Source: a virus. Taken from it: a stretch of DNA of 29,595 bases. The position numbers and the translations under genes were made by a program. The notes under the pieces were generated by a model. It searched no databases and was not told the DNA's origin. It was given only the letters and a program-made list of their open reading frames with translations. Below are positions 1 through 29,595 of this stretch, piece by piece; position 1 is the stretch's first letter, and every line of letters begins with the position of its first letter. The stretch spans positions 1 through 29,595 of IMG/VR virus record IMGVR_UViG_3300046001_006535, one strand, 5' to 3'.

Positions 1-215
1 TTGATCGCAGTCGGAGTCCCTGTTGTGCTTAACCAAGTCGTCGCCAGATCAACCAGACTCGTCGCCTGCGTCCCGGTCAGCGATTGGCCGGTCAGGGTTT
101 GGGCCAAGAACGTCGGCGCGTCCGTTTGGCCGAGTCCGATGGCGGATCTGATTCCTGCGTCGTTGTCGGCACGGAGCATCGAATCGACATCGGCTTTTAC
201 GGTGTAGTCAGGCAT
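1..215 (-). CDS. tail fibre protein, N-terminal part (cut by window edge)
   Basis: An ATG at 215 opens a frame that stays open to the left edge, so only the first ~71 residues are visible. The peptide begins MPDYTVKADVDSMLRADNDA and continues with an Ala/Gly/Thr-rich stretch containing LAQTLTGQSLTGTQATSLVD. Short Thr-Leu-Thr-Gly steps after a 'DVDSMLRA' opening are typical of phage tail-fibre N-termini that feed a repetitive shaft. It follows the lysis cassette and two small genes on the same strand. Role in host recognition is inferred from this style and the position; the receptor-binding end is outside the window. Confidence 0.6.
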   Translation of the reverse strand, partial: MPDYTVKADVDSMLRADNDAGIRSAIGLGQTDAPTFLAQTLTGQSLTGTQATSLVDLATTWLSTTGTPTAI

Positions 216-219
216 AAAA

Positions 220-375
220 TTATGGGATTAGGTAACGGGATAAGCCGTCAGGCTGGTAGAAGTTGGTACCGTCAGACTGGATGTAGGTGGAGGAGGAAGG
301 CGGGGAGGCGGTGGCGGGTCTCCGGATTGCGCGGAACCAAAGGCCCTTGATGGATGGGATGGAAGGAATGGGCAT
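220..375 (-). CDS. 51-aa protein with tandem Y-x-Q-x-D-G repeats
   Basis: A short frame fills the space between the 96-aa gene (stop at 379) and the tail-fibre start at 215, leaving only 3-4 bases at each side, which supports it being real. The C-terminal half reads YIQSDGTNFYQPDGLSRYLI, in which a Tyr-(x)-Gln-x-Asp-Gly-x3 unit occurs twice and then begins a third time. Such short aromatic/DG repeats suggest a beta-structured, fibre-associated peptide. No named family is recognised. It could be a fibre tip, a fibre chaperone or a virion decoration; all are inferences from position. Confidence 0.5.
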   Translation of the reverse strand: MPIPSIPSIKGLWFRAIRRPATASPPSSSTYIQSDGTNFYQPDGLSRYLIP

Positions 376-378
376 GGC

Positions 379-669
379 TTACTTGGTGGCGAGGACGAAG
401 AAGGTGGCGGCGGTCCCATCGGTGTTGGTCTTGCAGAGGTAGGTGGTGCCGCAGGGGAGGCTGATGGAGTCCCCGGTCGCGGCGTCGAGGAGGATGCCGG
501 TGGTATCGGCGGTGGTGACGCCATTGATGATGATGGGGAAGCCGGTGATGATGCGGAGACCGGCGGGAGAATTGGACTTCACCTTGAAGGTCAGGTTTTT
601 GACGGGGCTATCTTCGCTCAGAAAGATGGCGGTGGTGGTGGCGGCGGCGGTATTGGTGGTGAGGTCCAT
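379..669 (-). CDS. 96-aa hypothetical virion-associated protein
   Basis: The frame begins MDLTTNTAAATTTAIFLSED at the ATG at 669. An in-frame upstream ATG at 723 would add a proline-rich tail that overlaps the endolysin gene and looks non-coding, so it is not used. The protein is rich in Thr, Ile and Val with alternating polar/hydrophobic residues (NLTFKVKSN, GLRIITGFPIIINGVTT, GTTYLCKTN, TAATFFVLATK), which suggests a small beta-sandwich. This resembles small virion proteins encoded near tail fibres in many phages. No catalytic motif is visible. It lies 14 bases after the endolysin gene. Confidence 0.6.
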   Translation of the reverse strand: MDLTTNTAAATTTAIFLSEDSPVKNLTFKVKSNSPAGLRIITGFPIIINGVTTADTTGILLDAATGDSISLPCGTTYLCKTNTDGTAATFFVLATK

Positions 670-683
670 GAGAGGGAAGGGGG

Positions 684-1274
684 TTATTGGGTGGCTTGGT
701 GATGCATGGCGTCCCAGGCCCAAAAGGCTCCGGCGCTGATCCAGCCTTCACGGGCGAAGCACTCCATGATTTCGAGGGGCATGTCGGACTTCATGGGCCA
801 GGAATCCCGGAACGTGTTGTCGTCGGCGTCGAGGTCGATGGCGGCGCCGTAGGCGTGCAGGCTGTAGGTGGTGCCGCCGCGTTTGAGGCGGAAGTTGAAG
901 ATGCCGCCGTAGTCCTCGGCTTCCTCCATGATGGGACGGGAACGGCTGTAGCGCCCGTCGATGTCGATTAGGATGCGGGTCAGGGAGGCGGCTACCTTCT
1001 GGTGGCAGCGGGTGGTGGTGACGGCCTTGTCCCCGTAGAACATGGGGTAGGGGAAGGTGATGCGGACGAGGTTGTCTTCGTCACCGGGGGCACCGTAGAA
1101 GGCGCGGAGGCTGGCTTGGTCCTGCTTTGGCCATGGATTGGGGGATGGCATCAGGGAGCGCAGGTAGGCGCGGCACTGTTTCTGGGAGACTGGCCCCCAG
1201 AAGCCGTCCACCAGAAGCGGAAACCCCTGATCGGAGATCCGTTGCTGCATGGCTTGGATTTCGGCGGGCTTCAT
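684..1274 (-). CDS. M15-family peptidase endolysin
   Basis: This 196-aa protein probably cleaves peptide cross-links in peptidoglycan at the end of infection. Residues 1-45 (QRISDQGFPLLVDGFWGPVS) look like a small peptidoglycan-binding repeat. The catalytic domain shows the M15 metallopeptidase signature: SLHAYGAAIDLD at 138-149 (H140, D147 as zinc ligands) and W187-D188-A-M-H191-H192 (D188 and H191 as the catalytic and third ligand residues). Family knowledge places these as D-Ala-D-Ala or L-Ala-D-Glu peptidases. The start at 1274 overlaps the stop of the preceding gene by 4 bases (ATGA). It has no signal peptide, so it needs a holin for export. Confidence 0.88.
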   Translation of the reverse strand: MKPAEIQAMQQRISDQGFPLLVDGFWGPVSQKQCRAYLRSLMPSPNPWPKQDQASLRAFYGAPGDEDNLVRITFPYPMFYGDKAVTTTRCHQKVAASLTRILIDIDGRYSRSRPIMEEAEDYGGIFNFRLKRGGTTYSLHAYGAAIDLDADDNTFRDSWPMKSDMPLEIMECFAREGWISAGAFWAWDAMHHQATQ

Positions 1275-1564
1275 GGGATGAGTTTGATGCGGCGGGCGAC
1301 TTGGTGGGTGGCCCATGCGATGGCGTAGGGAATCCACGGCCAAGAGGGGAGCTTGGCGCCGAAAGCGTTGATGATCTTTTGGGCGACCCATTCGGCCTTT
1401 TCAGCATTGTTCTTGCCCTCGGCGTGGTTGATGCCGTGCACCCAAGCCAAGGTCTGGGTGAAGTCTTCCAAGGAGAGTCCGGGCTTCCTGTCCACCTTGG
1501 AAAGGGCCAGCACGGCAGCGCGGAAGGCGGCAGCAATGGGGGAGAAGAAGGAATTAAACTTCAT
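1271..1564 (-). CDS. 97-aa protein of the lysis cassette
   Basis: Starts MKFNSFFSPIAAAFRAAV and overlaps the genes on both sides by 4 bases, so it is embedded in the lysis operon directly before the endolysin. The N-terminal 20 residues are amphipathic to hydrophobic but short for a transmembrane helix. The central part (NAEKAEWVAQKIINAFGAKLP) is helical and somewhat resembles the C-terminal region of LL-H-type phage holins. The C-terminus (SWPWIPYAIAWATHQVARRI) is aromatic and basic and may sit at a membrane. A holin or holin-helper role is an inference from position; no family is assigned firmly. Confidence 0.6.
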   Translation of the reverse strand: MKFNSFFSPIAAAFRAAVLALSKVDRKPGLSLEDFTQTLAWVHGINHAEGKNNAEKAEWVAQKIINAFGAKLPSWPWIPYAIAWATHQVARRIKLIP

Positions 1565-1677
1565 GGTCGGAAGGCGAGTGCGAGGAGAATAAGGGTAAGG
1601 AGGATGAGGCAAATAAGGTGCTGCTTGGTGGATTCCGGGAAATCCGGTCCGGGGGGAGGCAGCGAAGCGCAGTTCAT
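1561..1677 (-). CDS. 38-aa single-pass membrane peptide in the lysis cassette
   Basis: A short frame starting MNCASLPPPGPDFPESTKQH and ending in a hydrophobic helix LICLILLTLILLALAF, then RP and stop. Both ends overlap the neighbouring genes by exactly 4 bases (ATGA), the same coupling as the rest of this cassette, which is the main evidence that it is translated. One transmembrane helix near the C-terminus with a Pro-rich head is visible. It could be a tiny pinholin-like protein or a regulator of lysis. Size and position are seen; function is inferred. Confidence 0.5.
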   Translation of the reverse strand: MNCASLPPPGPDFPESTKQHLICLILLTLILLALAFRP

Positions 1678-1841
1678 GGGTGAAGAGTGAGAAGGTACGC
1701 GGCAAGCAAGGCTTCGTCATATTCGGCTTGTGCCTTTTCACGGCCTTCCTGATTGGGAAACAGCACGGGGTCTGGCTTCCTGGGGGAGGTGCTCTGGCAG
1801 CCTACTGCCAGCAGGGCAGTGAGAGTGGCGAGAACCTTCAT
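1674..1841 (-). CDS. 55-aa putative lipoprotein, candidate outer-membrane spanin
   Basis: Begins MKVLATLTALLAVGCQSTSP: a basic residue, a hydrophobic stretch and a lipobox LAVGC with the lipidated Cys at 15. The mature part is only ~40 residues, includes Pro and charged residues, and ends in a short helix. This matches the size and layout of Rz1-like o-spanins, which join an inner-membrane partner to fuse the membranes in Gram-negative lysis. Overlaps of 4 bases with both neighbours tie it to the lysis operon. It is shorter than the second lipoprotein at 2466-2843, so which of them is the spanin partner is open. Confidence 0.6.
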   Translation of the reverse strand: MKVLATLTALLAVGCQSTSPRKPDPVLFPNQEGREKAQAEYDEALLAAYLLTLHP

Positions 1842-2203
1842 GCCAGTTCTGCCCTCAGGGGGTGTTTGGTGTTGATGATGAGGAGGATATTGGTGTAGGT
1901 GTCCCGGATAAGGAGGAAGTAGGCGCGGGCGAGGTCGCGGTTGTCGTCGGTGGGGTTCCAGCCCATCTCGGTAAGGAAGAGGTAGTAGAGGTCATCCAGT
2001 TCCTCTTCGGTGAAGTCTCTGGCTTCGGAGGGGATTTCTCCGGCTCCCATGATGGCCGTGATGAGGCTGGCAAGGTTGGTGGTGATGAGGCCGATGAGTT
2101 CCGGCAGGGAGACTTTACCATCGTCCCCGCGGGAGTGGTCTACGTCCCGGATGAGCTTGGCTACGAAGGTGAGGAGTTCGCTGGTTTGGGTGACGTCTTT
2201 CAT
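1838..2203 (-). CDS. 121-aa hypothetical protein of the lysis cassette
   Basis: The start is taken at the ATG at 2203 (MKDVTQTSELLTFVAKLIRD), which overlaps the previous gene by 4 bases; a longer open frame upstream reads as out-of-frame coding sequence of that gene. The protein has a hydrophobic helix around residues 36-53 (LPELIGLITTNLASLITAIM), an acidic middle (FTEEELDDLYYLFLTEMGW) and a second hydrophobic helix near the end (YFLLIRDTYTNILLII). The two helices could form a two-pass membrane protein, making this a possible holin. No family is recognised and the holin role rests on position and hydrophobicity only. Confidence 0.6.
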   Translation of the reverse strand: MKDVTQTSELLTFVAKLIRDVDHSRGDDGKVSLPELIGLITTNLASLITAIMGAGEIPSEARDFTEEELDDLYYLFLTEMGWNPTDDNRDLARAYFLLIRDTYTNILLIINTKHPLRAELA

Positions 2204-2469
2204 GCGGGGGATGGGGTGGGGCGGGTGATGGTGAGGGGAGTGTCCTGGCCCAGCCTGCGGACGCGGAAGTAGCAGTTGAGGACCGGGCAGTTCTTGTATT
2301 CGGCGATGTCGTTTTTGTATTCCGAGATTTCGGCTTCCATGCGGCCCACCTTGCGATTCAAAGAGACGACTTGGATGAAGAGGTATCCGACGGCGCCAGT
2401 GAGGGTGGTTCCCACGGTGGCGACCCATCCGATGGCGGTCTTGATGATTTCGGTATCGTCCAGAGTCAT
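2200..2469 (-). CDS. 89-aa membrane protein with coiled coil, candidate inner-membrane spanin
   Basis: Residues ~11-33 form one transmembrane helix (AIGWVATVGTTLTGAVGYLF) followed directly by a heptad-like stretch (VVSLNRKVGRMEAEISEYKN) and a Cys-containing segment. A single N-terminal anchor with a periplasmic coiled coil is the i-spanin (Rz-like) layout; haemolysin XhlA-like phage proteins look similar. The gene overlaps the lipoprotein gene upstream and the 121-aa gene downstream by 4 bases each. Pairing with one of the two lipoproteins in this cassette is inferred. Confidence 0.6.
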   Translation of the reverse strand: MTLDDTEIIKTAIGWVATVGTTLTGAVGYLFIQVVSLNRKVGRMEAEISEYKNDIAEYKNCPVLNCYFRVRRLGQDTPLTITRPTPSPA

Positions 2470-2843
2470 GGAGCGGGGATGGGTTCGACCGGGTTAAGGA
2501 TTTTGAGTTTCTCGACATCGGCGGCAGAGGAGGTGGCGGCGCGGGAGGTTTCTTCTTTGGCGAGGATGCGGGTGGTGCTCTCTGAAGTGCGCCACATGGA
2601 GGTGGCGGCTTCGGTGGCGGCCTTGATGCCCCAGTAGTTGACCACCTTGCTGGGGATGATGGTCTCGTCCTTGCCGGTGTCGGCGTAGCTCAAAGTCCCG
2701 AGGGGGCCGGAGTAGGTGGCGGTCTCATTGGACGTCTTGGAGAAAATGGAGCCACCCAGACTGACGTAGGAATCCCCGGATTTCATGACCGGGCGCACCG
2801 TGCAAGCCGGTAGCGCGAGGCAGAGGAAAAGCAGGCGTTTCAT
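2466..2843 (-). CDS. 125-aa phage lipoprotein
   Basis: The start MKRLLFLCLALPACTVRPVM is a classic lipoprotein signal: Lys-Arg, a hydrophobic core and a lipobox LPAC with the lipidated Cys at 14. The mature chain has a Ser/Thr-rich front (SYVSLGGSIFSKTSNETATY), a helical Ala/Thr/Glu-rich middle (AATEAATSMWRTSESTTRIL, continuing to AADVEKL) and a Pro-rich tail (NPVEPIPAP). It is the first gene of the lysis cassette and overlaps the membrane/coiled-coil gene by 4 bases, so it could be an o-spanin. The Pro-rich end fits spanin linkers, but the length is large for that class. Confidence 0.65.
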   Translation of the reverse strand: MKRLLFLCLALPACTVRPVMKSGDSYVSLGGSIFSKTSNETATYSGPLGTLSYADTGKDETIIPSKVVNYWGIKAATEAATSMWRTSESTTRILAKEETSRAATSSAADVEKLKILNPVEPIPAP

Positions 2844-2888
2844 GGTGCGGTGTGCCTAAAGGAGGAACGAGGGGATGTAAAATTCGGC

Positions 2889-4697
2889 TCAGTAGATGGG
2901 GCCGATGAAGAACGTGCGGGAAGTGCTGGCTGCACTACCCGGCAACACAGGGTCGTAGAACCCGGTGCCAATAGAGGCATAGGGGGCCGTGGTCTGCCGG
3001 GCATAGATGTTGCCACGGGAGTAGGAGGCAATGGCCCCTCCATTGGCTGTTGGGTCCTGCCTCGTTCCGTAGGATTTGATGTGTTGGCCGTAGGCATCAT
3101 CCCTTAGCAGGAACAGGCAATCACCCTGCACATGGATCGAGTTGAGAGCTACCGTATCGCGCCAGTTGGCCCCTTGGTAAGAGAAAGTGATACCGGTCTC
3201 TGGATCGGTCTCTCCATATCCGGCAATCAGCACGGCGCAGGAATAACCATGGTAGTCAGCTACCGTTCCTGCAACGTCTGCGCCTGTCCTTCCGTCTGCA
3301 TAGTAGACCGCCCCCCGTGCCCGGTCCATCATGTGGATCACATCAATGTTCCTGATAGAGACCGTGCTCGGTCCTCCATCGGATTCTCTGACCAAGACGC
3401 CGATAGTGGTGCCTTCGATGTGGACGTTTTCGACAGAGACACACCCTGCGACGATCATGGCGCACAATGGGTAGGTCAGGAAGTCGCCGTTCACGCGGGG
3501 GTCTTTCGTGTAAACAGCGGTATCTGCCCCGCCCGCCGTGCCTCCTGTCGCATAGTTACTACTGCTCGACTTAGCTAAAGCGAAAGCGACGGTGCCCACC
3601 ATAATCTTGCAGTCGTAGCTCCACTTACTCAGGTAGATGCCGACCATGGTCCGCTTGGTTGGTCCGAACATCCAAAAGTTACTGATGGTCAGGCCGTTTA
3701 CGGTGGCAGGTTTTGGGTAAGGAGTCCCGGCAGGGATGATGGTCGTAGCGGCCCGGTGGCGGCAGAATCCGATCCCAAAACCGGATGGACTGGTGATCAG
3801 GATGTCGTCAATGACAGAACATTCCTCCACTCCACCCTGCGCCGAGATTCCGGAAACATTGCGCGTCCAGTTGGCGTAAGTGGCAGCGCCGCAGTGCAAG
3901 TCAAGCCCCCTGATTTGGGTGCGGTAAGTGGCGGCGGCATGAGCGGTGGCTGTGGGGGTGTAAGTGCCTCCCAACCAGATCATCGCGGCATGGTTCCCGC
4001 CAGAAACTTCTGGCCACTGCTCTGCGTGTAGCCAGACAGTAGGTGCCCAGTTGGTAGTAGCAAATATCTCAGTGCGTCCGGAACCTGCTCCGACAAGGGA
4101 AGACATGGTGCCGCTAAGGTCCAGTGGGCGGGCAACGTAGTAGGCGCCTGCGGCCAAGGAGACGCGGATACCCACCCGCGGACTAATGGCCCCGGCGTAG
4201 GGGGTAAAGGACTGGATGGCGCAGTTGATGGCAATGTCATCCCGCAGGACTGCGGCGTTGGATGGGGTGCTGTAATCAATAATCGTGGACGACGGGTAAG
4301 TGCCGTAAGTCCTGGCGGAGAGGCCCCACCACTCCGGGTAGACGTCAGCCCTGCCAAAGGTGCCTCTGATTTCTCCGGCGGCAAACCCGCTGAAAATCTG
4401 CCGCCTGCTGGCGAGGCACTCCCCCAAAAAGAGCAGTAATGACCCTGATCCCTTGATCAGCTTGAACCCGGCAAACTCAATACCCTTGCCGAAGCCAATG
4501 GTAGTGGTGCCAGACGGCAGAACGATGTTGGCGCAGAGGCGGATCACCAAGTCCCCAGCCTCTGCGAGGGCGGCGAGGAACTCAGCCTGGGTGAAGACGG
4601 ACCGGATGGCGGCGGGGGCGCCATCTGGGAGAACATCCAAGGATCCCCGGATGCCTGTGCGTTGTGAGGCGGTGGCGGTGGTGATTTCGATACTCAT
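2889..4697 (-). CDS. tailspike, pectate-lyase-like beta-helix protein
   Basis: A 602-aa protein that probably binds or cuts a surface polysaccharide of the host. After a short adaptor-like head, residues ~35-115 carry hydrophobic strands separated by Gly turns (GDLVIRLCANIVLPSG, GKGIEFAGFKLIKGSG) and then YPEWWG at 120-125. The motif YPEWWG followed by a segment like DDIAINCAIQSF is a hallmark of phage tailspikes with a pectate-lyase-like beta-helix. The rest shows repeated short strands with Gly/Asn turns (VNGLTISNFWMFG, VENVHIEGTTIGV, VSIRNIDVIHM). No catalytic residues can be named. The start at 4697 overlaps the preceding stop by 4 bases. Confidence 0.78.
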   Translation of the reverse strand: MSIEITTATASQRTGIRGSLDVLPDGAPAAIRSVFTQAEFLAALAEAGDLVIRLCANIVLPSGTTTIGFGKGIEFAGFKLIKGSGSLLLFLGECLASRRQIFSGFAAGEIRGTFGRADVYPEWWGLSARTYGTYPSSTIIDYSTPSNAAVLRDDIAINCAIQSFTPYAGAISPRVGIRVSLAAGAYYVARPLDLSGTMSSLVGAGSGRTEIFATTNWAPTVWLHAEQWPEVSGGNHAAMIWLGGTYTPTATAHAAATYRTQIRGLDLHCGAATYANWTRNVSGISAQGGVEECSVIDDILITSPSGFGIGFCRHRAATTIIPAGTPYPKPATVNGLTISNFWMFGPTKRTMVGIYLSKWSYDCKIMVGTVAFALAKSSSSNYATGGTAGGADTAVYTKDPRVNGDFLTYPLCAMIVAGCVSVENVHIEGTTIGVLVRESDGGPSTVSIRNIDVIHMMDRARGAVYYADGRTGADVAGTVADYHGYSCAVLIAGYGETDPETGITFSYQGANWRDTVALNSIHVQGDCLFLLRDDAYGQHIKSYGTRQDPTANGGAIASYSRGNIYARQTTAPYASIGTGFYDPVLPGSAASTSRTFFIGPIY

Positions 4698-5062
4698 GAG
4701 AGGAAAGAGCGGATTTTGATGGTGAACTCCACCTTCATCTCGGCGTCTTCAGCCTGGATGGTGCGGCTTTCTCCGGGGCTGTTGATGGTCCTGATGGAGT
4801 GGGCGGCGGAAATGCTGCGGGAGGTGGTCGGCCCCTTGTTTTCGGTGGTGGTGCGGCCTGAGGAAACTTCTTCGGCGGTGCTGGTGCCAGTGTTGGCCTG
4901 CGTGATGGAGGTTTCGATGGATTGCCCATCCTGTTGGATGACGGTATCGGTCCCCGGTGTTTCGGTCCGGGTTTGGTTCTGACTCGATGTTGTCGTGGCG
5001 TGGTCACCAGTGGTCTCCCCTTTCCTTGTGGTGACGGTCGTTTGTTTGTCAACTAAGGCCAT
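4694..5062 (-). CDS. 122-aa Thr/Ser-rich virion protein
   Basis: Nearly the whole sequence is polar, dominated by Thr, Ser, Gln and Glu (VDKQTTVTTRKGETTGDH, TVIQQDGQSIETSITQANTG). Only the last ~16 residues (MKVEFTIKIRSFLS) have an alternating hydrophobic beta pattern. It sits between the tailspike and a similarly biased 159-aa protein, 2 bases after the latter. Both share a short 'T-x-I-Q-x-D-G-x-x-I' element (VIQQDGQSI here, TIQTDGEKI there), so they may be distant paralogues. A fibre-shaft or spike-linker role is inferred from composition and location. No family is recognised. Confidence 0.65.
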   Translation of the reverse strand: MALVDKQTTVTTRKGETTGDHATTTSSQNQTRTETPGTDTVIQQDGQSIETSITQANTGTSTAEEVSSGRTTTENKGPTTSRSISAAHSIRTINSPGESRTIQAEDAEMKVEFTIKIRSFLS

Positions 5063-5064
5063 AT

Positions 5065-5544
5065 TTAGATATTCTGGTAGTCTTTAACCTGCGTGGTGAC
5101 GTCGCTGCCACCCGTGCTGCGGTAACTGTCTTGGGTGCTGGATTGCTCATCGCCGGTAATCGAGACGCTGGGGGTGGAGGACTTGATGGTCTGGGAGGTT
5201 TTCGGATTACTGCTGCGGGTGACCCGTTGTTCAGGCTCACTACGGATGGTGGTGGTGGTGGATGTTCCGGCTCCGGCCAAGGTGGTGGAGAGGGAGGCGT
5301 CGGTGGTCTGGGTTTCCAGTTTCTCCGGTTGTTCGACGCTTTGGATTTTCTCGCCGTCGGTCTGGATGGTGGTGCGCTCGAGGGCGTTCAGGCCGGTGGG
5401 GGCGATGACGTTCATGGTGATCTTGAAGTCTTCTTCGTATTCAAAGACGATGCCGTGCTGGCAACTGCCTTCATGGACGGCGGCTTTCAGCTCATCGAGA
5501 AATGCCAGGATGGTCGCTTTGACTTGGGTAACGGGAATGGCCAT
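5065..5544 (-). CDS. 159-aa Thr/Ser-rich virion protein
   Basis: The first ~45 residues look folded (TQVKATILAFLDELKAAVHE then a beta strand DFKITMNVIAP). The remainder is a long polar Thr/Ser/Gln tract (TTDASLSTTLAGAGTSTTTT, SNPKTSQTIKSSTPSVS). This gives a small anchor domain with a flexible or fibrous tail. It shares the I-Q-x-D-G element with the next gene. The start ATG at 5544 lies 5 bases after the 310-aa gene ends. Likely a virion component near the tail; the exact role is unknown. Confidence 0.65.
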   Translation of the reverse strand: MAIPVTQVKATILAFLDELKAAVHEGSCQHGIVFEYEEDFKITMNVIAPTGLNALERTTIQTDGEKIQSVEQPEKLETQTTDASLSTTLAGAGTSTTTTIRSEPEQRVTRSSNPKTSQTIKSSTPSVSITGDEQSSTQDSYRSTGGSDVTTQVKDYQNI

Positions 5545-5549
5545 GGGGA

Positions 5550-6482
5550 TTACCAGCCTAAGGGGGTGCCGATCTGCACGCCCTGGTTATTAGTGAGGGG
5601 GGAGAAGAGGGAAAGCTGACGGAAGGCGGATTGGGCGGCTTCGGTAGTGTCGGAGGCGGTGCGCTCTGTGTTGAATTTCGGATGCATCCGCAGGCTGGCC
5701 CCGGCGGCATTCACGATGATGGAGGCGGTCTCGGCGTCGTAGGGGAGGTCTACGGGGCGCTGGGCGGAGCCGAGGGAGAGAGCGAGGGGGGCAACAAAGG
5801 CTTCACAGGAAAGGACGGCTACCTGTTCATGCTGTGGGGACAGTTCGATGACGCTGCGCATGATCCCGGCATGGACGCGCCGGGACAAGGAGTAGGAGTA
5901 ATGCCAAGGCATGCCCCGGAGATAGGTGTGGTGCAAGACGGGGCGGTAGATGCGCCCGCTGATGCGGTCTACCATGGGGGAGATGATCCGCTCAATCATG
6001 ACGGGGCAGAGCTTGGCGTCATGCCAGACGGTGGCGTTTTCCTGACCCGTGGTCTGCCCGAGGTAGGGGTGGATGACAGAGGTGCCGTTGAACCGGTTTA
6101 CGTTGGCATCCCCATTAATGATGATGGAGCAGTAGAACCGGGGGTTTTCAAAGATGCTGCCGCCGTTGAAGAGGAGGGGTTCTCCTTCGTAGAATAAGGG
6201 GTCGCCTTGGTAGGTGAGGACGTCTTGGACGTCAGGGAAGACGGCACCGGAGACGGCGCGGCTGCCGTAGCCGTTCATGGTGAGGGTGCCGGTGGCGGGG
6301 CCGTAGAAGTCCAGGGAAAGCGGTTGGCGCCGGTAGTGGGCGGGGAGTTGGCGCCAGACTTCGCCCTGGGTGAGGGAGAGGGAGTCCAGTAAGTCCTGCG
6401 TGGCCGCAATGTCGAGGGAGGTCTGGTCAGGGACGGTCAGCCATTTCCGGCAGGCGGCTTGGATGAGTTGGAGGGAGTTCAT
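5550..6482 (-). CDS. 310-aa tail/adaptor-like structural protein
   Basis: The N-terminus (MNSLQLIQAACRKWLTVPDQ, then ATQDLLDSLSLTQGEVWRQL) is helical and resembles head-completion or tail-adaptor proteins that begin with a helix bundle. The middle is beta-rich with many Tyr/Phe/Gly residues (LTYQGDPLFYEGEPLLFNGG, LHHTYLRGMPWHYSYS). The stop of the 714-aa gene overlaps its ATG by one base (TGATG), so the two are translationally coupled. Position after capsid genes and before the tailspike fits a tail-tube or connector component. No family name is assigned with confidence. Confidence 0.62.
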   Translation of the reverse strand: MNSLQLIQAACRKWLTVPDQTSLDIAATQDLLDSLSLTQGEVWRQLPAHYRRQPLSLDFYGPATGTLTMNGYGSRAVSGAVFPDVQDVLTYQGDPLFYEGEPLLFNGGSIFENPRFYCSIIINGDANVNRFNGTSVIHPYLGQTTGQENATVWHDAKLCPVMIERIISPMVDRISGRIYRPVLHHTYLRGMPWHYSYSLSRRVHAGIMRSVIELSPQHEQVAVLSCEAFVAPLALSLGSAQRPVDLPYDAETASIIVNAAGASLRMHPKFNTERTASDTTEAAQSAFRQLSLFSPLTNNQGVQIGTPLGW

Positions 6483-8626
6483 CAGCGTTTGGTGTCCTTG
6501 GCGGCTTCGGGCTGCGCGGGTTGGAGTTCACCGAGGAGGGCGAGGACTTCGGCGGCTTGGGCGACTACACTTTCCTTGAGTTCCGGCTTGGTGAAGTTCC
6601 GGCTGGAGAGGGCGTAATACCGGGCGAGGGGCATGAGGAGGGTTTCGGCGTAGCGTTCCGGGATTTGGAGACGGGTGCCGCCGAGGATGTCCGCGCACTT
6701 GTAGCGGGGAGGGCCGACGGCGACTTGGAGGTCTACCTTCCATGTGATGGGGTCGGTGAACTCCGGGGCGAAGAGGAGGCGGAGGGCAGGGGAGGATGAT
6801 CCATCACGGGGATCTTCTGCTTCGGTAAAGTAGCCGAGGGGGAGGACCTTGCCGGTCAGGGAGGATTCCGCAGGGGAGAGGGGCCAGATGCCGGAGGGGG
6901 TGGAGAGGCGGAAGGCTTCGCACTCATGGCGGGTGCGGAGGGGGCGCAGCGGCAGGGAGGCAAAGGTGGTGGCGCCTGCATTCAGCGAGGGCTGGAAGGT
7001 GCACCGCTTCACATGGATGACGTTCCGCGGGAGGATGATCTCGGTGGATCCGGCAACGGGGGAGAGAGACAGGGCGACGGTGGAGACGTAGCCCCATTCC
7101 TGACCGGAGGCGTGCAGCTTCTGCATGGCTGCATTGAGCGGCTCGAGGGCATCCAGTTGGATTTTACTACAGGTGCTGGAGGAGCAGGAGACGCCGAGGT
7201 AGGTCCAGAGGGAGATGATGGAATCGACGGCGTTCTTGACGGTGAAGAAGCCGAGGTCATCCGGGGTGACCATGAGATTGGACGTGAGGGCGAAGGTAGC
7301 CTGTCCGTCCTTGGAGGAGGAGGAGCGGCTGCCTATATCGACACGCAGATCAATAGTGGCCAAGCCGTCTCTGACGCTGGTCTTGTAGGCGGCTGCCGTG
7401 AAAACAGTGGCCGGGGAAAAGGTGGAGGATGCGGAACGGGTGGCGGCAGCGGCTGCCTGAAAGGTGGTAGCTGCTTCCACGCGCACGGGGACATTCCATG
7501 CGCGGGACGATTCGACCGCCATGCCGGAGGTGAGGTCGATGGTGGCCTTGAGCATGGGACCGGCGACCCAGAGCGCGGCCATCATACTGACGTTGTCGAG
7601 CACCACATTGAAGGGGAACCCGAGACGTTGCGTGAGAGGGAACTGCAACAGGTGGGAGGTGGCGGTGGCTTTGAAGTAGAAACTCCAGTGGCCGGCGGCG
7701 CCTACGTCCCTGAAAACGACTCCATCGAAATACAGGGAGATGTTGCCGTAGTCGAAGGTGCCGGTGACGTCGAAGTCGATCCGGTAATACTGCCCGATGG
7801 TCAGGGCGGTGATGTTCTGCTGGAGGGTGGGCAGGGCAGGGTGGCCGATGGGAGCGGTGGCTCTGGCGGTGCCGCTGTAGGCGTTCCAAGGGGAGGGAGC
7901 GGTCCATCCGGTGAGGCTACTGGTAAAGGCGCCGTTGGTGACCAACTGCTCTACCCGAAAGCACCCAGCAGAGAGGATGGTGACTTGCCCAGGGGTGGAG
8001 GTGGAGCTGGCGACTTGGATGGCCAGACTGTAGGCGGTGCTGGCGGCGACAAAGGTAAACTCCCTGACCCCTGCCGCAATGATGGAGCCGGTATTCACGT
8101 CCACGGCCCCGGTGACGTTCCTGAGCGCGTAGCTGGCGGTGGCGGCGGCTGGCAACCCAGAGGCTAGTGAGACAACCCCCAAGTCAAAAGCGATGCGGTA
8201 GGTGGTGCCAACGACCGTGGTGAAGGTGACGAGGGCTTTGGCGCTGTCTCCTGCCGCGTTGGAATTTAGGGAGATGGCGCCTGCTGACCATACCGACGTG
8301 CCGCCCGCGACTTTACTCAGCGTCCAGTTGGGGAAGCCGGAGGTGTTGGCCTCGAGGTCCCCATTGGGGATGAGATTGGTGTATTTCGAGACGACATTGG
8401 TGCGGACAAAAACCAAACCGGCATTCGGTCCGCTTTCGACTTGATACTGGGCGCCTTCGATAGGCGCTGAGTAACCCCAATCTAAACCGCCCCAAGTGGC
8501 CAGTTGATCTTCCTTATTAGCCCAGGCCCCCGCCCCGCCCGTTGCTGGCACCAAGTATGAATCATACAGGGTGCGGCTTGCCAGTCCATCCGGATCAGCA
8601 ATCGTGTTATCGATGATGTAGTTCAC
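6482..8626 (-). CDS. 714-aa virion protein with carbohydrate-binding-like modules
   Basis: The start is a GTG at 8626 (read MNYIIDNTIADPDG). Around residues 85-230 and 230-350 are two stretches that open in the style of galactose-binding/CBM4_9-like jelly rolls: NLIPNGDLEANTSGFPNWTL and LVTNGAFTSSLTGWTAPSPW, each followed by alternating strands with Gly/Thr. The C-terminal ~100 residues are different: helical, with IPERYAETLLMPLARYYALS and a second helix ending at QAAEVLALLGE, as in tail-tube or adaptor proteins. So this may be a fusion of a structural tail domain with two glycan-binding modules. Neither domain has been confirmed by a search. Confidence 0.65.
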   Translation of the reverse strand: MNYIIDNTIADPDGLASRTLYDSYLVPATGGAGAWANKEDQLATWGGLDWGYSAPIEGAQYQVESGPNAGLVFVRTNVVSKYTNLIPNGDLEANTSGFPNWTLSKVAGGTSVWSAGAISLNSNAAGDSAKALVTFTTVVGTTYRIAFDLGVVSLASGLPAAATASYALRNVTGAVDVNTGSIIAAGVREFTFVAASTAYSLAIQVASSTSTPGQVTILSAGCFRVEQLVTNGAFTSSLTGWTAPSPWNAYSGTARATAPIGHPALPTLQQNITALTIGQYYRIDFDVTGTFDYGNISLYFDGVVFRDVGAAGHWSFYFKATATSHLLQFPLTQRLGFPFNVVLDNVSMMAALWVAGPMLKATIDLTSGMAVESSRAWNVPVRVEAATTFQAAAAATRSASSTFSPATVFTAAAYKTSVRDGLATIDLRVDIGSRSSSSKDGQATFALTSNLMVTPDDLGFFTVKNAVDSIISLWTYLGVSCSSSTCSKIQLDALEPLNAAMQKLHASGQEWGYVSTVALSLSPVAGSTEIILPRNVIHVKRCTFQPSLNAGATTFASLPLRPLRTRHECEAFRLSTPSGIWPLSPAESSLTGKVLPLGYFTEAEDPRDGSSSPALRLLFAPEFTDPITWKVDLQVAVGPPRYKCADILGGTRLQIPERYAETLLMPLARYYALSSRNFTKPELKESVVAQAAEVLALLGELQPAQPEAAKDTKR

Positions 8627-8650
8627 CAGCGGGGAGGGGTAGGGATGGGG

Positions 8651-9067
8651 TTAATCCAAGAGGATGCGGAGGCCAGCGGCACCGGCAGGAATCCGGAAGA
8701 TGTCTCCGGCATTGATGGCCTGGGCGGTGTCGAGCTGGGCGTAAAACTGAATAGGTGTGCCAAAGGTGCCAGAGTCTGACAGCCCTACGTGGGTAATCTG
8801 CCCCCAGTTGGTGCCTGCCTCAGTAAAGGAGATGGCGGCTAAGAGGGTCTTCTGGCCTGAGGTGGCAGTGTTCCAGACGCCAGCGCCGCTAGTATTGGAG
8901 ATCTGCTTGCGGGCGTAGCCCACGCCGCTGCATTCAGTGCCCCCGCCATTGTCATCAGGAGCCGAGGTGTAAAGCGCCACATGCCAGTTGGCAGGGTTGG
9001 TGTAGGTCGCTCCCCCGAACATATGGTTCAGGAGGGTATTTTCGTGGGTATTGGTCATTCCAGCCAT
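8651..9067 (-). CDS. Gp80-like phage tail fibre/virion protein
   Basis: The 138-aa sequence closely follows a widespread phage family: NHMFGGATYTNPANWHVALY near the N-terminus, then TECSGVGYARKQI, SFTEAGTNWGQITHVGLSDS, and an ending AQAINAGDIFRIPAGAAGLR. In that family (mycobacteriophage Gp80-like, often annotated tail fibre) the order L-x-H-x-F-G-G, W-x-V-A-L-x-T, G-Y-A-R and I-T-H-x-G is typical. The start may be the ATG at 9067 or at 9058. It follows the capsid gene after a hairpin. A minor head or tail decoration role is possible instead. Confidence 0.78.
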   Translation of the reverse strand: MAGMTNTHENTLLNHMFGGATYTNPANWHVALYTSAPDDNGGGTECSGVGYARKQISNTSGAGVWNTATSGQKTLLAAISFTEAGTNWGQITHVGLSDSGTFGTPIQFYAQLDTAQAINAGDIFRIPAGAAGLRILLD

Positions 9068-9098
9068 AAGAAAAAGGGATTCCGGGTGATCGAGTAAA

Positions 9099-9138
9099 GG
9101 GGCAGAGGAGGACTACCGGAAGTCTCCCCCTCTGCCCC
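9099..9138 (-). terminator. GC-rich hairpin after the major capsid gene
   Basis: GGGGCAGAG (9099-9107) pairs with CTCTGCCCC (9130-9138); further inner pairs bring the arms to a loop near 9115-9120. In minus-strand sense the stem is followed by TTTACTC, a short U-run, so it may attenuate transcription after the highly expressed capsid gene. The T-run is weak, so partial termination or RNA-end protection is as likely as full termination. Confidence 0.55.
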
Positions 9139-9149
9139 TATATGAGGCA

Positions 9150-9165
9150 TTTCTTTTTGAGAAAC
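9150..9165 (-). promoter_or_regulatory. copy of recurrent intergenic CTCAAA-n-AGAAA motif
   Basis: In minus-strand sense this reads GTTTCTCAAAAAGAAA, directly after the capsid stop and 83 bases before the next gene. Related sequences occur in at least two other intergenic spaces of the minus-strand genes. Its flanks TTTCT/AGAAA form a small inverted repeat. Protein or RNA-polymerase binding is an inference. Confidence 0.35.
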
Positions 9166-9167
9166 GC

Positions 9168-10649
9168 TTAGGCAACCGTAGGAAGGTTGAGGTGCGGGTA
9201 CTTCAGGGCGTGAACCAGAACCGCGATGCCGGGGGCGCGTCCCAACCGGTCCGTCCGGATCTTCTGACCGAAGACGGAGGTGATGTAGGTGCGCTCGTTC
9301 ATGTTGCCGTTGGCCAGTTCGGTGTCGCGGCGCCCTTGGTAGAGGCCGTATCCGCGGAGAGCGGCGGCGCGTCCCAAGAGGAAGGTGTAGCCGAGTGGCA
9401 CGCCCTTGGAGTTACATGGGATGATGAGGGAGCCGAGGCCGTGGCTGTCGGTGTGCTTGCCAGCCCAGACGCCCGTGTTCCAGACCACATCACCGACGGT
9501 GGTGTTACGGATACCGGCGATGGCAGAGCCGAGACGCTTGGTGACGGTGATCTTGTTCCCGTTGTTGCCGGTGGTGTACTCGTACATGCCCACTTTACCA
9601 GGGTCAGTGGCAGCGTTGGCAGGGTTGACGATGAGCACGTAGCGGCTTTCGGAAGCAGGAGCCAGGGAATCGCCGGAAGCGAACTTGTAGGCGTATCCTT
9701 CAAAGTACTTGAAGAACATCTTGTAGGTCTTGGCAGCCGAGGTGGCATTGCCGCCCCCAAGGATGTCTAAGGCGGTGGTGCCGGGAGCGATGGCGGTGCC
9801 GAGGAGAGCTTTCGGGTTCTGGGGGGAACCGATGGCGCCTTCGATGTCGCTGTCGATGATGCGGCGGTCCACGATGCCGATGCCGTCGATCATGTTCATG
9901 TTGCCGCTGAACAGGCTGTTTACGTCGCCGCGCACGCCGCCGAATTTGGCGTAGTCCACGTAGACGGAATCCTGACGGAGGGCGGTGCAGGCGTCCGAGG
10001 TGGCCACAAGGGAGAGGCCGAGAGCCGGGGCGTTACCAGTCCGGAAGGTGCCGAGCTTGCCAGCCTGACCACCGAGGGTCTGGAGGGCGGCAGAGACGTT
10101 CATGGCGAAGTTCCAACCGAGGGTGTTGGCGCTGCCGAGGGTGTGCTTGGTGAGGCCACCGGAGTAGAACACGTTGGCGGAAGGGCACTGCTCACGGAAC
10201 ATCATGTCGAGTTCCTCAGACTTGCGGCGACCCATCCAGTCCCCGAGCTTGCCGGGAACGCCGTTTTTGATCTCATCACGGATGCCGACGAGTTCTTCGG
10301 CACGCTTGGTCCAGCTCGTGGCGTGGCGGATCCAATCGACGGTGAGTTCGTAGTCCTCGAAGAGCATTTGCTCGAAATCCTGGTCGGTGCCGAAGGTTTC
10401 GTCGCCAAAGTGAGGTTCATTGCCAAAACCGCTTTCAACGCGGATCTGCATCTTCTGACCGTTGCCGGTAGAAGTGTCTTTTTTGACCATGACAATGGAG
10501 TTGGGTCCACTGCCTTCGACGGGCTTGTAGAAGTCGCCGTTGGTTTCAAAGGTCTCGAACTGCTTGGCCCAGACGACGGTAGCCGGGAGCTGGGTCAGGA
10601 TGTGGGCACCATTGTTGGGGGTGCTGATAGGGGCGTAATCGTTGGCCAT
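9168..10649 (-). CDS. major capsid protein, N4-gp56/DUF4043-like
   Basis: The 493-aa protein forms the head shell. Features fitting the Phage_capsid_3/N4-gp56 family include an early KMQIRVESGFGNEPHFGDET, then FEDYELTVDWIRHATSWTKR, a helix GKLGDWMGRRKSEELDMMFR, and later CTALRQDSVYVDYAKFGGVR with repeated DRRIIDSDIEG-like segments; in this family the order 'inner beta strand, R-H-A, helix with W-x-x-x-x-x-E' is characteristic. It follows the scaffold gene on the same strand. The ATG at 10649 has no clear Shine-Dalgarno sequence. The 107-base spacer before it probably holds its own control signals. Confidence 0.85.
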   Translation of the reverse strand: MANDYAPISTPNNGAHILTQLPATVVWAKQFETFETNGDFYKPVEGSGPNSIVMVKKDTSTGNGQKMQIRVESGFGNEPHFGDETFGTDQDFEQMLFEDYELTVDWIRHATSWTKRAEELVGIRDEIKNGVPGKLGDWMGRRKSEELDMMFREQCPSANVFYSGGLTKHTLGSANTLGWNFAMNVSAALQTLGGQAGKLGTFRTGNAPALGLSLVATSDACTALRQDSVYVDYAKFGGVRGDVNSLFSGNMNMIDGIGIVDRRIIDSDIEGAIGSPQNPKALLGTAIAPGTTALDILGGGNATSAAKTYKMFFKYFEGYAYKFASGDSLAPASESRYVLIVNPANAATDPGKVGMYEYTTGNNGNKITVTKRLGSAIAGIRNTTVGDVVWNTGVWAGKHTDSHGLGSLIIPCNSKGVPLGYTFLLGRAAALRGYGLYQGRRDTELANGNMNERTYITSVFGQKIRTDRLGRAPGIAVLVHALKYPHLNLPTVA

Positions 10650-10756
10650 AATAGGTAGGTGCGCTGGTGCGCGGTAGAACCCTGGCCGATGCGGCGAGGG
10701 GGTGGTTTGGTGATGCTGATCCGGGTTTTCCGGTCAGGGCTGATTCCGCGTCGCTA
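10650..10756 (-). other. intergenic spacer between scaffold and capsid genes
   Basis: No gene is seen in this 107-base space. In minus sense it is C/A-rich close to the capsid start and contains a small CCGG-AAAA-CCCGG hairpin near 10725-10737. A capsid promoter or mRNA processing site may be here, but no standard promoter boxes are recognisable. Confidence 0.3.
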
Positions 10757-11797
10757 CTATTTGTAGTTCTGGTTGAAATCCGCCCACTGATCGGGAGTGA
10801 AGGCAGCCATTTGCTGCTCGAGGGCCGCCATGTTGGCGGGTAGGGCTACGCCGTGGGAAGAACCGCCAGCCAGAGGCCGGGGACGCACGGGAGCGGGTTG
10901 GGGTGATTGGGCAGTCCTTGGAGCATTGGCCGCCTGGACGGTGGCTGGCGCGATGGCCAGTTGCGCGGCGGCCATCTGCGCGATGCGCAAAGTGCTTTCC
11001 GGGCTGTTCAGGAGAGGGTCACCGGCACCTTTGAGGGCGCCGTGGATTTCAAGCATCCGCTGGCGGAACGGGGAATTATCATAAGCGGCCTGAGGGTAGA
11101 GGGCCGCTGTCTGTGATTCGTAGTCCTGCCATTGGGATTCGATGTCCTCGGTTTGTTGCGCGGCGGCGATTGCCTGCTGCGCTTGGGCCTGCATCTTTTG
11201 CTCGATCAGACTGAGGGCCTCCACTTGGAGGTGACCAGCCAGTTCAAAATCCATTGCTTCGTGTGCTGCCTGCAACTCCGCGTTCAACTCTGACTGCCGC
11301 GCCACGATGGCATCATATGATGTTGCCGTGTTGGGGACAGGTTCCGCTTCCGGTGTTTCGGCAGGAGCGGCGTAAGTTGCAGCGGGGGAGACTTTAGCGA
11401 GGGCTTCGGCGAGACCCATGCCGGGATTCCGGGCCATCAGCGTCATTGCGAGCGCGTCAGTATCGGAGTTGGCACGGAGACGGAAGTTTTTGGCCAGCTT
11501 TTCACCTTCCAAATCAGCGGCGGTGCCAGCTTCATGGGAGTCGGGTGCGGTGGACGTATTTTCTTCCGGTGTGCCGTTTTCAGAGACAGCAGACTGAGGG
11601 GACAGGGCGGCTTGGGCTTCCTGCTTTTCCCAAAGGGCGGTCATCTCTTCCAACGACAGGTTTCCGAAGTCCTGCGGGGTGTCCTGTTGTTGCGTATCAG
11701 GCGCACCCTCCGATGCGACTGCCAGTTGAGTGGACAAGGCTTGGTCCGAGACCGTGGAGGGGTCGGTGTAATCCGGAAGAGTAGCCGTTGTGCTCAT
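10757..11797 (-). CDS. scaffolding protein
   Basis: A 346-aa, acidic, Ala/Gln/Glu-rich protein without obvious folded core, the usual look of phage scaffolds that guide capsid assembly and are then lost. The N-terminal third is disordered and acidic (ASEGAPDTQQQDTPQDFGNL, continuing SLEEMTALWEKQEAQAALS). The middle carries long helices (IVARQSELNAELQAAHEAMD; IEQKMQAQAQQAIAAAQQTE). The last ~25 residues (LEQQMAAFTPDQWADFNQNY) form a short amphipathic end suited to docking on the capsid protein. The start is taken at the ATG at 11797; a GTG three codons upstream is possible. The gene directly precedes the capsid gene. Confidence 0.78.
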   Translation of the reverse strand: MSTTATLPDYTDPSTVSDQALSTQLAVASEGAPDTQQQDTPQDFGNLSLEEMTALWEKQEAQAALSPQSAVSENGTPEENTSTAPDSHEAGTAADLEGEKLAKNFRLRANSDTDALAMTLMARNPGMGLAEALAKVSPAATYAAPAETPEAEPVPNTATSYDAIVARQSELNAELQAAHEAMDFELAGHLQVEALSLIEQKMQAQAQQAIAAAQQTEDIESQWQDYESQTAALYPQAAYDNSPFRQRMLEIHGALKGAGDPLLNSPESTLRIAQMAAAQLAIAPATVQAANAPRTAQSPQPAPVRPRPLAGGSSHGVALPANMAALEQQMAAFTPDQWADFNQNYK

Positions 11798-11829
11798 TGG
11801 CAGCACGGATGCTGGGCGGGTGGGGTTAT

Positions 11830-11881
11830 GTCAAATTCGCGCCATGTGTGCAGGTATTCCTGTGATGCAGGCACGAATTTG
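11830..11881. promoter_or_regulatory. divergent control region with paired CGAATTTG elements
   Basis: CGAATTTGAC lies on the minus strand (11839 to 11830) 32 bases before the scaffold ATG, and CGAATTTG lies on the plus strand (11874-11881) 36 bases before the ATG at 11918. Together they form the outer arms of an imperfect palindrome spanning 11833-11880, with a CAGG-TATT-CCTG inverted repeat at its centre (11851-11862). The minus copy contains a perfect TTGACA (-35-like) hexamer. A divergent promoter/operator is inferred. Confidence 0.5.
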
Positions 11882-11917
11882 CCCCGCGGCGGCGCCCCGC
11901 CTAGTCATCCTGACTGT

Positions 11918-12592
11918 ATGAAACCCACTTTTCCGCCCCTGACGCCATCACCAGGGTTACTCCCCATCGGAGCCAATCAATCTATCCGCGCCTTCCAAGA
12001 CCGGCGCTCAATCTTTGCGGCACGGGATACCCAAGATGCTTTTTCCAAGACCGATACATGGCTGTCGCAGTTCACGGAGACTACCATCACGGTAAATGGG
12101 CGGATCTACACCGTGTTAGCGCGTACCGGTGGAGTGGATGAGACGACCTCAGATGGATCCCAGGCGCCGTGGCGGATGGTGAAGGGGCTGAACCGGATCT
12201 GCACGATCTACCCTTCTGCCATCTGGGATGGGAAGGGGAACAGCGTCTGGTGCAGCTATGAGGGACCGCTCGGCACGGTGGTCAGCACGGCGGAAAGCTC
12301 CATCGCGGTGGAACTACCGGCGACTCCTCTGCACGGTTACATCTGGCTGGAATGCACGGTGTCTGATAGTGATGACGACCATGGTCTGCTGATTTCGGCA
12401 AAAATCAAAGCGGGAGCGGAGGTGGCCTTTAATTCAAGGGACGGTCTTATAGTCAACATCGCGCTGGGGCAATACTTCATCACCAATACCGTGACCGGGG
12501 AATACACCTTGGACCCGGTGCGGGGGTTTGTCTTTGTGCTGCGCCGTTACGGGCCGCCGACTTCCATTACTTGGGACGTGGAGCCACTTTAG
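11918..12592 (+). CDS. 224-aa hypothetical, probable virion protein
   Basis: The frame starts MKPTFPPLTPSPGLLPIGAN at 11918; the open frame continues upstream but that part overlaps the scaffold gene antisense and is ignored. After a Pro-rich head, residues ~18-50 are helical (QSIRAFQDRRSIFAARDTQD). The remainder is beta-rich (TTITVNGRIYTVLARTGGVD, STAESSIAVELPATPLHGYI, ALGQYFITNTVTGEYTL). It is the first gene of a plus-strand pair placed between the scaffold and an XRE regulator. The style is that of a minor structural or neck protein. No family is recognised. Confidence 0.65.
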   Translation: MKPTFPPLTPSPGLLPIGANQSIRAFQDRRSIFAARDTQDAFSKTDTWLSQFTETTITVNGRIYTVLARTGGVDETTSDGSQAPWRMVKGLNRICTIYPSAIWDGKGNSVWCSYEGPLGTVVSTAESSIAVELPATPLHGYIWLECTVSDSDDDHGLLISAKIKAGAEVAFNSRDGLIVNIALGQYFITNTVTGEYTLDPVRGFVFVLRRYGPPTSITWDVEPL

Positions 12593-12594
12593 CC

Positions 12595-13539
12595 ATGGCC
12601 TTTAACCGCACAGAATGGAGGGCCAATGTCCGCGCTGCGTATGCGGCCCAGACATCCAATCCGGAGCACCGGGGGGCGTGGGGTTACCCAGGCACGGAGC
12701 GGTATTCCGCCTTTGGGCTGGGGCGGGGTAAACCGCGGAACTGGCCTCACTTTGGCAAGAAGGGGGGGATGACCCTGCTGACGACGGAGACCTACGTGGA
12801 AAGCCAGAACGAGACCTACACCTACAACGATGCGACCCCGACGGCCACGGGAGAGCGGACCTACAACTATGCGTTTTCGGCCAGTGTGGCTATCTCCCGA
12901 TGGGATGTGCTGCCGGTCGAAAGCATCGATGAATCCAATCTGCCGCCCGCCTATGCTTACCGGCTGCACTCTTCTGCGACCCCTTACGGGGCGGGCCTTT
13001 ACGATGCCCAAGGTCTGATCGTGGTCTATGCACCAACCTTGCGGCATGAGGTGATTACCATGGACGGGACGTTGGGTGGCCCTGACTCTGATGTGACGAC
13101 GACAGACACGGAGGAATACATTTTCCGGTATGAGTCGGACGCGACGGCTATCGATGGGCTGGCGACTCCGGCGCGGGTGACGGCGCAGCAGCAATACCAC
13201 GGGCCGGTCAATGCCTTCCGTCCGGCGGTGGTGGTAGACCCGGACTTGCCGGGGGGGGATGATGATGTGGTGACGTTCATCGATATTCCGTTTCTGCCAC
13301 TGGAGACAAATCCGGATGGCGAGACGGTGGACTCGCTGGGCAACCCCCAGGTGGAGATGTTTTTCACGGATACCTTTTTGGCGTCATTGGTTTCCGGTAC
13401 CTTCATCGGGACGGAGGTCAGAGTCACCGGGAGCGCCGGGGCGGTGGTGCCAAGCCATGATGAGACCAGTAACCTCGACAACGTGACATGGAGCCACGAC
13501 TGGACCCGGTCAGGCACCCTTACGCTTACTATCCTTTGA
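12595..13539 (+). CDS. 314-aa hypothetical, probable virion protein
   Basis: The ATG at 12595 comes 2 bases after the preceding stop, so the two are coupled. The N-terminus is basic (MAFNRTEWRANVRAAYAAQT, GRGKPRNWPHFGKKGG). The rest has many Thr/Tyr/Asp strands (ETYVESQNETYTYNDATPTA, TYNYAFSASVAISRWDVLPV) and ends with GTLTLTIL. Its composition recalls the Thr-rich proteins at 4.7-5.5 kb. The last ~30 bases overlap the end of the minus-strand XRE gene, a convergent overlap. No enzyme motif is visible; a head or neck structural role is inferred from context. Confidence 0.65.
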   Translation: MAFNRTEWRANVRAAYAAQTSNPEHRGAWGYPGTERYSAFGLGRGKPRNWPHFGKKGGMTLLTTETYVESQNETYTYNDATPTATGERTYNYAFSASVAISRWDVLPVESIDESNLPPAYAYRLHSSATPYGAGLYDAQGLIVVYAPTLRHEVITMDGTLGGPDSDVTTTDTEEYIFRYESDATAIDGLATPARVTAQQQYHGPVNAFRPAVVVDPDLPGGDDDVVTFIDIPFLPLETNPDGETVDSLGNPQVEMFFTDTFLASLVSGTFIGTEVRVTGSAGAVVPSHDETSNLDNVTWSHDWTRSGTLTLTIL

Positions 13540-13941
13540 GCGGGTAACGTCCTCGAGCATGCCGCCGACATGGGCCAAGAGGGAGGGGCGGTCGATCAAC
13601 TGCTGGATGATGGCCATTTGCTGCTTGGACATCCGGTTGATCTTCTTTGCGAGAGTGGACCATTCCTCTTCACGGGCGAGGACGGTGCGGGTGCCGGTCT
13701 TGTGGGTGGCCCAGAGACTGGTGGCCTTCCGGTAGGCGGGGGAATCATTATCAAGGCCGTAGCCGTGGACGAGGATGGAGTTCAGGGTGCCGCCAAAGAC
13801 GGAGGCGGTGCCGTCCTTTTCGCAACGCCAGACGGAGGAGGAGGCTACCCCGGCATCGGTGGCGACTTCCCGGACGGACTTCCCGGACTTTTCCCGGAGG
13901 GCGGACATGTAGGCGCGGAAGGGGGAGAGTGATGGTTCCAT
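13510..13941 (-). CDS. XRE-like helix-turn-helix regulator
   Basis: A 143-aa protein starting MEPSLSPFRAYMSALREKSG at the ATG at 13941. Residues ~20-42 give a helix-turn-helix of Cro/XRE type: KSVREVATDAGVASSSVWRC then EKDG, with the typical 'V-A-T-x-A-G-V-x-x-S-x-V-W-x-x-E' spacing. The C-terminal half is helical (LAREEEWSTLAKKINRMSKQ, QQMAIIQQLIDRP) and may mediate oligomerisation. It lies alone on the minus strand between two plus-strand structural pairs and diverges from the portal gene across a 118-base region with repeats. Control of the structural promoters is inferred. Confidence 0.72.
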   Translation of the reverse strand: MEPSLSPFRAYMSALREKSGKSVREVATDAGVASSSVWRCEKDGTASVFGGTLNSILVHGYGLDNDSPAYRKATSLWATHKTGTRTVLAREEEWSTLAKKINRMSKQQMAIIQQLIDRPSLLAHVGGMLEDVTRSKDSKRKGA

Positions 13942-14059
13942 ACGCAACAGGTGCAACAGGACGCAGCGCAACGCAACAGTGTTTCTCAAACAGGAACAGC
14001 GGAACTGAAACCGCACCCGAATTTGACGGGGGCGCTCCTGCCTTCAGGGTGCCTGTTTC
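13942..14059. promoter_or_regulatory. divergent promoter region between XRE gene and portal
   Basis: This 118-base space carries several repeats: GCAACAGGTGCAACAGG-like direct repeats near 13943-13960 and CGCAACGCAACAG after them, TTTCTCAAACAGGAAC at 13982-13997 (related to the CTCAAA-n-AGAAA motif), CGAATTTGAC at 14019-14028, and CAGG-GTG-CCTG at 14045-14055. The CGAATTTGAC copy is 31 bases before the portal ATG. These may be promoter and operator sites for the adjacent regulator. Confidence 0.5.
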
Positions 14060-16210
14060 ATGCAGCGCGAACCTCATATTACCATCGACAGCACGGCCCA
14101 AGCTATTGAGGAGCACTACTCCACAGTGCAGCCGATGGACCCCAATAAGCCAAGGGTGCTGTTCCCTTCTGACCTCGTCCTGACCCGTGAGCAGGAGGAC
14201 AAGCTCTGCCAGAAGGCGCAAGAGTGGTATAGCCTGCTGGACGATGAACTGGGCCGGACGGAGACTGCCATGGATGGGCTGGAGGTGCCTCTCTTCTTGG
14301 CCAACTACAGTTCCGGAAGTGGATCTGGGCAGCAGAAGCCGGAGCGGAAGTTCCTCGCCAAGCGCCTGCTGTATCAACTCATCGCGGAGAACCGGATGGA
14401 GTTCCGCGCCATCCTGAATCCAAACAGCATCTTTTCCAAATCGAACTTGGTGGTCCCCTTGGCGCGGAAGATTGCCACGGCGATGGGAGCGCGGGCGGTG
14501 GATTACTTTTTTGGGACGGAGCCTTGGCTGGAGCAGAAACCATTGGGTGGGGAAGGAGACGCCCAGCTTGCTCTGAAGCTCCAGAAGCTGACGGATGTAA
14601 AATTCCAAGAGAGCGGGAGCACGGCGAGGCTGCGTCGGTCCTTGCCCGCGGCGTTCATTATCGGGGAAAGTGTGATGAAGATCACCCAGGCAAACCGGCG
14701 TGAGTTTTACCGGCGGAAGGAGGTGGTGGCGGTGGGCATGGATGGCAATCCTATCTTGGCCGCGGATGGTCAACCGATCACCGAGGAGGATACTTGGACG
14801 ATGCTGGAGGACGGGCAGATGATACTGGATAGAGATGGGCAGACGCCCAAGCCAGACGGGGAACTGGTGTACCAACCAGTCCTGATGGATGCGGAGATCG
14901 TCCACTACAGCGGGCCAGAGGTGAACCAGATTTACTACCGGGACTTCCTGTGTCCCAAGTCGGCGCCCTCGATCCAAGAGGCGCCATGCTGCATTCACAT
15001 GATGGAGTCCACGGCATCGGAAATCGCCCAGGCCTATATGCAGTCTCCCGGAAAGACCTTGGAGGAAGTGCAGCGGGCGGTGGAGGGACTACGGGATGCC
15101 CTGACCGGCCCCTATGAGCACCGCGGGGGAGATCAGGGGGCAAGGCCGGAACTGGGCGACACGCAGGCTGGACGCACCGCGGAGGCGACGACTGAATACG
15201 GGGAGTTCTACCTGCGGATCGACGCCGATGGGGATTTCCTGACGGAGGATGTGATGTTGGTGATGAATCCCAAAACCGGTTACCCGATCTACTACAACTA
15301 CACGGCGAACGTGACCAGTGACGGGCTGCGGCCATTCCGCGCCATCGTTCCCAAGCCGGTGCTGAACCGGTGGTATGGGCAGGGCGCCATTGAGCAGTTT
15401 GAAGAGCACCAAGAGACGGTGGACCTGATGGTGAACCGGCGGAACCTTTCGCAGAGTGCCGCCGGACGCATCACCTTATTCCGGGGGTACAATACTTTGG
15501 AGGGGGACTCTGATGCAAATCTGAAGATGAACTGGGGGCAGACTTACACGCCGCTGGCCAACAAGAAGGCGGAGGACATCGTGGAGGTGGTCTACTTGGA
15601 CGATAATAAATATGACACGCTGACCCAAGACCTTGAGTTTTTCATGCAGCTTGCACTGAACGAATCGGGCATCCAGCACGCCAACGACGGGAACAGCGCG
15701 GGGATGGATTCCACGAAGCTGGCGACGGGGATCCGGAACATTGAGAAAAGCGGGCGGGAATTGTTCGGGGTAGTGATTTCGGAATTGGAGAAGGGGATCA
15801 CGGAAACCGCCCAAGCGTTCACAACGACGCTCTACGCCAATCTGGAGGAAGAGGAGACGTTCGAGTTTCTCGAGGGGGATTTGCCCGTGGAGATGACCAT
15901 CGCCAAACGGGACGTGCAGGGTCTGCGGATGAATGTGCAGACGCTGCTGACGCGCTACCGGGATGAGCAGGCACTGGCCAGCAATGGGCAAGCCTACGCG
16001 CTCTTGTTTGGCGAGACGCCCTACTACAGCCTGCCACCAGAGATGCAGCAACTGGCGTCATCGTTTGTGCGAAGCCAACTCAAGGCACTGCAAATCACGC
16101 GGGCGGATGAATACGTGGTCCCGCAGATGATGCCGATGACGGGGGCGGCCCCTGGTGCTCCTCCTTCCGGTGTGCCCAAACAAGAGAAGAAAGGGACACC
16201 GAACCTATGA
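14060..16210 (+). CDS. phage portal protein
   Basis: A 716-aa protein forming the DNA-entry ring of the head. Size and features fit portals of podovirus-like phages: an early helical region, IFSKSNLVVPLARKIATAMG with VDYFFGTEPW (wing/stem entry), GESVMKITQANRREFYRRKE, PFRAIVPKPVLNRWYGQGAI, EQFEEHQETVDLMVNRRNLS, and a long helix-rich C-terminus ending in a Pro/Gly/Lys tail. The motif 'WYGQGAIEQFEEHQETVD' matches the portal clamp/stem pattern in which a helix with E-x-x-x-x-x-D-x-x-x-N-R follows a G-x-G/W-Y-G turn. Starting at the ATG at 14060, it overlaps the next gene by 4 bases. Confidence 0.85.
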   Translation: MQREPHITIDSTAQAIEEHYSTVQPMDPNKPRVLFPSDLVLTREQEDKLCQKAQEWYSLLDDELGRTETAMDGLEVPLFLANYSSGSGSGQQKPERKFLAKRLLYQLIAENRMEFRAILNPNSIFSKSNLVVPLARKIATAMGARAVDYFFGTEPWLEQKPLGGEGDAQLALKLQKLTDVKFQESGSTARLRRSLPAAFIIGESVMKITQANRREFYRRKEVVAVGMDGNPILAADGQPITEEDTWTMLEDGQMILDRDGQTPKPDGELVYQPVLMDAEIVHYSGPEVNQIYYRDFLCPKSAPSIQEAPCCIHMMESTASEIAQAYMQSPGKTLEEVQRAVEGLRDALTGPYEHRGGDQGARPELGDTQAGRTAEATTEYGEFYLRIDADGDFLTEDVMLVMNPKTGYPIYYNYTANVTSDGLRPFRAIVPKPVLNRWYGQGAIEQFEEHQETVDLMVNRRNLSQSAAGRITLFRGYNTLEGDSDANLKMNWGQTYTPLANKKAEDIVEVVYLDDNKYDTLTQDLEFFMQLALNESGIQHANDGNSAGMDSTKLATGIRNIEKSGRELFGVVISELEKGITETAQAFTTTLYANLEEEETFEFLEGDLPVEMTIAKRDVQGLRMNVQTLLTRYRDEQALASNGQAYALLFGETPYYSLPPEMQQLASSFVRSQLKALQITRADEYVVPQMMPMTGAAPGAPPSGVPKQEKKGTPNL

Positions 16211-16449
16211 CCCCTCCGCAGAACGACCAAGAATGGAAGCTCATCCAGAGCCTGCAACGATGCGAGGGGTGGACCGGGTGGATGGTGCCGAAAATGGAAA
16301 AGCGCCTTGAGGAAATCAAGACGCTTCTCTTGGATGACCACGGCGATGTGGTGACGACCCGGCTACGGACGGAATACCGGTTCCTCAAGGAATGGATGGG
16401 GAAACCGGCGCAAGTGCGTGGGGTGCTGGAGGCAAAGGCCGGGGGGTAG
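16207..16449 (+). CDS. 80-aa small protein coupled to portal
   Basis: Starts MTPPQNDQEWKLIQSLQRCE, overlapping the portal stop by 4 bases (ATGA). The chain is helical, charged and Trp-rich (WTGWMVPKMEKRLEEIKTLL), ending in KAGG. Small helical genes following portals often encode head assembly or accessory proteins. No named family is recognised. The coupling suggests amounts matched to portal. It ends 20 bases before a convergent minus-strand gene without any visible terminator. Confidence 0.62.
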   Translation: MTPPQNDQEWKLIQSLQRCEGWTGWMVPKMEKRLEEIKTLLLDDHGDVVTTRLRTEYRFLKEWMGKPAQVRGVLEAKAGG

Positions 16450-16469
16450 GGGTTTGGATATTGCCCTCT

Positions 16470-17102
16470 TCAATAAGCCCATTTCGCGTCACCCAGAATT
16501 TCGTCTGAGTCTGACCACCACTCGTCCCATTGAGCATTGGTGGCGACGTCCCAGTCTGGAATGGCGGCGGCGGCGTCCTTGCCGGTGAGCGATACCGGGA
16601 GCCATTTGATGCGGTTGTTCGGGTAGATAGCGATTTGGCCGTTCTCAAGGCGGAGGACGTTGCCTTCTTTGTGCTCTTCCATCAGTTCAGAGTCGCCAAC
16701 ATCGAGGATACCCTGCGCTTGCCCCTCTGGCATGAAATCAATGGTGAACCAGTAGTGGCCCCGGATTGGAGGCATTCCCCTGCCGAGGTTGACGATCACC
16801 GGCACGTCGTTGAGTTGGTCTTTACGCCACGCCTCAATCGACCCTGAGAGACACTCCCACATTTGGACCTTGTGGAGTGGCAGGGCTTGGTGGTCGTCTT
16901 CCGGCTCGTACCAGTAGACGCACTGCGGCGGGATTTTGTCGTAGCAGGCGGCGTATTTCTCCACCCACACTTGGAAGGAGAAGGGGCGGTTCCGCATGGC
17001 TCTGACGGAGACAAGCCACGCAGGTTCGTAGCGGTCGGCAGGTCCACCAAAGGCGTCACAGCGGACGAAGATTTTGGTCTTGGGGCAGTTTACGTTTCTC
17101 AT
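16470..17102 (-). CDS. 210-aa hypothetical protein
   Basis: Starts MRNVNCPKTKIFVRCDAFGG at the ATG at 17102, overlapping the upstream gene by 4 bases. The sequence is aromatic-rich with many Trp/Tyr/Pro (FSFQVWVEKYAACYDKIPPQ, YWYEPEDDH, RGHYWFTIDFMPE) and an acidic end (DWDVATNAQWDEWWSDSDEI). Strand-like and loop-like segments alternate, with no recognised catalytic motif. It is the last gene of the long minus-strand early operon, meeting the portal operon head-on at 16450-16469. Function unknown. Confidence 0.65.
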   Translation of the reverse strand: MRNVNCPKTKIFVRCDAFGGPADRYEPAWLVSVRAMRNRPFSFQVWVEKYAACYDKIPPQCVYWYEPEDDHQALPLHKVQMWECLSGSIEAWRKDQLNDVPVIVNLGRGMPPIRGHYWFTIDFMPEGQAQGILDVGDSELMEEHKEGNVLRLENGQIAIYPNNRIKWLPVSLTGKDAAAAIPDWDVATNAQWDEWWSDSDEILGDAKWAY

Positions 17103-17347
17103 GGTACTTTGTGGTTGAGTGTGGTGCTTTTTGGGCTGCTTGCGATGAATCCCTTCAGTGCTTTTTTGGTCAGCTTTTCGACGTGCTGCGGATCGAGGCA
17201 CCGCCCCCCATCAAAGGTTGCCCATGTATGAATGATTTGCAGGGCTGTGATTGCTGCCTCAAACTCCTTGGCGTGCGCAATCCAGCCGTCTCCTTTTAGA
17301 AGCCTGACTTGCTCGGCGAGGAAGAGACGGTCTTGGATCGGGGTCAT
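17099..17347 (-). CDS. 82-aa hypothetical protein
   Basis: Starts MTPIQDRLFLAEQVRLLKGD; overlaps both neighbours by 4 bases. Mostly helical with a short Trp-centred segment (GDGWIAHAKEFEAAITALQI) and a basic end (VEKLTKKALKGFIASSPKS). Small early phage proteins of this kind often modify host processes, but nothing in this sequence indicates a target. Not recognised as a family. Confidence 0.55.
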   Translation of the reverse strand: MTPIQDRLFLAEQVRLLKGDGWIAHAKEFEAAITALQIIHTWATFDGGRCLDPQHVEKLTKKALKGFIASSPKSTTLNHKVP

Positions 17348-17580
17348 GGTTTTGGCTGGTCGGTTTTGCATTTGGCCAAGAAACGATGCAGGAAGTTAAA
17401 GGAGTTTTCAGCGCGAGTCCCCCATTCGTCTTCTTTTCCGTTAGCCCAATTCACGCAGTCGTTTATTGCGGCGACGGCTTCGTCCCGTTCACGCCTCAGA
17501 ACACACATCGGTCTGACGCAGGCGTTGTGACAGGAATGGATGCCGCGTGACCACTGGTCTGTTTCTAGGGTGTCGCTCAT
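17344..17580 (-). CDS. 78-aa hypothetical protein (MSDTL start)
   Basis: Starts MSDTLETDQWSRGIHSCHNA at the ATG at 17580, inside a 23-bp repeat shared with the lipoprotein start at 18193. The chain is helical with four Cys (C17, C21, C26 and C39 by rough count) and several His, then EDEWGTRAENSFNFLHRFLA. Metal binding is possible but the spacing matches no known zinc fold. The gene overlaps both neighbours by 4 bases. Confidence 0.55.
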   Translation of the reverse strand: MSDTLETDQWSRGIHSCHNACVRPMCVLRRERDEAVAAINDCVNWANGKEDEWGTRAENSFNFLHRFLAKCKTDQPKP

Positions 17581-17592
17581 GGGTGTTTGGGG
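17570..17592. repeat. 23-bp direct repeat at a gene junction, copy 1
   Basis: Identical over 23 bases to 18181-18203. It spans the end of one gene (…PKHP, stop) and the overlapping start MSDTL of the next. The surrounding genes are not homologous. Confidence 0.85.
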
Positions 17593-17849
17593 TAGGGTTT
17601 GGATATCACGCTGTTCGCCGCACTCCTGAGCGTGCCGCCAAACTCGACCGGCACCGTTGCAGGATCGGGCGTGATGCAACGGAGAGTGTTGCCGTCGATC
17701 TCCAAGTCGAGCGATTGCCCATCCTTGCCAAGCGGATGGATGTAGATCGTGACAACCTTGTCAGATCGCTGCTTGGATGCGACGAGCCTGAACTCGGTCT
17801 TCATTCCTTCGTTGCCTTCTTTGGTGAGATAGTCTTGGAGTGTCGTCAT
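17577..17849 (-). CDS. 90-aa hypothetical protein
   Basis: Starts MTTLQDYLTKEGNEGMKTEF and ends KPYPKHP. Residues ~17-65 alternate like a small beta fold (FRLVASKQRSDKVVTIYIHP, LDLEIDGNTLRCITPD). The end overlaps the MSDTL start of the next gene in the 23-bp repeat. The start overlaps the tiny 35-aa frame at 17846-17953 by 4 bases. A second methionine at residue 16 (MKTEFRLVA) is an alternative start. Unknown function. Confidence 0.58.
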   Translation of the reverse strand: MTTLQDYLTKEGNEGMKTEFRLVASKQRSDKVVTIYIHPLGKDGQSLDLEIDGNTLRCITPDPATVPVEFGGTLRSAANSVISKPYPKHP

Positions 17850-17953
17850 GGTCTGTGTCTTGCGGTGAGGAGGCTACCGGCCACCAACGGCGAACAAGCC
17901 CACTGCACGCCAACCAGATGGGCGGCAGAGTCTTGTCCAAAAAGTGAGTTCAT
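17846..17953 (-). CDS. 35-aa possible small protein
   Basis: A short frame MNSLFGQDSAAHLVGVQWAC followed by SPLVAGSLLTARHRP. It ends in an ATGA overlap with the next gene, the same junction used by nearly every neighbour, and fills most of an otherwise empty 140-base space. The middle is mildly hydrophobic. The space also contains a long inverted repeat, so the region may be regulatory rather than coding. Low confidence. Confidence 0.3.
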   Translation of the reverse strand: MNSLFGQDSAAHLVGVQWACSPLVAGSLLTARHRP

Positions 17954-17968
17954 TTTCGCCCATCTGGT
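17913..17968. repeat. 12-bp perfect inverted repeat
   Basis: ACCAGATGGGCG at 17913-17924 is the exact reverse complement of CGCCCATCTGGT at 17957-17968, with 32 bases between. A stem-loop could form on either strand. There is no T-run, so it is not an intrinsic terminator. A protein-binding or mRNA-structure role is possible. Confidence 0.6.
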
Positions 17969-17989
17969 GGGTGATTGGGAGCGTTCTGC

Positions 17990-18193
17990 CTACTCATGGT
18001 TGTGGCAGTTGCAGTCCGGGTGGTGGGTGATTCCGCCAGCGTAAGACCCGCCATCATATAGGATGAAGGAATGCCCCTCATATTGGATCGTGTGCAGCGC
18101 GGATGAATCGTCTTTATTGCTGCACCCCACAAGGCCGAACAAGACGGTGATGCCAACCCCGAGGGCGGCGATGTTTTTTAGTGTGTCGCTCAT
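17990..18193 (-). CDS. 67-aa early lipoprotein with His/Cys-rich tail
   Basis: Starts MSDTLKNIAALGVGITVLFG with lipobox LVGC (lipidated Cys at 24). The mature part includes TIQYEGHSFILYDGGSYAGG followed by ITHHPDCNCHNHE, which has two adjacent His, a Cys-x-Cys and two more His, suitable for metal binding. It lies among early genes, not in the lysis cassette, so an accessory function at the host envelope such as superinfection exclusion is possible. Such roles are known for some phage lipoproteins but not shown here. The first five residues come from the 23-bp repeat. Confidence 0.65.
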   Translation of the reverse strand: MSDTLKNIAALGVGITVLFGLVGCSNKDDSSALHTIQYEGHSFILYDGGSYAGGITHHPDCNCHNHE

Positions 18194-18203
18194 GGGTGTT
18201 TGG
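18181..18203. repeat. 23-bp direct repeat at a gene junction, copy 2
   Basis: Second copy of 17570-17592. It again overlaps a '…PKHP stop / MSDTL start' junction, here between the 67-aa gene at 18190-18393 and the lipoprotein. Confidence 0.85.
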
Positions 18204-18393
18204 GGCAGTGTCTGGTTTGGTCCTCAACGGCAACGTAAACATCGCAACGGTAGGTCATCCATGCTGCAAGCCTTTGCCCGTCCGGCGTAAACCAGACAAA
18301 AGAAGAATCGGGCGACTCAAACAGCGTTATGGTCCCGGTCATGCCGTACCGCAGGAGTCCAGTATCGTTTCCGACGTAGATGGCTCGTTTCAT
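18190..18393 (-). CDS. 67-aa hypothetical protein
   Basis: Starts MKRAIYVGNDTGLLRYGMTG and ends TRHCPKHP. The chain looks like a small all-beta protein: short strands with Gly/Asp turns (TITLFESPDSSFVWFTPDGQ, CDVYVAVEDQ). Overlaps both neighbours by 4 bases. Its last codons lie in the 23-bp repeat, although the rest is unlike the protein at 17577-17849 that shares this ending. Unknown function. Confidence 0.6.
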   Translation of the reverse strand: MKRAIYVGNDTGLLRYGMTGTITLFESPDSSFVWFTPDGQRLAAWMTYRCDVYVAVEDQTRHCPKHP

Positions 18394-18596
18394 TTCGGCT
18401 CCTCCAGTTGATCGACCAAGTCATCAAAATGACCCTGACCCGTTAAGGTCTTCCGGTTCAAGTCCGCATATTGTGAGGCGTTAAGCAGACGCAATTTCTC
18501 GTATCTGAGGTATCCAAGCGCCAGCACCTCAACAGGCAGAACTGAAGCGACCCGGTGGATGTCGGCCCTTATTTTTTCTCGTTGTTCCGGGGTCAT
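18390..18596 (-). CDS. 68-aa hypothetical helical protein
   Basis: Starts MTPEQREKIRADIHRVASVL; highly charged and helical throughout, with a hydrophobic patch LPVEVLALGYLRYEKLRLLN. Ends FDDLVDQLEEPK. 4-base overlaps on both sides. Small acidic helical proteins of phage early regions may be inhibitors of host proteins, but nothing here identifies one. Confidence 0.6.
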   Translation of the reverse strand: MTPEQREKIRADIHRVASVLPVEVLALGYLRYEKLRLLNASQYADLNRKTLTGQGHFDDLVDQLEEPK

Positions 18597-18952
18597 TTCA
18601 CAGCCTCCGATTTAAGCTGATGGCATTCCTTGTCATGCCAGCAAACTCCGCAAAATTCATCGTCCCCAAAGTATTCGGGACAGATCGGAGGAATCTCCCG
18701 TCGTGCGAAATCCCCTGGGTCACATTGGCATTTGCCTACAATCGGCATATTGTTTTCCCATGCCTCCAGAACCTTGCAGGCCCGCGAGTTAGCTTGCCCG
18801 GCCTCTGATGCGTCAGCCTGTGCGTTCTCTGGCCCGCAGCAGGACACGCAGCAAGGGTAGCCGCAGTGATGGTTGTCGCAGTCGTTCACTGAGACGACGA
18901 CGTAAGGCAGGACATCCTTGAGAGCTTTGGCGAGTTGAAGTTCTGTAATCAT
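18593..18952 (-). CDS. 119-aa Cys-rich protein, possible zinc binder
   Basis: The start is taken at MITELQLAKALKDVLPYVVV (ATG at 18952), which gives the usual 4-base overlap; a longer frame begins inside the upstream gene. Two Cys clusters are visible: CDNHHCGYPCCVSCCG near residues 25-40, and CQCDPGDF…CPEYF…CGVCWHDKEC near 75-113. This pattern could hold one or two zinc ions. A similar double-Cys layout appears in small phage proteins of unknown role. Protein or nucleic-acid binding is inferred. Confidence 0.6.
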   Translation of the reverse strand: MITELQLAKALKDVLPYVVVSVNDCDNHHCGYPCCVSCCGPENAQADASEAGQANSRACKVLEAWENNMPIVGKCQCDPGDFARREIPPICPEYFGDDEFCGVCWHDKECHQLKSEAVK

Positions 18953-19239
18953 GGTTCGTTTGATGGGTTGCTGACCTTTTTGGCATACCGTCGTTTTACC
19001 GTCGTCGGCTTGTCGTGAAGGTTGTTTACGGAAATCCACTGGGAGTGCTCGGCCTCGGCTTTAGGAGATTCGTCCCAAACAGTCCGTAAAGATTGAACCA
19101 TGCTTGCCCCAACAGGTTTGGCGGATACGTGCTCCAGCCGAGGGCGGCGGATGCTGAACACTGTTTTATAGTCCCTTCGGTTCTGGATTTCAGACGGACA
19201 CAGTTTCTTTTTTGGTTTGGAGAATTTCGGTGGGGTCAT
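18949..19239 (-). CDS. 96-aa basic hypothetical protein
   Basis: Starts MTPPKFSKPKKKLCPSEIQN. Strongly basic at both ends (KPKKKLC; TVKRRYAKKV), with a central acidic/Trp segment (RTVWDESPKAEAEHSQWISV). The positive ends suggest nucleic-acid binding, but no fold is recognised. It directly follows the SSB-like gene (14-base gap) and overlaps the Cys-rich gene by 4 bases, so a role near replication is plausible. Confidence 0.58.
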   Translation of the reverse strand: MTPPKFSKPKKKLCPSEIQNRRDYKTVFSIRRPRLEHVSAKPVGASMVQSLRTVWDESPKAEAEHSQWISVNNLHDKPTTVKRRYAKKVSNPSNEP

Positions 19240-19253
19240 GGGTGCGTTATATG

Positions 19254-19586
19254 TTAGAATGGGATGTCGTCGTTGCTTGGCAGGTTGGTGGCGCCGCGAT
19301 TGACCGGCGTGGCCTGTTGCATCGGAGGGCGCATCTGGCTGGCGATGCCGGGGCCATTCCCTTGCCTGTTGTTGATGCGGATGACGTTGCCAAGGATCTT
19401 GTCTTTCTCGCCTGCGTCATTACGCTCCTTGCCAATGTCTTGCTTGACCATTCCAAATTGACCATACTGGTCTTCCTCGTCATTCAGAAAGACAGCAATC
19501 TTGGCGTAGGTGCCCTTTTCTCCCTTATGGAATGCGGTTTTATCAAACTTGGTGACGTCGATCTTGAGTGTGAGTATTTTAGACAT
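19254..19586 (-). CDS. ssb: single-stranded DNA-binding protein
   Basis: The 110-aa protein coats single-stranded DNA during replication and recombination. The N-terminal ~70 residues have the OB-fold-like alternation (TLKIDVTKFDKTAFHKGEKG, TYAKIAVFLNDEEDQYGQFG). A flexible Gly/Gln/Pro-rich linker follows (INNRQGNGPGIASQMRPPMQ). The last residues are SNDDIPF, the acidic DD-I-P-F tip that recruits partner proteins in bacterial SSB. The usual family length is ~110-180, so this is a short phage version. Its leader is A/C-rich and carries no Shine-Dalgarno sequence. The gene symbol is used in the generic sense. Confidence 0.85.
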   Translation of the reverse strand: MSKILTLKIDVTKFDKTAFHKGEKGTYAKIAVFLNDEEDQYGQFGMVKQDIGKERNDAGEKDKILGNVIRINNRQGNGPGIASQMRPPMQQATPVNRGATNLPSNDDIPF

Positions 19587-19674
19587 AGGGGTGTGTGGTT
19601 TGGTTTAGTTGGACGCGGCGACTAATGGTAGCTTCCTCCAGGCTCTCCCAGAGGCCACTTGCCGCCGCATCCAA
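19579..19674 (-). CDS. 31-aa possible small protein with TTG start
   Basis: Between the MazG-like gene and ssb a frame reads sensibly as protein (AAASGLWESLEEATISRRVQ then LNQTTHPYV) and ends overlapping the ssb start. A TTG at 19674 has GGGAGGA 6-7 bases before it, an unusually good Shine-Dalgarno sequence for this phage. The frame stays open further upstream to at least 19768 without an ATG, so the true start may be earlier or the gene may be decayed. Helical and acidic; no family recognised. Confidence 0.3.
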   Translation of the reverse strand: MDAAASGLWESLEEATISRRVQLNQTTHPYV

Positions 19675-19753
19675 ATTGAGTCCTCCCAGCCGCCTGACGC
19701 CGCCCTCCTCCAAGAGTTTGGTTAATAAATCAGGCGACTGGTCGGAAATTGGT

Positions 19754-20095
19754 TTAGAAGGCTTTTCCGCCGTGCATTTTCTCCCGTCCTTTGTTCATCT
19801 CGGTCTTGGCAAGGATGGCTCCGGCGATGTCCCAGCCGCGGGCGGCACTGAGGTCCATGATGCGGATGACGACGTCGGCGAGTTCCGCTTCTGCTCCGGA
19901 GTAGGAGGGGATTTTATCGTCGGGGGGATTGCCCATACGGAGGGCTTCGAGGGCCTCGGAGACTTCTGAATGGATCAGGGCGAGGGCTTCGCCGTTGTTG
20001 CGGTCGAGGTCCCACCATCCTTTGGATTTGGCGGTTTCGTGGACGGCGCCAGAGAGGGCGCGGAAGCTGGAGAGGAACTGGTCTTGGGTGCTCAT
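19754..20095 (-). CDS. MazG-like nucleotide pyrophosphohydrolase
   Basis: A 113-aa all-helical protein with the MazG/dUTPase-like metal motif: S-E44-V-S-E47 and, 24 residues later, E71-L-A-D74 (ExxE…ExxD), in the sequences ALIHSEVSEALEALRMG and AEAELADVVIRIMDLSAARG. These acids bind Mg2+ and hydrolyse (d)NTPs to monophosphates. Phage MazG proteins may cleanse nucleotide pools or lower (p)ppGpp. The C-terminal KMHGGKAF is also common in the family. The leader contains the AACCATCAC element and the CTCAAA-n-AGAAA motif, so it may head a transcription unit. Confidence 0.82.
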   Translation of the reverse strand: MSTQDQFLSSFRALSGAVHETAKSKGWWDLDRNNGEALALIHSEVSEALEALRMGNPPDDKIPSYSGAEAELADVVIRIMDLSAARGWDIAGAILAKTEMNKGREKMHGGKAF

Positions 20096-20111
20096 GGGTG
20101 TGATGGTTTAC

Positions 20112-20127
20112 GGTGTTTCTTTTTGAG
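20112..20127 (-). promoter_or_regulatory. copy of recurrent CTCAAA-n-AGAAACACC motif
   Basis: Minus-strand sense CTCAAAAAGAAACACC, 17 bases before the MazG-like start. It matches 28664-28679 in 15 of 16 bases, and both are followed by AACCATCAC before the next gene. Probable regulatory site; binding factor unknown. Confidence 0.4.
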
Positions 20128-20146
20128 GCACAGGTGTGTCAATGGA

Positions 20147-20512
20147 TCACTCTTGAGGAGGCGTCAAGGGGACAGGGTCTGACGAAGCTGTGTTTGCCGT
20201 CCAGACGATGGCCTTCCGCCCACTGGCGTTGGGTCTGCGATGCCCTGAATCAAAGACGAGTCCCTGCATCCGGAGTTCTGTAACCCGTGGCCGGATCGCC
20301 AAAACCGATGCGCCGACGGATTCCGCAATCTCGTCCGCTGTCAGGTGGAGGGTTTTGAGGGCGGCGAGACACTGACCGCGCAACGTGGAGGCAAGGTCCA
20401 CCATGCTCTTCGCCGCAGAGCGGGAGGTATCGGTGTCCCGTGCTCCCGGAGCTTCCGGGTATTGAAAGCTTTCGCGCTGCCATTCAAAAAGATCTGTGGC
20501 AACGTAGCTCAT
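20147..20512 (-). CDS. winged-helix DNA-binding protein
   Basis: The start is MSYVATDLFEWQRESFQYPE (ATG at 20512), overlapping the previous gene by 4 bases. An N-terminal TDTSRSAAKSM segment precedes a winged helix: LTADEIAESVGASVLAIRPR VTELRMQGL (about residues 65-92) and a wing DSGHRRPNASGRKAIVW. This arrangement, with the conserved R-x-N-A-S-G-R-x-A-x-V-W wing, is common in phage genomes among replication and early genes. The exact role is not known. It lies before the MazG-like gene, separated from it by a 51-base regulatory space. Confidence 0.75.
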   Translation of the reverse strand: MSYVATDLFEWQRESFQYPEAPGARDTDTSRSAAKSMVDLASTLRGQCLAALKTLHLTADEIAESVGASVLAIRPRVTELRMQGLVFDSGHRRPNASGRKAIVWTANTASSDPVPLTPPQE

Positions 20513-20748
20513 GGGGCGCCCTCCTCGTTCCACAGGCGCAGGCCCAGTTTGACGGCAAGTGATGTGATTGCGTCGTCCTCGGTTGGTCCGTAAGCACTGG
20601 CACTGATGAAGTCTCCCTCATGCCGATACGCCATCCAGTGGTTAAAAGACTTGGCGTCGGTTCTTAACGCAATTACTTTAATCCCGTGCCGGTCCAGCCA
20701 GATCAGGCGAGGGCTTTTGGTTTCTTCGACGTCGAATAGTTCGTTCAT
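20509..20748 (-). CDS. 79-aa hypothetical protein
   Basis: Starts MNELFDVEETKSPRLIWLDR. Reads as a small alpha/beta protein: strands LIWLDRHGIKVIALRTD, then YRHEGDFISASAYG, and a helix EDDAITSLAVKLGLRLW. The helix-terminal 'A-x-x-x-L-A-x-x-L-G-L-x-L-W' recalls short phage domains that accompany nucleases, but this is not decisive. 4-base overlaps on both sides. Function unknown. Confidence 0.6.
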   Translation of the reverse strand: MNELFDVEETKSPRLIWLDRHGIKVIALRTDAKSFNHWMAYRHEGDFISASAYGPTEDDAITSLAVKLGLRLWNEEGAP

Positions 20749-20936
20749 GGTTTTGGGGTGCGTTTGGTAATTTCGGCCTTGAGGTAGATGCAGAGGTCGA
20801 GGCTTTCCTCGTAGGCGTGTTGCAGCATATCGTCGGGCGACTCTGCGACCGTCCGGCCATACTTGAGGATGCCCAGACGCTGGCGGGCCGCGATGTCGGC
20901 GCAGACGAGTTGTTCAATTCCGGTGGGTTCGTTCAT
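20745..20936 (-). CDS. 63-aa small phage protein, MazG-like helix fragment
   Basis: The sequence RQRLGILKYGRTVAESPDDM followed by LQHAYEESLDLCIYLKAEIT is widespread in phages, where 'K-Y-G-x-x-V…L-x-H-A-x-E-E-x-L-D-x-x-Y-L' typifies small proteins related to all-alpha NTP pyrophosphatases. Here it is very short, and only the E-E-x-x-D part of a metal site is present, so it may be a helper rather than an enzyme. It overlaps the 79-aa gene and follows an A-rich leader. Confidence 0.65.
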   Translation of the reverse strand: MNEPTGIEQLVCADIAARQRLGILKYGRTVAESPDDMLQHAYEESLDLCIYLKAEITKRTPKP

Positions 20937-20943
20937 GTTGATT

Positions 20944-21207
20944 TTATTCAGCTAATTTGCATTTCCCAATACTCACCCGCTTATTGACCACGTTGAATCC
21001 CATCTCTAATGCGGCACGGATGAAAGTATCTTCCCGGATATAAACATGGCCTCCTGTGTTTTGAGTCCATTCCTCCACCCGGTGTTTCATGGAGTAGGTG
21101 CCGCGAGTTGGCGTTTTGATTTTTGGCACAAGCGACAGCCATGCCTTGCAGGCATCAAAAGCAGCAGATTCATGGGCTGGCGAAAAGTATGGATTTGGTT
21201 TGGTCAT
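20944..21207 (-). CDS. 87-aa hypothetical protein
   Basis: Starts MTKPNPYFSPAHESAAFDAC. A helix (ACKAWLSLVPKIK) is followed by a central KHRVEEWTQNTGGHVYIRED and a C-terminal helix-strand (FIRAALEMGFNVVNKRVSI) ending in a Lys/Cys tail. The middle-to-end ('GHVYIREDTFIRAALEMGF') reads like a small nucleic-acid-binding or regulatory fold, but it is not recognised. It lies between the primase-helicase and the 63-aa gene. Confidence 0.6.
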   Translation of the reverse strand: MTKPNPYFSPAHESAAFDACKAWLSLVPKIKTPTRGTYSMKHRVEEWTQNTGGHVYIREDTFIRAALEMGFNVVNKRVSIGKCKLAE

Positions 21208-21232
21208 GTTGGGGTTGTGTTTGGGGTGATTT

Positions 21233-23074
21233 TTATGGGTGGCGGGATTTCCATTTAGGATCCGGTTTCGGGGGCTGTGGCGGGGGGCGTTTCTTCGCCT
21301 CTTTGTAGGTCAGACGGCGCGGGTCGAAGTCTAGGTAGAAGGTCCCGGTCCATCCTGATTCCCGCTGTTTCTCCACGGTAATTTCGGTATCGTGCATTGC
21401 CCCCATCACCTCCGGGTCTCCTTCTCCTGACTTTTCCATATCCCACTTTTCCTGATTTCGGGCAATCCCGACGATGTTGTCGGCGTTGTTCCCGATCAGG
21501 CTTGATCCTTTGATGTCCGATGTTCCCGCCCGCTGGCCTGCCGCCATCTTGCGGGGGTGGGCGACCAAGTGAATATGGGTTCCGGTTTCCTTGGCAAAGT
21601 TGGCCAATTTGTTCATGAACTCGCCCTGCGCCGGAGCGTTCTCTTCCAGTCCTGCCACCCGCATCAGTGAATCAATGATAAAGTGGGTTGCCCCAAATCG
21701 GCGGAAGCTGAAATCCATCATCCGGAATAGCTCCTCAGACTCGATGTAGCCCACCCGGTCAGCGAAGCAGAACTTGTCCCCAAACTCCATCAGCCAACTT
21801 GTAAACAGATCTGGCGTGATGTCGTTTTTGTTGTAGCCTGACACACCCCAGAACGCGGTTCCTGTCTTTCGCAGTACTGTCTCGGCCTTCAACTCCATGG
21901 ATGCCACGAACGTCACAAGATACGCCTGAGAGAGACACGTAGAGAGGTAGGCGAGGAAGGTGCTTTTCCCGTTTCCTGATACCCCGGTCCAGAGCGTCAC
22001 CTCGCCATCCCGGAAGTATAGCCCCGCCTCATCGGTCCACCCTTTGTTGAAAATCGGAATCGTGGGCGGCATTGGCTTCACCGCCACCTCTGCCATCAGC
22101 CGCTTGTGAAGCTGGATGCCGGTCAGCACTCCGGGGAGTGATGGAGCTTTCGCTCCTGATACCCATTCCCGCGCATCTGCTGCGGTTCTCCCGGCTTGTA
22201 GCGCCTCGTTGGCGTCCTTGTGCGGGATGCACACCAGATGGCACCTATGCGGACCTAATCGCTTGATGGCTTTCTCTGCGTTTGCCTGCCCCGCTTCATC
22301 AGAGTCGAAGGCGATCAGGATTTTGTCGAATATAGCGAGGTTGTCCCACTCGTAATTGATCCATGTTTGACCAGACCCTGCCGGGATGGACAGGGATGGG
22401 ATTCCCCATTGGTGCCAGGTCATGGCGTCAATCTGCCCCTCGGACAGCAACACCGTCCGTGACTGGTAGGCTGATTCCGGTAATGCCTGCCAGCCGAACA
22501 GGCAGGGAGCGCAATCCGTATCCTGCCACACTTTCTTTTTCTCCCCCTCTTCCGGGATGGTGCGGTAGCTCCGGTTCGCCAGTTCCCCGGTAGGATCGTA
22601 GCAGGGGAACACCAACGAGCGTTGGTGCGTGACGACGTTGAATGCGGTGATGATTTCCGGATCCAGCTTCCGGGTCTGCGTGAGGAAAGCGAACGCCTTG
22701 CCGTCCTTCCGGGGAGCGAGAGCTTCCTTTTCCGGAGGTTTCGCGTAAACCCGTGGTGCAGCCGACATTACCCCGTCAGTGATTCCGAGATAATCTTTTA
22801 CCTGCCTGAATGCGTCGGCGCGGCTGGCGTTCCGGGATATCCTCCAGAGGTCGATCAGGTCGCCGTGCTCATCGGACGCCCAATCCCGCCAGCATCCTGC
22901 GTGAGCGCCGGACAGGTGGACCTTGAGGCTGTCACCTTCGCCGCCCTGCACATCGCTGGCCCACCATTCGGATTTCACCATGCGCCCGCCAGGCAGGAGC
23001 ATCTGACAGACGGATTCCGCCCGGTCCGTCAGACGCCGGGAAATCTCTGCCGCTGTGATTTGGTTCTGGATCAT
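21233..23074 (-). CDS. TOPRIM primase-DnaB helicase fusion
   Basis: A 613-aa replicative enzyme that makes primers and unwinds DNA, of the T7 gp4 type. The TOPRIM primase shows LLSEGQIDAM (E212, D216) and ILIAFDSDEAG (D257, D259). The helicase shows Walker A GVSGNGKST (364-372), Walker B FIIDSL (D468) and a histidine motif HIHLVAHPRK (500-509). The N-terminal part has the RDWASDEHGDLIDL primase element but no CxxC zinc pairs (only C23 and C61 in the first 65 residues). The start at 23074 overlaps the loader gene by 4 bases; an upstream start is unlikely. It probably acts at the phage fork with SSB. Confidence 0.9.
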   Translation of the reverse strand: MIQNQITAAEISRRLTDRAESVCQMLLPGGRMVKSEWWASDVQGGEGDSLKVHLSGAHAGCWRDWASDEHGDLIDLWRISRNASRADAFRQVKDYLGITDGVMSAAPRVYAKPPEKEALAPRKDGKAFAFLTQTRKLDPEIITAFNVVTHQRSLVFPCYDPTGELANRSYRTIPEEGEKKKVWQDTDCAPCLFGWQALPESAYQSRTVLLSEGQIDAMTWHQWGIPSLSIPAGSGQTWINYEWDNLAIFDKILIAFDSDEAGQANAEKAIKRLGPHRCHLVCIPHKDANEALQAGRTAADAREWVSGAKAPSLPGVLTGIQLHKRLMAEVAVKPMPPTIPIFNKGWTDEAGLYFRDGEVTLWTGVSGNGKSTFLAYLSTCLSQAYLVTFVASMELKAETVLRKTGTAFWGVSGYNKNDITPDLFTSWLMEFGDKFCFADRVGYIESEELFRMMDFSFRRFGATHFIIDSLMRVAGLEENAPAQGEFMNKLANFAKETGTHIHLVAHPRKMAAGQRAGTSDIKGSSLIGNNADNIVGIARNQEKWDMEKSGEGDPEVMGAMHDTEITVEKQRESGWTGTFYLDFDPRRLTYKEAKKRPPPQPPKPDPKWKSRHP

Positions 23075-23922
23075 GCTGGTGCTCCGCATTTTTCCAGCAA
23101 ACGGCGGGAACGTTCGACGGCTTCGTCATCCCCGCCCATGGAGCGGATCATCTCCTCCTGGGTGAACTCGCGGCCTTCGTTTTCGATGTAGGTGGTCGGG
23201 CCGGTCGATGCCCTGGCGAACGATCCCAGGAAGTCATCAGCCCGTTCAATCTCGGTCTGCCAGTTGTTCAGCAGGGTGATGGTGTCCTTCCGGTGATACC
23301 CCCACCCGGCCTCTCTTGCCTTGGCAAAAAGGGCTATGTCCCGGACGGCATCCTCTTCCGTGAGTTTCAGTTTCCGGTATGCCGTCAGTTCCTTGTCGGT
23401 CCATGCTGTTGTTTTCTTCCTGCCGATTTGCGTAAAGGCATGCAGCACAGAATCAGGGATTCCCTTTTTCCTCCCCGAAGGGGTTAAAGAGTTCTCTTCT
23501 TTCTTTCCATTCTCTTCTCTTCCTTCTTCGCAGGGAGGCGTCAGGTTGGCGTCAGTCACCTGACGCCTAGGTGCGCCCAAATGACATTCTGTCGTAAGTG
23601 GTTGAATCCAACCGACTTCCAGTAATTTAGGAATAGCATATTCAAACCATTTCAAGTCCCCGCGTGTCTTTAAGGAAATTGCCCGAAGTGACATCGGGGT
23701 GCCATCATCTCGCACCAGACTGCCACGCGGATGGCACTTGGATGCCACTTGGACTATGAGAATCCAAGCCGCGAAAATCTCCGCAGCCCGAGTATCCGCC
23801 ATGATTAATGAATACCCCTCCCCGTCATGACGGTTGGGAACAGACACCCAATGCAGTCGCTCCACCTGTCGGGAACGGTTGTTCTCGTAGTGCTTATCCC
23901 ATTCGATTATTTGGTAGCTCAT
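23071..23922 (-). CDS. replication initiator/helicase-loader-like protein
   Basis: A 283-aa protein. The N-terminal ~110 residues look like a winged-helix DNA-binding domain (RLHWVSVPNRHDGEGYSLIM; AISLKTRGDLKWFEYAIPKL; LEVGWIQPL). A charged linker follows (EEGREENGKKEENSLTPSGR), then a helical C-terminal part (AFTQIGRKKTTAWTDKELTA; ERADDFLGSFARAS) ending in short helices. Such DnaT/DnaD-like proteins precede the helicase in many phages and load it at the origin. The stop overlaps the primase-helicase start by 4 bases. No origin was recognised in this gene. Confidence 0.7.
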   Translation of the reverse strand: MSYQIIEWDKHYENNRSRQVERLHWVSVPNRHDGEGYSLIMADTRAAEIFAAWILIVQVASKCHPRGSLVRDDGTPMSLRAISLKTRGDLKWFEYAIPKLLEVGWIQPLTTECHLGAPRRQVTDANLTPPCEEGREENGKKEENSLTPSGRKKGIPDSVLHAFTQIGRKKTTAWTDKELTAYRKLKLTEEDAVRDIALFAKAREAGWGYHRKDTITLLNNWQTEIERADDFLGSFARASTGPTTYIENEGREFTQEEMIRSMGGDDEAVERSRRLLEKCGAPA

Positions 23923-24254
23923 GGTTCAAATTCAGTGGAGGCGAAAAATGCGTAAATCGGTTGGTCCATCATTTCAGGGATGGACTTCTGCCGAAGGAGT
24001 TCAGCGACGTTGCTGAGAATCTTCTGTTCGATGGCCTGCCGCTCCTCATGACAGAGAGGGCAGAGAGACATCACCAGCGCCCGTGGATACTCCCATGGCA
24101 GGCGACCTGTCTCGTAGTGGACGTGGTGGACTTCGAGATTGCAGCCGGGGCCTTGTTCCCGCCCGCATTCTTCGCACTTCCAGAGAGCCTCCACTTTGAT
24201 CCTGTGGGAGAACTCCTTCCACTGAGGCACGCTCAGTTTTTGAGCGTAGGACAT
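23919..24254 (-). CDS. HNH endonuclease-like protein
   Basis: The start is taken at MSYAQKLSVPQWKEFSHRIK (24254), which begins the conserved family pattern; an ATG at 24380 would add a Pro/Ser/Gly-rich segment that looks non-conserved. The chain shows CEECG (C27, C30), EVHHVHYETG (H43, H44) and LCPLCHEER (C65, C68, H69), the zinc and HNH positions. 'R-P/L-W-E-Y-P' follows the His pair, as in the family. The role could be nicking at packaging or at recombination intermediates; family members near terminases support packaging, but here it sits among replication genes. Confidence 0.75.
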   Translation of the reverse strand: MSYAQKLSVPQWKEFSHRIKVEALWKCEECGREQGPGCNLEVHHVHYETGRLPWEYPRALVMSLCPLCHEERQAIEQKILSNVAELLRQKSIPEMMDQPIYAFFASTEFEP

Positions 24255-24470
24255 TGTATGCCATTTTTGGCGATAGGCTGTTCCATACGAAGAAACCGCC
24301 GATCCGCTCCCCTCTCTGGACCCGACCGGAAAACCCGAAACGGAAGAAGGAAGCGGATGGGCGGTTTGGTTCGTTTTCATGCGGGTTTATTTCTATGAAT
24401 CGCCGGGGTCCAGTCGGCAGCTACGTTGTAGCCGTGGTCAGGATGCGGAGGCTCCCGGTGGAATCAAATG
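24255..24470 (-). other. 216-base spacer before the HNH gene
   Basis: No independent gene is supported here. The frame from the ATG at 24380 would extend the HNH protein at its N-terminus with ~42 low-complexity residues and cannot be excluded. No promoter boxes, terminator or repeats were recognised. This is the longest space without a firm gene in the window. Confidence 0.4.
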
Positions 24471-24779
24471 CTAGGTTTGATTATTTTTCAGATGCGGTGT
24501 TTTGATTTGAGAAACAATAGCAAGCCACTTGTGTGCGGTCTTCTGACAGACCCCGTGTTCCTCCATAATACGAGCAACCTTGGTCCCGGCCCTGATGCCC
24601 TTGGGGACGCCATAGCGTGCTCTGCTCGGCGGCTGCTTGACTGCCACATGCCAGCGGCGTGCGACCGAGAAGGCGACCCCGTAAAAGGCGGCGGTATGCG
24701 AGACGCGCAGCAATGGGGTAAACCCTTCTGGCAGTGGAGTGCGGGGACGGCCACGCACCGGCTTGCGTTGACGTGTCAT
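24471..24779 (-). CDS. tandem-HTH protein 2
   Basis: Starts MTRQRKPVRGRPRTPLPEGF (ATG at 24779), overlapping the next gene upstream by 4 bases. It has an AT-hook-like GRPR segment (10-13), then a first HTH-like unit SHTAAFYGVAFSVARRWHVA (27-46), and a second TKVARIMEEHGVCQKTAHKW (66-85). The linker 'GRPRxPxPxxFTPxL' and the 'A-x-x-Y-G-V-A-x-x-V-A-x-W' unit also occur in the neighbouring protein 24776-25189, so the two come from duplication of a module. Site-specific DNA binding is inferred. Not assigned to a named family. Confidence 0.65.
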   Translation of the reverse strand: MTRQRKPVRGRPRTPLPEGFTPLLRVSHTAAFYGVAFSVARRWHVAVKQPPSRARYGVPKGIRAGTKVARIMEEHGVCQKTAHKWLAIVSQIKTPHLKNNQT

Positions 24780-25189
24780 GCTTGGGTAAGCCTGAGTTGA
24801 CGGAGCCACACCGAGACGGTGCCTGGAGCGACTCCGTATTTTTTGGCGGTGGCTAATTGATTGATTTTTGGACGGCTCACCAAAACAGGAGTGAAGTCTT
24901 GGGGAATTGGTTTACGGGGCCTGCCTTTGCTGGTTTTTGGGACTCCGTAGACCTTGTGCCACCAAGCGGCGACGTGCACGGCGACTCCGTATTTATCGGC
25001 GGTCCCTTGCATGGTGGGTCCGGGGGAAAAGCCGGGAGGTGGGTCGAAGCGCACCCCCTTGTTGGAGATACCAGTGTGCTCAACGCGCAACTGCCCTATG
25101 CGCCACCGGCAGACTCCGGCTTTTTCGGCAATGTCCGTGTCTTTCTGATTCCAGTCGATACGTTTGGTCCAGTCTTTGGTTTGTTTCAT
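24776..25189 (-). CDS. tandem-HTH protein 1
   Basis: The 137-aa protein starting MKQTKDWTKRIDWNQKDTDI has three HTH-like units: KDTDIAEKAGVCRWRIGQLR (16-35), TADKYGVAVHVAAWWHKVYG (63-82) and ATAKKYGVAPGTVSVWLRQL (113-132), joined by Pro-rich linkers and one KGRPRKPIPQDFTPVL (88-103). Each unit has the 'A-x-x-Y/A-G-V-x-x-x-x-V' core of a short DNA-recognition helix. The next gene carries two more. Multiple half-sites in tandem suggest binding to an extended or repeated DNA sequence. The leader of this gene is A/C-rich and lies 30 bases from a copy of the CTCAAA-like motif. Confidence 0.65.
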   Translation of the reverse strand: MKQTKDWTKRIDWNQKDTDIAEKAGVCRWRIGQLRVEHTGISNKGVRFDPPPGFSPGPTMQGTADKYGVAVHVAAWWHKVYGVPKTSKGRPRKPIPQDFTPVLVSRPKINQLATAKKYGVAPGTVSVWLRQLRLTQA

Positions 25190-25224
25190 GATGTGTTTTG
25201 TTTGGATGTGACGATTTGAGAAAA

Positions 25225-25569
25225 TTAAAGGGGTGAGACGCTGTCCCGGTGGCGCCAGAGTGAGTCCAAATCTTCTGGGGCCACGTCCAAGATGCCGGAC
25301 AGTTCGAGGTCGCCCTTCCGATGGATCCACCTTCCGTGGTAGCACCGGACCTCGAGCACCCGCCGCTCGTCTGCTGTGTAGCTGCTGAGTCTCCTCTTAC
25401 TGGCAGTCCGGCGTTTTGCGTCGGTCTCCCACTTCTTCCGCAGGCCCCTGATGGCCGGGGAATCTTGGAGGGTGGTGACGATGGTTACCGGAGGCGGTTC
25501 GGCTTCCCGGTAGACTTTTGGGCTACCGGGGAGGCTGCGGTTGGTGAGATACTTTGTGGGGATGGTCAT
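25225..25569 (-). CDS. 114-aa hypothetical protein
   Basis: Starts MTIPTKYLTNRSLPGSPKVY (ATG at 25569), overlapping the RuvC-like gene by 4 bases. A Pro-rich N-terminus is followed by a basic helical region (RGLRKKWETDAKRRTASKRR) and a charged helix (YTADERRVLEVRCYHGRWIH). The end DLELSGILDVAPEDLDSLWR is acidic/helical. Strong positive charge in the middle suggests nucleic-acid binding. It follows the resolvase gene and precedes the tandem-HTH gene; function unknown. Confidence 0.6.
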   Translation of the reverse strand: MTIPTKYLTNRSLPGSPKVYREAEPPPVTIVTTLQDSPAIRGLRKKWETDAKRRTASKRRLSSYTADERRVLEVRCYHGRWIHRKGDLELSGILDVAPEDLDSLWRHRDSVSPL

Positions 25570-26174
25570 GAGGGAGGGAGAGGGGGGTGTTTTGAGGTAA
25601 GGTGTGACGAATTGCGGCACAGTCCCCAGTGGGCGATGAGCGCGGCATCGATGAAACCGGTGTCTGGCTTGCTGCACCGCGGGGTCCGCAGCCAGTCCTG
25701 ATCCGGCCAGAGTCCGCGGGCGAGACGCTCGGCGTAGGCTTTGGTCTGACCGGTCGGCACTTTCCCAAGGAGAGGTCCTTGCCAAGTGTGGGACTGGATG
25801 CGGTGGGTGCAGCCGTGCAGGCCCAGCAGTTCGATGACTGCCATGATCTTCCCGTCGCTGTGCGCCATGGATTTCATGACGCTGGCCATGTCGGCATGAT
25901 CCGGGCAACTCTCAAAGTAAATGCTGGTGATCTTGTTGACCCCGATACCGACAAGGATGGCTTTCAGGGCCACGGCGTCGATCTCGTTGACGTCCGGGCG
26001 TTTGACCTTGCCCTTCTTGACCTTGCCAACGGCCAGCCTGGCGGAGATTTCCCGGTGGGCCAGCACGGCCCGCATCACCGGCAGCGCGATGAGATCAGCG
26101 ATGGGAAGACCGGGAACCTCCGACAGGACGGCGAGTGCGCCGGAGAGGCCATTGTCAATTCCGACGATACACAT
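25566..26174 (-). CDS. RuvC-like Holliday-junction resolvase
   Basis: A 202-aa nuclease that probably resolves branched DNA before packaging. The RNase-H-like fold is marked by a first Asp in IVGIDNGLSGALAVL (D7), a Glu after a strand in ITSIYFESCPDHADMASVM (E88), and C-terminal acids in KPDTGFIDAALIAHWG (D171, D176). These match the four metal-binding acids of RuvC-like resolvases. It overlaps the 114-aa gene and is near the Bet/exonuclease pair, in line with a recombination cluster. Start at the ATG at 26174; a longer upstream start is not supported. Confidence 0.82.
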   Translation of the reverse strand: MCIVGIDNGLSGALAVLSEVPGLPIADLIALPVMRAVLAHREISARLAVGKVKKGKVKRPDVNEIDAVALKAILVGIGVNKITSIYFESCPDHADMASVMKSMAHSDGKIMAVIELLGLHGCTHRIQSHTWQGPLLGKVPTGQTKAYAERLARGLWPDQDWLRTPRCSKPDTGFIDAALIAHWGLCRNSSHLTSKHPPLPPS

Positions 26175-26185
26175 GGTGGCTTGGA

Positions 26186-26392
26186 TTATTGTTCGGCGAC
26201 CGCAGGATTCTGTTCTGCCTCTTTTTCCAGAATGTCGGTGAACCGGAAGCGAACACATCGTTTTCCGAGTTCATACCACGGTATTTCTTTTGCATATCTC
26301 ATCCGGTTAATGAACTGGGTGCCTACTCCCCACCTTGTGGCGAGTTGCTTTGTGGTGATGAAGACTGGGTCTTGGTTTTGTTTGGGTGTCAT
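26186..26392 (-). CDS. MerR/excisionase-type HTH protein
   Basis: The 68-aa protein MTPKQNQDPVFITTKQLATR contains the pattern FITTKQLATRWGVGTQFINR followed by YELGKRCVRFRFTDI, the HTH_17 (MerR-like/Xis-like) layout in which 'T-x-x-x-L-A-x-x-x-G-V' is followed by a 'G-x-x-x-R-F-x' wing. These small proteins bind DNA in excision, conjugation or replication control. In phages they serve as excisionases or early regulators; no integrase is seen in this window, so excision cannot be assumed. It lies just before the resolvase gene. Confidence 0.78.
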   Translation of the reverse strand: MTPKQNQDPVFITTKQLATRWGVGTQFINRMRYAKEIPWYELGKRCVRFRFTDILEKEAEQNPAVAEQ

Positions 26393-26512
26393 GGTGGTTG
26401 GGTTGGTTGGGAAATTAGGTGGGCGCTCCGTGGATAGGAACTGACGCGCCCGGATCAGCCAATTAGGGTGCAGAAACCCTTCCCGATGCTCTCACGGTTT
26501 ACAGGGTGGTAA
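26393..26512 (-). other. 120-base spacer after the exonuclease gene
   Basis: No gene is supported here. In minus sense the part next to the HTH start is A/C-rich (CCCAACCAACCCAACCACC), as with other leaders. An AAGGGTTTCTGCACCCT-like imperfect inverted repeat lies near 26465-26482 but is weak. No terminator is recognised. Confidence 0.3.
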
Positions 26513-27163
26513 TTATGATGCGAGGTCAGGCCGCAGCTTCTTGACGACCTCCGGGCGGGTCTGGGCGTAGAGGATGCGGAAGTCATCCCAAGCATTGGCC
26601 ACCTTCTCGGTGTATTCATCCCGCCGGACGACCACATGCATTGGCTCCAGCGACGGGAACGATGACCAGAAGTGCCAAGTATCTAGGCCAGAGACGTAGA
26701 GTGAGGTGTGGACCTGCGCCCGGTATTCATCGGGCAGCACTCCGGCCATCTGGTATTTGGCATGGGTGGTGGACATTGGGTTTTTCATTTCCAGCCCCGC
26801 GATGTATTCCCCGCTCGGACCACGAATCATGCCGTCCGGCGAGGCGCCGATGAGTAGGTCATTGGTTGTCATGAATCCAAGCTCCTCGACGACAAGACCG
26901 GTCCGCTCGGTAAAAGCCAGCCGGGATGCCTCTTCACGCTCATTCCCAATGTCGGTGTGAGCGTTCCCGATGAATTTCACCGGGTCAGGATTCTCGTCAA
27001 ACAAAGTGGCGGTAGCCAGTTCCACTGCGTAGTCGTAGGCGGACTTGGAGAGGTCTCCTTTGACGGCGGTGATGACCCGGTGGGCGTTCGACGCCGTGGC
27101 CCGGATCCGCCGCATCTTCTCCCATGCCTCGCTTCGTTGGATGATGTCGGGGAAGGGGATCAT
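26513..27163 (-). CDS. YqaJ/lambda-type exonuclease
   Basis: A 216-aa exonuclease that probably chews one strand from double-strand ends so the Bet protein can anneal it. Family motifs are visible: RIRATASNAHRVI (17-31), NEREEASRLAFTERTG, LIGASPDGMI (D110), GLEMKNPMSTT with E125-x-K127, and YRAQVHTSLYV (Q150). This is the canonical YqaJ/lambda-exo acid/lysine set. It is the only gene in this window with a strong Shine-Dalgarno sequence before an ATG. The Bet homologue is three genes upstream, a typical pairing. Confidence 0.87.
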   Translation of the reverse strand: MIPFPDIIQRSEAWEKMRRIRATASNAHRVITAVKGDLSKSAYDYAVELATATLFDENPDPVKFIGNAHTDIGNEREEASRLAFTERTGLVVEELGFMTTNDLLIGASPDGMIRGPSGEYIAGLEMKNPMSTTHAKYQMAGVLPDEYRAQVHTSLYVSGLDTWHFWSSFPSLEPMHVVVRRDEYTEKVANAWDDFRILYAQTRPEVVKKLRPDLAS

Positions 27164-27369
27164 GATTGGACCTCCTTCCGGGCAGCGATCATGGCGTCTG
27201 CTGCTTCGTAGGCCCGTTTTGCAATTCCTTTTACAGGGTAACCGATTGGGCAGGATCCAGCCAAAGCCTGACCTGCGAACCAGTCGCGGAGAGTCATGCC
27301 GGTGTACGCGCACCCATGTGCGTCGTTGTTGGGGTATGCTGGCCCTCCGTTGTCGATTGGGGCGCTCAT
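27160..27369 (-). CDS. 69-aa conserved phage protein
   Basis: Starts MSAPIDNGGPAYPNNDAHGC and contains YTGMTLRDWFAGQALAGSCP, a segment seen in many phage genomes ('G-M-T-L-R-D-W-F-A-G-Q-A-L'), then a helix IAKRAYEAADAMIAARKEV. Its function is not known in any phage that I can name. It overlaps the 71-aa gene by one base and the exonuclease by 4 bases, so it is co-translated with the recombination genes. Confidence 0.75.
   Translation of the reverse strand: MSAPIDNGGPAYPNNDAHGCAYTGMTLRDWFAGQALAGSCPIGYPVKGIAKRAYEAADAMIAARKEVQS
27171..27179 (-). promoter_or_regulatory. strong Shine-Dalgarno sequence of the exonuclease gene
   Basis: GGAAGGAGG ends 7 bases before the ATG at 27163. Most other genes in this window have A/C-rich leaders without such a site. 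Confidence 0.8.
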
Positions 27370-27584
27370 TACTTGTCCCTCCGTTCCATCGGATAGGATT
27401 CCAGCTTCTTGCCCCAGTTTACGAGCAGTCGATGGCTACCATCGACAACGGATGAGACGATTGCGAAATCATTTTTCATTCCGTAGACTTTTACATGGCC
27501 CCCGAGTCCGTCTGAATGCAGGCGGACACGGGAGGCCCAAATGGAGTGGGGCGAAGGAAAGCAGGGTGGGTAATACACGGTCAT
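27369..27584 (-). CDS. 71-aa hypothetical protein in recombination operon
   Basis: Starts MTVYYPPCFPSPHSIWASRV at the ATG at 27584; a longer frame continues upstream inside bet and is rejected because the 4-base overlap fits the operon. The chain reads as short strands (VRLHSDGLGGHVKVYGMKND; FAIVSSVVDGSHRLLVNWG) with basic residues at the end (KKLESYPMERRDK). Its stop TAA shares one base with the next ATG. Between Bet and exonuclease it may be a recombination accessory. Unrecognised. Confidence 0.6.
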   Translation of the reverse strand: MTVYYPPCFPSPHSIWASRVRLHSDGLGGHVKVYGMKNDFAIVSSVVDGSHRLLVNWGKKLESYPMERRDK

Positions 27585-28264
27585 GCGGCACCTCCTTCTG
27601 CGTCGATGTAGTCCTGCTCGTCGGCGCCCCAGTCTTCCACTTTGGCAGGGGCAGGGGCGGGGGCAGGAAGCTGGAATGGGTCCAGCGGCACGGACCGTGC
27701 GGCTTTGATCTCCCGGCCCTGCACAGTGCGCTCGGCGATGTCCCGGCCCTCGTCCTCGTCGTGGATGCCGCTGAACCCAAAGGCGATCCGGCTGCACTGT
27801 ATGATGGCTTTGTGGCGAAGCATCCGATGCTCCATCTTCCAGGGTTCGGTGTTCCGTTTGCACTCTGAGAGGTATTCCGTGGCGACCGTGGGATGCTGCC
27901 GGTCCTTCCGGTAGATTTTACAGGTGCAGGAGAGCAGGGCGCCATGCTCGTTGGAGTCGTAGCTGGTCTCGATGCCATCCAGTTGCGGGTGGTCATTGGC
28001 CATGCGGAGCCAGCCATCGATGGAGACCACTGGCACGATGCCGCCACCTTTGGCAGGGAAGGCGTAAATCTCTTTGAGCAGTGGGGATAGCCCGTAGGTA
28101 TTGGCGACGACGACGAGTGCGAGTAGCTCATCGTTTGAGGCACCCTTGAACACGGTGCTTTTCAGCGTGGACAACAGTTTGTCCGGATCAACGCTCATCC
28201 GTCCGGCCATGATGGAGAGAGCGGAGACAGGCTTTGCGGTGGGTAATGCTAGTTCTTGTGACAT
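27581..28264 (-). CDS. bet: Bet/RecT-family annealing protein
   Basis: A 227-aa strand-annealing protein. It carries the family order: an N-terminal helix, STLKSTVFKGASNDELLALV, VANTYGLSPLLKEIYAFPAK, GGIVPVVSIDGWLRMANDHP, and then KDRQHPTVATEYLSECKR, with WKMEHRMLRHKAIIQCSRIA and FGFSGIHDEDE. These match Bet-like recombinases (lambda Bet/RecT group), where 'C-x-x-T…G-L-x-P…Y-A-F-P-A-K' and 'P-V-V-x-x-D-G-W' are typical. The C-terminus has a Pro-rich linker and an acidic end. It works with the YqaJ exonuclease and SSB. The gene symbol is by family. Confidence 0.88.
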   Translation of the reverse strand: MSQELALPTAKPVSALSIMAGRMSVDPDKLLSTLKSTVFKGASNDELLALVVVANTYGLSPLLKEIYAFPAKGGGIVPVVSIDGWLRMANDHPQLDGIETSYDSNEHGALLSCTCKIYRKDRQHPTVATEYLSECKRNTEPWKMEHRMLRHKAIIQCSRIAFGFSGIHDEDEGRDIAERTVQGREIKAARSVPLDPFQLPAPAPAPAKVEDWGADEQDYIDAEGGAA

Positions 28265-28274
28265 GGGATGGTGA

Positions 28275-28586
28275 TTAGGATTGGAAGGAGAGGAGCTTGG
28301 TTACTTTGGCGGCAGCAGAGTCCGCCTCCGTACCACCAAGGAGGTCCAGCAATCGCCGGATTGTCTCTATTCGGGACACCCCATCGGGAACCATATGCTC
28401 ACACAGAATGACCTGTGCGGCGTGGACGAGGCTGGCTTGGGCGATCAGGGCATCGCTGGTGAGCTTGGCCAGGGTGGGGGAGGTCTGAGATGGTCCGGCG
28501 GACCTCCAAGCTCCATGCTCGTGCTCTTTGGCGCATGATGAGTGGACTTGACTCGCGGATTGCAGGGTATTAGGGGAGGCGTTCAT
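28275..28586 (-). CDS. 103-aa hypothetical protein
   Basis: Starts MNASPNTLQSASQVHSSCAK and ends KVTKLLSFQS. The first ~40 residues are polar and probably flexible; the rest forms helices (LAKLTSDALIAQASLVHAAQ; RIETIRRLLDLLGGTEADSA). It is the first gene after an intergenic block with the recurrent motif and a plus-strand terminator, and it lies 10 bases before bet. No family is recognised; a role in recombination control is possible. Confidence 0.6.
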   Translation of the reverse strand: MNASPNTLQSASQVHSSCAKEHEHGAWRSAGPSQTSPTLAKLTSDALIAQASLVHAAQVILCEHMVPDGVSRIETIRRLLDLLGGTEADSAAAKVTKLLSFQS

Positions 28587-28618
28587 TTAGCTTTCGTGAT
28601 GGTTGGCTTTGTGACTTC

Positions 28619-28651
28619 GGTCCGGGGAGTTCGCGCTTCCCGGACCTTTTT
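28619..28651 (+). terminator. strong intrinsic terminator on plus strand
   Basis: GGTCCGGGGAG (28619-28629) pairs with CTTCCCGGACC (28636-28646) over 11 pairs (one G-U) around a 6-base loop, followed by TTTTTGTTTT. This is a textbook terminator for a plus-strand transcript. All genes here are on the minus strand, and in that direction no T-run follows. It may end an antisense or small RNA overlapping the 5' end of the gene at 28586. Confidence 0.75.
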
Positions 28652-28663
28652 GTTTTCTGGGCA

Positions 28664-28679
28664 GGTGTTTCTATTTGAG
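28664..28679 (-). promoter_or_regulatory. copy of recurrent CTCAAA-n-AGAAACACC motif
   Basis: Minus-strand sense CTCAAATAGAAACACC, just after the stop of the 77-aa gene and 78 bases before the 103-aa gene. It matches 20112-20127 in 15 of 16 bases. Confidence 0.4.
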
Positions 28680-28681
28680 AA

Positions 28682-28915
28682 TCAGCGGAAAAAGGTACGG
28701 AAGTGACCATGGTCGTCGGGGCAGGTGGAGTTGCGGGCGTCGATCTCGGCCATCAGGTCCGCTTTCTTTTTCAGCGTGCGGTAATGCTGGTAATCGGACC
28801 ATGCAGCCCATTTGGCGCCAGCCCAGCAGATGGCCAGGCACAGCAGGAGGGAGAGCATGAACCAGATGCTGATAATCTGGACGCTGGAGTAGGATGTGAG
28901 GTTTATGAGGTTCAT
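28682..28915 (-). CDS. 77-aa membrane protein
   Basis: Starts MNLINLTSYSSVQIISIWFM; residues ~12-36 form a transmembrane helix (IISIWFMLSLLLCLAICWAG). A basic/helical cytoplasmic or periplasmic tail follows (YQHYRTLKKKADLMAEIDAR), ending FRTFFR. A single-pass membrane protein in the early region may affect the host envelope, for example superinfection immunity, but nothing here proves it. It is nearly flush with the preceding gene (ATG and TAA are adjacent). Confidence 0.65.
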   Translation of the reverse strand: MNLINLTSYSSVQIISIWFMLSLLLCLAICWAGAKWAAWSDYQHYRTLKKKADLMAEIDARNSTCPDDHGHFRTFFR

Positions 28916-29185
28916 TTAGTTGGTGGTGGGTTGTGGGATGTGTTTCGCGGCATTCCGCAGTCGGGCCTTGCGGCGTCCTGTGTTGACCTGAAAATTTCGG
29001 AACTGGGCGGCATCGATCTGGATGCCATGCTGACGTAACCAGTCAAAAATCTGACGGAACTTCCATCCTTTCTGGATCAGTATATCGACCGTCGGGCCGA
29101 CTGTTTCCCAAGGAGTCATTCCGATTTGCGTGACACTAATGGGATTAGCCTCGGCGGCGGCGACCATGAGAGCATCTGTGTTCAT
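28916..29185 (-). CDS. 89-aa hypothetical protein, possible DNA binding
   Basis: Starts MNTDALMVAAAEANPISVTQ. The middle reads ETVGPTVDILIQKGWKFRQI followed by FDWLRQHGIQIDAAQFRNF, a helix-turn-helix style with 'G-W-x-x-x-x-I-x-x-W-L-x-x-x-G-I-x-I' common in small phage or plasmid DNA-binding proteins, and a basic end (NTGRRKARLRNAAKH). It follows the RHH gene in the first early operon, so regulation or replication control is plausible. A later Met could also be the start. Confidence 0.6.
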   Translation of the reverse strand: MNTDALMVAAAEANPISVTQIGMTPWETVGPTVDILIQKGWKFRQIFDWLRQHGIQIDAAQFRNFQVNTGRRKARLRNAAKHIPQPTTN

Positions 29186-29208
29186 TGTGATGGTTATTCG
29201 GTGGGTGG

Positions 29209-29373
29209 TTACTTGGTTGCAGCCGCTGCGTCCTTCGCACGCACCTTGGCTAGATACTGTTGCACAAGGTGCCTGAGGATGCCGCTTTTGCTTTGCCCAA
29301 GGGTGGCGGCGGTGATGTTAAGTTGCCGGAAATCTTCCGGGCTGAGTTGGGTGGCGATGTAAGTATTCTTCAT
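29209..29373 (-). CDS. 54-aa ribbon-helix-helix protein
   Basis: The frame MKNTYIATQLSPEDFRQLNI continues TAATLGQSKSGILRHLVQQY and ends LAKVRAKDAAAATK. A short strand YIATQLS followed by two helices with 'F-x-x-L…G-x-S-x-S-x-I-L-R-x-L-V-x-x-Y-L' is the MetJ/Arc (RHH) pattern. Such dimers bind operators. It is the first minus-strand early gene and is read away from the 29435-29457 palindrome, so auto-regulation at that palindrome is likely. Confidence 0.72.
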   Translation of the reverse strand: MKNTYIATQLSPEDFRQLNITAATLGQSKSGILRHLVQQYLAKVRAKDAAAATK

Positions 29374-29434
29374 GTCAAGGTAGGTGTTTACCCCATTGCG
29401 AGGTGTATGTGGATGGTGATATATCGATAGTCAA

Positions 29435-29457
29435 CTAAAATAAATAATTTATTTTAG
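29435..29457. promoter_or_regulatory. 23-bp palindrome between divergent regulators
   Basis: CTAAAATAAAT (29435-29445), a central A, then ATTTATTTTAG (29447-29457): perfect 11-base arms. Direct repeats GTCAACTA flank it at 29430-29437 and 29482-29489. The AT-rich core between two divergent small DNA-binding genes suggests an operator overlapping both promoters. Confidence 0.7.
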
Positions 29458-29496
29458 AGCGCCGGAAAGCCTTTTCTGTGCGTCAACTAGATAGCA

Positions 29497-29595
29497 ATGA
29501 ACCCTCTACAGAAAACAATTATGGCCTCCAAAAAAAAGCTGACTCCAAGGGACCCGTCCAAGCGGATGGTGGGATTCTTCGCCACGCCCGATGAT
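29497..29595 (+). CDS. start of divergent small DNA-binding gene (cut)
   Basis: The frame begins at ATG 29497 (MNPLQKTIMASKKKLTPRDP) or at ATG 29521 (MASKKKLTPRDPSKRMVGFF); neither has a Shine-Dalgarno sequence. 'SKRMVGFFATPDD' looks like the start of a ribbon-helix-helix fold, in which a strand K-R-x-x-G-F-F/R is followed by P-x-D, but only 33 residues are visible. It diverges from the RHH gene across the palindrome; a repressor or anti-repressor is likely. Confidence 0.5.
   Translation, partial: MNPLQKTIMASKKKLTPRDPSKRMVGFFATPDD

Follow-up and report, generated by a model that had tools for sequence, protein, structure and literature searches.

In Tn3 resolvase, helix E and the DNA-binding domain are connected by an AT-hook motif that docks into the minor groove (PMC9943657). 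Tc1/mariner transposases carry a GRPR AT-hook motif between their two HTHs (PMC8533490), and a plasmid protein of Euzebya pacifica (WP_216826637.1) contains six HTH_23 units, the first two of which are joined by a KGRPRAPMP linker. Here, two adjacent genes, P1 and P2, are compared with these systems. They lie in a 29,595-base virus record, referred to below as the window. With a probability of roughly 0.6, we read P1 and P2 as small, catalysis-free DNA-binding proteins in which a cassette of arm and HTH has been duplicated and which serve as an accessory regulator or architectural component of the early replication/recombination region. The genes and their arms are as follows.

24776..25189, minus strand, P1: 137 aa, three HTH-like units and one GRPRKPIPQDFTP arm
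24471..24779, minus strand, P2: 102 aa, a GRPRTPLPEGFTP arm and two HTH-like units
24887..24925, minus strand, the sequence of the GRPR arm of P1 (GRPRKPIPQDFTP)
24714..24752, minus strand, the sequence of the GRPR arm of P2 (GRPRTPLPEGFTP)

The lengths, coordinates, and adjacency of the two genes are exactly those of the preliminary description of this locus, and the linker GRPRxPxPxxFTPxL that it reported in both proteins is matched letter for letter, with exactly one copy in each of P1 and P2 (GRPRKPIPQDFTPVL, GRPRTPLPEGFTPLL). Together, the two proteins amount to five copies of one short HTH-like module. In P1, these units lie at aa ~13-39, ~57-84, and ~106-133, with the arm at aa 89-101; in P2, the arm at aa 10-22 is followed by units at aa ~23-48 and ~62-90. 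The two to three units previously assigned to each protein are thus borne out by the three of P1, while P2 has two and not three. Similarly, the motif A-x3-G-V-x4-V-x2-W described for the units is literal in P1 unit 3 only; the others show a relaxed form of it, and unit 1 of P1 is without the W. Among the 31 minus-strand genes, a regular-expression search for GRP[RK] returned P1, P2, and the N terminus of one endopeptidase-like gene.

The stop of P1 and the start of P2 share 4 nt, ATGA, and this overlap suggests that the two proteins are produced together. It could instead be proposed that a single ancestral five-HTH gene was split by a frameshift, leaving P1 and P2 as halves of one protein that are possibly still joined via frameshifting. 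The C terminus of P1 and the N terminus of P2 do meet at a natural HTH-linker-GRPR-HTH boundary, and a single protein with six HTHs is known in Euzebya, but coupled genes usually show just such an ATGA overlap with a proper ATG for the second gene, and no slippery heptamer was seen by eye before the P1 stop; we therefore consider such a split rather unlikely.

The claim that one cassette was duplicated into two genes holds beyond chance. The local score of P1 against P2 is 75, a value reached by none of 5,000 shuffles, and BLASTP of this single pair gives an E value of 5e-7. For the unit pairs u3/v1 and u2/v1, again 0/5000 shuffles scored as high. When each unit was compared with a profile built from the others (leave-one-out), the numbers of shuffles reaching its score were 0, 0, 0, 0, and 7 of 2,000, the 7 being due to P1 unit 1 (u1), the weakest copy. 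Within P1, the repetition extends to the DNA level (repeat D18).

24981..25003, minus strand, repeat copy 1: codes TADKYGVA in P1 unit 2, 91% over 23 nt
24828..24850, minus strand, repeat copy 2: codes TAKKYGVA in P1 unit 3, 91% over 23 nt

By a post hoc count, of eight identical residues, seven also share the codon. The 91% identity of the 23-nt repeat, together with the shared codons, suggests one fairly recent duplication or conversion within P1. The state of the two genes also bears on whether they are a decaying, functionless remnant of a recombinase or transposase, as the missing catalytic domain and the orphan status described below might imply. Both frames are open, however, and by codon usage each ranks best of six; all five units keep the frame, and both arms are conserved despite several synonymous differences. 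We regard decay as very improbable.

Judged by its sequence, the P1/P2 module is resolvase-tail-like. In a scan of 84,980 bacterial genomes with a two-unit profile, 53 stretches matched a peptide pattern, and 5 of the 53 encode relatives by tblastn. All five confirmed loci are serine-recombinase C termini (GVRFGRPRKPIPEDF...LGI..TF.RW), with tails in which GRPRKPxPExF is followed by an HTH. As the pattern itself selects for the arm, a check was made without it on 148 Clostridia genomes. Serine recombinases took the top two places; the best was in the seed genome G002, and the runner-up was in a different genome, G075. Below these came mainly HTH proteins of a generic kind, along with a few chance frames. 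Profile-profile comparison with 10 recombinase tails, six from plasmids and four from the profile-found genomes, aligned arm and HTH end to end with 92.2% probability and an E value of 5.9e-7, and 0/100 column shuffles were as good. When the motif-selected tails were omitted and the six plasmid tails used alone, P1 reached 13.1 bits, with the best shuffle at 10.2, whereas P2, at 9.9 bits, stayed under that best shuffle. Both proteins show a GRP[RK] arm, then P-x-x-F and an HTH, a correspondence that is weaker with the independent tails alone.

What P1 and P2 have in common with the serine recombinase C-terminal tail is therefore the arm GRPRxPxPxxF and the HTH behind it, and the profile alignment spans both. 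Their GRPR linkers resemble the AT-hook minor-groove arm ahead of the HTH in serine resolvases, and convergence could also be the origin of such an arrangement. Unlike serine recombinases, they consist of several tandem HTHs and show no match to the Resolvase catalytic domain (PF00239), which the relatives L068 (1.2e-27 in Pfam) and L080 do carry. Lacking this catalytic domain, neither P1 nor P2 is a serine recombinase. They also differ in that HTH_7 (PF02796) has no match anywhere in the window at E<=10; this family is likewise not listed for the L068 and L080 recombinases, and the recombinase tails, as P1 and P2 do, give weak HTH_23/HTH_28 matches only.

Another likeness is to the Euzebya protein, which has tandem HTHs, two of them joined via its KGRPRAPMP linker. 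P1 is 36% identical to it over 84 aa that span HTH-GRPR-HTH (E=7e-9 for the single pair), and the unit profiles of P1/P2 against it gave 96.7%; kinship is not proven, because the collection-wide tblastn E value is 1. Unlike P1 and P2, the Euzebya protein is encoded by one gene (299 aa) on a bacterial plasmid. P1 and P2 share with this type at least two HTH units per chain with proline-rich linkers, and a six-HTH protein with one GRPR linker gives their architecture a precedent. With the bipartite DNA-binding domain of the IS630-Tc1-mariner group, in which a GRPR AT-hook lies between two HTHs (PMC8533490), the likeness is one of arrangement. Unlike these transposases, P1 and P2 are without a DDE domain, and neither P1 (137 aa) nor P2 (102 aa) matched a DDE/D catalytic family.

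Searches of Pfam, PHROGs, and NCBIfam gave P1 and P2 weak matches to generic HTH families, all under the cut-offs. The best Pfam scores were 16.3 bits to HTH_28 for P1 (curated cut-off, 25) and 15.3 bits to HTH_23 for P2 (curated cut-off, 24.6). An end-to-end match to a named family was found in none of the three collections, in keeping with the preliminary description. Its proposal of an unusual, unnamed multi-site family did not take into account that GRPR arm plus HTH is already the design of the serine-recombinase DNA-binding tail, nor that a multi-HTH protein with such a linker is found in Euzebya. P1 and P2 probably represent a modest orphan variation on an established DNA-binding design rather than a new kind of system. 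The AlphaFold2 single-sequence model of P2 (pLDDT 54.0) is mostly helical at low confidence, that of P1 (pLDDT 34.7) is without confidence, and searches of solved structures returned nothing relevant.

Profile scans excepted, our searches for relatives reach close relatives only. At that range, no close relatives of P1 and P2 were found in IMG/VR viral contigs, matches in INPHARED phages were at chance level only, no full-length P1 relative occurred among plasmids, and P1 gave four weak matches only in 300 genomes of the G002 phylum. The linker pattern has five matches in viral contigs, none with an HTH behind it, and the GRPR linker is therefore without visible viral relatives. RuvC-like resolvase relatives were also not found in the viral contigs. 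Two individual candidates were rejected: SfV orf40, whose match to P2 (E=0.7) falls at least in part beyond the annotated reading frame, and L036, a generic HTH that lies upstream of a gene resembling a terminase.

When these results are placed into genomic context, P1 and P2 form part of a minus-strand early block in the replication region, near rep283 and the primase-helicase. The window also matches SU10-type portal, Holliday-junction resolvase, primase-helicase, YqaJ-type exonuclease, and HNH families. An HNH nuclease gene (23919-24380) lies on the same strand 90 nt downstream of the pair. Many relatives of the primase-helicase (~50% identity) retain HNH, rep, and helicase in this order, and a YqaJ gene is often found further upstream, but no P1/P2-like gene was found in the related phage contigs with this block. 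This makes P1 and P2 an accessory pair and places the adjacent HNH gene in the core block. Immediately upstream of P1, positions 25225-25620 encode a small orphan protein for which Pfam gave no match and PHROG none at E<=0.01, and positions 26186-26392 encode a 68-aa HTH_17/excisionase-like protein (HTH_17 at 25.5 bits, cut-off 27; PHROG 66 at 2.2e-6).

This conserved order argues against the idea that DNA recognition by a homing-endonuclease-like element resides in P1 and P2 as detached subunits, partnering the HNH nuclease. The close spacing of the genes fits that idea, as does the finding that phage proteins matched by the Euzebya multi-HTH query are, where annotated, mostly HNH and GIY-YIG endonucleases, but a split homing endonuclease is disfavored because the HNH gene is a core component that relatives retain with no such partner, and we think it unlikely. 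It is also improbable that P1 and P2 are iteron-type origin-binding initiators of the phage. Their location in the replication block beside rep283 and the primase-helicase would suit initiators, but the conserved rep-helicase block of the relatives is without them, and no iteron or tandem arrays were found in the window. The latter result also leaves unsupported the repeated origin on which the proteins had been proposed to act.

The recurrent intergenic motifs, the other proposed target, are likewise unsupported. The best intergenic repeat, of 41 nt (17562-17602 and 18175-18215, 88%), takes in the leaders of two minus-strand ORFs together with their first codons (ATG AGC GAC ACC CT). The recurrent stretches thus seem closer to translation leaders than to binding sites. 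Leaders are A/C-rich, and a Shine-Dalgarno-like 4-mer precedes only 5/31 minus-strand genes, a make-up that may indicate a host initiating translation without Shine-Dalgarno sequences. No sigma-70-like promoter was found near the P1/P2 pair.

As accessory DNA-binding proteins, P1 and P2 would be made solely of tandem HTH modules, with a GRPR arm ahead of two of them, and the duplicated cassette would be related to, or resemble, serine-recombinase tails and multi-HTH proteins. By analogy with resolvases, each HTH would most likely recognize a short half-site through the major groove, with the GRPR arm placed in the neighboring AT-rich minor groove. Tandem modules would then provide avidity, so that three plus two modules could occupy one long composite site, in the manner of a regulator or architectural protein that binds multiple half-sites. 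A more specific version, in which a serine-recombinase tail has become a catalysis-free five-module reader spread over two coupled genes, with hetero-assembly on that composite site, is conceivable but doubtful. If true, it would show a resolvase-type DNA-binding tail multiplied into a modular phage DNA reader free of catalysis, and would offer a small natural case of tandem-HTH specificity; otherwise, P1 and P2 would be an orphan accessory DNA-binding pair of limited interest.

A further observation concerns positions 29435-29457, which form a perfect 23-nt A+T-rich palindrome (CTAAAATAAATAATTTATTTTAG) that is unique in the window and has 0 matches in 100 shuffles. It lies upstream of a small ORF (MKNTYIATQLSPEDF...) at the head of the early genes. 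Its composition makes it a possible early operator and a candidate target for AT-hook-like proteins.
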